Positions 1 through 64,000 of a stretch of 64,000 nucleotides of DNA are shown piece after piece. The DNA is from Chitinophagaceae bacterium C216. GTDB lineage: Bacteria > Bacteroidota > Bacteroidia > Chitinophagales > Chitinophagaceae. Where the stretch lies: positions 1,116,001 to 1,180,000 of the forward strand of contig CP144143.1 in assembly GCA_028485475.2 (NCBI GenBank), in the 5' to 3' direction. The translations under genes were made by a program, and so were the position numbers. Below the pieces are notes generated by a model. That model was given only the letters and a program-made list of their open reading frames with translations, ran no database searches and was not told the DNA's origin. Within the stretch, counting starts at the first letter, position 1. Each line of letters begins with the position of its first letter.

Positions 1-1010
1 AAGTAGCCGCCTTGCGGAACTTTTTCTTCATCATCGTTATCCAACACTGTGAAAATGCGGTCACTAGCGATCACACCCATCTGAACAATGTTGAACTTAT
101 CTGCAATCATCCTTAATGGTCTGAACAATAAATTCAGACAAAGGATAAACGAAACAATAACACCTTGCTGGCTTTTTTGCAAATGCAATGCTTCTTGAGC
201 AGTGTACCAGACAACTAATCCTATAGAAAGGGCCAATACAATTTCAATTACCGGAAAAAATACCGAATACGCAAATATGGCATTGATATTGGCATTACGA
301 TGCTGTTTGTTAATTGCCCTGAATTTTTCAAACTCATTCTTTTCTGCGGTGAAAGCCTGTACCACACCCATTCCGGAGAGATGCTCTTGTGCGTAGGCAT
401 TTAATCTTGCTACAGCATTTCTTACTTTAAAGAATGATTTGTTGATGCTTTCCTTAAAGTAGTACGTAGCAATAATCATGATGGGGAAGGGAATTAACGC
501 AATGAGCGTGAGTTTCCAATCCACCCAAAACATGTAGGTAAGCACGCAAACAATGGATAGTAAATCGGCAATAATAGGGATCAACCCGTCGGAAAAAATT
601 TCGTTAATAGATTCAATATCGTTGATCGTGCGTGTGGTAAGGGTGCCAATAGGTGTTCTATCAAATTGTCTCAGGTTAAGCCCCAGAATTTTTTTGTATA
701 CTGCTAAACGCATATCTTTTACTACGGCTTGCCCCAGCCAGGCTGTTGTAAAAGTAAACGCAAAGCGCATTACGGTTTCGATAAGTATAATCCCTATCTG
801 AATGATCGTAATGTATACGACCATTTCCTTTAAGGACTGCGCTATGTATTTATCTACCGTAAGCTGAATGAGCATGGGTCTTACGGGGGTAATAAGGGCC
901 AGTACAATTGCCAGCACTACCGACCAATAAAACCTTGCTTTGTACGGTGCCGCATATTGAAAAATGCGCCGCAGTTTGCTGAGATCAAAAAATGATTTTT
1001 TATTCTGCAT
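1..1010 (-). CDS. ABC transporter, membrane-domain half (MsbA/LmrA-type exporter), partial
   Basis: The minus-strand reading frame runs from an ATG at 1010 off the left edge, giving about 336 residues. It begins MQNKKSFFDLSKLRRIFQYA and shows the hydrophobic membrane helices of an ABC exporter type-1 domain, including the coupling-helix region with TRTINDIESI and the YAQEHLSGMGVVQAF segment typical of MsbA-like proteins. The ATP-binding domain would lie beyond the window edge, so Walker motifs cannot be seen. Such proteins export lipids, peptides or drugs from the inner membrane as homodimers; the substrate cannot be read from this piece. It starts 38 bases after the stop of the upstream minus-strand gene and is probably cotranscribed with it. 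Confidence 0.9.
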   Translation of the reverse strand, partial: MQNKKSFFDLSKLRRIFQYAAPYKARFYWSVVLAIVLALITPVRPMLIQLTVDKYIAQSLKEMVVYITIIQIGIILIETVMRFAFTFTTAWLGQAVVKDMRLAVYKKILGLNLRQFDRTPIGTLTTRTINDIESINEIFSDGLIPIIADLLSIVCVLTYMFWVDWKLTLIALIPFPIMIIATYYFKESINKSFFKVRNAVARLNAYAQEHLSGMGVVQAFTAEKNEFEKFRAINKQHRNANINAIFAYSVFFPVIEIVLALSIGLVVWYTAQEALHLQKSQQGVIVSFILCLNLLFRPLRMIADKFNIVQMGVIASDRIFTVLDNDDEEKVPQGGY

Positions 1011-1048
1011 TAAAATGTACCGCTATCGCCGGTTTAGTTTACAAGTTA

Positions 1049-3247
1049 CTACATTTCTTCTTCTCCGGTGGCCCTTTTATACGCTTTGATAAACAATGCT
1101 CCCAGATTTTTATAAGGAGGAATGTAGTCTTCCATACCTGTAATATGTGCTGCGGCACGGAACTCTTTCCAGAAAGGTATCCAATCAATATCCTTACGCT
1201 GACGCAGATTTTCTAAGAATATGCGGATGAACGGAAGATTAATGTCCCGATAGCCGGTTTGTTTGGAAGATATAATATGAGCATCGGGAGATTTTTTCAA
1301 GATAGAATCAATCAGGAAAAAGCCTCCGCAGGATCCCATGAATACTACGCGTGATGTAGGTGTAATATAACTTACACTGGTAGGCGCGTGATAGCTGTGC
1401 CCTCTGTGGAAAGTAACGGTAGGTGCAAGGTTATTTTTTTCCAAATATTCCTGCATAGCGTTCTGCGCTACATAATCCTGGTCTTCTGTATTAGGTAAAG
1501 GTCTATTGGCGAATACGTATACAGGAGCTCCGCTGGTAGTTTTAGCTACCACAAATTTACTATTGCTCTGATCCAGCTTCCATTTGGGGTCATTGGCAAA
1601 GGTGCGCACAAAAATGTCAAAGTCCATCATACCATCCTCATCACCATAAAAGAACATTTGAGTAATGACTTCCCCTTTTTCGTTGGTGAAACTCTGGAAT
1701 GGGATATTGTATACCGGAGGGATACCCAACTCTTTGGTCAAATCGATGTTTTGTTTAGGATCGGCAGAGAGGAAGAGCTTGTACAGAATATTATAAATAG
1801 CAATACCTCTTCGGTTGTTGGCTTTCAGATTGCGTTCGTAATTAGCCTTTACGTTTTTTAGCATCTGATTAGCCAACTCGGGCATGGTTTCGTAAAGGCT
1901 GGCATAAGAGTCGGCTACATCTACGCCGTCTTCCAGTCCTTTGGTTTTTTCCAAGCCGTTTACAAAGGCGGTCATTAAATCACTAGCATCTTTCTTATTA
2001 GGAAATGTTGAAAAGAAGGTTTTTAATGTATTATATCCTGCAGCCTGGCGGATAAACTTCCTGTAATGATCGAATGATACGCTCATCAGCAGAGAGTCTC
2101 CTCTATTGTTGATTTTGCTCATCATGAGCGGAAATACCCCCTGCGTATAGCTACTGGTATAAATCAATCCGTCAGAAAATACAGCCAGATAATATAGTTC
2201 TTGAGCAGTTAAAGGTTGCAAACATTTGAAGCGAATGGCGTTGGGCGATTCGTGTAATGCATTAATTTCATTTACGAACTCATCATTACCCTTTCTTTGC
2301 AGACGTGCTGTCAACTCTTTAAAACCAATGGCGATATCCCCGTTCAAGGCACGGCGTGCGTAATCCATCTGTGTTTTTACAAGCAGACGATAATATTTCA
2401 GCCTATCATCTTTGGCAGCATCCAGTTCGGCAATAGTAATTTTACCCTTCACTAGGTTGTCTAGGAATGGAAAATAGATTTGCCCGCTTTTCATTTCTGA
2501 TAATTCTACTACCGTTTTTACGAAGGTATCCTCTTTAATACTCTTGATTCTTCGGCTCAGAGCATTACCTGCCTGTGCATACGAATAAAGTTGTTCAGGA
2601 TACTGCCTGCCGATTGCTTTTATAAGGCTATCGGCATGTTTGGAGTCGGGATATTTGGAAAGTTCCTGAAATGTTTTATCGGGATATTGTGCTGCAAATT
2701 TTACAAGTAGTAGGTCTTTAAGTTCATTATAGCTGGGGTTTTCCTCAAAAATCCGCGGTAAAGTAGCCGTATAGGCTATATCGTAAGGGAAATGCTCAAC
2801 ATAAGGGATGATTGATTTTTTTTCGGTATTTACTTCAATGAGCTTTTTGTAAACCGAAAAGATTTGTGCAAAATGTGAGGGATTTACTTGTCTTTTTAGC
2901 CAGCCCTGCCGCATGTGACGCAAAATATTAGCTAGGCCTACCAGATAGCCCGATTTGAGACGGGCATCAATTTTAGAATCGGTTTCTATCATGAACCTGA
3001 TTGCATCTACCTGATGATTAATGGCTTGTGTAGCTAGTTGGGCTATATCGAGATTGCTTTCGATGGTAAATTCATTATCCATCTTACCATCGCTACCTAG
3101 CAACAATTGTTTTTCCTTCACAATATTATCATGAAACAACTGCCGGTTGATGGGAATGTTGATTTTAGGTTCGTTGGAACCCTGTGCAAAAACTCCGGAA
3201 GCAATACCTAACGAAATAAATATATTCAACAGTGCCTTTCCACTCAT
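1049..3247 (-). CDS. Secreted protein of unknown function with possible caspase-like C-terminal domain
   Basis: A 732-residue protein with an N-terminal signal peptide (MSGKALLNIFISLGIASGVFAQ, cleavage likely after FAQ). I do not recognise a named family. The N-terminal two thirds is mostly helical and charged. Near the C-terminus, a hydrophobic strand ends in HRGHSYH (His614, His617, His620), and 23 residues after His617 a second hydrophobic strand ends in GSCGG (Cys640). This His-then-Cys order at strand ends is the layout of clan CD (caspase, gingipain, clostripain) peptidases, so a secreted peptidase or pseudo-peptidase is possible. That function is inference. The gene ends 38 bases before the ABC exporter start and may be cotranscribed with it. 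Confidence 0.8.
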   Translation of the reverse strand: MSGKALLNIFISLGIASGVFAQGSNEPKINIPINRQLFHDNIVKEKQLLLGSDGKMDNEFTIESNLDIAQLATQAINHQVDAIRFMIETDSKIDARLKSGYLVGLANILRHMRQGWLKRQVNPSHFAQIFSVYKKLIEVNTEKKSIIPYVEHFPYDIAYTATLPRIFEENPSYNELKDLLLVKFAAQYPDKTFQELSKYPDSKHADSLIKAIGRQYPEQLYSYAQAGNALSRRIKSIKEDTFVKTVVELSEMKSGQIYFPFLDNLVKGKITIAELDAAKDDRLKYYRLLVKTQMDYARRALNGDIAIGFKELTARLQRKGNDEFVNEINALHESPNAIRFKCLQPLTAQELYYLAVFSDGLIYTSSYTQGVFPLMMSKINNRGDSLLMSVSFDHYRKFIRQAAGYNTLKTFFSTFPNKKDASDLMTAFVNGLEKTKGLEDGVDVADSYASLYETMPELANQMLKNVKANYERNLKANNRRGIAIYNILYKLFLSADPKQNIDLTKELGIPPVYNIPFQSFTNEKGEVITQMFFYGDEDGMMDFDIFVRTFANDPKWKLDQSNSKFVVAKTTSGAPVYVFANRPLPNTEDQDYVAQNAMQEYLEKNNLAPTVTFHRGHSYHAPTSVSYITPTSRVVFMGSCGGFFLIDSILKKSPDAHIISSKQTGYRDINLPFIRIFLENLRQRKDIDWIPFWKEFRAAAHITGMEDYIPPYKNLGALFIKAYKRATGEEEM

Positions 3248-3397
3248 AATGCTAATATTAATCGTAATGACAAAGGTAACCCGATATATAAACGTAAAAA
3301 GTTAAAAGATGGTTGAAGACATAATAGGGTTGCGTAAAAGCAGTCGATATCCACTACTTTTTACAACATTCAATAATATTTGTCTTCAATGGACTTA

Positions 3398-4000
3398 TTA
3401 AATGCGAGAATAGCTGAGTTGCGGGTATTTTTTCTGAATTAAGGCAAATACACCAAATAGCAGTGCAGCGTAGAATAAATCGCCTAGATAAGCGTTCAGG
3501 AACAGCTCGCTACTCATGGTATTATAAAAAGGCAGCGCTCTCAGGTAGGTTGTACCCAAAGTAAGCCCGGGTTCATACAAAATAGTACCGGCTGCAAAAT
3601 GATTTCCGAACCACACTCCAAAATTAGAAAGCACCCAAAATATTGTAGAACCAGTAAGTGAGTAACCTAATATTTTTACAGTTTTAGGCTGATGTAGGCT
3701 GGTGCCCAATAAAGTAACCAGCAGCATGCTAACGTATACAAAAGCCTGAGAAATAAGTACAAAAGGTTGTGAGAAACTATATATCCCCATTTTTCCAGTC
3801 ATCTGCAAGGCTATATCAGAAACCAGATAAGCGGCAATGGGCACTAAATAGGCCTGCCATTTGTTTTGAAACATAGCTCCACCGAACAGCGCCATAGCTA
3901 CTAATGGTGAGAAATTATAGGGATGCGGCAGTAGTCTGCTTAATGCCGCTAAAACTATCATTACAACGATAATACGAGTGCGCATGCTTATCTTGTTCAT
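3398..4000 (-). CDS. DUF6580-type integral membrane protein
   Basis: A 200-residue protein with about six hydrophobic segments. The N-terminal RLLPHPYNFSPLVAMALFGG segment and the conserved NFGVWF and YLGDLFY pieces match my memory of the DUF6580 family of Bacteroidota, which looks like a small membrane transport component of the ECF S-component type. No substrate has been assigned to the family as far as I know. The ATG at 4000 is the first good start and is followed directly by a charged N-terminus. It is divergent from the DUF4920 gene, with 73 bases between the starts. Confidence 0.8.
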   Translation of the reverse strand: MNKISMRTRIIVVMIVLAALSRLLPHPYNFSPLVAMALFGGAMFQNKWQAYLVPIAAYLVSDIALQMTGKMGIYSFSQPFVLISQAFVYVSMLLVTLLGTSLHQPKTVKILGYSLTGSTIFWVLSNFGVWFGNHFAAGTILYEPGLTLGTTYLRALPFYNTMSSELFLNAYLGDLFYAALLFGVFALIQKKYPQLSYSRI

Positions 4001-4073
4001 GAGCCGGAATTTTATTTGTATGGCTACAAAAGTAAATAGTTTTATAAATTTACAATATAATTAAACATCTGTT

Positions 4074-4547
4074 ATGAAAAATATAGTTACGACTGTTGTT
4101 TTAGTGTTGTGTGGCTTGCTCGTTCAGGCACAACCTCCTGCAGGTCCTGCCAATCCGGGAGATACCTATGGAAAGAAAGTTACAGCGGAGCGAACTTTAA
4201 AAGCTGTGGACTTTAATAAGTTACTTTCCCAAAAAGATACTATTGATGCCAAAGTAGTTGGTAAAGTATTGTCTTCCTGTCCGAAAAAGGGATGCTGGAT
4301 GAATGTAGAGCTGGATGATAAGAGTACTGTTTTTGTTCGCTTCAAGGATTATGCATTTTTTGTACCTACTGATATTGTAGGAAAAACGGTAGTACTGGAT
4401 GGTATCGCTACACAAAAAGAAGTTTCTGTGGCTGAACTGAAACATTATGCACAGGATGCCAAAAAAAGTCAGGCTGAAATAGATGCTATTACTAAGCCCG
4501 AAAAGCAGGTAAGATTTTTGGCCGACGGTGTTTTGGTGGTGAAATAA
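4074..4547 (+). CDS. Secreted DUF4920-type protein
   Basis: A 157-residue protein with a signal peptide (MKNIVTTVVLVLCGLLVQAQ). The mature part has the DUF4920 layout: a GDTYGKKV start, a central CPKKGCWM segment with two cysteines, and a C-terminal beta-rich part ending FLADGVLVVK. The fold is OB-like, and the two cysteines in CPKKGC could bind a metal or form a disulfide. The function is unknown. A strong terminator hairpin follows at 4568-4603, so it is probably a single-gene transcript. Confidence 0.85.
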   Translation: MKNIVTTVVLVLCGLLVQAQPPAGPANPGDTYGKKVTAERTLKAVDFNKLLSQKDTIDAKVVGKVLSSCPKKGCWMNVELDDKSTVFVRFKDYAFFVPTDIVGKTVVLDGIATQKEVSVAELKHYAQDAKKSQAEIDAITKPEKQVRFLADGVLVVK

Positions 4548-4567
4548 TTTATCTGCCGAATAATGCG

Positions 4568-4603
4568 AAAAGAGGAATGTAGCCAAAAATGCATTCCTCT
4601 TTT
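4568..4603 (+). terminator. Rho-independent terminator after the DUF4920 gene
   Basis: A 12-bp perfect stem, AAAAGAGGAATG paired with CATTCCTCTTTT, with a 12-nt loop. The 3' arm ends in a T-run. The hairpin is symmetrical enough to act on either strand, but only the plus-strand gene ends here. Confidence 0.8.
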
Positions 4604-4713
4604 GCTTTTAGATAAATGGGTTAAAAGAGCCACACTATCATGCAGTATAACAGTACGTCAATAATAAATATCTTAGCGGCTAAACACCAAAGACATTTTA
4701 AAAATTATATTCC

Positions 4714-6903
4714 ATGTTTAGAAAAATACTTTACATCTGTATCCTTATCGTAAGCAGCATACATCTTAGCCAAGCTCAAGATATTGTGTGGGCTCCAGAT
4801 GGCAATGCTTATTATCAAGCAGAAGAGGGAAATATTGTAAAATATGTGTTGCCGCAGCAAACATCTACGGTGCTTGTGGCTAAGGAAAAACTCATTCCAG
4901 CAGGGGCATCAAAGCCACTTGCAATAAGAAGCTTCACCGTAAGCTCTGATGAGCAAAAAATAATGATATATACCAATACTCAACGCGTATGGCGCAATGA
5001 TACCCGCGGCGATTACTGGGTCTATCATATCAGCGATAAGAAATTGCATCGGTTGGGCCGCACACTACCTGCCTCATCTTTAATGTTTGCCAAGTTTTCT
5101 CCTGATAATACCAAAGTAGCTTATGTGTCGGAATATAATATCTACGTAGAAGATTTGGCCACAGGAGTCATCAAACCGATGACTATAGGTGGAGATCGGA
5201 AGCACATCAACGGTACTTTTGATTGGGCTTATGAAGAAGAGTTTTATTGTCGCGATGGTTTTCGTTGGTCGCCCGATAGTAAAAAAATTGCTTACTGGCA
5301 AATTATTACAGGCGATACCAAAGTATATCACATGGTCAACAACACCGATTCAATTTATCCTAAGCTGATACCTATCGAGTATCCCGTAGTGGGAGAAAAA
5401 CCTTCTTTATATAAAATCGGTGTGGTAGATATTGAGTCGGCTAGTACCAAATGGATGTCCATTCCTGATGATCCTACATGGGGCACCTATCTACCTCGTA
5501 TGGACTGGGCAGCCAATAATACCGAGCTTATCATTCAGCAGCTGAACCGCCAGCAAAACGAGAGCCGACTGATGCTGTGTAATGTGCAGAGTGGGGTGTC
5601 CAAAGAAATATACAAAGAGCAGGATGAAGCATGGATTGACATTATGCCTTTTTGGGATCATGATTATGCCAACAAAGGTTGGGATTGGCTAAACGACGGG
5701 AAGGAATTTTTATGGGCTTCAGAAAAAGATGGTTGGCGTCATTTGTATCGTATTAGTCGCGATGGCAAAAAAGAAACCCTTATTACACCCGGCACATATG
5801 ACGTAATGGATATTTGCGCAATCGATGAAAAAGGAGGGTACATTTATTTTATGGCCTCGCCCGAAAATGCTACACAGAAATATCTTTATCGTACGTTGCT
5901 GAACGGAAAAGGTAAGCCGGAGAGAATTACGCCGGCCGACATGTCGGGGACTAATAATTACCACATTTCGCCCAATGCAAAATATGCGTTGCATCAGTTT
6001 ACCAATTATTATGTGCGCCCTATATCCGCGTGGATTGAGCTTCCGTCACATAAAAGTTTGAAAGCAGCCAATGAGGTGAGCCAAGCTATTGCCCGTAGTG
6101 CAGCCAACAAACCAAACCTAGAGTTTTTGAGGATTACTACGGAGGAAGGCGTGGAAATGGATGCCTGGATGCTGAAGCCTCAGAATTTTGATAGCACTAA
6201 AAAATATCCCATTGTATTTTACGTCTACACCGAGCCGGCAGGTCAAACTGTGCAGGATAAATTTGGTGCAGGGTATAATTTTCTTTACAAAGGAAATATG
6301 GCTGCCGATGGTTACATATACGTGTCTATAGATAGTAGGGGGACTCCTGTACCTAAAGGCCGTGCATGGCGTAAGGCGCTGTATAAAAACATTGGAATTT
6401 TGAATATTCGTGATCAAGCAATGGCTGCTCAGGCTTTATTTCGTATGAAGCCTTATATCGATACCAGCCGTGTTGCAGTTTGGGGATGGAGTGGTGGAGG
6501 TTCTACTACTTTAAATCTGTTATTCCAATATCCCGAAATTTATAAAACAGGTATCGCCGTAGCGGCAGTAGTAAACCAGCGTACCTACGATAATATTTAT
6601 CAGGAGCGTTATTCAGGTGTGCCTCAAATGGATGAACGTCCGTATATAGAAGGATCACCGCTTACACACGCAAAAAATCTAAAAGGTAACTTGCTGTACA
6701 TACACGGTACCGGCGACGATAATGTACATTACAATAACGCCGAAATGCTCATCAATGAATTAATCAAACATAATAAGCAGTTTCAACTGATGAGTTATCC
6801 CAATCGTTCGCACAGCATATCGGAAGGACAGGGTACTTGGGAGCATTTATCAACCTTGTACACTAATTATCTGAAACAGCACTGTCCGCCCGGAGCGAGA
6901 TAG
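4714..6903 (+). CDS. S9 family dipeptidyl peptidase IV
   Basis: A 729-residue exported serine peptidase. A signal peptide (MFRKILYICILIVSSIHLSQAQ) is followed by the DPP-IV beta-propeller (about residues 25-470) with the substrate N-terminus-binding glutamates in DWAYEEEF. The C-terminal alpha/beta-hydrolase domain carries the triad Ser593 (GWSGGG), Asp668 (HGTGDDNVH) and His700 (NRSHS), the DPP-IV order. The enzyme removes N-terminal X-Pro or X-Ala dipeptides from peptides in the periplasm. The nucleophile motif is GWSGGG instead of the common GWSYGG, which should not affect catalysis. It is convergent with lutB, only 2 bases apart. Confidence 0.93.
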   Translation: MFRKILYICILIVSSIHLSQAQDIVWAPDGNAYYQAEEGNIVKYVLPQQTSTVLVAKEKLIPAGASKPLAIRSFTVSSDEQKIMIYTNTQRVWRNDTRGDYWVYHISDKKLHRLGRTLPASSLMFAKFSPDNTKVAYVSEYNIYVEDLATGVIKPMTIGGDRKHINGTFDWAYEEEFYCRDGFRWSPDSKKIAYWQIITGDTKVYHMVNNTDSIYPKLIPIEYPVVGEKPSLYKIGVVDIESASTKWMSIPDDPTWGTYLPRMDWAANNTELIIQQLNRQQNESRLMLCNVQSGVSKEIYKEQDEAWIDIMPFWDHDYANKGWDWLNDGKEFLWASEKDGWRHLYRISRDGKKETLITPGTYDVMDICAIDEKGGYIYFMASPENATQKYLYRTLLNGKGKPERITPADMSGTNNYHISPNAKYALHQFTNYYVRPISAWIELPSHKSLKAANEVSQAIARSAANKPNLEFLRITTEEGVEMDAWMLKPQNFDSTKKYPIVFYVYTEPAGQTVQDKFGAGYNFLYKGNMAADGYIYVSIDSRGTPVPKGRAWRKALYKNIGILNIRDQAMAAQALFRMKPYIDTSRVAVWGWSGGGSTTLNLLFQYPEIYKTGIAVAAVVNQRTYDNIYQERYSGVPQMDERPYIEGSPLTHAKNLKGNLLYIHGTGDDNVHYNNAEMLINELIKHNKQFQLMSYPNRSHSISEGQGTWEHLSTLYTNYLKQHCPPGAR

Positions 6904-6905
6904 TA

Positions 6906-8288
6906 TTATATATTGTGTTTGCGTCGTTCTTCCCACAGTTCATTGAACGATTTTGGGGGAAAGCGGAGGGGGCTGCGGTCTTTGGTCCAAGCCCCTGCAA
7001 AAGTGTTTATTAGTGTACTTTTCAGCCCGCCGTTGCCCTTGTTCATCAGCTTGCGTTTCAGCATGGCGGTTTTCCATACTTTCCACACCATTCTTTCGGA
7101 GAACGATGTGTGGCCTTGCTGTTGTGCTTCATGACGGTTTTCGAGGAGCAATTCGTGCAGGTTGATTTTTACTGCACAAACTTCGGTACAATTACCACAA
7201 AGCGATGACGCATGGCTTAAATGCTTCCATTCTTTCATCGGTTTCAAATGGGGTGTAATTACCGAACCGATAGGGCCGCTGTACGTGGTGGCATAAGTGT
7301 GTCCTCCAATATTTTTATAAACCGGGCAAGCGTTCAGACAGGCACCACAACGAATGCAGTATAGGGCTTCTCTGGTTTTCTCATTGGCCAGAATATTTGT
7401 ACGACCGTTATCCAGCAGGATCACATACATTTCTTCCGGGCCATCTGCTTCTCCCGGCTGACGTGGTCCCGTAATGATAGTGTTATACGATGTAATACGC
7501 TGACCGGTACCATATGTAGCTAGTAGCGGCCAGAATAAAGCTAAATCACTGAACGAAGGAATTACTTTTTCAATTCCGGCGATAACAATATGGGTTTTAG
7601 GCATGGAACAGCTTAGCCTTGCATTGCCTTCGTTTTCGGTAACGGCAACTCCTCCTATATCTGCAATAATGAAATTGGCGCCGGTCACACCTACTTCGGC
7701 TTCGGCATATTTTTGTCTGAGTTTTTCGCGGGCTACCAATGTCAGCTGTTGCGGGTTCAGTGTAGGATCTGTTCCTAGTTTTTCGGCAAACAATCTGGCA
7801 ATATCTTCTTTGCTTTTATGCATTGCCGGTGTTACGATATGATAGGGCGGCTCGCCTGCTAATTGTTGAATATATTCTCCGAGGTCGGTTTCCACACTCT
7901 CAATACCGTTTTCTTCAAGATGCTGATTGAGGTGGATTTCCTCGGTTACCATGCTTTTGCTCTTAACGAGCGTTTTGCAATTTTTTTCTTTACAAATGGC
8001 TACTACTGCTGCTGCAGCCTGCTGAGCGTTTTCGCACCAGATTACTTTGGCACCTCTTTGGGTAATGTGATACTCAAAGTTCTCCAGTTGTTGGTCCAGA
8101 GTCTCAATGGCCTTCCACTTGATGTTCTTGGCGCGCTCGCGAGCTAGGTCTAGGTTGATATATTGTTTTTTCCCTCCGGGAACTGCTGCATTGTACTTAC
8201 CGATATTAAAATTGATTACTTCTCGGTGAGCCCGGTCGGCTGCTAATTCTTTACTTTTTTTATGAAAGATGTCGGATGTTTGTGACAT
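6906..8288 (-). CDS. lutB: Lactate utilisation iron-sulfur protein LutB
   Basis: A 460-residue cytosolic protein. The N-terminal half is the LUD (DUF162) domain (about residues 60-300), with the conserved ADIGGVAVTENEGNARL stretch. It is followed by ferredoxin-type clusters at Cys311, 314, 317, 321 and Cys364, 367, 371. LutB works with LutA and LutC to oxidise L-lactate to pyruvate, passing electrons to the quinone pool. No lutA or lutC lies in the window, so the partners must be elsewhere or the protein acts with another dehydrogenase. It follows the DUF3109 gene on the same strand after 31 bases. Confidence 0.92.
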   Translation of the reverse strand: MSQTSDIFHKKSKELAADRAHREVINFNIGKYNAAVPGGKKQYINLDLARERAKNIKWKAIETLDQQLENFEYHITQRGAKVIWCENAQQAAAAVVAICKEKNCKTLVKSKSMVTEEIHLNQHLEENGIESVETDLGEYIQQLAGEPPYHIVTPAMHKSKEDIARLFAEKLGTDPTLNPQQLTLVAREKLRQKYAEAEVGVTGANFIIADIGGVAVTENEGNARLSCSMPKTHIVIAGIEKVIPSFSDLALFWPLLATYGTGQRITSYNTIITGPRQPGEADGPEEMYVILLDNGRTNILANEKTREALYCIRCGACLNACPVYKNIGGHTYATTYSGPIGSVITPHLKPMKEWKHLSHASSLCGNCTEVCAVKINLHELLLENRHEAQQQGHTSFSERMVWKVWKTAMLKRKLMNKGNGGLKSTLINTFAGAWTKDRSPLRFPPKSFNELWEERRKHNI

Positions 8289-8319
8289 GTTTTTGAGCTT
8301 ATTAGTGAATAAATAAGCG

Positions 8320-8910
8320 TTACATTTCTTTTTCCTGCGACGCTACAACTTTTTCCAATATAGAATAAAACTCTTCGCCGTACTTACGTATCAGAGGTTC
8401 TTTTAAAAATTGATATACGGGAACCTTCAATTGTTTACCCAGTTTGCAGGCAGGACTACACAGGGTTTTACGCGGCTCATAATTCAACCGTTCGTAATCG
8501 CCGTATTTGCCACGATAGGCTATTATAGGATAGAGATGACAGCTGATGGGTTTTTTCCATTTGATCTTACCTTCATTATAAGCCTGTTCAAATGCGCATT
8601 TTATTAATCCGTTTTTTTCGCGGAAAGCGTAAGCGCATATCTCATTATCCTGTGGCAGGACAGGTGTCACCCATCCAAATTCCTGATCATGGTAGTACTT
8701 ACCATGTTTCTCTACATGATTAATGGCTTCCTGAGTCAGATAAGGTTTTATAGCGTCGTAATTATTTTCAACCTCTTTTAGTTCCTCCTCTGTAAGCGGG
8801 GCGCCCGCATCTCCTTCTTCACAGCAGCCTCCTTTGCATTTGGTAAGATCGCAGACAAACTGAGCCTCCACAATATCATCACTTATGATCTTGTTGTCTA
8901 TAATTATCAT
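8320..8910 (-). CDS. DUF3109-type cysteine-rich protein
   Basis: A 196-residue protein with the cysteine pattern of the DUF3109 family, which is common in Bacteroidota: CDLTKCKGGCC near the N-terminus, then single cysteines in EICAY, IKCAF and ISCHLYP, and CSPAC near residue 150. The pattern resembles the YkgJ-type putative metal-binding group. A zinc or iron-sulfur site is likely, but the function is unknown. It lies 44 bases downstream of the gldE-like gene on the same strand and probably belongs to its transcript. Confidence 0.88.
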   Translation of the reverse strand: MIIIDNKIISDDIVEAQFVCDLTKCKGGCCEEGDAGAPLTEEELKEVENNYDAIKPYLTQEAINHVEKHGKYYHDQEFGWVTPVLPQDNEICAYAFREKNGLIKCAFEQAYNEGKIKWKKPISCHLYPIIAYRGKYGDYERLNYEPRKTLCSPACKLGKQLKVPVYQFLKEPLIRKYGEEFYSILEKVVASQEKEM

Positions 8911-8954
8911 TGTCTTTTTGGTGCGAAGGTAATTCTTTAATATGCTTTGCAGAC

Positions 8955-10298
8955 CTATTCGCGGGGTTTTATAACGACTTTTACTTTTTTCACACGGTTT
9001 CTTTCTGTTTCCAGAACGGTGAATTCAAAATCCCCGCAAGTAACTATCGAGTTTACCTGTGGCAAATCGCCGGCGATTTCGTTAATAAGACCGCCCAACG
9101 ATTCGTTATCTCCTCTTACTTTATCAAATGTATTGGTAGGAATTGACAATGTTTTACATACATCGTGCAGCATGGTACTGCCTTCCAAGATATAAGTGTT
9201 ATCATCCACTTTTTTGTTATCGTCTTCTACTTCATCAAACTCATCTTTAATATCGCCAATAACTTCTTCCAAAATATCTTCCAGTGTCACAATACCGCTG
9301 GTACCGCCAAACTCATCCACTACTATTGCAAAGTGCAGGCGTTTTTTCTGAAACTCTAGCAGCAAATCTTCGATGAGTTTTGAGTCGGGCACAAAGTATG
9401 GGGGCCTGATAACGGAATGCCAGTCGAAATCTTCCTCATAGAGATGTGGGATCAGGTCTTTGGTATTGATAATACCCTCTATTTCATCCAAGTTTTTCTT
9501 GTACACCGGAAGGCGAGAGTATTGTAATTCCTGAATTTTTTTAACCAGTTCGGGGAATGGAGTATTATATTCAACACCACTTACGTACAGCCTGCTGCGC
9601 ATGATTTTCTTCACCGAAATTTTGCCAAACTTCACGATGCTTTTCATGATGTTCTTCTCTTCGGGAGAGGCCTCTTCATCAGTCTGTACATCAATGGCTT
9701 CGTCAAATTCTTGCAAACTATTTTGCTCGGCGTTATCGGTTCCTATAGTTTTCCCAATGCTGTCGGCTACTAATACAATGCTTTTACTGATGCGTCTTAA
9801 TAACAGATGCATTACTTCTACTGTGAAGAGCAGAATTGGCCACTCATAAGCAAATCGAAGACTATTTTGCCGCGCCCATACACGCGGAAAAATTTCCAAC
9901 GGAAAAATAATCAGAAAGGCAATTAAAAGCCATTTGAGAATGATAAAGTAAATGTTATGAAAATACTCAGGTGGTGAGTATAGATTGATAAGATAATTGG
10001 TTAAAATAATAAGGCAGATATTCAAAATCGTTTTGGAGATGAGCATGGAAGTATATATCTCCTTAGGCTCATCCAGTAAATCAATAATCCTGCGTGCGGC
10101 AGGTTGTTGTTTGGTTTTTAAAACATCAATATCTTTTTCGCTTAGCGAAAAGATGGCTGCCTGAGATCCGGATACGGAAAAGGATAAAAAAACAAGCACC
10201 AACAGACCTATTACCAATAAGGTGCTGCTTTGCGTACTAGCCTCTAATTGTAGCTGTCCCAGGCTATTATATAGAGTAGCGTAAAATAGGGTATACAA
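8955..10298 (-). CDS. gldE: GldE-like CNNM/CorC-family membrane protein
   Basis: A 447-residue protein with four hydrophobic segments in the CNNM (DUF21) domain (about residues 25-200), two CBS domains (about 215-340, with SRLPVYKKNLDEIEGIINTK and FAIVVDEFGGTSGIVTLEDI) and a C-terminal CorC/HlyC domain. Family members act in magnesium or other cation transport. In Flavobacterium the gliding protein GldE has this architecture and lies after mutY and ssb, as here. The gldD gene that normally follows is absent; DUF3109 takes its place. The GldE name therefore rests on architecture and synteny and not on any gliding evidence. Confidence 0.82.
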   Translation of the reverse strand: MYTLFYATLYNSLGQLQLEASTQSSTLLVIGLLVLVFLSFSVSGSQAAIFSLSEKDIDVLKTKQQPAARRIIDLLDEPKEIYTSMLISKTILNICLIILTNYLINLYSPPEYFHNIYFIILKWLLIAFLIIFPLEIFPRVWARQNSLRFAYEWPILLFTVEVMHLLLRRISKSIVLVADSIGKTIGTDNAEQNSLQEFDEAIDVQTDEEASPEEKNIMKSIVKFGKISVKKIMRSRLYVSGVEYNTPFPELVKKIQELQYSRLPVYKKNLDEIEGIINTKDLIPHLYEEDFDWHSVIRPPYFVPDSKLIEDLLLEFQKKRLHFAIVVDEFGGTSGIVTLEDILEEVIGDIKDEFDEVEDDNKKVDDNTYILEGSTMLHDVCKTLSIPTNTFDKVRGDNESLGGLINEIAGDLPQVNSIVTCGDFEFTVLETERNRVKKVKVVIKPRE

Positions 10299-10377
10299 AA
10301 CTTTAACTGTTGATGAACTGAAAACAAAAATGCCTATTACTTAATCCAGATGCAATATTATTACTATTAATGAAAAT

Positions 10378-10806
10378 TTAAAAGCCTGGCTGTTCTGGGG
10401 TGTTTTCACCGGGAGCATCAGTAGGACCGCTGGTACTGGAATTGGCTTCGTCCTGTTCGTGAGAGGCAGTTTCGCTTTTTTTATCCAGCATTATCAGATT
10501 TTCGCCTACCACCTCAGTGATGTATTTTTTTACACCATCTTTATCTTCCCAGCTTCGGGTACGTAATCTACCTTCGATATATACCAGACTGGATTTGTGA
10601 AGATACTTCTGGGCAAGCTCTGCTAACCCTCTCCATAGTACGACGGTGTGCCATTCTGTTTGAGATACTAACTTGCCTGTACGATCTTTAAAAGTCTCTG
10701 TTGTGGCGAGCGGAAATTTGGCTACAGCGATATTCCCTTCCAGAACCTGTACTTCAGGATCTTTTCCTAAATTCCCGATTAGCATTACCCTATTAACACC
10801 TCTCAT
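10378..10806 (-). CDS. ssb: Single-stranded DNA-binding protein
   Basis: A 142-residue SSB. The OB-fold is residues 1-108, with the classic start MRGVNRVMLIGNLGKDPEV, the FPLATTE strand, the WHTVVLW strand and the LVYIEGRLRTRSWEDKDG segment. A short acidic, Ser/Thr-rich tail ends in EQPGF and not in the DDDIPF tip of proteobacterial SSB. It lies between mutY and gldE in one minus-strand gene string. Confidence 0.93.
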   Translation of the reverse strand: MRGVNRVMLIGNLGKDPEVQVLEGNIAVAKFPLATTETFKDRTGKLVSQTEWHTVVLWRGLAELAQKYLHKSSLVYIEGRLRTRSWEDKDGVKKYITEVVGENLIMLDKKSETASHEQDEANSSTSGPTDAPGENTPEQPGF

Positions 10807-10926
10807 GTAAGTATCATTTGATTCTTAAGTAGTATGTATATATCCAAATGCACATTAAAATTAATTTTTTTTAGCTATTTGAAAAAATTAATCATTTTAT
10901 ATCAGGGAGTTATTAAAAATAGGGGG

Positions 10927-11982
10927 TTATAAGGCTGTTTTCAGAAAATCATTAATCACCTTCGGAAAGGAATATTGTGCGAGCTTATCAGCCTCCACCC
11001 AGTCATAATTTTTAAGAGTAGAGGGTATTCTGCCTACCTGAACAGTAATGAATACGGCATGTATGTGCTGATGGGTAAGTTTTTGCTTATAGGTATTACT
11101 GATGGAACTTATGAAATCTTTGGCATGGAACCATCCTGCCTGGCGGGCGGCATCTAATGCTGTATTTAAACTCCCTTCCTTTTCCAGTTCCATCAAGGGA
11201 AATTCGTGCAGATGCTGCCATATATCTTTTGTTAGTCTTTCCCGGATGGCAATTTTGTTACGGCAGCGAATAAAAAAGAAATAGAAATATCGGTTTTTGA
11301 TAATAAGTTTTTTGCTTTTCACGGGAAATTGGGCAATTTTATTTTCTTTGAATGCCACACAGTCCGATGCAAAAGGGCATTGGGAACATAATGGCTGGAG
11401 GGGTTTGCATACGGTGGCACCAAAGTCCATGATAGCCTGATTGTATATAGCCGGATTTTTTTTATCCAGAAGTTCTTGAGCCAGCGCATGAAATCTCTTT
11501 TTGCCGGATGTACTATCAATAGGGTCTTCGATCCCGAATATCCGCGCCAGTACTCGTTGTACGTTGCCATCTACTACGGCATAAGGGAGGTTATAGCTGA
11601 AAGAAGCAATGGCGGCAGCAGTGTAAGGCCCAACACCTTTAAGCTTAAGAATTTCTTCGTAAGTTTGAGGAAAAACACTATTTCTTTCTTGGTAGATGTG
11701 TCGTGCAGTGGCTATCAGGTTACGGCAGCGGGAATAATAACCCAACCCTTCCCATAATTTAAAAACCTCTTTGTCGGAAGCCAAAGCTAGCTCTTTAACA
11801 CTGGGGAATGTGGTAATAAAGCGGGTATAGTATTCCCAACCTTGTTCAACCCTAGTTTGTTGTAAGATAATCTCACTCAGCCAAATCCTGTAGGGGTCTT
11901 TTTCTCCCTTCCAAGGCATTGAGCGAGAATTTTGCGATTTATTCCATTTTAAAAGTGTTTTTGAAAATGTATTGATTATCAA
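10927..11982 (-). CDS. mutY: A/G-specific adenine glycosylase MutY
   Basis: A 351-residue MutY that removes adenine mispaired with 8-oxoguanine. From the TTG at 11982, the catalytic residues are Glu37 (LSEIILQQT) and Asp138 (VVDGNV), and the iron-sulfur cysteines are 192, 199, 202 and 208. This is the same numbering as the E. coli enzyme, which supports the TTG start even though no ATG is available before residue 22. The helix-hairpin-helix is LKGVGPYTAAAIASF. The C-terminal NUDIX-like 8-oxoG recognition domain follows residue 225. It is the first gene of the mutY-ssb-gldE string and diverges from the HU gene. Confidence 0.94.
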   Translation of the reverse strand: MIINTFSKTLLKWNKSQNSRSMPWKGEKDPYRIWLSEIILQQTRVEQGWEYYTRFITTFPSVKELALASDKEVFKLWEGLGYYSRCRNLIATARHIYQERNSVFPQTYEEILKLKGVGPYTAAAIASFSYNLPYAVVDGNVQRVLARIFGIEDPIDSTSGKKRFHALAQELLDKKNPAIYNQAIMDFGATVCKPLQPLCSQCPFASDCVAFKENKIAQFPVKSKKLIIKNRYFYFFFIRCRNKIAIRERLTKDIWQHLHEFPLMELEKEGSLNTALDAARQAGWFHAKDFISSISNTYKQKLTHQHIHAVFITVQVGRIPSTLKNYDWVEADKLAQYSFPKVINDFLKTAL

Positions 11983-12121
11983 TTTATTATGTGTTATGTT
12001 GATGAATATGTAAAAAATTTTTTTACTTAGCGTAAAGTTTGGATTAATAATTGATTATGTAATGTTCGCAAGCTTTATATACCTGTTTAAAACATTATTA
12101 AAAATTAATACTTAGTTTACT

Positions 12122-12445
12122 ATGCGAAAAGCTGACTTAGTTAACCGAATATCCGACAAAACCGGAATTCCGAAAGTAGATGTGTTAGTAACACTCGAAA
12201 CCATGTTTAAGGAAGTTAAAGATACACTGGCTTCCGGTGAAAACATCTACATTAGAGGATTTGGTAGTTTCATCACCAAAAAACGTGCTGCTAAAATAGG
12301 TCGCAATATTAAGAAAAATGTAGCGGTACATATACCGGAACATTATATCCCTGCATTCAAGCCGGCCAAGGAGTTTAGCATGGAAGTGAAAAAATTAAAA
12401 GAGCCTAAGAAGGATAGTGGCCCGGGCGAAGATGCAGATGATTAG
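12122..12445 (+). CDS. HU/IHF family DNA-binding protein
   Basis: A 107-residue histone-like protein. The first 90 residues follow the HU/IHF fold: an N-terminal helical dimer part (MRKADLVNRISDKTGIPKVD), then the beta-arm flank GENIYIRGFGSFITKKRAAKIGRN and the arm tip at HIPEHYIPAF. A lysine-rich then acidic tail (PKKDSGPGEDADD) follows the core. It diverges from mutY and is separate from the more ordinary HU at 44331-44600, so the genome has at least two HU paralogs. Confidence 0.92.
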   Translation: MRKADLVNRISDKTGIPKVDVLVTLETMFKEVKDTLASGENIYIRGFGSFITKKRAAKIGRNIKKNVAVHIPEHYIPAFKPAKEFSMEVKKLKEPKKDSGPGEDADD

Positions 12446-12532
12446 TTTATACTGACCATGCTGAGAGTAAAAATTTGACATTGTTGGTAACCTTATTGCA
12501 TAGTTTTTAAACAATTTGTGCCTGTTGGGGGT

Positions 12533-12540
12533 TAACTTTG
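12533..12540 (+). promoter_or_regulatory. TAnnTTTG promoter element for the TPR protein gene
   Basis: TAACTTTG matches the Bacteroidota -7 consensus TAnnTTTG, 23 bases before the chosen GTG start. No clear -33 TTTG lies at the expected distance. Its presence rules out the in-frame TTG at 12516 as the translation start. Confidence 0.55.
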
Positions 12541-12563
12541 CAATCCATTTAAATAATTTGATT

Positions 12564-13439
12564 GTGAAGAAACCTCAATATCTGACAATTATATTTGCCT
12601 TTTTGGGCCTATGCCTTTTATGGGCATTTGGAAGTACAAAACCTCGGAAACATCAATCGGCTCATACCCATGAAGGACATCAGCATGAGGTATCAGACCT
12701 CAATGCTGAATTGTTAAGTACCTCATTTTCAATAGATAGTAATTTACTTGCCTCGCAACAAAGGTTATCTGAGGGCTATCAAAAACGGGTTGAAGAGCTG
12801 AATCGTATTCTTCAATCGGTTACCGACAGCCAAGAAAAAACGCATGTGTATCATCAACTTTCCCAGTTCTGGAAAGATACCGGGAGGGCTTTTATTCCCT
12901 TTGCCTGGTATACCGCAGAAGGGGCTAGGTTGGAAAATTCAGAAAAAAACCTCAATTTTGCAGGCCATTTGTTCCTTAATAACCTGCAGGAAGCCGGGGA
13001 TAATGAATTGAGAAAGTGGATGGCTTTACAGGCAAAAGACTTGTTCGAAAGAACACTGCAGGTAAATCCCGATAACGACTCTGCAAAAGTAGGATTAGGA
13101 GCTACCTATATTTTTGGTGGTATTTCCAATGCTCCTATGCAGGGAATAGCAAAGATTAGGGAAGTAGTGGATAAGGACAGCAGCAATGTATATGCCCAAA
13201 TGACGCTCGCTATGGGATCGCTCATGAGCGGGCAAACAGAAAAGGCCCGAGAAAGGCTGGAAACTGTGGCACGTATCGATGCTGAAAACCTTCAGGCCGT
13301 CTTATTGCTGGCAGATATTTATGAGAGACAGGGAAACAAAGAGAAAGCAATAGCATGGTATCAAAAAGCCTTACCTCTGGCCGATCAGTATCCCGAAATG
13401 AAAGCAGAGTTGGGGAAGAGAATTCAGGACCTTAAGTAA
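12564..13439 (+). CDS. Membrane-anchored TPR-repeat protein
   Basis: About 291 residues from a GTG at 12564. The start was chosen because a TAnnTTTG promoter element lies between it and the more upstream TTG. The N-terminus has a single hydrophobic segment (YLTIIFAFLGLCLLWAFG), then a His-rich linker (HQSAHTHEGHQHE), then helical repeats of the TPR type. The clearest repeats are in the last 110 residues (VYAQMTLAMGSLMSGQTEKA and AVLLLADIYERQGNKEKAIA). It is probably an inner-membrane or secreted scaffold protein. The His-rich segment could bind metal. It precedes the small ribosomal protein and RNase G genes, an order I know from other Bacteroidota. Confidence 0.85.
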   Translation: MKKPQYLTIIFAFLGLCLLWAFGSTKPRKHQSAHTHEGHQHEVSDLNAELLSTSFSIDSNLLASQQRLSEGYQKRVEELNRILQSVTDSQEKTHVYHQLSQFWKDTGRAFIPFAWYTAEGARLENSEKNLNFAGHLFLNNLQEAGDNELRKWMALQAKDLFERTLQVNPDNDSAKVGLGATYIFGGISNAPMQGIAKIREVVDKDSSNVYAQMTLAMGSLMSGQTEKARERLETVARIDAENLQAVLLLADIYERQGNKEKAIAWYQKALPLADQYPEMKAELGKRIQDLK

Positions 13440-13486
13440 AAATTGTTGGTAAAAAATATATTAGTAAACAGATTAAATTATTAGTT

Positions 13487-13576
13487 ATGCCTTGTGGTAA
13501 AAAAAGAAAACGTCATAAGATCGCAACACATAAGCGTAAAAAAAGACTTAGAAAAAACCGCCATAAAAAGAAATAA
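13487..13576 (+). CDS. COX24/AURKAIP1-type very small basic ribosomal protein
   Basis: A 29-residue ORF beginning MPCGKKRKRHKIATHKRKKR and continuing in the same highly basic style to a TAA at 13574-13576. Seventeen or so residues are Lys or Arg. This is the bacterial COX24/AURKAIP1 domain that annotators find in Bacteroidota; the mitochondrial relative (mS38) is a small-subunit ribosomal protein. It is easily missed because of its length. It lies 47 bases after the TPR gene and is followed by a hairpin at 13611-13635. The family assignment is from memory of the motif and quite secure; the exact ribosomal position is inference. Confidence 0.85.
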   Translation: MPCGKKRKRHKIATHKRKKRLRKNRHKKK

Positions 13577-13610
13577 TCAGTATTTCTTTTTAGATAAGTT
13601 ATTTGTATAC

Positions 13611-13635
13611 ACCCCGTAACTTTCTTGTGCGGGGT
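13611..13635 (+). terminator. Possible terminator after the small ribosomal protein gene
   Basis: ACCCCG and CGGGGT form a 6-bp GC-rich stem with a 13-nt loop, followed by TT only. The poor T-run makes this a weak candidate. Confidence 0.4.
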
Positions 13636-13782
13636 TTATGCAATGTTTTCTTTTCGGCTACTTTAGCGTTATATGCATTTTGTCCCGTCTCTATAATGCC
13701 ATATAACTCTTTCTTCTTGCATTGTATAACGCATAAAGTAGGTGTATTTTACTTTTAGGCATAGCATTATGTGCAGAATGTA

Positions 13783-15330
13783 ATGAACAAAGAAATTGTA
13801 ATTAATGCAGCTCCTACCGGTGTGGAAATAGCCTTGCTGGAAGACAAAAAATTAGTTGAGCTGCATAGTGAAAAAAGTGACGCCCGGTTTGCTGTGGGCG
13901 ACCTATACCTGGGAAAGGTAAAACGCCTAATGCCGGGTCTCAATGCAGCATTCGTAGACGTGGGCTTTGAGAAGGATGCATTTTTGCATTACACCGATTT
14001 AAGTCCCTATGCGCGCTCATTGCTCAAGTTTACTCAAATGGCTATGAACGCCACCAATGAAAATCCTTTAGATTTTTCAAAATTTGAAGTAGAACCGGAA
14101 ATCGTAAAAACCGGAAAAATTAGTGAGGTTCTGGGGGGAAAACCCAATATCTTGGTACAAATCCTCAAAGAACCGATTGCTGCAAAAGGACCTCGCTTAA
14201 GCTGTGAGCTTTCCATCCCGGGTCGGTTTGTTGTGATCACACCGTTTAATAACATTGTGGCTGTTTCCAAAAAAATTCATTCTTCCGAAGAAAGGAAACG
14301 CTTACAAAAAATTATTGAGGCTGTAAAGCCTAAAAATTTCGGAGTAATTGTAAGAACCGCTGCCGAGGGTAAAAATACCGCAGAGCTCTACGAGGATCTC
14401 GAACATCTAGTGAATATCTGGAACACCGTACAGCAAAATTTAAGAGGCGCTACAGCACCCACCAAAATCTACAGCGAGCAAAACAAAACGCATAGTATAC
14501 TACGCGATTTACTGAGTGCAGATTACAACCGTATCGTAACCAACGATAAAAATATCTACGCTGAAACTAGAAACTATATACAGCGTATAGCCCCGGAAAA
14601 AGTCGAAATCGTAAATCAGGCTCATGGAAATGTATTCGATTCCATGGGTATAACCAAACAGGTTAAAGGCTCCTTTGGAAAAACGGTAACGCTGAATAGT
14701 GGCGCCTATCTCATTATAGAGCATACTGAAGCCCTGCATGTAATTGATGTAAACAGTGGGTATAAAAATGTAAGCAACAATCAGGAGCAGAACGCGCTGG
14801 AAACGAATTTGGAAGCTGCAGCTGAAATAGCCAGACAGCTACGATTGAGGGATATAGGGGGTATTATCGTGGTGGACTTCATCGATATGAAGCTTCCCGA
14901 AAACAAAAAGAAACTCTATGAGCGGATGGAGGAGGTGATGAAGGCTGATAGAGCCAAACACTCCGTGCTACCTATTTCCAAATTTGGCCTGATGCAGATC
15001 ACGCGTCAGCGTATGCGCCCTGAAGTAACCATTAACACACAGGAAGTGTGTCCCAGCTGTAACGGTAGCGGAAAAATTTCTTCCACTTTGGTATTGGAAG
15101 ATGAGATCGAAAGAAATCTTCAATACCTGATTACACATAAGCATAAGAATCTAAAACTTGTGGTGCATCCTATTATGCACGCTTACTTAACTAAGGGACT
15201 TTGGTGGAATACCAAGATTGCTAAATGGAACAGAAAATTCGGGCAAAAAACCCGTTTGGAAAAAGACTCCTCCTATCATCTTACCGAGTACCATTTCTTT
15301 AACGAAATGGATGAAGAGATTAAATTATAA
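13783..15330 (+). CDS. rng: Ribonuclease G/E family endoribonuclease
   Basis: A 515-residue RNase E/G family enzyme that cleaves single-stranded AU-rich RNA and matures rRNA. An S1-like domain (FAVGDLYLGKVKRLMPGLNAAFVDVG) lies near the N-terminus. Catalytic aspartates are Asp322 (VIDVNSG) and Asp365 (VVDFID), 43 apart as in E. coli RNase E. The zinc-link motif CPSCNGSG has Cys423 and Cys426. There is no long C-terminal degradosome scaffold, so the length matches RNase G more than RNase E. I chose the ATG at 13783 over the in-frame GTG at 13771 because MNKEIVINAA is the usual family start. Confidence 0.93.
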   Translation: MNKEIVINAAPTGVEIALLEDKKLVELHSEKSDARFAVGDLYLGKVKRLMPGLNAAFVDVGFEKDAFLHYTDLSPYARSLLKFTQMAMNATNENPLDFSKFEVEPEIVKTGKISEVLGGKPNILVQILKEPIAAKGPRLSCELSIPGRFVVITPFNNIVAVSKKIHSSEERKRLQKIIEAVKPKNFGVIVRTAAEGKNTAELYEDLEHLVNIWNTVQQNLRGATAPTKIYSEQNKTHSILRDLLSADYNRIVTNDKNIYAETRNYIQRIAPEKVEIVNQAHGNVFDSMGITKQVKGSFGKTVTLNSGAYLIIEHTEALHVIDVNSGYKNVSNNQEQNALETNLEAAAEIARQLRLRDIGGIIVVDFIDMKLPENKKKLYERMEEVMKADRAKHSVLPISKFGLMQITRQRMRPEVTINTQEVCPSCNGSGKISSTLVLEDEIERNLQYLITHKHKNLKLVVHPIMHAYLTKGLWWNTKIAKWNRKFGQKTRLEKDSSYHLTEYHFFNEMDEEIKL

Positions 15331-15334
15331 TGCT

Positions 15335-15360
15335 AAAGCCCCGATTAAAATCGGGGCTTT
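15335..15360. terminator. Bidirectional terminator between rng and the small minus-strand ORF
   Basis: AAAGCCCCGAT and ATCGGGGCTTT form an 11-bp perfect stem with a 4-nt loop, with T-runs on both strands. It lies directly after the rng stop and touches the stop of the convergent small ORF. Confidence 0.88.
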
Positions 15361-15611
15361 TAATTTTTATTAATCAAAAATCTAAAAGGTTTCAGCTGTT
15401 CGTGCTCTATTGCATCTAATATTTTCGATCTTTTGGAAGTGATTTTATTACGGCACACCAGTTCATGAGCCCTGCAAAAACTATCTATATTGTCGACGTA
15501 AGAGATGATACTATTTATAGCATCCACCCTGCTGTCATCGATAGCTTCTGGGCGCACAGTTTCATCATTAATAATCAGAATAATATCGCGTTGATATCTG
15601 TACGTGCTCAT
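15360..15611 (-). CDS. Small hypothetical protein
   Basis: An 83-residue ORF starting MSTYRYQRDIILIINDETVR and rich in Asp, Asn and Ile, without a signal peptide or membrane segment. I do not recognise it. Reasons to think it real are an ATG start, a normal residue composition and a terminator placed exactly at its stop. It would be the only gene in the 390 bases between rng and the glycosyltransferase. A competing plus-strand frame here has a less protein-like sequence. Confidence 0.45.
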   Translation of the reverse strand: MSTYRYQRDIILIINDETVRPEAIDDSRVDAINSIISYVDNIDSFCRAHELVCRNKITSKRSKILDAIEHEQLKPFRFLINKN

Positions 15612-15721
15612 GTTTTCTCTCCCGGAAATCGTGTTTCCGGTAATAAATTTACTGTATTTTACAAATAAGTCGCCGTAAAGTTTTTACTTTAAGCACATTT
15701 TTGCATTCGTTGCCTAGAAAT

Positions 15722-16831
15722 ATGAATCATCCCAACCGGAAATTGAGAATATTGGTAGCCCCGTTGGACTGGGGTTTGGGGCATACCACCCGGTGTATAC
15801 CTGTAATCAGCGAATTGCTAAACAGAGAGGTGGAGGTGTGGCTGGCAGGCAATGATACGCAACAAGCTATTCTAAAGAAGGAGTTCCCCCAATGTTCGTT
15901 TTTGCCTTTGAAAGGATACAATGTGCGCTATCACCACAAAGGAAAAGGGCTGGCTGTGAAAATGCTGGCTCAAGTACCTCGTATATTATCTCGGATAAAG
16001 CAGGAGCACAGTTGGTTGCAGAAAATTGTGAAGGAATATCAGATAGATGGGGTGATTAGCGATAACCGATATGGACTTTGTACCGATGCTGTACCTTGTG
16101 TGTTTATGACCCATCAATTGCAAATTAAAACGGGATTAAGCGCATTGGCCGACAACATGCTTCAGCAGTTGAACTATCGATTTATTAATAAGTACACTTA
16201 CTGTTGGATTCCCGATTTTCCCCAACAACCTAATTTGGCAGGCGATTTATCGCATCCAAATAAAATGCCTAGTATTCCCTGTTTTTATGTGGGGGCTTTA
16301 TCACGTTTTAGTGCAGTTCCTACTGGAGCAGAACAGAAGGGGCTGCTATTTTTGATTTCAGGTCCTGAACCGCAAAGAAGTGTATTGGAGCAAATCGTTT
16401 TTTCTCAGCTAAAACAATACGAAGCTAAAGTTACCATAGTGAGGGGTGTGCCCAATGGTGGAAGTGCTCCCGAATGTGCTAATGCCCGCGTGTTTAATCA
16501 TTTACCAAAGGATGCATTGGAAAAAGAACTGGCAGCTGCTTCTTATGTTATCTGTCGAAGTGGTTACAGCTCGATAATGGATATTAATAGTATTGGTGCT
16601 AAATCTATATTAATTCCTACGCCGGGGCAAACAGAGCAAGAATATCTGGGGCAATATCTGATGCAGGAGCAATTTGCTTTCTGCTGCAGTCAGGATATGT
16701 TTGACCTAAAAAAAATACTGCAGCAAGCGGCTGAATTTCCTTATTCGGGAGGTATTGCATTACAACCAGGTTTGTTGCAAAATGCAATGGACGCCTTCTT
16801 GCTGCAGTGCGAGCAAAATCAGAGTAAATAA
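15722..16831 (+). CDS. GT28/MurG-like glycosyltransferase
   Basis: A 369-residue cytosolic GT-B-fold glycosyltransferase. It starts with a Rossmann strand and glycine-rich loop (ILVAPLDWGLGHTTRC), and its C-terminal half has the nucleotide-sugar region (VICRSGYSSIMDI followed by IPTPGQTEQEYLGQ), which resembles MurG and the UDP-GlcNAc transferases. Bacteroidota carry many such proteins for glycolipid or cell-surface work; the acceptor cannot be told. I chose the ATG at 15722 because it gives the usual short N-terminus before the first strand. It is convergent with the DUF3078 gene with 7 bases between stops. Confidence 0.85.
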   Translation: MNHPNRKLRILVAPLDWGLGHTTRCIPVISELLNREVEVWLAGNDTQQAILKKEFPQCSFLPLKGYNVRYHHKGKGLAVKMLAQVPRILSRIKQEHSWLQKIVKEYQIDGVISDNRYGLCTDAVPCVFMTHQLQIKTGLSALADNMLQQLNYRFINKYTYCWIPDFPQQPNLAGDLSHPNKMPSIPCFYVGALSRFSAVPTGAEQKGLLFLISGPEPQRSVLEQIVFSQLKQYEAKVTIVRGVPNGGSAPECANARVFNHLPKDALEKELAAASYVICRSGYSSIMDINSIGAKSILIPTPGQTEQEYLGQYLMQEQFAFCCSQDMFDLKKILQQAAEFPYSGGIALQPGLLQNAMDAFLLQCEQNQSK

Positions 16832-16838
16832 TGTACTA

Positions 16839-17771
16839 TTAGAATTTCACCAAGAATCCTAATCCCAGCATAGATTTGATTTGTGTTGCCGGAGAGTCGT
16901 TATTCTCTCCGAAGAGTTTCACATCATCATCGTAAATTAAATCTAAGCTATAGGTAAGAGTAAGGAACTTAGTAAGTTTCATGTTTATCATATTGGTCCA
17001 GTACACATCAATGTTTTTAGGATTTTTCAGATAGTTGGAGTACAGGTCCATACGGCTTTTATAAGAAAACATCTTGTTGATTTCTTTCATGTAATTCAAT
17101 GATGCAAAAGCTCCAAACTCTGTACGGGAGTGTTTGCCCGGATCCACACCATAAGCACCTACCGCTGCGAGCGAATCGTTTTTAACGATAGTCCATCTTA
17201 CAGTTGCCGGAGATATGAAAGCGGAGAACTCGTTATTGGGTTTCCATTCCACGCCGGGGCTCAGCAGCACATATGCGGGCGAGAAGAAATTAGAGTTAAA
17301 AGTGCGATTGCCATCATCATCGTACGCATATCCTTTGAACAACTGCGAACGGAAATTGAATAAGGCGCCTACATTCCATTTAGGGCCGATGGCGTATCCG
17401 TACTTCGATAACAGATCAATACGGTCATCATTTTTACGACTTCCTAATGATGTGGTATTAATATAACCTAGATTGATATCCAAGGTATTATCCCAAGTAT
17501 GTTTATTCTTTTTATGAAAAGCATACAGACTTAAATTGCCGTTTACTGCCAGAGAAAATTTATCTCCCCCTGCTGCCCAATTGCTAAGAGAGCCTTGAGC
17601 GGCGTTGATACCTACAAATCCTCCGGTTTTCCAGGTTTTGGAGGTAGTGTCATTGGGATCTTTCTGAATGGTACGTTCAGCATCTTTTTTGAGCGCTTGA
17701 ACGGTTTCATCCTGAGCAAATAAAAAGCAAGAGGAGCCTAATGCAAAAACTAAAAACAGCAATTTTTTCAT
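16839..17771 (-). CDS. DUF3078 outer-membrane beta-barrel protein
   Basis: About 310 residues from the ATG at 17771, with the signal peptide MKKLLFLVFALGSSCFLFAQ. The mature protein follows DUF3078: WKTGGFVGINAAQGSLSNWAAGG near the N-terminus, then alternating beta-strands ending in a C-terminal aromatic (LGLGFLVKF), the mark of an outer-membrane barrel. The function is unknown. The more upstream TTG at 17789 is ruled out because it lies inside a TATATTTG promoter element at 17787-17794. Confidence 0.88.
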   Translation of the reverse strand: MKKLLFLVFALGSSCFLFAQDETVQALKKDAERTIQKDPNDTTSKTWKTGGFVGINAAQGSLSNWAAGGDKFSLAVNGNLSLYAFHKKNKHTWDNTLDINLGYINTTSLGSRKNDDRIDLLSKYGYAIGPKWNVGALFNFRSQLFKGYAYDDDGNRTFNSNFFSPAYVLLSPGVEWKPNNEFSAFISPATVRWTIVKNDSLAAVGAYGVDPGKHSRTEFGAFASLNYMKEINKMFSYKSRMDLYSNYLKNPKNIDVYWTNMINMKLTKFLTLTYSLDLIYDDDVKLFGENNDSPATQIKSMLGLGFLVKF

Positions 17772-17786
17772 AGTATGAAGTTTTGG

Positions 17787-17794
17787 CAAATATA
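17787..17794 (-). promoter_or_regulatory. TAnnTTTG promoter element for the DUF3078 gene
   Basis: On the minus strand TATATTTG is an exact match to TAnnTTTG, 15 bases upstream of the ATG. The transcript would have a very short leader. The -33 element is not obvious. Confidence 0.6.
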
Positions 17795-18039
17795 AGGTTG
17801 AATGTTAAGCTTTTGTAAATTTTTTTTGTGTTATACGGAGATGCTTTCTTATATTCGATTTGCTTATTGTAGTATTTCAAGCAAGTGAAAGATAAATTTT
17901 CTGCTTTAGCGGCTGGGTTGTAATTTAGGGTGTGAAGGCAGAGCGCAATAACACTGCTTTTCCGAAAAAAGCGCTAAATATCTGATATTGTCACTATGTG
18001 AGTGCTTATTTCGGAGTGATGTTTTACATGAGAGGACAC

Positions 18040-18070
18040 AAAAAAACCTCCACTGTAACACAGTGAAGGT
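18040..18070 (-). terminator. Rho-independent terminator of the tRNA-like RNA gene
   Basis: On the minus strand ACCTTCACTG pairs with CAGTGGAGGT (10 bp, one G-U) around a 5-nt loop and is followed by seven T residues. It begins about 4 bases after the 3' end of the tRNA-like domain, so the RNA has its own dedicated terminator. Confidence 0.9.
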
Positions 18071-18074
18071 GAAA

Positions 18075-18236
18075 TGCTGTAGGGGGAGGAATCGAACCTC
18101 CACGAGGCGGTTAGCTACAACACAAAGTTAGTGGTCAACCCTGGTCGGCCTGACGGTCGGCTCTATGTTGCGTTTATCCCGTGCTCCTCACCCTCGAGAC
18201 AAGAGGGCATGTCTGCCAAAGTTTCATCACCCCACA
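18075..18236 (-). ncRNA. tRNA-like RNA: leucine-type body with an 89-nt variable region and a GUC anticodon loop
   Basis: Read on the minus strand, the RNA opens with TGTGGGG (18236-18230), which pairs over 7 bp with CCCTACA (18084-18078). A D-arm (ATG stem, 13-nt loop containing GG) has the form of bacterial tRNA-Leu. A 5-bp anticodon stem (CCCTC/GAGGG) holds loop TTGTCTC, placing GTC at the anticodon (18200-18198). The T-arm is perfect: GGAGG, loop TTCGATT, CCTCC. Between anticodon and T arms lie 89 nt (18190-18102). They keep the Leu-type edges (TG at the start, CGT at the end) and contain a 10-bp helix, CAACATAGAG with CTTTGTGTTG. Position 73 is G and no CCA is encoded. The remaining flank, 17795-18039, shows nothing else. 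Confidence 0.8.
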
Positions 18237-18398
18237 ATATAGAAGAACTTGTTTTTCTCAGATATTTGAGATTTATAGAACAAAAATAAAGAGAATGTCT
18301 TATTTGTTCCAAATATTTTAATGTTTTTTTTAAAAATATAGTTTTTGTTTAATAAAACCGTATTTTTGTTGAAATAAATTAAATTAAAACTGCTAAAA

Positions 18399-18866
18399 AT
18401 GAGTGCAAAATTAAATCTTGACAAACTGGATCTGCAAATCATTGAGCATATGATGAGTGATGCGGAAATCTCTTATGCCGATTTGGGTAAGAAGCTTTTC
18501 GTTTCGGGAGGCACAATTCATGTGCGAATTAAGAAGCTACAGAAGGATGGAGTCATTAAGGGTACCCGGTTACATCCCGATTTGAAGCTGCTCGGTTATG
18601 ACGTTATTGCTTTTATCGGAATTTATCTGCGAGAAAGTTCTCTCTACGATACAGTTGCCAAAGAGCTCTATAAAATAAAAGAAATAGTACGGTTGAATTA
18701 TACGACCGGAAACTATAGCATGTTTGCCGAAGTTGTGTGCAAAGATATATCAGAACTAAGAGATGTGCTGCATGAAAAGTTGCAAAAAATAAAGGGGATA
18801 GAACGTACCGAAACCATCATCTCGCTAGAGGAAAGCTTTTCCCGTAATGTGAAAATACTGGATTAA
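18399..18866 (+). CDS. Lrp/AsnC family transcriptional regulator
   Basis: A 155-residue regulator. An N-terminal helix-turn-helix (LDLQIIEHMMSDAEISYADL, then VSGGTIHVRIKKLQKDGVIKG) is joined to a C-terminal RAM (AsnC) ligand and oligomerisation domain (about residues 70-150, with YDVIAFIGIYL and the TTGNYSMFAEV strand). Family members bind amino acids and control transport or amino-acid metabolism. The target is not evident from its neighbours. It stands alone upstream, with a long AT-rich leader, and its stop lies inside the hairpin shared with ligA. Confidence 0.92.
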   Translation: MSAKLNLDKLDLQIIEHMMSDAEISYADLGKKLFVSGGTIHVRIKKLQKDGVIKGTRLHPDLKLLGYDVIAFIGIYLRESSLYDTVAKELYKIKEIVRLNYTTGNYSMFAEVVCKDISELRDVLHEKLQKIKGIERTETIISLEESFSRNVKILD

Positions 18867-18886
18867 GCTTTTGTACTTACAAAAGC

Positions 18887-18889
<3 letters not shown>
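18864..18889. terminator. Shared hairpin between lrp and ligA
   Basis: TAAGCTTTTGTA and a near-mirror TTACAAAAGCTTA form a stem of about 11 bp. The TAA stop of the Lrp gene and the stop of ligA both lie inside it, one in each arm. It could end transcription in both directions, although a clean T-run is missing. Confidence 0.65.
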
Positions 18890-21004
<2,115 letters not shown>

Positions 21005-21123
21005 TTAAAAGTAAAAATTTTGGAGTACAGAAAAAATTTACCCATGACAGTTTTTGTTTCCTGTAAGGGTATAATGCCGCCTATTCGTACCAACAAACAG
21101 GAGGTGGCTTTCAGAGTATATAC

Positions 21124-23712
21124 TTACGGATTCAGTATAAAGTTGGAAAATATATGATATTCACCAGGTGCTAATGTAGCCGAATAAGTCCCATCCAAAA
21201 TCGTCAATGCTTGGTTATTACGAGCTACATCATACCAGGTGCCACTGCTGCCCATATCGATAGAGGCTACTTGGGGAACAACATCGAAATTACCTACAAC
21301 AACTACGGTATTGTTGCCATTTCTTAGTTTTATAAACTTAATGGCCCCAGCCAAATTATGAGTGAAGTCGGTTGTTGAAAAAATGCTGTTCTTCTTTTTC
21401 AAATTGATAAATAATGTAAATGCATTTTTTAGTGCCACTCGTGCAGGTTGTGTGTTATACTGCCATAGAATAGGTTTTTCACCGGTGCGACCATTTTCAT
21501 TGATGGAAATGTCGTACCCGAGTTCGCCGAACTGCCAAATCATTTTAGGACCCGGAATGGCAAATAGAAAAGCTGCACATAATTCCTGGCGCTTTAATGC
21601 GGTTTCGAGATGCTTAATGTTATAATTTTCGGAAGCATTGCCGTAAGTGATGTTTTTAAACATCATGCGTTCTTCGTCATGACTTTCCATGTAGGTGATT
21701 AAGCCATCAGGCTGTGTAAAGCCATGTGTTCTGTAATCCGCTCTGGAGAAATTGGAGTTGCTCAGCCAACCCATACTGGCCTCGTTGAACACATAATTGA
21801 GATTATTCCACAACATCATGCCTTCGGCAGCCAATTCTTTTTCTTCTTCATCGGCACACAAATGCTCCAGAATTACATAAGCATTGGGATCAATAGATTT
21901 TATGAAATTGTTGTACTCTTTTAAAATGATGATGCGGCTTGCATCATAGGCACTCATAGCGTCTATGCTGTTTGAGGGTTTTTGCGTAAAGCCTTTTGTA
22001 AAATCAAAGCGAAATCCATCTACTTTATATTCATCCAACCAAAACTTTAATACGTCTTTTACAAAGGCACGTGTAGTAGAACTTTCATGATTGAAATCGT
22101 ATCCGAAACTAAGTGCACTATGTGGCGCTGTTGGGTTGAACCATGGATTATTGAAAGCAGGGCGATTGTTGGTCGCATCCCAATACAATTGCACCATGGG
22201 CGACTGTCCTTCAGCGTGGTTGAGTACGATATCTAAAATTACGGCAATACCTTTTTCATGACAGGCATCGATAAATGCTTGTAATGATTTTTTACTGCCG
22301 TAGTATTTGTCCGGCGCAAAATAGAATGAAGGATTATAGCCCCAACTGCTGTTACCTTCAAATTCGTTGATAGGTAACAGTTCAATAGCGTTGACACCTA
22401 GATTGCTTAGGTAATTTAGCGTATCTCTGAGTGTTTGATAATTATTGGCACCAAGAAAATCTCTTAACAACAGTTCATAAATCACCAGATTGTTTTTGGA
22501 TGGTTTGGTGATAGATGGATAGCTCCAGCTGTGCTTTTCTTGTTGTGCTTTGATAGTACTTACAATACCTGTTGTTTTGCCTATGGGATAAATGCCTGGG
22601 TTAGGATAATTGGCAGCAGGTATGTAAGGATCATGTTCAGGATCCAGTACCTTTTCAGTATAAGGATCTGCAATTCGTATGGCACCGTCCACCCAATACT
22701 GATAGGCATATTCGACGTTTGGATTGAGCCCGTCAATTTGTATCCACCACGTATTGCCATCCGGCGTGCGTTTCATATAACCCGATGCTGTAGCAGTCCA
22801 GTTATTAAAATCTCCCAAAACGTATACATAATTTTTTTGGGGTGCATACAGAGCAAAGATGGCCGAAGTTCCATTATTGATAAAAGTAACGCCATTGGGT
22901 TTAGCTCCTGCGGGCAATGACTCTGTAACAACCGTGCCATTGGCTGTAAAACTGAAAGACTCCTGTACGGTACCGTTGGCAATGAGTTTAATGGTTTGTG
23001 TTCCTATATCTGTTATAGTGGCTTTGCCCGTTATTATTGTGCTGCTGTTGGCTGTAGCGAATTCTTTATCATTTAATGTAAGTCTTAAATTGGCAGATGT
23101 AGAAGCGATACCGGTTACTTCTATCTGTTGACCGATTGCGTAAGTTTGTTGAACGGGAGTAAGTGTATAGGTGGGATGTAATTCCGGTCGGATAAAGCGT
23201 ACGTTCACCCCATTGCTATATACGGGCAAATAAATATCACTGCCATCGTAATTCCTACCTACAATGGAGCCGTCGGCATTGCGAAACACCATGGCTATTT
23301 TGCGAATTTGCTCGCCCGAAGGTACTCCGAAAAAACTTTGCGGAGTGATGGTAATGCTGTACGTTCCGTTGGCGTTGCGGGTCATTTTTGAGGCTGCATC
23401 AGGAGTAGTAAAAGAGTTGCTCTTGACATATTTCCAATCCGCAGCACCTGCACTAGCATTGGTAATGACCCCCCAATGTACATATACATCTCCTGTAAAT
23501 CCATTTAAGGCTGCATTGCCTTTGGCCGGATTATATGTAATAGTGATTGCATCGGAGCTAGTATAGAAATTCTTATCTGTGGTAATCATACCTTGTTGTG
23601 CTGGTATTTGCACAGGGGGTTCCGGATTCGGTGGTGGTGTTTCTGTAAGGTTATTTTTTTTGCATGCCCAGCAAAGAGACAGTAGCAAAAATGGCAAGAT
23701 AAATCGTTTCAT
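21124..23712 (-). CDS. GH13 alpha-amylase family lipoprotein, SusG-like
   Basis: About 862 residues, starting with a lipoprotein signal (MKRFILPFLLLSLCWACKK; lipid on the Cys of LCWAC). Then come beta-rich N-terminal domains, a CBM48-like module (YAPQKNYVYVLGDFNNWT, about residue 295-380), and a GH13 TIM barrel with ILDIVLNH, nucleophile Asp570 (GFRFDF), acid/base Glu616 (VILEHL) and Asp679 (SHDEE). A C-terminal beta domain ends the protein. It should hydrolyse alpha-1,4-glucans at the cell surface and feed the SusCD complex encoded alongside. A GTG start further up is rejected because that extension would be translated from the operator palindrome at 23716-23730. Confidence 0.93.
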   Translation of the reverse strand: MKRFILPFLLLSLCWACKKNNLTETPPPNPEPPVQIPAQQGMITTDKNFYTSSDAITITYNPAKGNAALNGFTGDVYVHWGVITNASAGAADWKYVKSNSFTTPDAASKMTRNANGTYSITITPQSFFGVPSGEQIRKIAMVFRNADGSIVGRNYDGSDIYLPVYSNGVNVRFIRPELHPTYTLTPVQQTYAIGQQIEVTGIASTSANLRLTLNDKEFATANSSTIITGKATITDIGTQTIKLIANGTVQESFSFTANGTVVTESLPAGAKPNGVTFINNGTSAIFALYAPQKNYVYVLGDFNNWTATASGYMKRTPDGNTWWIQIDGLNPNVEYAYQYWVDGAIRIADPYTEKVLDPEHDPYIPAANYPNPGIYPIGKTTGIVSTIKAQQEKHSWSYPSITKPSKNNLVIYELLLRDFLGANNYQTLRDTLNYLSNLGVNAIELLPINEFEGNSSWGYNPSFYFAPDKYYGSKKSLQAFIDACHEKGIAVILDIVLNHAEGQSPMVQLYWDATNNRPAFNNPWFNPTAPHSALSFGYDFNHESSTTRAFVKDVLKFWLDEYKVDGFRFDFTKGFTQKPSNSIDAMSAYDASRIIILKEYNNFIKSIDPNAYVILEHLCADEEEKELAAEGMMLWNNLNYVFNEASMGWLSNSNFSRADYRTHGFTQPDGLITYMESHDEERMMFKNITYGNASENYNIKHLETALKRQELCAAFLFAIPGPKMIWQFGELGYDISINENGRTGEKPILWQYNTQPARVALKNAFTLFINLKKKNSIFSTTDFTHNLAGAIKFIKLRNGNNTVVVVGNFDVVPQVASIDMGSSGTWYDVARNNQALTILDGTYSATLAPGEYHIFSNFILNP

Positions 23713-23715
23713 AAT

Positions 23716-23730
23716 GTGTACTTGGTACAC
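23716..23730. promoter_or_regulatory. Palindromic operator at the amylase promoter
   Basis: GTGTAC-TTG-GTACAC is a perfect 6-3-6 palindrome. It overlaps the last base of the amylase -7 element and covers the expected transcription start, ending 4 bases before the ATG. The same 6-3-6 pattern recurs twice upstream of susC. The probable binder is the neighbouring Nudix regulator. Confidence 0.75.
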
Positions 23731-23737
23731 AAATATA
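23730..23737 (-). promoter_or_regulatory. TAnnTTTG promoter element of the amylase gene
   Basis: Minus-strand TATATTTG matches the Bacteroidota -7 consensus exactly. The -33 region has no good TTTG, as is common for promoters that need an activator. Confidence 0.7.
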
Positions 23738-23812
23738 AGTATATAATCGATATTAAAAAATCTCGTATTTTAATTTTATCCAATTCAAACGTTTTAAGAA
23801 GCATTTAAAAAG

Positions 23813-23844
23813 TTTGCGTTGGGCTGTTTCAATGCTTACTTTTG
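23813..23844 (+). promoter_or_regulatory. Promoter of the Nudix regulator gene
   Basis: TTTG at 23813-23816, a 20-base spacer, then TACTTTTG at 23837-23844: a full match to the Bacteroidota sigma-A consensus. A GTGTAC half-operator at 23848-23853 lies directly downstream, which hints at weak autoregulation. Confidence 0.75.
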
Positions 23845-23873
23845 TACGTGTACGTTAAAGAAGAGTTATTGCT

Positions 23874-24581
23874 ATGCCCAGTAATGTTTTGAAAACTGCC
23901 GAAGTTGAGAAAATCAGCCATCTTGAATACTTCAATATAGCTGTATCCGTAGACTGCGTAATCTTCGGATATGAGAATAAGGAGTTAAAAGTACTTCTGA
24001 TCGAATCTGATTTAAAAGAATTTTCGGGACTGTATTCGTTACTGGGAGATTTGGTGCGGCCCGATGAAGATTTAGACGCTGCTTCCTATCGGGTATTAAA
24101 AGAGCGCACGGGGTTGGACGATGTATTTCTGCAACAGGTACACACATTCGGCAGGGTAAACCGCCATCCTTCGGGAAGAGTAGTAAGTACAGCCTATTAT
24201 TCTCTGATTAATATTAACAATCACAAACTTAGCATAGACGATAGCAACCTGCACTGGCATTCGGTCAACAGTATTAAAAAACTTGCATTTGACCACAAAG
24301 AAATTTTGGATACCTGTTTAAAATTATTGCGTAGCCAGGTGATGGATTATCCAGTAGTGTATAATCTATTGCCTGAAAAATTTTCCCTCCGCGCATTGCA
24401 AGAAGTATATGAAGCCATATTAGGTGTATCGCTGGATCGACGCAATTTCCGTAAAAAAATTGCATTGAAAAACTGGTTACAGGAACTAGATGAGCTAGAA
24501 GACGATGTATCGCATCGGCCAGGTAAGTTACACAAATTCAAGCCCAAAGTGATTAAATCCCTTCTTTCTAAAATAGGGTAA
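23874..24581 (+). CDS. Nudix-fold (NrtR/AraR-like) transcriptional regulator of the sus-like locus
   Basis: A 235-residue protein: an N-terminal Nudix domain (about residues 20-150) and a C-terminal winged-helix part (about 160-225, with FSLRALQEVYEAILGVSLDRRNFRKK written across its helices). The Nudix box at residues 58-81 is degenerate: the REUxEE part reads RVLKER, so pyrophosphatase activity is unlikely and the domain should act as a ligand sensor, as in AraR of Bacteroides thetaiotaomicron. It lies between the amylase and susC genes, replacing the SusR type of regulator. GTGTAY-N3-RTACAC palindromes at the neighbouring promoters are its probable sites. The sugar ligand is inferred to be a maltodextrin product. 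Confidence 0.85.
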   Translation: MPSNVLKTAEVEKISHLEYFNIAVSVDCVIFGYENKELKVLLIESDLKEFSGLYSLLGDLVRPDEDLDAASYRVLKERTGLDDVFLQQVHTFGRVNRHPSGRVVSTAYYSLININNHKLSIDDSNLHWHSVNSIKKLAFDHKEILDTCLKLLRSQVMDYPVVYNLLPEKFSLRALQEVYEAILGVSLDRRNFRKKIALKNWLQELDELEDDVSHRPGKLHKFKPKVIKSLLSKIG

Positions 24582-24599
24582 GAAAAAATTTTTCTTTTT

Positions 24600-24614
24600 G
24601 TGTATCAAATACAC
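24600..24614. promoter_or_regulatory. Upstream palindromic operator of susC
   Basis: GTGTAT-CAA-ATACAC is a perfect 6-3-6 palindrome that lies where the -33 element of the susC promoter should be. It matches the operator at the amylase promoter at all but one base per half. Confidence 0.72.
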
Positions 24615-24625
24615 ATTCTGCACCC

Positions 24626-24633
24626 TATCTTTG
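24626..24633 (+). promoter_or_regulatory. TAnnTTTG promoter element of the susCDEF operon
   Basis: TATCTTTG is an exact -7 match. No TTTG lies 19-21 bases upstream; the operator palindrome occupies that position, which suggests regulator-dependent transcription. Confidence 0.68.
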
Positions 24634-24654
24634 TATTTGTGTTCCATTTTTATT

Positions 24655-24669
24655 GTGTATTGGGTACAC
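24655..24669. promoter_or_regulatory. Downstream palindromic operator of susC
   Basis: GTGTAT-TGG-GTACAC is a 6-3-6 palindrome with one mismatch, about 20-35 bases after the predicted transcription start and 55 bases (centre to centre) from the upstream operator. It lies in the leader, 31 bases before the susC ATG. Confidence 0.68.
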
Positions 24670-24700
24670 ATATTTAATGAGAAAATAACATTGTTTGTCT

Positions 24701-27700
24701 ATGCTATTTAAAAACATCTTGCCATTCCTCTTTACCCTATTGCTATCCCTACTCATTTGCTCCAACACGCTATTGGCACAAACCAGGGAAATAAAAGGTA
24801 CAGTGATAGATGAAGTTACAGGCCAGCCTGTATTTGGCGCTACTGTTGAAATAAAAGGCACCCACTATGCTACCATCACCGATAGTACAGGTGTTTTTAA
24901 ACTGAATGTGCCTTCCGGTACAAATGTATTAGTAGTATCACATGTCGGATATGCTGCTAAGGATATCAATATTACCGGCGATGAAATGCACATTGTACTT
25001 ACCAGCATAACCTCCTCTCTTGAAAACGTAGTGGTTATCGCTTATGGTACCCGTAAGAAAACAGATCTTACCGGTTCGGTGGTAGCCGTTTCGGAAAAAG
25101 ATTTCCAGAAAGGAAATATTGCATCTTCCGAGCAATTGCTGCAGGGTAAGGTGCCGGGGTTGGAAATCACACCCGGTGGGGGAGCTGCCGGTGGCGGAAG
25201 TAAAATTCGTATTAGAGGATCCGCATCGTTAAATGCTAGCAATGATCCGTTGATTGTGATTGATGGAGTACCCGTTGAAAGCAATGGAGTATCGGGTTCT
25301 GCAAATCTACTCAATACCATTAATCCCAATGATATTGAAAGTATCAGCGTTTTAAAAGACGCTTCTGCTGCAGCTTTATACGGTTCAAGAGCAACAAATG
25401 GTGTTATTATTATTACTACTAAAAAAGGCGCTTCTGGAAAACTGAAGTTCAATTTTAATACTAGAGCTTCATTAAGTCATGTGGCTAATAAAGTAGATGT
25501 ATTGTCGGCTGATGAGATAAGAAGGATTGTAAACGAAAAAGGCACAGATGAGTTCAAAGGGTTTCTAGGAAACGCCAACACGGATTGGCAGGATGCGATT
25601 TATCAGCAAGCCTTTGGTAGCGATAATAACTTAAGCGTATCGGGTCGTGCCGATATCGGTAAAAGCATAAAGCTGCCCTATCGTTTATCAGGAGGATACT
25701 ATACACAAGAGGGAGTATTGCTTACTAATAAATTTGATCGTTATACGGCATCGGCCAATCTTAATCCCAAATTGTTTAATGACTATTTGACCTTAAATAT
25801 TAATGCTAAATACGCACGTACTAATAATCGATTTGCCGATGAAGGCGCGATAGGATCTGCCGTTAATTTCGATCCCACCCAGCCTATATATCGTAACGAT
25901 GATAAATATGGTGGCTTTTTCGAGTGGGAGCAATCCAATGGTGTATTGAATGCACTTGCAACTCGCAATCCGGTAGCCATGCTGATGTTACGTAATAACA
26001 CTTCTACTGTAAACAGATTTATTGGAAATGTTCAGGCTGATTACAAATTGCATTTCTTTCCCGATCTGCACTTGTTGTTGAATGTTGGCATGGATCGCTC
26101 GGCCGGTTCAGGAAAAGATAAGTTCCGTCCTGAAATGGCTGCTTCCGTCCTAGGGTTTAACAGTAGGGGTAGAATTTCGGAGTATCAGCAAACCAAAGCA
26201 AGTAAGCTGGCCGATATTCAGCTATTCTATCAGAAAGATATTACAGAAAAAACTCGCATCGATGTATTACTGGGACATGGATATCAGGATTTTTATACCG
26301 ATGATGTATTCTTCTATTCAAAATTTTATGACGGTTCTATCGATACCGTCATTGCTAATAAACCCGACTTCCCTGACGACCGAAATGGATTTGCTATCGA
26401 GTCTTATCTGGGAAGAGTAAATTTCACTCTGTCGGATAAATATTTGCTCACAGCTTCATTAAGAAGAGATGCTAGCTCCAAATTCTCACGCGATAACAGA
26501 GTAGGTTATTTCCCTGCTGTAGCATTCGCGTGGAAATTGAAGGATGAATTTTTTCCGGACGCAGGGAATAATATCAATGAATTGAAGTTGCGCATTGGAT
26601 GGGGGGTAACCGGACAACAGGATGGCATTGCTTACTACTCTTATATGCCACGATATACCTATGGTTCAGGTAGTGCTCAGTATCAGTTTGGCGATCAGTT
26701 TATTCGCTTTCTAAGGCCAACAGCGTATTATCCTGATGTGAAATGGGAAACCACACAAACCACCAATATAGGTTTGGATTACGGATTCTTGCAAAACAGA
26801 ATTTCTGGTTCCATTGATATTTACAGTAAGAAGACCAAAGACCTGTTAAGTGTTGTTCCTGTACCTCCGGGATCCAACTTTAATGTGGAGCTTTTAAAGA
26901 ATGTAGGAAATCTGAATAATAAAGGAGTGGAGTTCTTACTCAATGTTGTGCCGGTGCGTAATGCCCGAACGACCTGGGATGTGAGCTTTAATATGGCATA
27001 TAACAAAACAGAAGTTACTAAGCTAATTGATTTTATTGATCCCAACTACAAGGGTATTTCGACTAGTGGCGTATCAGGTGGTACCGGAAACAATATTGGA
27101 AAAATTGCTGTAGGATATGCTCCTTATGTTTTCTATCCGTACAAACAAGTATATGATCCTACAACCGGCCGTCCTATCGAAGGTTTGTACGAGGACATTA
27201 ACAGAGACGGCCAAATTACCGATGACGATCGGTATTACTATATGAAGCCAGCAGCTGATGTAATCTACGGTTTAAGCACCAATGTTACACTGGGCAAATT
27301 TTCTGCAGGACTTGCAGGTCATGGGATGATCGGCAATTATTTGTACAACAACTATCTATCGGGTTCGGCAACATTGAGAAATATTCTCAACCCGGTTAAG
27401 CATATTGGTAATGCATCAGTGAATTATCTGGAGACGGAGTTCAGCAATAACATGTACCTATCTGATTATTACATCGAGAATGCTAGCTTCTTTAGATTGG
27501 ATAATATTAACCTCGGATATGATTTGGGTAAGGTATTAAAAGGTAAGGCATCCTTGAGGCTTACCGGCAATGTGCAGAACATTTTTGTGATTACGAAGTA
27601 TCGAGGTGCAGATCCTGAAAATGCCAGCAGCACCGGTGTAGATAATAATATTTATCCGCGACCAAGAATTTACTCATTAGGTGCCAGTATCGATTTCTAA
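24701..27700 (+). CDS. susC: SusC-type TonB-dependent outer-membrane transporter
   Basis: A 999-residue SusC/RagA protein. Signal peptide (about 27 residues, ending LLAQ), then a carboxypeptidase-like beta-sandwich (REIKGTVIDEVTGQPVFGAT), a plug domain with the SusC signature (VVVIAYGTRKKTDLTGSV) and GSRATNGVIIITTKKG, and a 22-strand beta-barrel ending in LGASIDF. It imports oligosaccharides bound by SusD with energy from TonB. I chose the ATG at 24701 over a TTG 6 bases upstream. First gene of susCDEF; 20 bases separate it from susD. Confidence 0.95.
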   Translation: MLFKNILPFLFTLLLSLLICSNTLLAQTREIKGTVIDEVTGQPVFGATVEIKGTHYATITDSTGVFKLNVPSGTNVLVVSHVGYAAKDINITGDEMHIVLTSITSSLENVVVIAYGTRKKTDLTGSVVAVSEKDFQKGNIASSEQLLQGKVPGLEITPGGGAAGGGSKIRIRGSASLNASNDPLIVIDGVPVESNGVSGSANLLNTINPNDIESISVLKDASAAALYGSRATNGVIIITTKKGASGKLKFNFNTRASLSHVANKVDVLSADEIRRIVNEKGTDEFKGFLGNANTDWQDAIYQQAFGSDNNLSVSGRADIGKSIKLPYRLSGGYYTQEGVLLTNKFDRYTASANLNPKLFNDYLTLNINAKYARTNNRFADEGAIGSAVNFDPTQPIYRNDDKYGGFFEWEQSNGVLNALATRNPVAMLMLRNNTSTVNRFIGNVQADYKLHFFPDLHLLLNVGMDRSAGSGKDKFRPEMAASVLGFNSRGRISEYQQTKASKLADIQLFYQKDITEKTRIDVLLGHGYQDFYTDDVFFYSKFYDGSIDTVIANKPDFPDDRNGFAIESYLGRVNFTLSDKYLLTASLRRDASSKFSRDNRVGYFPAVAFAWKLKDEFFPDAGNNINELKLRIGWGVTGQQDGIAYYSYMPRYTYGSGSAQYQFGDQFIRFLRPTAYYPDVKWETTQTTNIGLDYGFLQNRISGSIDIYSKKTKDLLSVVPVPPGSNFNVELLKNVGNLNNKGVEFLLNVVPVRNARTTWDVSFNMAYNKTEVTKLIDFIDPNYKGISTSGVSGGTGNNIGKIAVGYAPYVFYPYKQVYDPTTGRPIEGLYEDINRDGQITDDDRYYYMKPAADVIYGLSTNVTLGKFSAGLAGHGMIGNYLYNNYLSGSATLRNILNPVKHIGNASVNYLETEFSNNMYLSDYYIENASFFRLDNINLGYDLGKVLKGKASLRLTGNVQNIFVITKYRGADPENASSTGVDNNIYPRPRIYSLGASIDF

Positions 27701-27720
27701 CGATTCTAATTCTGTCAAAT

Positions 27721-29337
27721 ATGAACAAAAAATTATTGACAACATTTATCCACGTGCTTGCCCTTGCAATACTTCTGGCTTCCTGTGCTAAGAAACTGGA
27801 TATATTTCCCAAAAACGACCTTACTCCTGAAAAGGTATATAGTACGCCCGAAGGTTACAAAGCAGTATTGGCTAAAATTTATGCTACCTTGTCTATTACA
27901 GGTAATAATGGTCCGGCAGGTGATCCGGATATTGGAGGTGGGCTGGATGAGGGGTCGCAGGTGGCCTTCATTAGAGGATTTTTTAATCTGCAGGAACTGC
28001 CTACAGATGAAGCGGTAGTAGCCTGGAACGATCAGACGATTAAGGACTTTCATGCATTGCAATGGACCAGCTCCGATCCTTTCTTAAAAGGAATGTATGC
28101 GCGTCCTATTTACAACATCACATTAATTAATGAATATATCAGAGAGTCGGCAGATGCTAAACTTGCAGAAAGAAATATTACGGGTGCAGATGCCGATGCA
28201 ATTCGTAAATCCCGTGCAGAAGCTCGTTTTATGCGTGCTTTTAACTATTGGGTGATGATGGATTTGTTTGGTAAGTCCACTTTCATTACCGAAGAAGATG
28301 GGGTAGGATCCTTTATGCCACCGGAAATTAGTCGTGAGGATTTATTCACTTATATCGAAACGGAACTGAAAGCCATCGAAGCGGAATTGCCTCTAGCCAA
28401 AACTGCCGAATATGGACGCGTAGATCAAGGTGCCGCATGGGCGCTACTGGCCAGAATGTATTTGAATGCTAATGTATACACTGGTACGCCTCGCTATACA
28501 GAAGCGCTCACTTATGCTCAGAAAGTGATAGATGCGGGATACACACTGCATAGCAATTATCGTGAGCTGTTCATGGCAGATAATGATGTAAAGGGTCGTA
28601 ATGAATTCATCTTTGTCATCACTTGTGATGGTGCCAGAACCAAGGCTTTTGGAAATACTACATTTATAGTGCATGCTGCTGCCGGTGCGGATAATGAGGA
28701 CTTCGGTGTTAACAGCGGATGGGCTGGTTATAGGGCTACCAAAGGATTGGCAGACTTGTTCCCCGATTTAACCGGAAATACGGATAAGCGTGCTATGTTT
28801 ACCACCAGTCGGTATGGTACATCGCCAGAGCAGATTGTAATTAACGACATCGGCGTGTTTGATAACGGACTTCATGTAATAAAATGGAGAAATATCAGAT
28901 CAGATGGTGGTGCCGTAAGTGATTTGAATAAGGAGTTTGCAGACATTGATTTTCCTGTTTTCCGTCTAGCAGAGATGTATCTTATTTATGCGGAGGCAGT
29001 ATTACGTGGAGCTTCTGGAGGTAATGCCACCACAGCTTTGAGTTATATCAATGCATTACGTGCCAGATCGGGTGCCGCCCCTATAAGTCCTATTGATTTC
29101 AATTTGCAATTTGTGTTGGATGAGCGTGGCAGAGAACTGTACTGGGAAGGACATCGCAGAACAGACTTGGTAAGATACAATCAGCTTACTACCGGTACTT
29201 ACTTATGGCCTTGGAAAGGTGGCGTTGCATCGGGAACGGCAGTAAATAGTCGGTATAATATTTATCCCATACCCGCTGAAAACTTAAACTCTAATCCCAA
29301 TCTTACTCAACATCCTGAATATAAATCTGAGCAATAA
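27721..29337 (+). CDS. susD: SusD-type glycan-binding lipoprotein
   Basis: A 538-residue SusD/RagB lipoprotein with a lipobox (LLASCAKK, Cys at residue 22). The N-terminal SusD-like part (DIFPKNDLTPEKVYSTPEGY) is followed by helical TPR-like repeats, and the C-terminal RagB/SusD domain carries LDERGRELYWEGHRRTDLVR, which is strongly typical. It forms the lid of the SusC barrel and captures the glycan. Its stop overlaps the next ATG by one base (TAATG), so translation of susE is probably coupled. Confidence 0.95.
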   Translation: MNKKLLTTFIHVLALAILLASCAKKLDIFPKNDLTPEKVYSTPEGYKAVLAKIYATLSITGNNGPAGDPDIGGGLDEGSQVAFIRGFFNLQELPTDEAVVAWNDQTIKDFHALQWTSSDPFLKGMYARPIYNITLINEYIRESADAKLAERNITGADADAIRKSRAEARFMRAFNYWVMMDLFGKSTFITEEDGVGSFMPPEISREDLFTYIETELKAIEAELPLAKTAEYGRVDQGAAWALLARMYLNANVYTGTPRYTEALTYAQKVIDAGYTLHSNYRELFMADNDVKGRNEFIFVITCDGARTKAFGNTTFIVHAAAGADNEDFGVNSGWAGYRATKGLADLFPDLTGNTDKRAMFTTSRYGTSPEQIVINDIGVFDNGLHVIKWRNIRSDGGAVSDLNKEFADIDFPVFRLAEMYLIYAEAVLRGASGGNATTALSYINALRARSGAAPISPIDFNLQFVLDERGRELYWEGHRRTDLVRYNQLTTGTYLWPWKGGVASGTAVNSRYNIYPIPAENLNSNPNLTQHPEYKSEQ

Positions 29338-30185
29338 TGAAAGCACTAAATATATTTTTAAAGCTATCGCTGTTGTCTGTTGTTTTTCTTGCTTGTACAA
29401 AGAAAGAAAACAAGGTGTTCTTCGAGGGAAGCACTCCTCCAGTATTAACCAGTACGGCATCGGTAACGATTGTACTGGAAAAGGATAAGAAAGAAGAAGT
29501 GGCACTAGTACTATCGTGGACCAATCCCAATTATATGTTTAATACGGGCGTTAGCTCGCAAAATGTTTATTATATCGTGCAGATCGACACTGCCGGTAAA
29601 AATTTTACCAGTCCGAAGTTGCAGGAAATGTCTATCGCTAGTGATTTAAGCGTTAGCCTTAGTGTGCAAGAGCTGAATGTTTTTCTATCAAAAATGGAGT
29701 TTACTCCCGGTGTAGAGCAGTCCATAGATATACGCATCAAAGCCACCCTACTCAATGGTACCGTGCCTACTTATTCCAATACGCTTACGTTGAAAGTGAA
29801 TCCTTATCTGGACTTTGCAGTAGAACCACCAGGAACACCCGACAACAATTATGAGGATGGTGAGCTGTGGGTGGTAGGGGATGCCTTTGCTTCGGGATGG
29901 AGCAATCCGTTGCCTTCGCCTTATGATGTAACACAGCGGTTTACAAGAATCGATATTATGCATTATGAACTAGTGGTAGAGATGGCAGGAGGCGGCGCGT
30001 ATAAGATTATTCAAAAACAGGGTGATTGGAGCACACAGTATCACGCTTTGGATGGTGGAACTTGGGAAGGTGGCGCATTTGAAAAGCGAGATGCAGATCC
30101 CGGTTTCCCGGGTGCACCTACAGCCGGTACTTATAAGATTACAATAAACTTTCAGACAGGAAGGTACGCTGTGGTAAGACAATAA
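29337..30185 (+). CDS. susE: SusE-like surface glycan-binding lipoprotein
   Basis: A 282-residue lipoprotein (lipobox FLACTKK). The N-terminal SusE domain (about residues 30-165) is Ig-like, with LVLSWTNPNYMF and a VNPYLDF linker. One C-terminal starch-binding-type module (about 180-282) shows LWVVGDAFASGWSNP and ends in a beta-strand, TGRYAVV. Such proteins hold starch at the cell surface beside SusCD. The module has fewer copies than in SusE of Bacteroides. Confidence 0.88.
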   Translation: MKALNIFLKLSLLSVVFLACTKKENKVFFEGSTPPVLTSTASVTIVLEKDKKEEVALVLSWTNPNYMFNTGVSSQNVYYIVQIDTAGKNFTSPKLQEMSIASDLSVSLSVQELNVFLSKMEFTPGVEQSIDIRIKATLLNGTVPTYSNTLTLKVNPYLDFAVEPPGTPDNNYEDGELWVVGDAFASGWSNPLPSPYDVTQRFTRIDIMHYELVVEMAGGGAYKIIQKQGDWSTQYHALDGGTWEGGAFEKRDADPGFPGAPTAGTYKITINFQTGRYAVVRQ

Positions 30186-30206
30186 TCAACACTTTAAATC
30201 CTGGTT

Positions 30207-31592
30207 ATGAAAAATAATTTCAATTTCTTCATAGGTGTCATGGGAGCCCTGTTGTGTTTGGCTTCCTGTGAAAAAGTGGATCCGCTGCCTTATTACAATA
30301 CTGGCAAGGAGTCGGCATTAACATTATCTACCACTACCGTTACTCTATCACACGAGAATGCAGAGCAGGAGGTAATTACATTTAGCTGGACCAATCCGGA
30401 GTTTGCCACTAGTGAGGCTCAGTATAAATATGTGGTAGAGCTAGCACCTAAAGGTGCTGATTTTACTAATGCAGTAGCTTTTGTTGTTGTAGGTAAGCAT
30501 AACAGTTTGTCGGTAAAAGGTTCAGATTTGAATAATGCTCTGGTCGCTTGGGGAAAATCGTTTGGGGAGGTGGTAGATTTGGAAGCGAGGTTAAAAACTT
30601 CTTATGCCAATAACAATGATATGAAAATCTCTCCGGCTGTTGACTTGAAAGTTACGCCTTATGCGATACCTTTTAGTTTGTCGGCTACTGCAACCGGAAC
30701 TTTTTCTCCTACACCGCAAACAAAGGACGATATTTTTACCACCCTTTCGTGGACGGTTCCTTCATATGGTAATGCCACTTTGCATTACGAATTGGAATAT
30801 GCTAAAGCTGGAACGAATTTTAGTAATCCGGGTATTATTGTAATAGCTGCTGATTCCCTCTCCAAATCTCTAACAGGATTTGAAATATTTCAGATGGCTA
30901 ATACAGTGGATATACCGCTAAATACTACCGATGATATTGAAGTGCGTGTGAAAGCCATTATTAATAAGACAGGACAAACTTCCTATTCTTCTGTCCAAAC
31001 TTTACGTGTAACACCTGTTGAGATGACATTATATATGTATGTGCCCGGTGATTATCAAGGATGGAATCCTGAAACGGCTTCGCGCATCGCTTCATCCGAC
31101 GGTATTCACTACGAAGGATACATCTGGATACCTGCAGGTGGTAACGGTGAGTTTAAAATCACTACCGAGCCCAACTGGTCTTCGCTCAACTACGGAGGCA
31201 CTTCTACTGCAACCGGAGGCACCTTAGTTTCTAATGGCGATAATCTGAGGTTTCCTGAAACTGGTGCCTACTACTTACTAAAGGCCAATGTTCATACAAT
31301 GGAATGGACAATTACCAAAACCGAGTGGGGATTGATTGGGAATGCCACTCCCGGTGGGTGGGATAATTCTACACCTATGGTTTACGACCCGATAGTGGGC
31401 AAATGGAAAGTTACGGTAACTTTTACAGAGGGGTATTTTAAATTTCGGGCGAACAATGGCTGGGATATCAATTTAGGTAATGGAGGAGCATATCTGAGTT
31501 ATGGAGGAGGGGATATCCCGGTTTCAGCAGCTACTAAAACCGTTTGGCTGGATTTAAGCAGTCCGCTGAAATACACTTATACGATTGAATAA
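30207..31592 (+). CDS. susF: SusF-like surface glycan-binding lipoprotein
   Basis: A 461-residue lipoprotein (lipobox LASCEKV). Two tandem SusE-type Ig-like domains (about residues 28-150 and 155-270, each with a SWT or LSW strand and a VTPY or VTPVE linker) are followed by two starch-binding-type modules (about 272-375 with YVPGDYQGWNPETA, and 378-461 with LIGNATPGGWDN). It should bind starch or maltodextrin beside the transporter. Last gene of the operon; a strong hairpin follows. It is longer than its susE neighbour by a duplicated Ig-like domain and one binding module. Confidence 0.88.
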   Translation: MKNNFNFFIGVMGALLCLASCEKVDPLPYYNTGKESALTLSTTTVTLSHENAEQEVITFSWTNPEFATSEAQYKYVVELAPKGADFTNAVAFVVVGKHNSLSVKGSDLNNALVAWGKSFGEVVDLEARLKTSYANNNDMKISPAVDLKVTPYAIPFSLSATATGTFSPTPQTKDDIFTTLSWTVPSYGNATLHYELEYAKAGTNFSNPGIIVIAADSLSKSLTGFEIFQMANTVDIPLNTTDDIEVRVKAIINKTGQTSYSSVQTLRVTPVEMTLYMYVPGDYQGWNPETASRIASSDGIHYEGYIWIPAGGNGEFKITTEPNWSSLNYGGTSTATGGTLVSNGDNLRFPETGAYYLLKANVHTMEWTITKTEWGLIGNATPGGWDNSTPMVYDPIVGKWKVTVTFTEGYFKFRANNGWDINLGNGGAYLSYGGGDIPVSAATKTVWLDLSSPLKYTYTIE

Positions 31593-31625
31593 GGAGCCGA
31601 TTATTTTTATTATTCAGGTATAATT

Positions 31626-31660
31626 ATAATAAAGGTAGCAGCAATGCTACCTTTATTATA
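31626..31660 (+). terminator. Terminator of the susCDEF operon
   Basis: AAAGGTAGCA and TGCTACCTTT form a 10-bp perfect stem with loop GCAA; AT pairs extend it to about 14-15 bp. No long T-run follows, but the stem is strong. Confidence 0.75.
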
Positions 31661-31776
31661 AACCTACAACCCGCAGAAAAATTGTAAAATAAGATAGGCA
31701 GTAAAATTTTGTGTCAAAAATTTTACTGATAATCAATTAATTGTGAGGGTGCCTTTAAAAAATATTGTCTTTTTCA

Positions 31777-31806
31777 TTGTTTTTATCAAATACTAATCTA
31801 CCTTTG
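31777..31806 (+). promoter_or_regulatory. Promoter of the rplM-rpsI ribosomal operon
   Basis: TTG at 31777-31779, a 19-base spacer, then TACCTTTG at 31799-31806, a good match to the Bacteroidota consensus. A leader of about 65 bases follows, with the hairpin at 31831-31854. Confidence 0.78.
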
Positions 31807-31830
31807 CACCCCCAACCAATATGGAAGGGA

Positions 31831-31854
31831 AATCGGGGGTTAGCCCGGTTTTTT
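31831..31854 (+). promoter_or_regulatory. Attenuator-like hairpin in the rplM leader
   Basis: AATCGGG and CCCGGTT form a 7-bp stem (one G-U) with loop GGTTAG and six T residues at its end, between the promoter and the rplM start. This is the form of an intrinsic terminator, so it could act as an autoregulatory attenuator. L13 leaders are known in Firmicutes; the one here is inferred from the fold alone. Confidence 0.6.
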
Positions 31855-31877
31855 AGTCATAAATTGAAAATATAAAA

Positions 31878-32321
31878 ATGAGTAAGCAACATTTCACCAC
31901 GAAACATGCGAACGAGGCTACCGTACAGCGCAACTGGTACGTTGTAGACGGTACTAATCAAACCGTAGGTCGTATGTGTTCAAAAATAGCCGCTATTTTA
32001 CGCGGTAAGCACAAAGCATATTATACACCACACGTTGATACCGGTGATTATGTGATTGTAGTAAACTGTGAGAAAGTACAGTTAAGCGGTAACAAGCTGG
32101 AACAAAAAGTGTACGATACTTTCAGCGGTTATCCCGGTGGTCGTAAAGAAGAGCTGGCGAAAGACCTTTTAAAACGTCGTCCTGAAGTAATTATTGAAAG
32201 AGCGGTAAAAGGAATGCTTCCTAAAAACCGTTTGGGACGTAAGATGTTTAAAAAGTTATTTGTGTATGCAGGGCCCAATCACCCTCATGGAGCACAACAA
32301 CCTAAAGAATTAAAATTTTAA
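31878..32321 (+). CDS. rplM: 50S ribosomal protein uL13
   Basis: A 147-residue uL13. The family segments are RNWYVVDGTNQTVGRMCSKI, DTGDYVIVVNCEKVQLSGNK and the C-terminal MLPKNRLGRKMFKKLFVYAG with NHPHGAQQP. It lies upstream of rpsI, the standard bacterial pair, and 46 bases separate the two. An attenuator-like hairpin in its leader suggests control by L13 or S9. Confidence 0.96.
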   Translation: MSKQHFTTKHANEATVQRNWYVVDGTNQTVGRMCSKIAAILRGKHKAYYTPHVDTGDYVIVVNCEKVQLSGNKLEQKVYDTFSGYPGGRKEELAKDLLKRRPEVIIERAVKGMLPKNRLGRKMFKKLFVYAGPNHPHGAQQPKELKF

Positions 32322-32367
32322 AACCTGCTTTAAGCAATTTGCTTTAAGCCTTAAGCGTATAAAATAG

Positions 32368-32757
32368 ATGGAAAAACAAAAAAATGCAGTAGGTCGCCGT
32401 AAGGAAGCTGTTGCTCGTGTTTTTATCAGCAAGGGCACCGGTAATATTACTGTAAACGGTAAAGATTATAAAACCTATTTCTCCCTGGTGTACTTACAAA
32501 ATCAGGTAGAACGTCCGTTAAAAGCTATTGAGGCAACCGATAAGTATGATATTAAGGTAAATGCTACCGGAGGTGGTATTAAAGGACAAGCCGAGGCTAT
32601 CATGCTGGGCATTGCTCGTGCATTGGTAGACTTGAATCCTGAGTATCGTCCTGCGTTAAAAGCTGCAGGATTGCTGAAACGTGATCCTCGTTCAGTTGAG
32701 CGTAAGAAATTCGGTCGCAAAAAAGCGAGAAAGAGCTATCAGTTCTCTAAAAGATAA
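32368..32757 (+). CDS. rpsI: 30S ribosomal protein uS9
   Basis: A 129-residue uS9. The start has AVGRRKEAVARVFISKGTGN, the middle has KVNATGGGIKGQAEAI, and the C-terminus ends KKARKSYQFSKR, whose terminal Lys-Arg reaches the ribosomal P site. It directly follows rplM; the gap to rpsB is 78 bases and contains a leader hairpin. Confidence 0.96.
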   Translation: MEKQKNAVGRRKEAVARVFISKGTGNITVNGKDYKTYFSLVYLQNQVERPLKAIEATDKYDIKVNATGGGIKGQAEAIMLGIARALVDLNPEYRPALKAAGLLKRDPRSVERKKFGRKKARKSYQFSKR

Positions 32758-32772
32758 TGGCTTGTGGTTGGA

Positions 32773-32806
32773 GGGTTGTTACAACCCCCTGCTATTGGTC
32801 ATGAAA
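32773..32806 (+). promoter_or_regulatory. rpsB leader element: hairpin plus TTGGTC-A-TGAAA
   Basis: GGGTTG-TTA-CAACCC (32773-32787) forms a hairpin, followed by CCTGCTATTGGTCATGAAA. The same hairpin shape and the same CCTG...TTGGTC...TGAAA string precede tsf at 33768-33806. The repetition suggests a binding site shared by both mRNAs, perhaps for S2. Confidence 0.6.
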
Positions 32807-32835
32807 GCATTTAAAATCCTTTTCAAATTTATACG

Positions 32836-33702
32836 ATGGAAAATAACAATACATCATTACAACAGCAGCTTCTGGAGGCGGGTGTTCATTTCGGTCACCT
32901 GAAGAAGAAATGGAACCCCAAAATGTTGCCTTACATTTTTGCTGAGAAAAAAGGCATTCATATTATCGACCTGAACAAAACGGTAGAATGCCTGCAGGAG
33001 GCTGCAGCAGCTATGAAACAAATTGCCCGTAGCGGTAAAAAAATATTATTCGTAGGTACTAAGAAACAAGCTAAAGATATCGTTACCGAGTGCGCACAAA
33101 GAGTGGGTATGCCTTACGTAACTGAACGTTGGTTGGGTGGTATGCTTACCAACTTCAATACCGTGCGCAAGAGTGTTAAGAAAATGCAGAGCATTGAAAA
33201 AATGCTGAACGATGGCTCTCTGGACAGCATTACCAAGAAAGAGCGTCTTACCTTAACCCGCGATAAGGAGAAAATGGAAAAAGTATTGGGTGGTATTGCT
33301 CAGCTGGGCCGTGTTCCTGCAGCGTTGTTTATTGTTGATATCGGACACGAACATATTGCTCTTTCAGAAGCAAAACGCTTGGGTATTACTACTTTTGGCG
33401 TAGTAGATACCAACTGCGATCCTAATAAAGTAGACTTCCCCATTCCTGCTAACGATGATGCAACAAAGTCTATCGCTATCATCGTAAACTATATCACCGC
33501 CGCTATTCAGGAAGGATTGACTGAAAGACAGGCCGCTAAAGATGAGGAAGTAGAAGACAACTTTGCTGACGAAAAAGAAAAACAGGCTGCTAAATTGCTA
33601 GCCGAAGCAGAAGCTGAAGGCAACCGCGGTGCTAGATCTCAGGGTGGTGGCCGTAGAAGAAGTTCCGGAAGCGGTGCCAGAAGTGGAGCAGCTAAAAGAT
33701 AA
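32836..33702 (+). CDS. rpsB: 30S ribosomal protein uS2
   Basis: A 288-residue uS2. Conserved parts are LLEAGVHFGHLKKKWNPKM, RWLGGMLTNF and VDTNCDPNKVDFPIPANDD. After residue 240 it carries a tail rich in Ala, Gly, Arg and Ser (AEAEGNRGARSQGGGRRR), a common extension in Bacteroidota. It is followed by tsf after 116 bases, the usual rpsB-tsf pair. Confidence 0.96.
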   Translation: MENNNTSLQQQLLEAGVHFGHLKKKWNPKMLPYIFAEKKGIHIIDLNKTVECLQEAAAAMKQIARSGKKILFVGTKKQAKDIVTECAQRVGMPYVTERWLGGMLTNFNTVRKSVKKMQSIEKMLNDGSLDSITKKERLTLTRDKEKMEKVLGGIAQLGRVPAALFIVDIGHEHIALSEAKRLGITTFGVVDTNCDPNKVDFPIPANDDATKSIAIIVNYITAAIQEGLTERQAAKDEEVEDNFADEKEKQAAKLLAEAEAEGNRGARSQGGGRRRSSGSGARSGAAKR

Positions 33703-33767
33703 GCATGCACATTTCCCTTTTAGGGATATATCAGATAATTCTATTCATAAACTAAGTTAGGCAAGCG

Positions 33768-33806
33768 GGCTGTTGCTACAACAGCCTGTTGGTCTGAAAC
33801 TTTGAA
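33768..33806 (+). promoter_or_regulatory. tsf leader element: hairpin plus TTGGTC-TGAAA
   Basis: GGCTGTTG-CTA-CAACAGCC (33768-33786) forms an 8-bp hairpin with a 3-nt loop, followed by TGTTGGTCTGAAAC. Apart from a 3-base and a 1-base gap, the string after the stem matches that of the rpsB leader. Confidence 0.6.
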
Positions 33807-33818
33807 ATTTATATAAGA

Positions 33819-34652
33819 ATGAGCACAACTATAACAGTACAGGATATCAATAAACTGCGCCAAGCTACTGGAGCAGGTATGATGGATTGCCGCAAAGCAC
33901 TTACTGAAACTAATGGTGATTTTGAAGCAGCCATCGACTGGTTAAGAAAACAAGGTCAGAAAATCGCTGCAAAGCGTAGCGACCGTGAAGCTAAAGAAGG
34001 TGTGGTGATCGCGCAAACCACTGCCGATAACAAAACCGGTATTGTAGTGTGCGTAAGTTGCGAAACCGACTTCGTTTCTAAAAATGAGGATTTCGTAGCA
34101 TTCGTGAAAACTATTGCAGACGCAGCTCTCAATAATAACGTAAACTCAATTGATGAGTTGAACGAAGTGGTGGTAAACGGTGTTAAAGTATCTGAACTGG
34201 TAAATGATAAACTGGCCTCTATCGGTGAGAAAATTGGTATCACCAAGTTTGAAAAAGTAACAGCTCCTTATGTAGCTGCTTACATTCACGGTGCATACCG
34301 TATTGGTGTGCTGGTAGGACTCGATAAAGAAGCTGCTCAGGTAGGTAAAGATGTGGCCATGCAAGTAGCTGCATTAAGCCCTGTAGCTGTGGATGCTAAC
34401 AGTGTTCCGGCTGACATTCTGGAGCGTGAGAAATCAGTTATCATGGAGATGATCAAGGCTGATCCGAAAATGGCCGGTAAGTCTGAAGATATGCTGGCAA
34501 AAATTGCAGATGGTAAACTGAACGCTTTCTTTAAAGAAAGTACACTGGTAGCTCAGGCATTCGTAAAAGATTCTAGTAAATCCGTAGGAGACTACCTGAA
34601 GGAGAATGGTGATGTGAAAGTATTAGAATTTAAACGCGTAGCATTAGGTTAA
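33819..34652 (+). CDS. tsf: Elongation factor Ts
   Basis: A 277-residue EF-Ts, the nucleotide exchange factor for EF-Tu. The N-terminal UBA-like part has the signature LRQATGAGMMDCRKALTETN with DFEAAIDWLRKQG, and the core has VVCVSCETDFVSKNEDF and AAYIHG. The C-terminal part includes SPVAVDANSVP and LVAQAFVKD. It is the last gene of the ribosomal cluster and is closed by a strong terminator. Confidence 0.96.
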   Translation: MSTTITVQDINKLRQATGAGMMDCRKALTETNGDFEAAIDWLRKQGQKIAAKRSDREAKEGVVIAQTTADNKTGIVVCVSCETDFVSKNEDFVAFVKTIADAALNNNVNSIDELNEVVVNGVKVSELVNDKLASIGEKIGITKFEKVTAPYVAAYIHGAYRIGVLVGLDKEAAQVGKDVAMQVAALSPVAVDANSVPADILEREKSVIMEMIKADPKMAGKSEDMLAKIADGKLNAFFKESTLVAQAFVKDSSKSVGDYLKENGDVKVLEFKRVALG

Positions 34653-34678
34653 ACCTATCAGGATACTAACATAGCTTT

Positions 34679-34712
34679 AAAGCGCTCCCGAGTGGGGCGC
34701 TTTAATTTTTTA
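34679..34712 (+). terminator. Terminator after tsf
   Basis: AAAGCGCTCC and GGGGCGCTTT form a 10-bp stem (one G-U) with a 5-nt loop, followed by AATTTTTT. It touches the stop of the convergent minus-strand gene. Confidence 0.88.
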
Positions 34713-35003
34713 AGAGGGTATCCATTGTTGTATCAGCATGCTCAGTTCTTCCTCCAGACTTACCGAAGGCATGGGTATACCCACCCGCCGATACCAATAG
34801 TTAGCATTCCAATCATCACCTTCTTGTCGGTGTAGAAAGGCATGCAGGCGATCGAACTCTTTTGCGCCTTCGTGTTGTTGTGCTATTTGATGTGCTTTAT
34901 TCCAATTACCTTTTGCAGCATGCCAGAGGGCGCTTTGTAGAGCATTGTATGCTGAGGGTGGAGCGGAGTGAGATAAAGAATCTTTAAATGACTGAGGTAT
35001 CAT
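34710..35003 (-). CDS. Conserved hypothetical protein
   Basis: A 97-residue soluble protein. The core AALWHA-like start (SALWHAAKGNWNKAHQIAQQ) followed by FLHRQEGDDWNANYWYRRVG recalls a small helical family also found in Proteobacteria, in which a WxxAH segment and an HRxEGDxWNAxYWYxRAG segment are conserved. I know no function for it. Its stop overlaps the tsf terminator. Confidence 0.82.
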   Translation of the reverse strand: MIPQSFKDSLSHSAPPSAYNALQSALWHAAKGNWNKAHQIAQQHEGAKEFDRLHAFLHRQEGDDWNANYWYRRVGIPMPSVSLEEELSMLIQQWIPS

Positions 35004-35159
35004 GCTATAAAAATAGTAAAATCTTATGGGTATGTACGTGGTATGTCTCTTTGCTATTTTAGTGGGACTTGAGGGGGTATGCTAAGATGTGTCAATCAGC
35101 TTGTGCTAATTAATAATAATAAATACGGGCTGAATGTAAAAATTGGACGAATCTGCTTT

Positions 35160-35807
35160 CTATATAATTCCCATGTTCCTTGCAATAGCCAATAGCTCTG
35201 TAATACTATTACATCTCATCTTTTTAAAGATATTCTTTCTGTGTGTGGCAATAGTGTGTGGGCTAAGAGAAAGCGATTGGGCCACTTCAGCTGCAGATTC
35301 TCCTGTGGCAAATCTTCTGATAATATCGATTTCCCGCGAAGTAAGAGAGAGTGCTTGGTCAGCAGAGGTGTCATTGAGCAATTTCTGTATAACGGGGCAG
35401 AGATAAGGCTTAGTTTTGCCGGCGAAGTACAGGCATTTTATAATCTCGTCGAAAGACGAGTATTTACTGATAACCCCGTGAGGTTTATATCGCATCAGGT
35501 CTTTTATCAATAAAGGGTTTGTTATAGAAGAGATGATAATAGCCCTAGATTTAGGTTTTATACGTCTGATATCTTTAAGTAGATTTAAAGTAGTTTCATT
35601 ATTGATATAATATTCCATGAAGAATACTATCTCATTGGTTAGTTTTTCCTTAAAGACAAATTCTAGAACTTCCCTTTCATCATAGAATGAAAAGACATGA
35701 CTGAATAATCGGGTGGTTTCTAGCGTACGTGCAAAAGTGTCCGTAAACAACTTATGATCATCCAGTAAAATAGCGAGAGGACCATTTTCATTTAATGAAA
35801 GTCTCAT
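35160..35807 (-). CDS. NarL/FixJ-type response regulator with an altered receiver domain
   Basis: A 215-residue regulator. The receiver domain (about residues 10-125) keeps the acidic pair Asp16-Asp17 (LLDDHKLF) and Lys115 (VISKYSS), but at the strand that should hold the phosphorylated Asp it reads VFFMEYY, with Met64 or Glu65 in that place. The C-terminal LuxR helix-turn-helix (LTSREIDIIRRFATGESAAEVAQSLSL in two halves, then THRKNIFKKM) is intact. It probably works without phosphorylation or with Glu65 as a fixed mimic. No partner kinase lies nearby. It diverges from the tandem surface-protein genes and may control them; that is inference. Confidence 0.88.
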   Translation of the reverse strand: MRLSLNENGPLAILLDDHKLFTDTFARTLETTRLFSHVFSFYDEREVLEFVFKEKLTNEIVFFMEYYINNETTLNLLKDIRRIKPKSRAIIISSITNPLLIKDLMRYKPHGVISKYSSFDEIIKCLYFAGKTKPYLCPVIQKLLNDTSADQALSLTSREIDIIRRFATGESAAEVAQSLSLSPHTIATHRKNIFKKMRCNSITELLAIARNMGII

Positions 35808-35902
35808 TTCACATCTTGCGGTTTTGATTTATTAATCGGGCAAAGGTAAGATATTTATGATGTGCTAGGCTTAATTACTATTGTAAACTTAAAAAAGTTT
35901 CA

Positions 35903-35968
35903 TATAACTTAAAAAGGGTATTCAATATTTTTTATATAACCTATTTAGAGTATTTGTTAAATAGTTTT
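35903..35968 (+). repeat. Upstream repeat, copy 1 (before the first tandem paralog)
   Basis: The segment contains ATAACTTAAAAAGGGTAT, then an AT-rich spacer, TATATAACC and AGTATTTGT. It recurs at 38045-38114 before the second paralog with the same order and spacing. It probably holds the shared promoter or regulator site. Confidence 0.65.
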
Positions 35969-36078
35969 ACACCTCTATAATTTTTCAAGAATAATTTCGC
36001 CACCTGTTCCCTCTACCTGCTATTTTATACATGTTATAATTATTTATTATATATTTAAATATAGCAAATTTTACTATT

Positions 36079-37941
36079 ATGAAAATCGCAATCAAAACGC
36101 CACTATTTTTAGTGCTAATTTTTTCGGTATTATTAGCCAACGCACAGCAGGCTAAGAAACCTATCAATTTCGTTCTTGGAGAATATCCTGCCCAGCCCCA
36201 GTCTCCTGAATATTTTACCCGTTCTGGTTATTTACCAACATCTCAATTTAGGAGTAATTTTACTTACTATTTATATTTTGGGAAAAAGGATGCTACTACT
36301 CCAGGATGGAACAGGGTTGTAAAATTATTCGATATTGAGGGGGAATCTTATAGTGTTACAAAGGCAGTACCTGGAGAGAAGCCTTTTAAAAAGGTAATCA
36401 TTAGACGTAGTTCTAATGACCAAAAAACCACAGCTCTGTTTGAAATACCTAGTGCACTAGGTAATCCGGTAGCTGATAGAAGTAGTGTGTATATACTTCC
36501 TGATTACTCAGGTAATATGGAAGACCTGATTAATACTTACACCATCAATCGAGGAACCGACAATGTTTTCGTTAATGATGCAGCTACTACCACTAATATT
36601 GAGCGAGTAGATATGATCTTGGATAGCCCTATGAGTGTAGCTTCTCTTAATAAGCAAACATCGGGGTTCTTACTAATGGATCGTGGAGGTAATGATAATT
36701 TTAAAGTGGCAGCGATCATTGGTTTCAATGATGTAACCGATGAAGTGACTCAATTAACAGCAGCAGCTACCGTAAGTAAAAGTTATTGGGGACAAACAGG
36801 GGTTAATATTATTTCCGTTGTATTGCAAGGACAACCTGAAGAGCTTTATCCCAGCCAGACTATCTCATTGCAGTCACTGAGTGGGGTATTTGTACCTCTG
36901 TCTATTTTTAATAATTTGCCTGATGGTGCTACCTTGTACGGTATCAGTGTTTTTGCGAACGATGTCAATTTATCTCCTGAAGATCTGTTAGATATTGATA
37001 AATATCCTACTAATACTCCTGAAGCTATTGGTAGTCAGGATAATGGTCTTGATTTGATGGCGGGTGGTGGATTCTTTACCAAAGCCATTTTGGTAAAAGG
37101 TAAAATATGGAAAGATGAGAGTCTAGATGCCATTATTAATAACGGAGAGAACGGCATTGATGCCGGTATATGGGTAAACCTTGTGGATCCTGATGATAAA
37201 GTTGTAAGCTCTGTGAAGGTTGCGGATGATGGAAGTTACACTTTATTTGTACCTGATAATGGTATCGTGAGCGGTAACTACAAAGTAATCCTTACTACTA
37301 AGGAATATTACGAGGGAAATGTGCTTACAGCTTCAGAAAGACCTGATGGATACGGCTTCACAGGGGTGAATGTAGGCGGTACACCCAACACTTCTAACAA
37401 AAGTGGAATTATTGATATAGGAGAAATTGATGGCAACGGCGATATTACCGATGTCAACTTTGGTATTCTTGATGAAGCCCAGCTTCCTGTAACTTTCGGT
37501 TCTATTCAAGCGTACATAAAAAATAATGAGCTGTTTGTATTGTGGAGCACGCTGTCAGAGGTTGGCAATTCCAGATTTGAAATAGAAGCTTCTTACGATG
37601 GTAAAAACTTCTTCAAAATAGGCGAAGTAGCGAGCCAGGCAGAAGGGGGTAATTCTTCTTCAGAGCTACAGTATAGTTTCCAGAAGAAAATATCGGCAAG
37701 TTTGTTATTTATTCCTGTGCTAGCTGCAGTAGTGTTGATGTTATTTGCCTTTAACCGCAAGAATAAATTATGGGCATTGTCCTTGCTTTTTGCAATGGTT
37801 TCTTCATTTGGTTTTTACTCTTGCAAGAAGAGCGACCAGGCATTTACAAAAGATGCAGACAAGCTGTTTATCCGCATCAAACAGATAGATTTGGATAATC
37901 AATATGAGTACAGTAAAACAGTACAAGTAATAAAATACTAA
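36079..37941 (+). CDS. Surface protein with SdrD_B-like module and membrane hairpin, paralog 1
   Basis: A 620-residue exported protein (signal peptide ending LLANAQQ). I do not recognise the N-terminal 330 residues (starts KKPINFVLGEYP). Residues about 345-470 form an SdrD_B/SpaA-like beta-module (KGKIWKDESLDAIINNGENG...GSYTLFVPD). Then comes LPVTFGSIQAYIKNNELFVL, a beta-sandwich piece common before the C-terminus of Bacteroidota surface proteins. Two hydrophobic helices (about 540-558 and 565-581) with SCKKS (Cys582) interrupt it, and the last strands (IRIKQIDLDNQYEYSKTVQV) follow. Its last 150 residues are identical to those of its tandem paralog. The function is unknown; a cell-surface or adhesive role is possible. 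Confidence 0.85.
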   Translation: MKIAIKTPLFLVLIFSVLLANAQQAKKPINFVLGEYPAQPQSPEYFTRSGYLPTSQFRSNFTYYLYFGKKDATTPGWNRVVKLFDIEGESYSVTKAVPGEKPFKKVIIRRSSNDQKTTALFEIPSALGNPVADRSSVYILPDYSGNMEDLINTYTINRGTDNVFVNDAATTTNIERVDMILDSPMSVASLNKQTSGFLLMDRGGNDNFKVAAIIGFNDVTDEVTQLTAAATVSKSYWGQTGVNIISVVLQGQPEELYPSQTISLQSLSGVFVPLSIFNNLPDGATLYGISVFANDVNLSPEDLLDIDKYPTNTPEAIGSQDNGLDLMAGGGFFTKAILVKGKIWKDESLDAIINNGENGIDAGIWVNLVDPDDKVVSSVKVADDGSYTLFVPDNGIVSGNYKVILTTKEYYEGNVLTASERPDGYGFTGVNVGGTPNTSNKSGIIDIGEIDGNGDITDVNFGILDEAQLPVTFGSIQAYIKNNELFVLWSTLSEVGNSRFEIEASYDGKNFFKIGEVASQAEGGNSSSELQYSFQKKISASLLFIPVLAAVVLMLFAFNRKNKLWALSLLFAMVSSFGFYSCKKSDQAFTKDADKLFIRIKQIDLDNQYEYSKTVQVIKY

Positions 37942-37944
37942 AAT

Positions 37945-37972
37945 GAAGAGGCCGCTGTAAAGCGGCCTCTTC
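37945..37972 (+). terminator. Terminator of paralog 1
   Basis: GAAGAGGCCGCT and AGCGGCCTCTTC form a 12-bp perfect stem with loop GTAA. An almost identical hairpin ends paralog 2. Confidence 0.82.
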
Positions 37973-38044
37973 GTTATATGTTGGGTATCGGATATTATCT
38001 TAAGGCACTTGTACACATAATGTATAAATTTTAAAGATAATAAT

Positions 38045-38114
38045 AATAACTTAAAAAGGGTATAAAACATATATTATATAACCCTTTTACAGTATTTGTC
38101 GGAAAGTAGTTTTT
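38045..38114 (+). repeat. Upstream repeat, copy 2 (before the second tandem paralog)
   Basis: ATAACTTAAAAAGGGTAT, an AT-rich spacer, TATATAACCC and AGTATTTGT, in the order seen at 35903-35968. The offset of about 2142 bases equals that between the ends of the two genes. In this copy AAAAGGGT and ACCCTTTT are perfect inverted repeats. Confidence 0.65.
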
Positions 38115-38131
38115 CAAAATTCAATTTTGAA
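38113..38131. promoter_or_regulatory. 19-bp palindrome upstream of paralog 2
   Basis: TTCAAAATT-C-AATTTTGAA is a perfect palindrome, 100 bases before the ATG of paralog 2. There is no equivalent before paralog 1. It could be an operator; no regulator is assigned. Confidence 0.5.
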
Positions 38132-38230
38132 TTAACTTGCGCCGGATTTAACCGTTACCCTTATATGTATCCGTATATATAAGATTTACCCTATTTATTT
38201 AATCCTATAACCCACAAACTTAATCTTATC

Positions 38231-40084
38231 ATGAGTAGATTGACAAAACTAATTGTGTCCTTACCCGTATTTTTAGTTTTTTCTTCCTTGATGGCTAATG
38301 CACAGCCTAAAAAGCCTATCAATTTTGTTATTGGAAACACTCCGACCCAAAGTCCAGCCTATAAGTACACTATTAAGGGCTATGGCGGAACCTATGCAAC
38401 CAATCGCAATTACGAGTTAATTTTCGGGCAGAAGAATGCTAATACTCCTAGCTTCAACAGGGTTGTAAAGCTTTTTGATATTCAGGGAGAGTCTTACAGC
38501 GTAACTAAAGGGGTGTCTGGCGAAAAACCTTTTAAAAAAGTAATTATAAGACGTAGCTCAGGTTCTACAAAAACAACAGCACTTTTTGAAATCCCTAATG
38601 AGTTACCTACCAACGTTTTCCCCAATAACTATAAGGTGTACATGGTTCCCGATTATGTAGGAACTATGGAAAACCTAATTAACAGTTACACCATCAATCG
38701 AGGAACCGACAATGTTTTCGTTAATGATGCAGCTACTACCACTAATATTGAGCGAGTAGATCTGATATTGGAAAATCCGGTATCAGTACATGCTGTTACT
38801 AAGAATACCTCGGGTTTTTTGCTGATGGAGCGTGGTGGTAATGATGACTTTAAAGTTGCAGCCATTACCGGTCTTAGTGGCGACAATATTACTAAATTGG
38901 CCACTCCAAGTCTTGTAAAAAAATCGGACTGGGGTGCTACGGGTGTACAAATCCCCTCAATAGTACTACAAGGTGAGCCTAATGCTCTCAAACCCAGTCA
39001 AAACATTTCTACTCAAATGTTGAGTGGCGTGTTTATCCCTCTGTCAGCGTTGAATGTTTCAGCGGGAGAAACAATATACGGTTTGAGTTTATTTGCGGCA
39101 GATGTCAATCTTTCTGGAGCAGACTTGCTCAACATTAGTAAATATCCTACCAACACCAAGGACAATAGCGGCGGTTATAGCCATGGCCTTGATTTAATGG
39201 CTGGAGGTGGCTTTTTTACTCGCGCTATTTTGGTAAAAGGTAAAATATGGAAAGATGAGAGTCTAGATGCCATTATTAATAACGGAGAGAACGGCATTGA
39301 TGCCGGTATATGGGTAAACCTTGTAGACCCCAACGGGAAAGTAGTAAGCTCCGTACAAACCAAAAATGATGGAAGTTATACCTTGTATACTCCTGATAAC
39401 AGTTTGGTGGACGGTGGGTACAAAGTAATTCTTACAACCCGTGAATATTACGAAGGTGATGTATTGACACATTCTGAAAGGCCCGATGGATATGGATATA
39501 CAGGAGTGAATGTGGGAGGAGTGCCTGATGTATCGAATAAAAGTGGTATTATCAATATAGGCGCCATTGATGGTAATAGTGATGATATTACAGAAGTGAA
39601 CTTTGGTGTTCTTGATGAACACTCGCTTCCTGTAACTTTCGGTTCTATTCAAGCGTACATAAAAAATAATGAGCTGTTTGTATTGTGGAGCACGCTGTCA
39701 GAGGTTGGTAATTCCAGATTTGAAATAGAAGCTTCTTACGATGGTAAAAACTTCTTCAAAATAGGCGAAGTAGCGAGCCAGGCAGAAGGGGGTAATTCTT
39801 CTTCAGAGCTACAGTATAGTTTCCAGAAGAAAATATCGGCAAGTTTGTTATTTATTCCTGTGCTAGCTGCAGTAGTGTTGATGTTATTTGCCTTTAACCG
39901 CAAGAATAAATTATGGGCATTGTCCTTGCTTTTTGCAATGGTTTCTTCATTTGGCTTTTACTCTTGTAAGAAGAGCGATCAAGCATTTACAAAAGATGCA
40001 GACAAGCTGTTTATCCGCATCAAACAGATAGATTTGGATAATCAATATGAGTACAGTAAAACAGTACAGGTAATAAAATACTAA
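38231..40084 (+). CDS. Surface protein with SdrD_B-like module and membrane hairpin, paralog 2
   Basis: A 617-residue tandem paralog of the preceding gene with the same layout: signal peptide (ending LMANAQ), unrecognised N-terminal region, SdrD_B-like module (KGKIWKDESLDAIINNGENG), LPVTFGSIQAYIKNN beta-sandwich piece, two hydrophobic helices with SCKKS, and the closing IRIKQIDLDNQYEYSK strand. Identity to paralog 1 is patchy: complete over the last 150 residues and in two internal blocks, moderate elsewhere. Both genes carry their own upstream repeat and terminator, so each is probably transcribed alone. The function is unknown. Confidence 0.85.
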   Translation: MSRLTKLIVSLPVFLVFSSLMANAQPKKPINFVIGNTPTQSPAYKYTIKGYGGTYATNRNYELIFGQKNANTPSFNRVVKLFDIQGESYSVTKGVSGEKPFKKVIIRRSSGSTKTTALFEIPNELPTNVFPNNYKVYMVPDYVGTMENLINSYTINRGTDNVFVNDAATTTNIERVDLILENPVSVHAVTKNTSGFLLMERGGNDDFKVAAITGLSGDNITKLATPSLVKKSDWGATGVQIPSIVLQGEPNALKPSQNISTQMLSGVFIPLSALNVSAGETIYGLSLFAADVNLSGADLLNISKYPTNTKDNSGGYSHGLDLMAGGGFFTRAILVKGKIWKDESLDAIINNGENGIDAGIWVNLVDPNGKVVSSVQTKNDGSYTLYTPDNSLVDGGYKVILTTREYYEGDVLTHSERPDGYGYTGVNVGGVPDVSNKSGIINIGAIDGNSDDITEVNFGVLDEHSLPVTFGSIQAYIKNNELFVLWSTLSEVGNSRFEIEASYDGKNFFKIGEVASQAEGGNSSSELQYSFQKKISASLLFIPVLAAVVLMLFAFNRKNKLWALSLLFAMVSSFGFYSCKKSDQAFTKDADKLFIRIKQIDLDNQYEYSKTVQVIKY

Positions 40085-40088
40085 AATG

Positions 40089-40116
40089 AAGAGGCCGCTG
40101 TAAAGCGGCCTCTTTT
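40089..40116. terminator. Terminator of paralog 2, shared with the convergent kinase gene
   Basis: AAGAGGCCGCT and AGCGGCCTCTT form an 11-bp perfect stem with loop GTAA, followed by TT. It is a copy of the hairpin at 37945-37972 and lies 15 bases from the stop of the minus-strand kinase. Confidence 0.85.
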
Positions 40117-40130
40117 ATTAGATGTTACAA

Positions 40131-41000
40131 TTATTGGATAACATTCAAAATGTCTTGAAGAGTATAATCTGGACAAGCTCCTTTTTTTGATGCCACAAAT
40201 GCACCTATGCGGCAGGCAAAGTCCAGAGATGCATCTGGCAAAGTTCCCGATACATGTTGGGATAAAAAACCGGCAAGAAAGGCATCCCCACTTCCTATAG
40301 TATCTGCCACTTGTACTTTATAGCCGTTATGATTATAAAACTGTTCTTGATAAAATAGTGTTGCACCATGTGCTCCCTTGGTAACCAGTATAGTGGGAAT
40401 GGTAAATGTTGAGCTTAATATATGTACTTGCTTTTCAAAAGTATCTGTATCGGTATACCAAGAAGCGATAAGAGTAAGTTCGTGGTCATTCAATTTTAAA
40501 ATATCTGCCTGTTGTAATAACGCCGTTACAGTGTCTTTGGTATAATGGGGTGGACGTAAATTGATATCTACAATCTTGTTTTTTGCACTTTTTAATAATT
40601 CAAATAAAGTTGTTCGTGAGTGTTCACTACGGGCTAGCAGACTACCACATATGAAATAATCTGCTTCTTTTACCATCTGCAATAGCGAAGGAGTAATATC
40701 GATATAATCCCATGCTACTGGCTGTACGATGTCGTATTCCATCTCATTACCAATTTGAGTGGCAATTACCGTTCCGGTGGGCTTTTCAGCATCTGTTTGA
40801 ATATGAGATGTGACTACTTGATGGTCTTGCAGAAAACGAATCAGCTCCTTCCCGTTTTCATCGTCGCCTATTTTCGAAATCAAAGCTGCCTGTTGTCCCA
40901 GCCTGTTTAGGTGATAACACACATTCATAGGGGCACCTCCGGGTACTTTTCCGGTTGGTAATATGTCCCAGAGAATTTCGCCAAAACAGATAGCATTCAT
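40131..41000 (-). CDS. PfkB-family carbohydrate kinase (fructokinase-like)
   Basis: About 289 residues from the ATG at 41000. The start MNAICFGEILWDILPTGKVP and GGAPMNVCYHLNRLGQ are the PfkB N-terminal signature; the C-terminal signature is VADTIGSGDAFLAGFLS, with the catalytic Asp in GSGDAF. It phosphorylates a sugar, fructose being the most likely by similarity to bacterial fructokinases. An ORF extension upstream to 41054 has no family support. The next minus-strand gene upstream is an aldo/keto reductase, 73 bases away. Confidence 0.9.
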   Translation of the reverse strand: MNAICFGEILWDILPTGKVPGGAPMNVCYHLNRLGQQAALISKIGDDENGKELIRFLQDHQVVTSHIQTDAEKPTGTVIATQIGNEMEYDIVQPVAWDYIDITPSLLQMVKEADYFICGSLLARSEHSRTTLFELLKSAKNKIVDINLRPPHYTKDTVTALLQQADILKLNDHELTLIASWYTDTDTFEKQVHILSSTFTIPTILVTKGAHGATLFYQEQFYNHNGYKVQVADTIGSGDAFLAGFLSQHVSGTLPDASLDFACRIGAFVASKKGACPDYTLQDILNVIQ

Positions 41001-41073
41001 ATAGCTTCTTTTAACAAATAAAGAAAGGAGGATGCAGAAATGTATCCCCTCCATACACCCTCCTTTGGATGAA

Positions 41074-42057
41074 TTAAAGCAAAAATTTATCGTTTAGCCA
41101 GCCCTCGATCAATTTCAAGTCATCCTCGGTAATAGAAATGGACATGGCTTTTGCATTTTCCTCGGCCTGTTTTGCATTCCGTGCACCGGCAAGTGCAGCA
41201 GCTACGGCAGGCTGATGGAAGGTCCACGCCAGTACCAATTGGGCTGTGGTGGCATTGTATTTTGCAGCTAAATCAGCAAGATTATCGGTGAGCCTTTTTA
41301 CTGCAGCAAAATCAAAACGCTTGAAATAGTGATTGCGATGATCACCTTCTGCCAAGGTTTGCATGGTAGCATATTTGCCCGTTAGCAATCCGCGTTCCAT
41401 GGGGCTGTATGCGATAACGGAAAGATTATTTTCCAAACAGTAGGGAACAACTTCTTTTTCAATATCACGTTTCAGCATACTGTAGGGTACTTGGTTGCTG
41501 GCTAGTTTTACCGTCTGCTCAGCTTCTTTGAGCTGTGCTGCATTATAGTTACATACTCCAATAGCTCTTACTTTTCCATCCTGCAGCATTTTTTCCATGG
41601 CGCGCATGGTTTCTTCGATGGGGGTGGTAGAGTCGGGCCAGTGAAGTTGTATAAGGTCGATGTAATCTGTCTGTAATCTTTTCAGGCTTTCTTCCACATC
41701 ACGCAAAGCCTTTTCATAACCGCCATACTTGTATATTTTTTTCAGGTTCCCCTGATTATCCGTGCCATCAAAGGCATAGTCACCTTTTTCCATATCCCAT
41801 ACCATACCAAATTTGGTAAGTATTTGCACTCTACTGCGGTCGTATTTTTTTATGGCTTTACCTACCAGCTCCTCGCTGTAGCCAAATCCGTAAATAGGAG
41901 CAGTATCAATGGATGTAACACCATTGTCAATATACGCCTGTATAGCTTCGATAGAATCTTTCTCGTCGTTTCCTCCCCACATGAAACCGCCTATAGCCCA
42001 GGCGCCCATGGTAATGGGGGTTACTTCAACATCTGTAGTACCTAATTTTCTCTTCAT
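41074..42057 (-). CDS. Aldo/keto reductase
   Basis: A 327-residue NADPH-dependent oxidoreductase of the AKR family. The catalytic tetrad is visible: Asp51 and Tyr56 (SIDTAPIYGFGYSE), Lys82 (ILTKFG) and His139 (LIQLHWPD). The C-terminal half carries the NADPH-binding part (IAYSPMERGLLTGKY). The substrate is not known. It lies upstream of the carbohydrate kinase on the same strand, so a shared role in sugar or polyol metabolism is possible. Confidence 0.92.
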   Translation of the reverse strand: MKRKLGTTDVEVTPITMGAWAIGGFMWGGNDEKDSIEAIQAYIDNGVTSIDTAPIYGFGYSEELVGKAIKKYDRSRVQILTKFGMVWDMEKGDYAFDGTDNQGNLKKIYKYGGYEKALRDVEESLKRLQTDYIDLIQLHWPDSTTPIEETMRAMEKMLQDGKVRAIGVCNYNAAQLKEAEQTVKLASNQVPYSMLKRDIEKEVVPYCLENNLSVIAYSPMERGLLTGKYATMQTLAEGDHRNHYFKRFDFAAVKRLTDNLADLAAKYNATTAQLVLAWTFHQPAVAAALAGARNAKQAEENAKAMSISITEDDLKLIEGWLNDKFLL

Positions 42058-42237
42058 GATATCATTTTTTTCAATGTGAATGAAAGATATTGTAAAGATA
42101 GCTTAATAATATGGCAGCTTTAGTGTCCTCTTCCATCAGTTGATGAAAACTTTTCAAGCTTTAAGTCTGCAAACTTTTTAACTGTTCCCTATCTTCGCCT
42201 TGTAAAAAACCAATTATCCTAATAAAAATAAGTTGAA

Positions 42238-42948
42238 ATGCAACCTAAATACAAGCGGATATTGTTAAAACTTTCAGGAGAGTCTTTAATGGGTAATAGA
42301 AATTATGGAATGGACCCCGATATTATTACCCAATACGCACAGGAAATCAAGGCTGTAGTGGACATGGGTGTTCAGGTTGCTATAGTAATCGGTGGTGGTA
42401 ATATTTACAGAGGAATGAATGAAGCTCAGACGGGAATTGAGCGCGCGCATGGCGATTATATGGGAATGTTGGCAACGGTGATTAACGGTATGGCTCTTCA
42501 GGCAGGCCTGGAAAAGGCCGGAGTGTTTACACGCCTGCAAAGCGCTATTGTAATGGAACAGATTGCAGAGCCCTATATTCGTCGCAGAGCCATTAGGCAT
42601 TTGGAGAAGGAAAGAGTGGTCATCTTTGGAGCCGGAACCGGAAACCCCTATTTTACTACTGATACGGCAGGTTCACTGAGAGCAATAGAGATTAATGCTG
42701 ATGTAATTTTAAAAGGTACCCGCGTAGATGGCGTATATACCGCCGACCCAGAAAAAGACCCCACCGCAACCCGATATAAAACCGTAAGCTATCAGGAGTG
42801 TCTTACCAATAATCTACGCATTATGGATATGACTGCCTTTACCTTGTGTATGGAAAATAAATTACCGATTATTGTATTTGATATGAATAAACCAGGCAAT
42901 TTGGCAAAAGTAGTGGCTGGAGAAGATGTAGGTACACTCATCAGTTAA
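42238..42948 (+). CDS. pyrH: UMP kinase
   Basis: A 236-residue amino-acid-kinase-fold UMP kinase that makes UDP from UMP. It begins with [15 protein letters not shown], followed by [11 protein letters not shown] and the [15 protein letters not shown] segment that binds UMP, and the nucleotide-binding [11 protein letters not shown]. Bacterial UMP kinases are hexamers inhibited by UTP. In many Bacteroidota it precedes frr; here pdxH follows after 27 bases. Confidence 0.96.
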
Positions 42949-42975
42949 TGGTCCACAGCTGTTTAATAGCATCAT

Positions 42976-43617
42976 ATGAACATCGCTGATATCAGAACCC
43001 AATATTCCCAGAAAAGCCTTTCTGAAGCAGATGTATTGCCAGACGCTATAGCGCAGTTCGAAAAATGGTGGGATGAGGTCATTCATTCGCAGATTACAGA
43101 GCCTAATGCAATGACCCTTGCAACAGCATCGCTAGATGGAGTTCCTGACGCTCGTATTGTACTACTCAAGGGAGTATCTCAAGAGGGCTTTACTTTCTTT
43201 ACCAATTATGAAAGTCAGAAAGGCCAACAGTTAGCGCAAAATCCTCGTGCATGCCTAGTTTTCTTTTGGAAGGAACTGGAGCGTCAAGTGCGCATTAGAG
43301 GGGTAGTGTCAAAAGTGTCTAAGGAAAAAAGTGAAGCATACTTTTTCTCCCGACCTGAAGGCAGTCAAATTGGGGCCTGCGCATCGCCACAAAGCCGTGT
43401 AATTGCCGATAGACAGGAGTTAGAATCGAGAGTACAAGCTTTAGAAGAAGCTGTTAAAAAAGGACATAAGATTGAAAAACCCGACTACTGGGGTGGTTAT
43501 ATTTTGAAGCCGGAGAGCCTCGAATTTTGGCAAGGAAGACCAAACAGGCTACATGATAGAATTCTATACACTTTGCAGGATAAGGGTGATTGGCTCATTC
43601 AGCGCCTGGCTCCTTAG
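42976..43617 (+). CDS. pdxH: Pyridoxamine 5'-phosphate oxidase
   Basis: A 213-residue FMN enzyme that oxidises pyridoxine or pyridoxamine phosphate to pyridoxal phosphate. The conserved pieces are PNAMTLATASLDGVPDARIV, GFTFFTNYESQKG, and the C-terminal signature ESLEFWQGRPNRLHDR with the terminal RLAP. Full length. It lies 27 bases after pyrH and is probably cotranscribed with it. Confidence 0.95.
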   Translation: MNIADIRTQYSQKSLSEADVLPDAIAQFEKWWDEVIHSQITEPNAMTLATASLDGVPDARIVLLKGVSQEGFTFFTNYESQKGQQLAQNPRACLVFFWKELERQVRIRGVVSKVSKEKSEAYFFSRPEGSQIGACASPQSRVIADRQELESRVQALEEAVKKGHKIEKPDYWGGYILKPESLEFWQGRPNRLHDRILYTLQDKGDWLIQRLAP

Positions 43618-43710
43618 TCATCGATTATTTTTCCGCATATGGTAAAATCTTTTCCCGAATGCGAAGCTATAAAATTGGGGAGATGAAGAACTTTTGCAGG
43701 AAAACAACTT

Positions 43711-44037
43711 ATGTCCTGCGATTTTCAATTCCTTTGTTATTGTGATGAAGGGTATATAGTGCGCTGTAAACAATGCAGGCACTATCAGATTGCTTTCATT
43801 TCAACTCTGATTACAGTGGATGAAGCAAACTTTACTGTTTTCTGCAGTCATGTTCGAAATAAGGCAGCTCATAACTACGCTTATATCAATAGAGACGCCA
43901 AAATTATTATCATTCCTACATCTGCGAGTGATGTGAATCTGTTGCTTACACCCAACGAGCTTTCCAGACTTTACGGAATGCTCGAGGAGGCGGATAATGA
44001 AATAAAGGTGCAGGAATTGCTAGGATTGTTCGGATAG
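43711..44037 (+). CDS. Small hypothetical protein with N-terminal Cys-rich segment
   Basis: A 108-residue soluble protein. Near the N-terminus, MSCDFQFLCYCDEGYIVRCK and QC give a set of cysteines (CYC followed by CKQC) that could bind zinc. The rest is alpha/beta, with a helical C-terminus (LTPNELSRLYGMLEEADNEI). It resembles Bacteroidota families such as DUF6686, but I am unsure of that name. Function unknown. Confidence 0.75.
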   Translation: MSCDFQFLCYCDEGYIVRCKQCRHYQIAFISTLITVDEANFTVFCSHVRNKAAHNYAYINRDAKIIIIPTSASDVNLLLTPNELSRLYGMLEEADNEIKVQELLGLFG

Positions 44038-44051
44038 AGAAGACAGATAAT

Positions 44052-44074
44052 AAAAAAAGGAGCTTAGAGCTCCT
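44052..44074 (-). terminator. Terminator of the bTHX gene
   Basis: AGGAGCT and AGCTCCT form a 7-bp stem with a 3-nt loop. On the minus strand it is followed by a run of T residues (44057-44052). It lies 31 bases after the bTHX stop. Confidence 0.8.
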
Positions 44075-44105
44075 GTTTAGCAATTTGTTTTTTCGTAAGT
44101 TGAAA

Positions 44106-44231
44106 TTACTTAGCCGCTTCAGTTTCAGCAACTTTTTTCGCCGCCAGTTTTTTCTTTTTACGCGGGCGGCATTTTCCAAATGAACCTTTAAAACGTTTAC
44201 CTTTTACGGTTTTTTTGTCGCCTTTACCCAT
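44106..44231 (-). CDS. 30S ribosomal protein bTHX
   Basis: A 41-residue basic protein starting MGKGDKKTVKGKRFKGSFGK, followed by CRPRKKKK and a short acidic tail ETEAAK. This is the Bacteroidota form of bTHX, the small protein that stabilises the 30S head. It is on the minus strand, 100 bases downstream of the HU gene, with its own terminator. It is short enough to be overlooked. Confidence 0.9.
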   Translation of the reverse strand: MGKGDKKTVKGKRFKGSFGKCRPRKKKKLAAKKVAETEAAK

Positions 44232-44280
44232 AATATAATAGTTGTTTCAATTTTGCCGCAAACCTACATAAAATTCACGA

Positions 44281-44306
44281 AAAATGCCCTGACTAAGGCA
44301 GGGCAT
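44281..44306 (-). terminator. Terminator of the HU gene
   Basis: ATGCCCTG and CAGGGCAT form an 8-bp perfect stem with a 7-nt loop, followed on the minus strand by TTTT. It lies between the HU stop and the bTHX start, so bTHX needs its own promoter or read-through. Confidence 0.82.
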
Positions 44307-44330
44307 TCAATACTTTGTGCGACTACGCGG

Positions 44331-44600
44331 TTAGAGCTTAGAAGCAAGCTCTTTACCAGCTTTAAAGCGAGCCACTTTTTTAGCTTTGATTTTGATAACT
44401 GCACCGGTTTGTGGGTTGCGTCCGTTACGTGCAGCTCTTTTAGATACAGAGAAAGTACCAAAACCTACCAGAGTTACTTTATCTCCTTTTTTCAAGGTTT
44501 TAGTAACAGCATCAATGAATGAATCTAAGGCAGCATTAGCTTGTGTTTTAGTAATGCCGGCATCTTTAGCAAGCTTTTCAATCAATTCAGACTTGTTCAT
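44331..44600 (-). CDS. hup: DNA-binding protein HU
   Basis: An 89-residue HU of standard length: [20 protein letters not shown], then [20 protein letters not shown] and [20 protein letters not shown]. It bends and compacts DNA as a dimer. The sequence is the ordinary HU-beta type, unlike the tailed HU-like protein at 12122-12445. A promoter with a palindrome lies upstream. Confidence 0.96.
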
Positions 44601-44635
44601 AATTTAATTTTTAGTGTGTTTACTTTTAAGTACAA

Positions 44636-44679
44636 CAAATTTAGAGGGTTTTATCTCATACTAACAAAATATTTTGTTA
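44636..44679 (-). promoter_or_regulatory. Promoter of the HU gene with an overlapping palindrome
   Basis: Minus-strand TAAATTTG (44643-44636) is an exact -7 match, and TTTG lies about 21 bases upstream. That TTTG is inside TAACAAAAT-ATTTTGTTA (44662-44679), an 18-bp perfect palindrome. Confidence 0.68.
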
Positions 44680-44900
44680 TAAATCTCCTCAGAAAATTGC
44701 TGTCAAAGCTAGACGGAGTAAGGATTTGCGCAAAAGACGGGAGAGGCTAATAGGTTGGTATGAAATGAGCGAATCGGCTGAAATCCGCTACAGACAAGGA
44801 TTTTGGAAGGAGTTGCTTCAAATACGCTACTGTAGAGGCTTATAGAGGAATATACATTTTTTTTTGAATAAACGAACACTCTCAAAAATCTTATGCACAT
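44680..44900. other. Intergenic stretch without a recognised gene
   Basis: Between the HU promoter and the DUF4286 gene. I see no plausible ORF, RNA gene or hairpin here beyond short AT-rich runs. Confidence 0.5.
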
Positions 44901-45215
44901 TCAATTCACAATCTCCATTACAGTGCGAAATGCGATGTATTGATCACCCCATTTGTCCAAGGTTTCCTGTCTTAAGGCATCTGAATATTGTGAAAGATAG
45001 CGTCGATAATCCGCTTCAGAGGCGGCAAAATACTGAATAGCATAGGTAGGTCCTTCGCTCTCGTCGATTTCTTTTAGTTTTAAGATGGTTGCTTTTATAA
45101 AGCAACCTGTTGCCAACATAGCGGGAATATGATGCTCTCGCATCCACTGTAGCCAAGCTTCGTGAATCTGATGGCTTACTTTGCTGGTAACATTATATAC
45201 AATACGGGGTTGCAT
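44901..45215 (-). CDS. DUF4286-type protein
   Basis: About 104 residues from the ATG at 45215, starting MQPRIVYNVTSKVSHQIHEA, then the GCFIKATILKL strand and the YAIQYFAAS strand. This is the DUF4286 layout, a ferredoxin-like fold of unknown function. The start codon overlaps the stop of the exonuclease gene by one base (TAATG), so the two are translationally coupled. Confidence 0.86.
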   Translation of the reverse strand: MQPRIVYNVTSKVSHQIHEAWLQWMREHHIPAMLATGCFIKATILKLKEIDESEGPTYAIQYFAASEADYRRYLSQYSDALRQETLDKWGDQYIAFRTVMEIVN

Positions 45216-45985
45216 TATACTTTCAGTTTTAAATACACAGGGCAATGATCACTGTGCTTTACATCGGGATAAATTTCAGCATCTTCTACTTTGTTTTTCA
45301 AAGCGTCCGTAACTGTAATATAGTCAATACGCCAGCCTTTGTTATTCAGACGTACGCTAGGAAAGCGTTGGCTCCACCAGCTGTAACGGTGCGCTTCATT
45401 AGGGTGCACAATGCGAAAGGTGTCGTGAAAGCCATGGCTTAGCAATTTATCCATCCAAGCGCGTTCTTCGGGCAAAAATCCTGAAGAATTTTTATTGCCC
45501 TTTGGGTCGTGAATGTCTATTTCTTTGTGTGCGATATTGTAATCGCCACATATAATCAGCTTTTGATGCTTCTTTTTAAGCTCATTGACGTAGTCGAAAA
45601 ACTCGTCTAGCCATGCGTATTTAAAGCCTTGTCTTACTTCCCCGCTGGTTCCTGAAGGGAAATAGGCATTGATAAGACGAACGTCGCCAAAATCTAGCTG
45701 TATAACACGTCCTTCCTCATCACTTACTTGATGGCCGGTTCCATAAACCACATTATCTGGCTTTATTTTGGTAAATACGGCTACTCCACTATATCCCTTC
45801 TTTTGGGCCGAGAACCAGTAATCATGGTAGCCCATTTCATTTAAAACGGAGCAGTCAATGTTGCTCTTTTCGGCTTTGGTTTCTTGAAGACAGATGATAT
45901 CTCCCGGATCGGACTGTAGCCAATCTATAAACCCTTTCTTAATAGCGGCACGTATGCCGTTTACATTGTAGCTGATGATACGCAT
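45215..45985 (-). CDS. xth: Exodeoxyribonuclease III / AP endonuclease
   Basis: About 256 residues from the ATG at 45985: MRIISYNVNGIRAAIKKGF is the ExoIII N-terminus. Further signatures are DIICLQETKAEKSN (metal-binding Glu), GYSGVAVFTK, CGDYNIAHKEIDIHDPKGN and the terminal WRIDYITVT with HSDHCPV (catalytic His). It cuts DNA at abasic sites and removes 3' blocks. An extension upstream to 46012 is not supported. Cotranscribed with the DUF4286 gene. Confidence 0.95.
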   Translation of the reverse strand: MRIISYNVNGIRAAIKKGFIDWLQSDPGDIICLQETKAEKSNIDCSVLNEMGYHDYWFSAQKKGYSGVAVFTKIKPDNVVYGTGHQVSDEEGRVIQLDFGDVRLINAYFPSGTSGEVRQGFKYAWLDEFFDYVNELKKKHQKLIICGDYNIAHKEIDIHDPKGNKNSSGFLPEERAWMDKLLSHGFHDTFRIVHPNEAHRYSWWSQRFPSVRLNNKGWRIDYITVTDALKNKVEDAEIYPDVKHSDHCPVYLKLKV

Positions 45986-46218
45986 GATAGTGAGTTGATC
46001 GGTGAGGAACAAAAATAAGTTTATCTTGCTATTAATAGTATTTAGTAGTTATGGATATAGTTTGAACTTATTAATTAGCTATTATGAGGATTTTATTTGG
46101 ATGCTTAATATTTCACTACAATTTTTTATCCTTTATATTCGCTGAAGGAAAGTACCTTTCTTGAAGATGGTAGTTTGCCGGATGAAACATTCGTATTGTA
46201 AAATTGTTCTTGCTGTTT

Positions 46219-47001
46219 ATGGAATCTACAAAAGAATCTACACACGAGTTTGCGAAAAAAAGGAAAGCTAGAAAAATTGCCGAACCCATTATACCTGCTA
46301 AAGAAGCCGTGTACCTGGAAGGTCCCAAAAGTCGCGGATACGAATTTGTGTTTTTGTGTAAAGTAGCATGGGAGCTTTTTAGAGGCTTGCGAAGTTTGCA
46401 CTTCGTAGGGCCTTGTATTACCGTATTTGGCTCGGCCCGTTTTTCGGAAGATCATATTTATTATAAAAAGGCCAGAGAGTTTGGTCGTCGTATTGCGGAG
46501 ATGGGGTTTACTACCATGACTGGTGGTGGTCCCGGTATTATGGAAGCTGCTAACCGCGGTGCTTTTGAAGCAGGAGGCAAATCGGTAGGATGTAATATTA
46601 AACTTCCTTTTGAACAACACTACAACCAATATCTCACCAAAGCGGTAACCTTTGAGCATTTTTTTACCCGTAAGACGTTGCTCATTAAGTATAGTTATGC
46701 TTTTATCATTATGCCCGGTGGTTTTGGTACCATGGATGAGTTTTTTGAAATCCTGACATTGGTGCAAACCAAAACCGTGACCGAGTTTCCTATCGTGTTG
46801 TTCGGAAAAGAATTTTATGCCGATCTAATGACAGCCATTGAGGATATGGCCGAAAAAGGAACGATATCCCCCGAAGACTTGGAGCTGGTATTGCTTACAG
46901 ATGATATTGATGAGGCAATGGAACATATTCGCAAGTATATTACCTCTAACTATAAAATCAAAAGAAGAAAACGTATTCCTTGGTTATTTGAGAAAAGTTA
47001 G
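46219..47001 (+). CDS. LOG family protein (TIGR00730)
   Basis: About 260 residues from the ATG at 46219. The Rossmann-type LOG fold is shown by CITVFGSARFSEDH, GGGPGIMEAANRGAFEAGG, and the family motif MPGGFGTMDEFFEILTLVQ. Family members are cytokinin-activating or nucleotide-5'-monophosphate nucleosidases. The lysine decarboxylase name often attached to this family is misleading. It is convergent with the tamL gene. Confidence 0.92.
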   Translation: MESTKESTHEFAKKRKARKIAEPIIPAKEAVYLEGPKSRGYEFVFLCKVAWELFRGLRSLHFVGPCITVFGSARFSEDHIYYKKAREFGRRIAEMGFTTMTGGGPGIMEAANRGAFEAGGKSVGCNIKLPFEQHYNQYLTKAVTFEHFFTRKTLLIKYSYAFIIMPGGFGTMDEFFEILTLVQTKTVTEFPIVLFGKEFYADLMTAIEDMAEKGTISPEDLELVLLTDDIDEAMEHIRKYITSNYKIKRRKRIPWLFEKS

Positions 47002-47027
47002 CAAAGAGAGGATTGCGATGAGCCTGC

Positions 47028-49397
47028 TTAGAAAATGAAAGGATAGCCGATGCCCACCTGCAACTGACTTCCTTTGAAGAAAGGATAAGCAAAGAATTTG
47101 TTTTGATATGCCGCATTCTCTAAGTCGGGGCTGGGGTCCTTCACTTTATAGGCATAATCCAAGCGTATGACAAAGAAGCCGAAATCGGCTCTGATACCGG
47201 CTCCGGCTCCGATAGCCAAGTCGGTTCCCAAACGCGATAATTTGAAGGTCTCATTCTCCAGCCCGGCGTCTTTTTTCAGCAGCCACACGTTTCCGATATC
47301 GGTAAACAATGCCCCATTGATAGGAATGCCTGAGATATTGAACAATGGCATCCGGTACTCAATATTAGCTTCCAGCTGAACATCTCCAAATCGGTCGGGC
47401 ACACTATAAGGCCCATCAAATTTTTTAATGGTAGAGCCAGGACCCAGTCGTCGCAATTGCCATGCACGCATACTGTTGGGACCTCCACTAAAGTATTGTT
47501 TGAAGAATGGTAATTGTGTACGCTTTTCTGGATTGGGTGTGGACTCTAGTTCATATCCTATCCCTGCGAAACCACGTAATACCAATCCGGATTGGCTGCC
47601 CAGCTTAAGCAACTTCGCATATTCTGCATCTGCTTTTATAAAGCGATACAATTGTTCATCGATAAACTTACTATGCACCATGCCCGTAAGCAACCCCGAT
47701 GCTTCCAGGTTTAATTTCAGCACATTAATACTACGTTTGTTGCTGCTGTTCCAAGGCATGGAAAAATTGGCAATAACCGAGGTAATTAAACCATCTGAGA
47801 ATAGATTTTTGATAGAAGGATTGCTATCTATAAGCGTGAGCAACCGATCTCTTTTCTTGATATAAGAGTATTCAATATTGGGAATTTTAATGCCTATGGA
47901 ATAGGTGCGATTATTTACTGCATATTTTTCGGGACGGGCACGCCAAGTGAAGTCATATCCCCAGGCCGTATTAAAGCTGGTAAGATTGAATAAGTATCTT
48001 CTTTCGGTATTCGCTGCATTCAGTGTAAGAACTGACTGGATATTTCCTCTAAAGTCGCGTTTCAATTTGTGCATACCAGGAAATACAAAGCGTGGGAATA
48101 CAAGAGAGTTGCTCAGACTTACCTGCTGTGCTTGTATAAATTCTCCGGAATTGATAATCCCTCCCAGTTCGACACCATAGCGAACATTGGTGTTAAACTG
48201 ACTGGCACTCCGGAGAAAATTTCGGTTTTGCAACCCTACATTGACGCCTATACCTACAAAGCGACCGCTGATGGCACTTTCGCTGAAACTGCTTTCCAAA
48301 TTGGTAGTAAAATTGTATTTGGGAGCAGGATTGAGTTGTATTTCAAAATCCACAGTATCGGTATTATCTCGCGGAATCTGCGCAATATCTACCAGTCGCC
48401 ATGTGCCTAATGCATTAAAGCGGTTCAGCGTACGCATATAACGATTTTGCCTGTATAGCTCACCTCTTTTCAGATAAATGTATTGAGGAAATATATGAGG
48501 TCTAAATTTATTGGAGCGCTGTATAACAGTTACATTATCTAGGGTAGTTATTTTTCCTGCACTCCTCAAGGTGTCGGTTCGGGTATCGGGATATACCGTA
48601 ACATTGCCTACATAATATTTTTTAAAAGTACTATCGGGTCTTTGCCTAATTTCAATGTTGGCGATGGGATTATCTACCCGTTCCTTGAGTTTCTGCAAAT
48701 GCATGGCCTGCTCAAAAGGATCGAACTCCGGTACCAGCAATTCCAGGTCCATCGTATCCCACAATACGTAAAGCTGGTTTCTAGAAAACAAAAGATATCC
48801 ATTATTGCGATGGAGTTCTACGAGTCTGTCCAGTTCGGCAGACAAAGGTGCTTGGGCAAAGGGATCGCCTTCTTTGACAAACGCAGCATCGGTATTCTTT
48901 TCAACAAGGTTTTTAATACTGTCATTCAAAAGCGTATATGCTAGAGAGTCGATGCGTGTAACAGGGCCGGGTTTTACATGGAAGGTGATACGTGCTTTCT
49001 GATGCGCTCCGGCATTCTCTATTGCTGTGGTGAATGATATGGAATCATGAAAATACCCCTCGCCATTGAGGTAGTAATTCATATGCTCCATGGATTTTGT
49101 AATAAGACTGCTATCTAATACCTGCGGATTCTTCAAAACTTTCCAGAATACCTTATCTAATTTGCGTGCGGCAATGCTGTCATCAAGTTGCTGATACAAT
49201 CCTCCTTCCAGTCGGAGCTTTTCGCTTTTCGTAAGCCGGGCGTCATCTACTTTAATGTTGGTTTCGAAAATATAGGGTTTGCCTGCCGGCTCATTCTTTA
49301 CGACAGTGAAGATGGTACAGGATGAAAAAAACAGTACCAATACTATTGGTAAGAGATAAAGTCCTGTATTTTTGTATACTGATACTTTGTTAAGCAA
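47028..49397 (-). CDS. tamL: TamL-type outer-membrane lipoprotein, BamA/TamA family
   Basis: A 789-residue Omp85-family lipoprotein. The start is a TTG at 49397 (no ATG or GTG is available), giving a lipoprotein signal with lipobox FFSSC. Then come POTRA-like domains and a C-terminal 16-strand barrel (about residues 370-789) with the L6-type loop SGGPNSMRAWQLRRLGPG and a terminal aromatic (VGIGYPFIF). TamL with TamB moves lipid or proteins through the envelope in Bacteroidota. It is divergent from the RNA methyltransferase, with only 18 bases between starts. Confidence 0.9.
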   Translation of the reverse strand: MLNKVSVYKNTGLYLLPIVLVLFFSSCTIFTVVKNEPAGKPYIFETNIKVDDARLTKSEKLRLEGGLYQQLDDSIAARKLDKVFWKVLKNPQVLDSSLITKSMEHMNYYLNGEGYFHDSISFTTAIENAGAHQKARITFHVKPGPVTRIDSLAYTLLNDSIKNLVEKNTDAAFVKEGDPFAQAPLSAELDRLVELHRNNGYLLFSRNQLYVLWDTMDLELLVPEFDPFEQAMHLQKLKERVDNPIANIEIRQRPDSTFKKYYVGNVTVYPDTRTDTLRSAGKITTLDNVTVIQRSNKFRPHIFPQYIYLKRGELYRQNRYMRTLNRFNALGTWRLVDIAQIPRDNTDTVDFEIQLNPAPKYNFTTNLESSFSESAISGRFVGIGVNVGLQNRNFLRSASQFNTNVRYGVELGGIINSGEFIQAQQVSLSNSLVFPRFVFPGMHKLKRDFRGNIQSVLTLNAANTERRYLFNLTSFNTAWGYDFTWRARPEKYAVNNRTYSIGIKIPNIEYSYIKKRDRLLTLIDSNPSIKNLFSDGLITSVIANFSMPWNSSNKRSINVLKLNLEASGLLTGMVHSKFIDEQLYRFIKADAEYAKLLKLGSQSGLVLRGFAGIGYELESTPNPEKRTQLPFFKQYFSGGPNSMRAWQLRRLGPGSTIKKFDGPYSVPDRFGDVQLEANIEYRMPLFNISGIPINGALFTDIGNVWLLKKDAGLENETFKLSRLGTDLAIGAGAGIRADFGFFVIRLDYAYKVKDPSPDLENAAYQNKFFAYPFFKGSQLQVGIGYPFIF

Positions 49398-49415
49398 TTG
49401 TCTGAATTAATGTAA

Positions 49416-50150
49416 ATGCTTACTAAATCTGAGGCCAAATATATTCAAACTTTAAGCCAAAAAAAACAAAGGGATGCTGAAAGCCTTTTTGTTGTGGAAG
49501 GCCCCAAGATAGTAAGTGAAGCATTTGCTGCACAAAATATCCGTATCCGCAAGATTTATGCTACGGAAGAATGGTTATTACAGAACAAAACCGCCATATC
49601 TGGGCGAGAATTTCAGCTAGTAACCGATATCGAATTAAAAAAAATATCCCAACTCACTACTCCCAATCAGGTATTGGCACTGATAGAAAAACCTTTCCAC
49701 CAAAAATTTGAATTTAAGAAAGACCATTTAGCTCTGGTACTGGATGGTATTCAGGACCCCGGCAATATGGGTACTATTATACGCACTGCTGACTGGTTTG
49801 GGATTAGACAGATTATTTGCAGTACAGACTGTGCCGATGCGTATGGCTCTAAAGTAGTACAAGCTACTATGGGTAGCATTTTTAGGATTGAATTGTTATA
49901 TACCGATTTGGCTGCTTGGCTACAGCAACAGTCTGGCGTAAAGATTTACGGTGCTTCTTTAAACGGAAAACCCTTGCAAACCTTCGAAACTCTACACCAA
50001 GGATTGCTAGTTATTGGTAACGAATCTCGCGGAATTAGGGAAAATGTGCTGCCGCTGCTTCATGAGAAAATTACAATTCCTAAAATCGGTGCTGCCGAAT
50101 CTCTAAATGCGGCAGTGGCTACAGGCATTATTCTTTCTCACCTCACTTAA
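49416..50150 (+). CDS. SpoU/TrmH family RNA 2'-O-methyltransferase
   Basis: A 244-residue SPOUT methylase. An N-terminal substrate-binding part (LSQKKQRDAESLFVVEGPKI) is joined to a knotted methylase domain with the motifs LDGIQDPGNMGTIIRTADWFG, LLVIGNESRGI and IPKIGAAESLNAAVATGI. It methylates a ribose in rRNA or tRNA; the target base is not known. It is convergent with the permease gene, 2 bases between stops. Confidence 0.94.
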   Translation: MLTKSEAKYIQTLSQKKQRDAESLFVVEGPKIVSEAFAAQNIRIRKIYATEEWLLQNKTAISGREFQLVTDIELKKISQLTTPNQVLALIEKPFHQKFEFKKDHLALVLDGIQDPGNMGTIIRTADWFGIRQIICSTDCADAYGSKVVQATMGSIFRIELLYTDLAAWLQQQSGVKIYGASLNGKPLQTFETLHQGLLVIGNESRGIRENVLPLLHEKITIPKIGAAESLNAAVATGIILSHLT

Positions 50151-50152
50151 TA

Positions 50153-51277
50153 TTATCTGAAATGGATGGCCTTTACCGGCTGCACTTTTCTTACGATGTA
50201 AGAGGGAATCATCAGTACCAAAAAACAAATGATAAAGGTGCTGAAACAGATAAGTGCCACTTCCCAGGCCGATATTTTAACGGCTGCGGTATGGAGATAA
50301 TATGCTTCTTCGTTAAGCTTGATAAAACCTGTTTTTATCTGGGCATACAATAAACCTAGGCCAATTGCAGCTCCTGCCAGAATACCGGTGAGGGCAATGA
50401 ATGTGCTGTGTTGCAAAAATATCTTCTGTACCATCCAATCTGTAGCACCAACGGCTTTCAAAATACCTACCATACGCATGCGTTCGAGTACTAATATGAT
50501 GAGGCAGGTAATGAGATTAATAATAGCTACAATAATCATGATACCGATGAGCACATTGCGTGTTACATTTTGCATATTAAGCCAATCGAAAATATTGGGC
50601 GCCAGCTCTTTGATATTACGTACACTCCACGTGGGGGGAAGGTCGGGCAGCGTTTCGAGGTGTTGGATTACTTCATCGACTTTTCTGTAATCCTTCAGGA
50701 AAATTTCATATCCGCCTATTTCGTCTTCTTCCCAGCCGTTAAGTCTGCGAATGAGTTTTAAATCGCCCAGTGCAAATGTGTTATCAAAGTCGCTAATACC
50801 GGTTTTAAATATCCCTTTCACAGTGAGGCGATCAGGTCTTTTAGAACCGTCGGGTCGGATAAAATAGATGAGCACTCGGTCGCCTACATCGAGTTTTAAT
50901 TCAGATGCAGTTTTTTGGGAAATAACAATGTCCCGGCTATAAGAACTGTCGTTAAATGACAGAAAACGGCCTTTAACCATAAACTCCTCCAGCCTGGTGA
51001 AATCGAAATGCTTATCTATACCTTTCACGAGTACCCCTTGTAGGTCTTCAGGTGTTTTTAGAATGGCATAACGTGTGGCATAGGGATGAATAGTTTGTAC
51101 GTCAGGGTCGGCTTTGATTTTCAGCATGGTGCTACTGTCGGCATTAATGGCAATTTCCTCTGAAGTTAAGGATGCAAAAGGGGTTACATACTGCACCCTT
51201 ATGTGTCCGGAGAAACTGAAAATCTTTTCACTAACTTTTTGCTGGAAGCCGTTGGCAAAAGCCAAAGTAATAATCAT
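50153..51277 (-). CDS. LolE/FtsX-type ABC transporter permease, N-terminus unclear
   Basis: At least 374 residues. The MacB-like periplasmic domain (about 20-240) precedes three C-terminal membrane helices and FtsX signature ILVLERMRMVGILKAVGATD. It is probably the inner-membrane part of a lipoprotein-releasing transporter. The reading frame continues 41 codons upstream of the ATG to a stop at 51401-51403 and encodes the family N-terminus (FIANRIAFNQNRSFSKFIIR), but there is no ATG, GTG or TTG in that stretch. The ATG at 51277 cuts the first membrane helix in half. A noncanonical start (ATA at 51388 is a candidate) or a lost start is possible. Confidence 0.78.
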   Translation of the reverse strand: MIITLAFANGFQQKVSEKIFSFSGHIRVQYVTPFASLTSEEIAINADSSTMLKIKADPDVQTIHPYATRYAILKTPEDLQGVLVKGIDKHFDFTRLEEFMVKGRFLSFNDSSYSRDIVISQKTASELKLDVGDRVLIYFIRPDGSKRPDRLTVKGIFKTGISDFDNTFALGDLKLIRRLNGWEEDEIGGYEIFLKDYRKVDEVIQHLETLPDLPPTWSVRNIKELAPNIFDWLNMQNVTRNVLIGIMIIVAIINLITCLIILVLERMRMVGILKAVGATDWMVQKIFLQHSTFIALTGILAGAAIGLGLLYAQIKTGFIKLNEEAYYLHTAAVKISAWEVALICFSTFIICFLVLMIPSYIVRKVQPVKAIHFR

Positions 51278-51472
51278 AGCCGCTACGCTGATGGTGGTAG
51301 CGGCTATGGACAGCCTTATAATAAATTTCGAAAATGATCGGTTTTGATTAAATGCTATCCGATTCGCTATAAACGATGATAGTCCTATGGTCTGCTTAGT
51401 TTAAAAGTTGAATGATAAATAAATGATCTGTTATGCTGCTAACCTCTCAACTCATAAACAAATAACCAAAAA

Positions 51473-52126
51473 TTACTGCCATTTCTTGGCATCTTCCAAG
51501 AACTTAGCCAGACCTATATCAGTAAGCGGATGTTTTAATAAGCCCAAAATGGGTTCCAGCGGACAGGTACATACATCAGCTCCGGCTTCGGCACAGCGAA
51601 TGATATGATTTGTGTTGCGAATGGAGGCTGCCAATACTTGGGTTTTAAAGCCTTGCACATTGTAGATATGAGCGATTTGCTCGATTAGCTGAACACCATC
51701 CCAGCCGCTATCGTCAATACGGCCGATAAATGGCGAAACATAAGTAGCTCCGGCTTTTGCAGCCAATATAGCCTGTCCGGCACTGAATACTAGTGTACAG
51801 TTGGTTTTAATACCATTGTCGGTAAACCATTTGATGGCTTTAATACCGTCTTTAATCATCGGTACTTTTACCACAATATTAGGATGAAGGGCTGCTAGCT
51901 TTTTCCCTTCTTCAATAATGCCTTCATAATCGGTGCTTACCACTTCGGCACTTACGTCGCCATTTACGATTTCGCAGATGTCGAGGTAGTGCTTCATAAT
52001 GGCCTCCTGTCCCTTAATCCCTTCTTTGGCCATTAAGGAGGGGTTAGTGGTCACACCATCTAAGATACCTAAGTCGTTGGCCTCTTTGATTTGATCGAGG
52101 TTAGCCGTATCAATAAAGAATTTCAT
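51473..52126 (-). CDS. fsa: Fructose-6-phosphate aldolase / transaldolase-like enzyme
   Basis: A 217-residue TIM-barrel enzyme of the short transaldolase (TalC/MipB) family. It starts MKFFIDTANLDQIKEANDLG, has GVTTNPSLMAKEG, the Schiff-base lysine Lys87 in VVKVPM, and the YVSPFIGRIDD segment. It makes or splits sugar phosphates with dihydroxyacetone, or acts as transaldolase; the two cannot be separated by sequence reading. The length is standard. Confidence 0.93.
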   Translation of the reverse strand: MKFFIDTANLDQIKEANDLGILDGVTTNPSLMAKEGIKGQEAIMKHYLDICEIVNGDVSAEVVSTDYEGIIEEGKKLAALHPNIVVKVPMIKDGIKAIKWFTDNGIKTNCTLVFSAGQAILAAKAGATYVSPFIGRIDDSGWDGVQLIEQIAHIYNVQGFKTQVLAASIRNTNHIIRCAEAGADVCTCPLEPILGLLKHPLTDIGLAKFLEDAKKWQ

Positions 52127-52322
52127 AAAACGTAAACGTTTAAATTGTTATAAGAACTTTTTTCACCTTTTTTATAAATAGCATAACATCAGGGCTTGTG
52201 GGTCCTTGTGTCAGCAATCGGATGTATAAAGGTTTAATAAACTAACAAGCTTGCCCTTATCAAAGTTTAGAAAAGATTGGCAATAATCAATAAATCCGGG
52301 CTGAAATATTTAAAATAAAAAA

Positions 52323-52418
52323 TGCAGGCTACTCACATCGCGCCGCTACAACCGACTATCCTTGCTGCCTTCCGGCCCTGGGGAGGTTTATCAGGAGCTG
52401 GCCGTATGAGACCTGCGC
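52323..52418 (-). ncRNA. ffs: Signal recognition particle RNA, small bacterial type
   Basis: On the minus strand the sequence contains CCTCCCCAGGGCCGGAAGG and CAGCAAGG, the conserved Ffh-binding hairpin of domain IV with its GGAA loop. The ends (GCGCAGGT near the 5' end and AGTAGCCTGCA near the 3' end) pair to form the long helix. It is followed by T-rich sequence that can end transcription and is preceded by a consensus promoter. The 5' end is placed from the promoter and is approximate. The stretch 52127-52320 downstream of it shows no other feature. Confidence 0.92.
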
Positions 52419-52420
52419 CG

Positions 52421-52452
52421 CAAAAATAGTGTATCGGGGGCAACCTGCCAAA
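52421..52452 (-). promoter_or_regulatory. Promoter of the SRP RNA gene
   Basis: Minus-strand TTTG (52452-52449), a 20-base spacer, then TATTTTTG (52428-52421). It is one of the best consensus matches in the window. Confidence 0.82.
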
Positions 52453-52473
52453 GGTTTTATGGGGCAGTTTTAT

Positions 52474-53349
52474 TTATGTGACTACAGTATCACCTTCTTT
52501 CCACTCATGTTTCCATCTACGATGGCTCCACAACCACATATCCGGATATTGCCTAATGTTATTTTCCAAAAACTTAACAAATTGTAAAGTGAGCTGATCT
52601 GCGTTTTGCTCGCGCGGATGTTGGGTGTTTACGGTAAACTCTACTTCATAGTAGCCGCGCTTTACACATTTGATAAATGCGAATACTATAACTGCATCAT
52701 TGGTAATGGCGCTTTTAGCAGGGCCTATGGTAAAAGCGGTTTTTCTGTTAAAGAAATAAAACCATTTGGCTTTGTCTATGCGACCTGGGCTTTGATCTGC
52801 AATCAAACCCAGACAATACAACGAACGACGGAAAGGCAGAAATTCGCGTGCCATCTTGGTAGCATTGATGAGATGAGCACCACCGCGACTACGTATTTTC
52901 TTGAATAGTTTTTCAAATGCTTTATTGTGGATAGGCATGTATACACCAATAAACTGGAAAGAGGTTTTGCGGGCTATCATCATATTGCCCCAGTCCCAGT
53001 TAAAATTATGTCCTAGATGTAGCTGCACCGAACGTCCGTTTTGATAGAATTGCTCTACAACCTCCCAATTCCCTCTAAATCTTTTCTCAAAAAAAGCGTC
53101 GGATGCTGAAAGCAGTTTTAACGATTCTATCATCGAATCGATTAATTTATGATAAAAGCTTTTTGCAATAGCAGTTCTTTCCTCTTCGCTTTTTTCAGGG
53201 AAAGCAATAAGCAGATTGTTCATTACCACTTCCCGGCGATAGCGGACTATATAGTAAAGAATGCCGTATATGCCATCGGAAATGAAATAAAGCACCCTAA
53301 GTGGGAGTAATGACATTAAATAAAAAAAAGTATAAACAATATAGTACAT
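52474..53349 (-). CDS. LpxL/HtrB-type lipid A acyltransferase
   Basis: A 291-residue membrane-associated acyltransferase. One N-terminal hydrophobic segment (IVYTFFYLMSLLPLRVLYFI) is followed by the HX4D catalytic motif HNFNWD (about residue 114) and the ADQSPGR part that is conserved in the family. It adds a secondary acyl chain to lipid A or a related glycolipid. The C-terminal YPDMWLWSHRRWKH is the standard ending. Confidence 0.93.
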   Translation of the reverse strand: MYYIVYTFFYLMSLLPLRVLYFISDGIYGILYYIVRYRREVVMNNLLIAFPEKSEEERTAIAKSFYHKLIDSMIESLKLLSASDAFFEKRFRGNWEVVEQFYQNGRSVQLHLGHNFNWDWGNMMIARKTSFQFIGVYMPIHNKAFEKLFKKIRSRGGAHLINATKMAREFLPFRRSLYCLGLIADQSPGRIDKAKWFYFFNRKTAFTIGPAKSAITNDAVIVFAFIKCVKRGYYEVEFTVNTQHPREQNADQLTLQFVKFLENNIRQYPDMWLWSHRRWKHEWKEGDTVVT

Positions 53350-53396
53350 GAGTATAATGCCTAAATCGTATCACTGAAGTACATGCTCTTCAGTAA

Positions 53397-55016
53397 TTAT
53401 AATACGATGTTCTGTATCAGCTTGCTTTTATAAGGATAATCGGTATTATAATTCAGTCCGCGACTTTCCTTACGGAAGATAGCTCCTTTCACAATCAGAT
53501 AGCCCACTGTAATCAGATTGCGTAGTTCCAGGATATTGGGTGAAAGTGTACTGGTTTTATACAATTGCTCTGTTTCTTCCCAGAGCAAATCGATTCTTTT
53601 GATGGCGCGTTCCAGTCTGATGTTGTTACGTACAATACCTACATAATCGCTCATTACTTGCTGCAACTCTTTAAGGCTTTGGGTAATAAGTATCAGCTCT
53701 TTAGGCGTGCTGGTCCCCATGGCATTCCACGCCGGTATGTTCAGCTTGCGAGTGGGGTGTTCCGAAAGTAGATTATTATCTACTTTATGCGATACATGTA
53801 GAAAACATCTGTGCGCAAATACCATAGCTTCGAGTAGGGAGTTGCTTGCTAAGCGGTTAGCACCGTGCAGTCCGGTGCTGCTGCATTCGCCCACGGCATA
53901 AAGGTTTTTGATGGAGGTCTGTCCCCACTCATCTACTTTAATACCTCCACAGCTATAATGCGCTGCAGGAGCCACAGGGATCATGTCCTTGCTTACGTCT
54001 ATACCGATACTCTTACATTTTTCATAAATATTGGGAAAGTGTTCGATGAATTTTTCTTGGTCCATGTGTCGACAATCCAGCCATACGTGCTCTGTTCCCT
54101 CAGTTTTCATTTCATTGTCGATGGCACGTGCTACGATGTCGCGAGGCGCCAAATCTTTTCTCTCATCATAGCGAGCCATGAAGGCTTCGCCTTTTTTATT
54201 ACGCAGAATACCACCGTCGCCGCGCACAGCTTCTGTAATTAAAAAAGCCTGCCCTCTCAGGCCGGGTTCGTATAGGGCTGTGGGATGGAACTGTATAAAT
54301 TCCATATTCTCGATACGTCCTTTGGCACGGTATACCATCGCTACGCCATCACCTGTAGCAATGGCAGGGTTGGTTGTGGTTCTATACACCTGACCGTTGC
54401 CTCCTGTTGCTAGGTAAGTGGTTTTGGCAAGGATGGTTTCTATGTCGTTTGTCTTTTGATTTAAAGCGTACACGCCGTAGCATTCAATATCCGGAGTGGC
54501 TTTGGTGACCAGATAGCCCAAGTGGTGTTGGGTAATAATGTCTACGACAAAGCAGTGATTGATGATTTCGATATTGCTCATGCCGGCTACTGCATTCAGC
54601 AGGGTGCGTTCCATCTCCCAGCCGGTAATATCTTTATGATGAATGATGCGCGATTCGCTGTGCCCACCTTCCTTACCCAATTTGTAATCGCCGCTTTCTT
54701 CCTTGTCAAAATTAGCGCCTAGGTCTATTAATTCCTGTATGCGTTCGGGACCGTCTTTTACAACAATTTCCACAACCTTCTCATTACACAGCCCATCGCC
54801 TGCAATCAGGGTATCTTCTATGTGTTTTTCAAAACTATCATTCTGCCAGTCTCGCACTACAGCCACCCCGCCCTGTGCATACTTAGTGTTCGTTTCTTCG
54901 GCATCGGCCTTAGTAAGTATCAGGACTTTTTTATCGGGGTATCGGGATGCCATTTTATAGGCATATGTAAGGCCGGCTATACCTGTGCCTATTACTAAAA
55001 AATCTACCTGTTGCAT
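53397..55016 (-). CDS. nadB: L-aspartate oxidase
   Basis: About 539 residues from the ATG at 55016. FAD-binding start VDFLVIGTGIAGLTYAYKMA, succinate-dehydrogenase-like flavoprotein domain with ATGGNGQVYRTTTNPAIATG, the active-site region PAAHYSCGGI and a helical C-terminus. It oxidises aspartate to iminoaspartate for quinolinate and NAD synthesis. No nadA or nadC lies next to it. The next minus-strand gene downstream is the acyltransferase, 47 bases away. Confidence 0.95.
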   Translation of the reverse strand: MQQVDFLVIGTGIAGLTYAYKMASRYPDKKVLILTKADAEETNTKYAQGGVAVVRDWQNDSFEKHIEDTLIAGDGLCNEKVVEIVVKDGPERIQELIDLGANFDKEESGDYKLGKEGGHSESRIIHHKDITGWEMERTLLNAVAGMSNIEIINHCFVVDIITQHHLGYLVTKATPDIECYGVYALNQKTNDIETILAKTTYLATGGNGQVYRTTTNPAIATGDGVAMVYRAKGRIENMEFIQFHPTALYEPGLRGQAFLITEAVRGDGGILRNKKGEAFMARYDERKDLAPRDIVARAIDNEMKTEGTEHVWLDCRHMDQEKFIEHFPNIYEKCKSIGIDVSKDMIPVAPAAHYSCGGIKVDEWGQTSIKNLYAVGECSSTGLHGANRLASNSLLEAMVFAHRCFLHVSHKVDNNLLSEHPTRKLNIPAWNAMGTSTPKELILITQSLKELQQVMSDYVGIVRNNIRLERAIKRIDLLWEETEQLYKTSTLSPNILELRNLITVGYLIVKGAIFRKESRGLNYNTDYPYKSKLIQNIVL

Positions 55017-55182
55017 GTACAAGCATTAAGTTTATAATCCGAAACAGAGGCCTGAAGCGTTACAGGCTACATGCTCCTTTTCTATTGATATACTGCTTCA
55101 AACGTACATAAAATTTTTCATACATAAGGAATTTTGCTAATAACGCATCAGTCAAAAACTATTAGCGGTTCCTCTCATTAAA

Positions 55183-56583
55183 TTACGCAAAAAACAGATA
55201 GCTTATAGCAATAGCAGTGATAACACCAGCCAGGTCGGCCAGCAACATAGCGCCCACAGTATAGCGTGTATTTTTGATACCTACAGCACCAAAATATACA
55301 GCAATAATATAGAAAGTAGTGTCGGCAGAGCCTCTGAATACCGATGCCAGATTGCCTGTAAAAGAGTCGGCTCCATGGGTTTTGAGCGTATCAATCATCA
55401 TCGCCCTGGCGCCGCTACCGCTAAACGGCTTGAGAATAGCCGTTGGCAGCGCATCTACAATGCGGGCATCTCCTCCAAGGAAAGTAAATCCGGCCTTGAT
55501 TCCATCCATGATGAAATCAAAGGCTCCACTGTTGCGTAATAGACTAATTGCAACTAGCAGTCCTACTAAATAAGGGATGATTTTGATTGCGGTTTCAAAT
55601 CCTCCCTTCGCACCATCAACAAAAGCATCGAAAATGGGGGCTTTCTTATAAAGGGCTCCGGCAATAATGAGTAGAAAAATTAGCAGAATAAGCCCGTTAC
55701 TGAGACTGCTGGAGAATAGTTGTACACCTTTTATATCCAAAGTTCTTACGTATAAAATCAACCCTACAAAAAGGGCAGTAATACCCATTACCCATCCTAT
55801 TATAACAGGCTGAAATACTTTGATACCTTGCTTAAACGAAACCACAGTAAGTGCAGTTATAGTAGCCACAAAAGTGGCAATCATACAAGGAATAAAGATT
55901 TCTGTAGGGAACTGCGACTTCAATGCTACACGGTCTGCGATGATGGTAGTAGGAATCAGGGTCAGTCCTGATGCATGTAAACAAAGAAACATGATTTGAG
56001 CATTGGTAGCTCGGTCTTTGTTAGGATTTAACTGCTGCAGACTTTCCATCGATTTAATACCAAAAGGAGTGGCAGCGTTGTCGAGACCTAGCAGATTAGC
56101 CGAGAAATTCATTACCATATGCCCCATGGCGGGGTGATCTTTAGGTACATCGGGAAATATTTTTGAAAAAAAAGGTCCTATAATTCTCGACAGAAATCGT
56201 ATACCCCCAGCCTGTTCGGCTATATTCATAAAACCCAGAAATAGGGCCATAATACCAATAAGATTGATGCAGAGGTTGACTGCATCCTTGGTAGTTTCAA
56301 AAACACCATTGGTAGCTTGCAAATCAAATGCTTTGTAGCGTCCGTCTTCAGTAGCTACAATATTATGTCCATCCCATTTAACAATCTGACCGTTTGCGAT
56401 TTGGTCATGTATATGTTGAGGTAATTGCGAAGGGTCAATATCTTTCACATAAGTTGTATCGCCACTTTTTCCCGTGACCATGTGCGTAAAAATCTGCTTC
56501 TGATCGGGTTGGAAGACATAACGTCCTAAGGCTACAGTCAGCGCTATGATAATAAAAGCGCTCCATATTCTGCTTAATACCAT
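55183..56583 (-). CDS. SpmA-SpmB fusion nucleoside-recognition membrane protein
   Basis: About 466 residues from the ATG at 56583. Two Gate/nucleoside-recognition domains are fused: the first (about 110-270) has AEQAGGIRFLSRIIGPFFSK and LLGLDNAATPFGIKSM, and the second (about 320-466) has GGFETAIKIIPYLVGLLVAI and FRGSADTTFYIIAVYFGAVG. Many membrane helices. In Bacillus, SpmA and SpmB are separate proteins that affect spore water content; the Bacteroidota fusion has an unknown transport role. Confidence 0.9.
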   Translation of the reverse strand: MVLSRIWSAFIIIALTVALGRYVFQPDQKQIFTHMVTGKSGDTTYVKDIDPSQLPQHIHDQIANGQIVKWDGHNIVATEDGRYKAFDLQATNGVFETTKDAVNLCINLIGIMALFLGFMNIAEQAGGIRFLSRIIGPFFSKIFPDVPKDHPAMGHMVMNFSANLLGLDNAATPFGIKSMESLQQLNPNKDRATNAQIMFLCLHASGLTLIPTTIIADRVALKSQFPTEIFIPCMIATFVATITALTVVSFKQGIKVFQPVIIGWVMGITALFVGLILYVRTLDIKGVQLFSSSLSNGLILLIFLLIIAGALYKKAPIFDAFVDGAKGGFETAIKIIPYLVGLLVAISLLRNSGAFDFIMDGIKAGFTFLGGDARIVDALPTAILKPFSGSGARAMMIDTLKTHGADSFTGNLASVFRGSADTTFYIIAVYFGAVGIKNTRYTVGAMLLADLAGVITAIAISYLFFA

Positions 56584-56707
56584 AAGCAGTAAAAATAACA
56601 AAACTGCAGGTACAAAAATAACTTTTGTGAGGGGAGATGCCTATTAATAGAAAAATGACCGAAAAACAAACTGTGTGTCGTTGAACTGGCTGCTATCTCC
56701 GAATAGG

Positions 56708-56739
56708 TTGTGATATCAATGTTAGAAATCGTACCTTTG
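56708..56739 (+). promoter_or_regulatory. Promoter of ychF
   Basis: TTG at 56708-56710, a 21-base spacer, then TACCTTTG at 56732-56739, an exact -7 match, 37 bases before the ATG. Confidence 0.72.
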
Positions 56740-56776
56740 CGAACTTTATTTAAAAACTAAAAATCGTACATAAATA

Positions 56777-57874
56777 ATGGCATTACAGGCAGGTATAGTA
56801 GGATTGCCCAATGTTGGGAAATCAACTTTGTTTAATGCAGTGAGCAATAGCGCCAAAGCTCAGGCTAGTAACTATAGGTTCTGTACTATTGAACCTAATG
56901 TAGGGTTGGTAGATGTACCGGATGAGAGACTGGATAAACTGGCCGAGCTGGTACAACCATTGCGTACCGTGCCTACACAAATCGAAATCGTAGATATTGC
57001 CGGACTGGTAAGAGGTGCCAGTAAGGGGGAAGGTTTGGGAAATAAATTTCTAGCTAATATTCGAGAGGTAGATGCCATTATTCACGTGATTCGTTGTTTT
57101 GAGGATGAAAATATCCTACGTGAGGAAGGGCCTATCAATCCGATTGGAGATAAGGAAATTATTGATACAGAGCTGCAGTTAAAGGATCTGGAAAGCGTAG
57201 AAAAGCAAATTCAAAAGAAGGAGAAGCAGGCAAAAAGTGATCCTAAAGTTAGAGATGAGGTAGCTGTACTACAACGTTGTAAAGCCCACCTGGAGCAGGG
57301 AAAGAGCATTCGCTCATTAGATCTGAGCAAAGAGGAAAAAGCCGTAATTGCCGATTTATTCCTGCTTACTGAAAAACCGGTGCTTTATGTAGCTAATGTG
57401 GATGAGCCTTCTATGCATACAGGTAACAAATTCTCTGAGGCGCTTAAAAAGGTGGCCGATGATGAAGGTGCGGAAATGATTGTGATGAATAATTCCATTG
57501 AAGCACAGATTGCCGAAATGGAAGATGCAGATGATAAGGCGATGTTTATGGAAGAGTATCAGATGAAAGAACCCGCACTGAACCGCTTGATTCGCTCTAC
57601 TTACAAACTGTTAGGACTGAAGACCTATTTTACAGCCGGTGTGCAAGAAGTGCGAGCCTGGACCTTTCACAATGGTTGGAAAGCGCCTCAATGTGCCGGT
57701 GTTATACACTCAGACTTTGAAAAAGGATTTATCAAAGCTGAAGTAATATCTTACGAAGATTTTATGCAGTATAAGAGCGAAGCGGCTTGTAGAGAAGCAG
57801 GAAAACTGAGGATAGAAGGCAAAGAGTATATAGTGCAGGACGGAGATATTATGCACTTTAGATTTAATGTATGA
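56777..57874 (+). CDS. ychF: Redox-regulated ATPase/GTPase YchF
   Basis: A 365-residue Obg-family P-loop protein. G1 is GIVGLPNVGKST, G3 is VDIAGLVRGASKGEGLGNKF, and the NVDEP segment replaces NKxD, which explains the ATP preference of this family. A helical domain and a C-terminal TGS domain (TFHNGWKAPQCAGVIHSDFE, VQDGDIMHFRFNV) follow. It binds the ribosome and links to oxidative stress. It is convergent with the LuxE-like gene, 10 bases between stops. Confidence 0.95.
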   Translation: MALQAGIVGLPNVGKSTLFNAVSNSAKAQASNYRFCTIEPNVGLVDVPDERLDKLAELVQPLRTVPTQIEIVDIAGLVRGASKGEGLGNKFLANIREVDAIIHVIRCFEDENILREEGPINPIGDKEIIDTELQLKDLESVEKQIQKKEKQAKSDPKVRDEVAVLQRCKAHLEQGKSIRSLDLSKEEKAVIADLFLLTEKPVLYVANVDEPSMHTGNKFSEALKKVADDEGAEMIVMNNSIEAQIAEMEDADDKAMFMEEYQMKEPALNRLIRSTYKLLGLKTYFTAGVQEVRAWTFHNGWKAPQCAGVIHSDFEKGFIKAEVISYEDFMQYKSEAACREAGKLRIEGKEYIVQDGDIMHFRFNV

Positions 57875-57884
57875 TATCTCGATC

Positions 57885-58874
57885 TTATAAAGTCAGAAGA
57901 CTGCATCCACGTAGATCACTATGATCCCTACGGCCGGTAATTTCAAACGAACCGTCTTCATATAAAACGCCCAAATCGTCTGTAGCAATAAAACTACAGG
58001 AGTAGATATTGGCCAGATCGATGATATTAATCACGCCGCGTGCTTTTCCGTTAATGGATTGTTTGATCGTTAGTGGATCATCTTCATCTCTTATCAGTAT
58101 GCGCATCCATGGTGGTGATTTAAAAATACCATTACCTTTAGAATACGCTTGAGACAGGAGCTCGGTCATACCATATTCTGAGTGAATAGGCTGAGGGCCA
58201 AAAGCTTTTTGTAAGTAGTCATGTACCTCGTTTCTAATCAGCTCCTTTCTACGACCTTTCATGCCGCCCGTTTCCATAATGGTAGTATATTTCAGGGGCA
58301 TAGGGAATTGCTCCGCAAAATCCAATAAGGCAAAGGTAACGCCAATAAGCAAGGTGCATTGTTTATCTGCTTCGAGTTGCCGTATTACGGACGCCAATTG
58401 TCCAAAATCATATAAATAAAATCCACTTTTCGGATGGTTGCTTTTTTCTATCAGCTGCTGCACCATATAAACCAGCGACGAATGGCTGCGTTCCAGATAA
58501 GAAGGTAGCAAGCCTAGAATGCACCAATCTTTCACATCACCGTAAAATTGCCGAAATCCGTTTAAAAAGCTTCTTTCATAAATGCTTTTATCTTTTATGA
58601 AATGTTTACTATTGGTGGTTTCGGTAGTGCCACTGCTTTCGAATACTACTTCTGCATCAAACTGTGTGGTTATTACTCGCTGCGTTTTGAAAAAGCGAAT
58701 AGGTAAAAAAGGAATGGCATCAGCTGTATGGATATTGGCAACATTTTTACCCAGCGCATCTACATAAGCACGATAGATCTGATTGTTTTCATATTGAAAT
58801 CTGAATACCTCCAATACCACTTCGTCAAAAGGGCCATCAAAAACCTTTTCTTCCAGATTTTTATGATTGTACAT
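57885..58874 (-). CDS. LuxE-type acyl-protein synthetase family protein
   Basis: A 329-residue protein of the ANL/LuxE acyl-protein synthetase group. It has EVVFESSGTTETTNSKH (the ATP-binding SSGTT loop), TTIMETGGMKGRRKEL and HSEYGMTELLSQAYS, then a short C-terminal part (LDLG-like TDDLGVL and RRDHSDLRG). It should activate an acid with ATP; in Bacteroidota such genes are often near polysaccharide or aryl-lipid loci. The substrate is unknown. It is divergent from the UbiA-like gene with 40 bases between starts. Confidence 0.87.
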   Translation of the reverse strand: MYNHKNLEEKVFDGPFDEVVLEVFRFQYENNQIYRAYVDALGKNVANIHTADAIPFLPIRFFKTQRVITTQFDAEVVFESSGTTETTNSKHFIKDKSIYERSFLNGFRQFYGDVKDWCILGLLPSYLERSHSSLVYMVQQLIEKSNHPKSGFYLYDFGQLASVIRQLEADKQCTLLIGVTFALLDFAEQFPMPLKYTTIMETGGMKGRRKELIRNEVHDYLQKAFGPQPIHSEYGMTELLSQAYSKGNGIFKSPPWMRILIRDEDDPLTIKQSINGKARGVINIIDLANIYSCSFIATDDLGVLYEDGSFEITGRRDHSDLRGCSLLTL

Positions 58875-58914
58875 CAGATTTAAATAATTTTGACCAGCAA
58901 AAATACTCTAATAA

Positions 58915-59793
58915 TTGTCGTCTCCCTATAAGAACAGCATTTTTGATTTTATTATATTCAGCAATATATTCATAGCCTTATGTGCTGTGGTGATGACAGC
59001 ATATACTATGCATTTATTCACAGATGAGTTCCCGCCGTTGTCTTTTATAGGCTTTATCTTTTTTTCTACATTAGCGAGTTATAGTATTCACTGGTATTTG
59101 ACCGATGAAACTGTTGAAGTAACGGATGCGCGTACATCATGGCTGGCAAAATATAAAAATGTACATGCATTGTTTTTTATAATTAGTGCAGTGGGATGTA
59201 TTTATTTTTTGATGAAGGAGTTGAGTTACATCAAATGGATCCTACCGGCAGTAGTCCTCACTCTCATTTATACTGCACCGAAATTTCCTTTTCGTCCTTT
59301 TACTTCTTTGAAAAAATTTATTTTAGCCAAAACCGCTTTGTTGGCATTGATGTGGACCTATGTAACCTCAGCACTGCCGCTTCTTATCACAGAGAGGGAG
59401 TGGCAAACAGTTCATACTTTGTTTTTTCTCAATCGTTTTACATTGATTTTTCCAATATGCATTTTGTTTGATATCAGAGATAAAGAATTTGATAAATCTA
59501 TTGGCATTAAGAGTTTGGTTACGTTACTACCTTTTTCTAAACTGAAAATTATTTTTGATATCATTATCATACTTAATATCATTTTATCAATAGTGCTTTC
59601 TTATTATTATCTGGAAGGAACTGTGGATAATTTTATTTTATTGATTCCTACATTCTTAACTTACGTATTGTATCATCGTGCCATAAAAACTAAGAATGAT
59701 TACTTATTTTATTTTACCTTAGACGGGTTAATGGCGTTCTCGCCAATATTGTATTTTCTTAAAATAATGATGAGAAGTGCAATATTAAGTTAG
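58915..59793 (+). CDS. UbiA-like membrane protein
   Basis: About 292 residues with eight or so hydrophobic helices. One polar motif, LFDIRDKEFDKSIGIKSL, matches the second Asp-rich motif of UbiA prenyltransferases; the first, expected near residue 60-75, is degenerate here (SIHWYLTDETVEVTD). The start is a TTG at 58915; an ATG at 58993 would cut the first helix. Bacteroidota have such proteins of unknown substrate. The following 90-residue gene starts 17 bases later. Confidence 0.75.
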   Translation: MSSPYKNSIFDFIIFSNIFIALCAVVMTAYTMHLFTDEFPPLSFIGFIFFSTLASYSIHWYLTDETVEVTDARTSWLAKYKNVHALFFIISAVGCIYFLMKELSYIKWILPAVVLTLIYTAPKFPFRPFTSLKKFILAKTALLALMWTYVTSALPLLITEREWQTVHTLFFLNRFTLIFPICILFDIRDKEFDKSIGIKSLVTLLPFSKLKIIFDIIIILNIILSIVLSYYYLEGTVDNFILLIPTFLTYVLYHRAIKTKNDYLFYFTLDGLMAFSPILYFLKIMMRSAILS

Positions 59794-59810
59794 GTTAAAA
59801 AGGAGGGAAA

Positions 59811-60083
59811 ATGAACACTTCGTTTGTCAAAGTAATACATTTTACCAGATTAGTAAAGATACAAGGCAGATTAAGAGAGTTTAACTACAAGAAAAACAAT
59901 AATGCTGGAGAGTATGTATTTGATGTAGATACGGCTGATGAAAGAGGGAATCGTCTTTTTTTCAGACTGAGTAAGGAAGATAACGAATGGTCATTAACCG
60001 CCAATCAACCACTTCCTGAATGGATCGGACAACATAAGGAACAACTGGTAGCAGAACTGGAAGCCGGTTTACAAGAAAACTAA
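59811..60083 (+). CDS. Small conserved hypothetical protein
   Basis: A 90-residue soluble protein starting MNTSFVKVIHFTRLVKIQGR, with beta-rich middle YVFDVDTADERGNRLFFRLS and a helical end. I do not know a function. It follows the UbiA-like gene by 17 bases. AAGGAGGG lies 4 bases before the ATG, a strong Shine-Dalgarno sequence that few genes in this window have. Confidence 0.78.
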   Translation: MNTSFVKVIHFTRLVKIQGRLREFNYKKNNNAGEYVFDVDTADERGNRLFFRLSKEDNEWSLTANQPLPEWIGQHKEQLVAELEAGLQEN

Positions 60084-60268
60084 TTTAACAAAGCCCTTTA
60101 CCGAAAACTAAGTAGACACTATTTCTTTATTCTCAAAAGGAAATAGTAACATCCATTTTATTACTATACGTTTCATGCTGTACTTTTTATTAGGAATAAT
60201 GAGTAAGTTTGAAGCAGTGGTAACGATATTACCATAATGATTATTCGTTATTTCTAAACCTCATTAAT

Positions 60269-61897
60269 GTGTTTGTAATAACTGGAAATTTGGTTGATAT
60301 AGATCAACGGAAAATATATCCGGCCAAAGTACAGGTTGAAAACGGCAGGATTAGTGCCATTGTTCCCCTTACTGCTTCTGAGCCCCATGCTCCGTTTTTA
60401 CTTCCGGGTTTTGTGGACAGTCATGTACATATCGAAAGCAGCATGCTCATTCCCTCCGAGTTTGCGCGATTGGCAGTGGTACATGGTACAGTGGCTACTG
60501 TAAGCGACCCTCATGAAATAGCCAATGTATGCGGAATGCAGGGAGTGGAGTTCATGATTGAAAATGGCAAGACAGTTCCTTTTAAATTCAACTTTGGTGC
60601 CCCTAGCTGTGTGCCGGCTACTACCTTTGAAACCGCAGGTGCCGTATTGGGAGTAAATGAAGTAAAAGCACTACTTCAGAAAGAAGAAATAAGATACTTG
60701 AGTGAAATGATGAATTTTCCGGGCGTGCTGAATGGAGATGCCGAAGTGATGCACAAAATAAAAGCTGCTCAAGACTTGGGAAAGCCCATCGATGGTCATG
60801 CACCGGGATTAAGAGGTGAGGCGGCTCAGAAGTATATCAGCGCCGGTATCAGTACCGATCATGAATGCTTTACTGCTGAAGAAGCCCTGGATAAGCTATC
60901 TGCAGGAATGAAGATTGTGATACGGGAAGGTAGCGCCGCTAAGAATTTTGAAGCACTGATCGATCTGCTACATGAATACCCCGACAAAATCATGTTTTGC
61001 AGCGATGATAAACATCCGGATAGTCTTGCTGAAGGGCATATCAATCAGCTTTGTGCACGGGCAGTAGCGAAAGGTATTGATGTATTTCATGTCTTACAGG
61101 CAGCTTGTGTCAATCCCGTTCGCCATTACCACCTCGATGTGGGGTTGTTAAAGGAAGGAGATCCGGCTGATTTTGTTTTGATTAAAGACCTTACAAGTTT
61201 TGAAGTACTTCAAACGTATATCAACGGAGAGCTGGTGGCAAATAATGGTGAAACATTGATTACATCTCCTCAGGCCACCAGTCTTAATAATTTTAATTGT
61301 TCCTTTAAAGCTCCCGAAGATTTTGCTATCCCTTTGTCCGACTCGCAGAAAATTCACGTAATTGAGGCATTGGATGGACAATTAATTACGCATCGTATAG
61401 AGGAAACTCCTAAAATACAGGACGGCAATGCAGTGAGCGATATAGATCGTGATATTCTCAAAATTGCTGTGGTGAACCGTTATGCTGAGGCTCCGGTGGC
61501 TAGAGCGTTTATTAAAAGTTTTGGTTTAAAAAACGGTGCTATTGCTTCGTCAGTGGCGCATGACAGCCATAATATTGTTGCGGTAGGTACCGACGATGCA
61601 AGCATCTGTCGTGCAGTAAATCTTATTATACAGTATAAAGGAGGTGTCAGCGCTGTAACTTCTGGTGCAAAAGTGCAGGAAATGATATTACCTCTTCCGG
61701 TGGCCGGATTGATGAGTTTGGACGATGGCTACAAGGTGGCCCAAGCTTATACGGCTATTGATGCCATGGCCAAGGAAATGGGGAGTACCTTAAGCGCTCC
61801 CTTTATGACGCTTTCTTTTATGGCCTTGCTGGTAATTCCAGAGCTCAAACTAAGCGATAAAGGGCTATTTGACGGAGTAAAATTCGCCTTTATTTAG
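60269..61897 (+). CDS. ade: Adenine deaminase
   Basis: A 542-residue amidohydrolase that turns adenine into hypoxanthine. It starts with GTG at 60269 (the overlapping ATG is out of frame and stops at once). The metal-binding [41 protein letters not shown] and [10 protein letters not shown] segments identify it. The C-terminal part has [15 protein letters not shown]. Length is standard for AdeC. Confidence 0.94.
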
Positions 61898-61994
61898 TCG
61901 GTTGCTATGAGGAAATTGAAAAAATCACCGTCTTTTCACCGCCATTAGTATGTCGTTCACCGATATATTAAGTTTATACACAATAAATGTGTTG

Positions 61995-62021
61995 TAGCAA
62001 CAGCAATACGTTGCTATTTTT
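61995..62021 (+). terminator. Hairpin with T-run upstream of the LiaF-like gene
   Basis: TAGCAAC and GTTGCTA form a 7-bp stem with an 8-nt loop, followed by five T residues. It is 97 bases after the ade stop but only 18 bases before the next ATG, so it may be an attenuator as well as the ade terminator. Confidence 0.6.
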
Positions 62022-62038
62022 ACCTAAAATTTATAAAA

Positions 62039-62821
62039 ATGAGCGAGAATACATACCGTACTGAAATATATAATAATAATGAGCCGATAGGTCAGCCCCC
62101 TGCTCCGGAATTTCGTCCCAGAAGATCAAAGGGCCGTATATGGATTGGCGGTTTTTTGGTAGCCCTTGGTATGATTTTATTATTGAATATGATGGGGGTG
62201 CGCATACCCGATTTCATACTCTCCTGGCAGATGTTTCTCATAGCGTTGGGAGCTTTTGTAGGGGCACGTAGAAATTTTGAGGGAGCTGCATGGTTGGTGC
62301 TTACCATGATTGGCGTACTTTTTCTTGTAGATGAATATTTTGTCTTCGGCAGATTGCAGAAGTTTATTTTACCCATAGTACTTATAGGTGCCGGGCTATT
62401 CTTTATTTTTCGCCCTAGAGGCAACAAGGAATATTTTATATTGGATGAAAACGGAAATCCTGTACCTGGACTGAGCGGTCAGGACTTTCTGGACATTACC
62501 TCCGTTTTTGGTGGTACTAAGAAGAAAATTTTTTCCAAGACCTTTCAGGGCGGAGATATGACTAATATTTTCGGGGGTAGTGAAATCGATCTTTCTCAGG
62601 CCGATCTTCAAGGAATTGCCGTGCTAGATGTGACCGTATTCTTTGGTGGCGCCACGTTGATCATTCCCTCGCACTGGAATGTAATATCGGAAGCCGTAGC
62701 CGTAATGGGAGAGGTGAAGGATAAACGCAAGCGCCTAGCACCTGCACCTTCTGAGAATAGTAAAACATTGATTATAAAAGGCACCGTAATTTTTGGTGGA
62801 GTTGATATCAAAAGTTTTTAA
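62039..62821 (+). CDS. LiaF-like membrane protein
   Basis: A 260-residue protein. After a polar N-terminus come four hydrophobic segments (about residues 32-125: IWIGGFLVALGMILLLNMMG and others), then a C-terminal beta-helix-like domain with three FGG repeats (SVFGGTKKK, NIFGGSEID, VFFGGATLII), the mark of the LiaF/DUF2154 family. It probably senses envelope conditions and controls the histidine kinase encoded 59 bases downstream. Confidence 0.88.
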   Translation: MSENTYRTEIYNNNEPIGQPPAPEFRPRRSKGRIWIGGFLVALGMILLLNMMGVRIPDFILSWQMFLIALGAFVGARRNFEGAAWLVLTMIGVLFLVDEYFVFGRLQKFILPIVLIGAGLFFIFRPRGNKEYFILDENGNPVPGLSGQDFLDITSVFGGTKKKIFSKTFQGGDMTNIFGGSEIDLSQADLQGIAVLDVTVFFGGATLIIPSHWNVISEAVAVMGEVKDKRKRLAPAPSENSKTLIIKGTVIFGGVDIKSF

Positions 62822-62880
62822 ACAATATTGCAGCCTGATGCAGCTATTATTAGGTTATTAATTACTTATCCGGATAATTA

Positions 62881-63921
62881 ATGTCTTCTCCTCTTTCAGA
62901 AAAAAAAGTCATTATATCTCTTTTGGCGGGTTGGGCCGCGCTTGTAGGAATTCAGGTGTACATCTTAAAAAGACTGGGGTTCCCTACAGGTATCTGCTGG
63001 GGAGATAGCCTTATCAGTGTTACGCTACTACTACTGAGCAGCCTACTCGTATTGAATATTATAAAATATTACATGCCTACAGCCTATCAGTTTGTAGGCA
63101 TTTTGGTATCCTCATTGGTACTATCGCTATTATGGTTGTTTATCTCCAATAGCTTTCTGCGCATTGTATTTAATAATGAAGTGGCTTATTTATCATTTTT
63201 GCGCAATTCGCTTATCGTAAGATTTGCTTTTGCCTTTGTGATATTAACCATAGTAGTTACTGCATCCATTTTATGGTATAGCTGGCAGGAGAGACAGAAG
63301 GAAGAACAGCGGAAGTTAGATGTAGAAGCGCTTTCGCGCGAAGCAGAACTCTTCAAACTGCGTCAACAGTTGCAGCCTCACTTTTTATTCAATAGTCTTA
63401 ATTCTATTAATGCACTGATAGGCTTAGATCCTCAGCAAGCCCGAAAGATGGTGCAACAACTTTCCGATTTTCTGCGTGGTACACTTAAGAAAGAAGAATC
63501 TCAGATGGTAACACTGGAGGAAGAAATTGGGTATCTGAATTTATATTTGGAAATAGAAAAAGTGCGTTTCGGAAATAGATTGCAAACAGCTATAAACGTG
63601 CCAGACGAATGTAAGCAAGCGCTCTTACCCACATTATTGTTGCAGCCAATTGTGGAGAATGCTATTAAATTCGGCTTGTATGATACAACCGGACAGACGC
63701 TGATTACTATTGATTGCATGTTGGAGCAGAATTATCTGGTAATTAGTGTTAAAAATCCTTTTGATCCCGAAACGGCCATGCCCAAGAAAGGCACCGGTTT
63801 TGGGCTTTCTTCCATACAGCGGCGATTGTACTTGTTGTTTGCAAGAAATGATTTGTTAGTAACTAACGCTCAAGATACTATCTTTGATACTACAGTAAAA
63901 ATACCCCAAAGCAATGAGTAA
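62881..63921 (+). CDS. LytS-family sensor histidine kinase
   Basis: A 346-residue membrane kinase. Four N-terminal hydrophobic helices (about residues 8-135) are followed by a short coiled coil and the His-kinase domain with the phosphorylated His167 in QPHFLFNSLNSINAL. The ATPase part shows LLLQPIVENAIKFGL (N box) and GTGFGLSSIQRRL (G box). It has no extra sensor domain, so it senses in the membrane, possibly with the LiaF-like protein. Its stop overlaps the start of the regulator gene by 8 bases. Confidence 0.94.
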   Translation: MSSPLSEKKVIISLLAGWAALVGIQVYILKRLGFPTGICWGDSLISVTLLLLSSLLVLNIIKYYMPTAYQFVGILVSSLVLSLLWLFISNSFLRIVFNNEVAYLSFLRNSLIVRFAFAFVILTIVVTASILWYSWQERQKEEQRKLDVEALSREAELFKLRQQLQPHFLFNSLNSINALIGLDPQQARKMVQQLSDFLRGTLKKEESQMVTLEEEIGYLNLYLEIEKVRFGNRLQTAINVPDECKQALLPTLLLQPIVENAIKFGLYDTTGQTLITIDCMLEQNYLVISVKNPFDPETAMPKKGTGFGLSSIQRRLYLLFARNDLLVTNAQDTIFDTTVKIPQSNE

Positions 63922-64000
63922 AGTAATTATCATAGACGATGAGTTCCTGGCAAGAAGTATGGTTAAGGAATATCTGAAAAAGCATCCCGAATTGGAGGTG
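63914..64000 (+). CDS. LytTR-type response regulator, partial
   Basis: The ATG at 63914 begins MSKVIIIDDEFLARSMVKEY, the first strand and acidic pair (Asp9, Asp10) of a receiver domain. The frame leaves the window after 29 residues. The DNA-binding domain, probably LytTR to match the LytS kinase, is outside. Overlap with the kinase gene indicates translational coupling. Confidence 0.88.
   Translation, partial: MSKVIIIDDEFLARSMVKEYLKKHPELEV

Follow-up and report, generated by a model that had tools for sequence, protein, structure and literature searches.

A conserved tRNA-like RNA of Bacteroidota and viruses that may serve as a carrier for making asparagine from aspartate

The locus studied here lies in a 64,000-nt stretch of the genome of Chitinophagaceae bacterium C216 (hereafter the window) and raises the question of what could be the role of an RNA that folds into a complete cloverleaf with a branched region of 89 nt between its anticodon and T stems. 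That the minus strand encodes such an RNA, with a 7-bp acceptor stem, a D arm with GG, a 5-bp anticodon stem, a 5-bp T arm and an inner helix within the 89 nt, came from an original prediction, and these elements are confirmed here, with the 89 nt at 18190-18102. In tRNA numbering, U1 is at 18236, G73 at 18077 and C74 at 18076. The acceptor stem is TGTGGGG/CCCTACA, the D stem is ATG/CAT with GG in the loop, the anticodon stem is CCCTC/GAGGG, and helix V3 pairs CAACATAGAG (18170-18161) with CTTTGTGTTG (18127-18118); GGGUUGACCAC is common to long members of the class. The features of the locus are as follows, with the evidence for each in brackets.

18076-18236, minus strand: whole tRNA-like RNA, U1 to C74 (match of 135.3 bits to covariance model R1 over 18076-18237, which includes base -1; homologs)
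18230-18236, minus strand: 5' strand of the acceptor stem (U1, G2 and U3 near invariant; 4-7 covary)
18209-18227, minus strand: D arm of 3 bp with GG in the loop, tRNA-Leu-like (comparison and alignments)
18191-18207, minus strand: anticodon arm (loop TTGTCTC at 18202-18196, GUC at 18200-18198, C38 at 18196)
18102-18190, minus strand: 89-nt variable region between the anticodon and T stems (measured)
18186-18189, minus strand: 5' strand of stem V1 (GAGG), partner 18107-18104 (two of four pairs changed on both sides)
18179-18181, minus strand: 5' strand of stem V2 (CGG), partner 18110-18108 (three of three pairs changed on both sides)
18173-18178, minus strand: GAUAAA side of a conserved internal loop (conservation among members)
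18111-18114, minus strand: CUAA side of the same loop (conservation among members)
18118-18170, minus strand: helix V3, enclosing the long-form module (length very variable among members)
18131-18141, minus strand: GGGTTGACCAC (conserved among long-form members only)
18085-18101, minus strand: T arm GGAGG-TTCGATT-CCTCC (covariation alignments)
18076-18084, minus strand: 3' strand of the acceptor stem with G73 (18077) and C74 (18076) (comparison with the genome's own tRNAs)
18039-18070, minus strand: intrinsic terminator hairpin and T run (sequence read by eye)
18281-18288, minus strand: TATTTTTG, a match to TAnnTTTG (upstream motif count)
18399-18866, plus strand: Lrp/AsnC-family regulator gene, divergent to the RNA (PF01037, PF13404)

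The terminator that had been assigned to the RNA is found as a hairpin and T run following it, and the gene is flanked by the divergent Lrp/AsnC-family gene on one side and by a DUF3078 gene on the other. TAnnTTTG, which we take to be the Bacteroidota -7 element, occurs within 130 nt upstream of the RNA at 129 of 183 genome loci (10% in letter shuffles), and the full TTTG-N16..20-TAnnTTTG arrangement at just 28 of the 183. Elsewhere in the window, an ordinary Bacteroidales small SRP RNA is found at 52318-52425 (minus strand; 87.4 bits, Rfam).

Is the RNA a member of a known family? Rfam 15 gave no match at gathering score at the locus, so that a known Rfam class was rejected; at E≤10 there was a match to 17 nt of the T arm of beta_tmRNA, and three snoRNA hits scored under their gathering thresholds. 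A good Rfam hit such as tmRNA had been named in the original prediction as evidence against it, and none reached the gathering score; tmRNA identity was also rejected, since the RNA matches no tmRNA model and the tmRNA of the genome is a separate gene. ARAGORN found no tRNA within the window, and the 40 ordinary tRNAs and the tmRNA of the genome all lie outside the RNA locus. A leucine tRNA with an intron was rejected as well, as the arm pairs at its own base and its length varies in place across homologs. The earlier reading of a body like that of tRNA-Leu, its arm having grown in place, is borne out by shorter members, with variable regions from 39 nt in hosts, which share the base of the arm.

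Taken by itself, the window sequence is weakly unusual, with a fold z of -1.73 and 7 of 200 shuffles equally good. A DNA search gave matches in 38 of 59 genomes, the own genome included. In alignment A1, which holds 15 sequences, 404 of 405 pair cells are paired and 13 pairs are changed on both sides, and 0 of 500 shuffles reached such pairing. Compensatory changes, the lack of which the original prediction had named as fatal to it, are present in all six helices, each of which has at least one pair changed on both sides. In alignment A2, whose 75 distinct rows were gathered by similarity and model score and not by motif pattern, 99.1% of 2019 cells are paired and 16 pairs are changed on both sides; RNAalifold gives the same cloverleaf from A2 unprompted, A2 itself having been aligned to the model. 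The window element is therefore confirmed as a conserved RNA gene, the comparative evidence being decisive. With this covariation, the lack of an Rfam match and the wide distribution, the RNA stands as a distinct gene and a new tRNA-derived class, as had been proposed.

Members of the class share a general architecture. The D arm, G26 and the T arm are as in tRNA-Leu, the acceptor stem is near fixed at UGU/ACA while pairs 4-7 covary, and the anticodon loop is Y-N-GUC-Y-C. The variable region of host members spans 39-131 nt, that of viral ones 21-102 nt. It begins with V1 (4 bp) and, after a bulge of some 4 nt, continues with V2 (3 bp), the internal loop GAYAAA/CUAA and the hairpin V3, the size of which is very variable. 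Short and long forms stand in tandem at two loci (L017, L025). Rows of three to five RNA copies are found at L108, L109 and L309, and at L006 the RNA is followed, at a distance of about 120 nt, by a second, partial copy made of its 3' part and terminator.

A covariance-model search of related genomes had been suggested, and model R1 finds the RNA in 39 of 395 genomes of the phylum, with matches of at least 93 bits; the other listed matches are tRNA-sized and reach at most 61 bits, with one at 67 bits in between. The 67-bit match (L363, in genome G127) is a 77-nt relative with U1-A72, G73, C38 and the loop CTATCTC and no long arm; it looks like a decaying or converted copy in a genome that bears AsnA. 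Diverged members also fall inside this score gap: an insertion-bearing one at 82.4 bits, viral ones down to 75.7 bits, and those of three genomes of a further set of 295, at 68.6-89.4 bits (G690, 89.4; G550, 80; G585, 68.6), which are 109-148 nt long and were called carriers on score and length alone. A degenerate pattern matched at least 120 stretches in genome contigs, and R1 finds a member in all 80 listed; the titles of the listed contigs include Chitinophaga, Niabella, Terrimonas, Saprospiraceae, Cyclobacterium, Algoriphagus, Spirosoma, Dyadobacter and Pedobacter, as well as metagenome genomes, one of them named Ignavibacteriales.

The same pattern matched at least 120 stretches in viral contigs, and of the 80 listed 79 hold full members and one a cut piece, the contigs scored having been chosen by the RNA's own motif. 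Some of these contigs may be host sequence. Many are probably truly viral, because in 41 of 120 matched viral contigs the RNA is closely followed by a gene of the same protein cluster, whose sole tested member is a terminase large subunit. The viral neighbour clusters, judged from one representative each (terminase large subunit, exonuclease, PhoH-like and one unmatched), gave no functional clue. When phages were searched by blastn with three viral queries, two matched nothing and the third gave 13 matching records. One of these is a 636-kb uncultured phage with one member (110.3 bits) near six tRNAs; this query also matched a tRNA-Leu (47.5 bits) and short T-arm stretches in Streptococcus phages. 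An annotated tRNA-OTHER of Streptococcus phage phiARI0462 (L351) shares 24 identical T-arm/acceptor bases with a viral member but scores 27.7 bits, and was rejected as a member. The RNA class, then, spans several Bacteroidota families and viruses. Viral contigs also hold further tRNA-like elements of 99-164 nt (R1 28-48 bits) with a Leu-type D arm, mostly with the acceptor AGTCAGG or close to it and with long inserts near the anticodon (L135:5129-8252; L143:4342-4707 and 9979-10113; L147:4331-5974; L150:9733-9831); they may form another unusual tRNA-like family of these viruses.

What the RNA may do is suggested by signals that go beyond the original prediction, namely an Asp anticodon, the pair U1-A72 and broken decoding features. 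Aspartate identity rests on G73, G34, U35, C36 and C38, with a minor part for the second pair, according to the portion of PMC9976931 that treats it. In A2, G34 is found in 74 of 75 rows, the exception having U34, and U35, C36 and C38 in all 75, so that the set recognised by AspRS is present in the RNA; one member, at L105, has UUC in place of GUC. These loop figures are quoted from A2 since the patterns behind alignments A3 and A4 fix GTCYCG and bias loop statistics. Across 169 distinct host members from A2 and A4, G73 and G2-C71 are found in all 169 and U1-A72 in 168. The own tRNA-Asp likewise has GUC, C38 and G73. Bacterial GatCAB recognises U1-A72, as stated in part of PMC4206432, and among the 40 tRNAs of the genome this pair is found in tRNA-Asn and tRNA-Gln only. 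One feature of an AspRS substrate is missing: G1-C72, described in the same portion of PMC9976931 as strictly conserved in bacterial tRNA-Asp and as positioning the 3' end in E. coli AspRS, is replaced by U1-A72. G10 occurs in just 3 of 75 rows of A2, and the missing G1-C72 and rare G10 could lower charging.

The RNA has the shape of a decoding tRNA, with stems of 7, 3, 5 and 5 bp, a TTCGA T loop and GG in the D loop, but lacks two decoding marks, U33 and purine 37. All 75 rows of A2 have T or C at position 37, and position 33 is T, C, A and G in 55, 11, 7 and 2 rows respectively; T33 and purine 37 are found in every one of the 40 own tRNAs. The 3' end resembles that of a tRNA awaiting its CCA, because C74 is encoded after G73 as in all 40 own tRNAs and one viral copy encodes CCA, as do five nearby ARAGORN tRNAs. 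As read from its sequence, with the Asp identity set, U1-A72, a free position 33 and a pyrimidine at 37, the RNA joins the main charging signals of tRNA-Asp to the pair that marks tRNA-Asn for amidation, and has lost two traits of a decoding tRNA.

The AspRS of the own genome, a bacterial-type enzyme with a GAD domain, is the sole other match there beside AsnRS. It has F where the Asp/Asn ligases of P. aeruginosa and mycobacteria have H, at a position that we take to be a discriminator of tRNA-Asn charging; the T. thermophilus enzyme has L there and 6wom has K. This comparison of a single residue hints that the own AspRS does not charge tRNA-Asn, and so would need a separate carrier.

As the RNA bears the GatCAB signal, its carriers should have GatCAB, and this prediction was borne out: GatB is present in 39 of 39 carriers of the 395-genome scan and in 51 of 51 carriers among 295 genomes of the class, a sample that partly overlaps the first set of carriers and non-carriers. 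From the 395-genome scan we also hand-picked 28 non-carriers of the same class and 13 genomes of other classes, the latter used for GatB and AsnA only. GatB was found in two of the 28 (G127 and G096, both without GlnRS) and in 13 of the 13, in which the RNA was absent and AsnA was found in none. AsnRS is present in 67 of 67 genomes tested and GlnRS in 59 of 67; therefore, in genomes that have GlnRS, no other task for GatCAB is obvious.

That GatB implies the RNA as a general rule was rejected, since 174 of the 225 GatB-positive genomes in the 295-genome set are without it. The picture sharpens when GlnRS is considered. Among GlnRS-positive genomes, the RNA is found in 26 of 26 with a strong GatB match (E≤1e-100), 0 of 14 with a weaker match and 0 of 61 without GatB; the cut was chosen after the table had been seen, and counting any GatB match gives 26 of 40 with the RNA (Fisher 2e-14, uncorrected for kinship). 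Families f1, f22 and f75 contain both states. G127, a non-carrier in the hand-picked set, is a carrier in the 295-genome set and, having no GlnRS, lies outside the 26. The RNA-less GlnRS-positive genomes with a weaker GatB comprise eight of family f85 (E 5e-93 to 2e-99) and six of f88/f126 (2e-40 to 2e-45). The f85 genomes (G459, G498, G529, G557, G583, G609, G632, G655) have GlnRS and a somewhat diverged GatB, and no RNA was found in them; either the RNA is diverged or GatCAB has another use there. In GlnRS-negative genomes, the RNA is found in 25 of 185 with GatB and 0 of 9 without, and the 160 GatB-positive genomes lacking it are as expected if GatCAB serves tRNA-Gln there.

The carriers also differ from non-carriers in asparagine synthetases. 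E. coli-type AsnB, assigned from a split match pattern and later checked by sequence, is found in 0 of 39 carriers and 21 of the 28 hand-picked non-carriers, AsnA in 3 of 39 and 9 of 28, and one or the other in 3 of 39 and 24 of 28, leaving four non-carriers with neither. Compared with the AsnB of G078, the E. coli-type AsnB of G158, G409, G445 and G397 scores 664-862 bits; for the 37 carriers that have an AsnB-family match the best one scores 56-187 bits, and two carriers have no match. AsnB homologs of other subfamilies score above the TIGR01536 cut-off in 34 of 39 carriers, and these may make asparagine. AsnA was predicted for six genomes without AsnB or full RNA, and is present in G253, G285 and G127 but was not found in G170, G074 and G096. 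In the own genome there is no AsnA match, and the AsnB family is represented only by a distant protein below the cut-off, the start of which (from the first ATG) lacks the MC of other AsnB.

The divergent AsnC/Lrp gene adjoins the RNA at 127 of 169 testable genome loci, at a median distance of about 142 nt, and is absent at the other 42 and at all 113 testable viral loci; at 19 further genome loci the upstream sequence was too short for this count. The AsnC of E. coli is an activator of asnA whose effect is weaker in the presence of asparagine, and it is named among the regulators that are divergent to their targets (PMC8707732, in the part that treats it).

We argue that the RNA is a dedicated non-decoding carrier that is charged with aspartate and amidated to asparagine, a reading to which we give a probability of roughly 0.6. 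AspRS would read GUC, C38 and G73 and load aspartate onto the CCA end, and GatCAB would recognise U1-A72 and convert aspartate to asparagine on the RNA. Least certain is the last step, in which asparagine would be released free, for AsnRS to use on ordinary tRNA-Asn. With no fixed U33, a pyrimidine at 37 and a big structured variable domain, the RNA seems designed to stay off the ribosome, because an asparagine-loaded RNA with an Asp anticodon would misplace asparagine at Asp codons. The variable domain may bind GatCAB or AspRS, repel EF-Tu or speed release; its role and the release step are the weakest parts of the proposal. The AsnC-type regulator plausibly tunes the level of the RNA to asparagine, like AsnC and asnA in E. 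coli, and some viruses carry their own copy of the RNA. For the class as a whole, we see about an even chance of a coenzyme-like carrier, often beside an AsnC-type regulator, on which aspartate is loaded, amidated and released off the ribosome, replacing asparagine synthetase.

It is conceivable that the RNA is instead an uncharged scaffold or cofactor of AspRS and GatCAB, the true substrate being tRNA-Asn, which a non-discriminating AspRS would mischarge as it does in Bdellovibrio, Thermus and Deinococcus. The GatB linkage would fit equally well, and the own tRNA-Asn has U1-A72. However, the conserved G73, C74 and GUC/C38 are required for charging and not for scaffolding, and F in place of the H of Asp/Asn ligases would hint against such an AspRS, provided that this position does discriminate. 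The tRNA-Asn route has been proposed for bacteria with AsnRS, GlnRS and GatCAB and without asparagine synthetase, some Bacteroidetes among them (in the relevant part of PMC4206432); on balance we consider the scaffold unlikely. Quite improbable, to our mind, is a regulatory RNA whose charging state senses aspartate or asparagine and acts on the AsnC/Lrp gene or on other targets, with no part as an intermediate of biosynthesis. The frequent divergent neighbour would suit it, as would the internal loop GAYAAA/CUAA and the long-form module, which resemble putative binding sites, but 42 of 169 genome copies and every testable viral copy have no such neighbour, and a sensor of free amino acids needs no GatB linkage.

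That the RNA is a decoding tRNA-Asp, or a device placing asparagine at Asp codons, is suggested by the GUC anticodon, by T33 in 55 of 75 rows and by ARAGORN, which reports a tRNA-Asp for three of the four short viral members submitted to it. This we regard as very improbable: position 37 is always a pyrimidine in A2, base 33 is free, the variable region reaches 131 nt, and the own genome has a normal tRNA-Asp. Hardly to be expected, finally, is a serylated RNA. G73, G2-C71 and a large variable region do fit bacterial serine identity, as outlined in part of PMC9976931, but serine identity ignores the anticodon, whereas U35, C36 and C38 are invariant here and G34 nearly so, and serylation gives no reason for the GatB linkage.

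If the dedicated carrier is the true reading, it would bear on a puzzle in print: what GatCAB is retained for in bacteria that have AsnRS and GlnRS and lack asparagine synthetase. For the organisms tested in the part of PMC4206432 that poses the puzzle, the solution given is an AspRS of relaxed specificity that works on tRNA-Asn; Bacteroidota may instead use a separate RNA. The RNA would then be a dedicated carrier for amino acid synthesis and a candidate essential gene in synthetase-less strains, missed by Rfam and ARAGORN, and one may ask what viruses gain from copies of it.

In a literature search from which subscription journals were mostly, and bioRxiv preprints entirely, outside the coverage, we found no account of the RNA. 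With tRNA-Leu it shares the D arm, G26, the T arm and the base of the long arm, but tRNA-Leu has A73 and mostly G1-C72, and the RNA has G73, U1-A72, a GUC loop and a variable region with a branched conserved structure. With tRNA-Asp it shares GUC, C38, G73 and G2-C71, but differs in U1-A72, its class II body and the lack of a purine at 37. Like tmRNA, it has tRNA-like ends and is not a decoding tRNA, and unlike tmRNA it has an anticodon arm. tRNAs that act as carriers outside translation are known, such as the non-proteinogenic tRNA-Gly of Staphylococcus, an amino acid carrier that is of ordinary tRNA size and serves the cell wall, not amino acid synthesis; we know of no separate, structured RNA outside decoding whose dedicated task is to make an amino acid. 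Allo-tRNAs and selC* tRNAs act in translation. They are also unusual long-armed bacterial tRNAs, but with a Sec-like stem geometry, as described in part of PMC7609411. A close parallel is the tRNA-Asn route of Deinococcus, Thermus and Bdellovibrio, with a non-discriminating AspRS and GatCAB, which has the same order of AspRS then GatCAB, the same U1-A72 and hosts with AsnRS and GlnRS; the carrier there, according to the corresponding part of PMC4206432, is the decoding tRNA-Asn, and here its place would be taken by a distinct RNA that has an Asp anticodon and apparently does not decode. The tRNA-dependent formation of asparagine is known, but on tRNA-Asn, and a separate RNA dedicated to it would, to our knowledge, be new.
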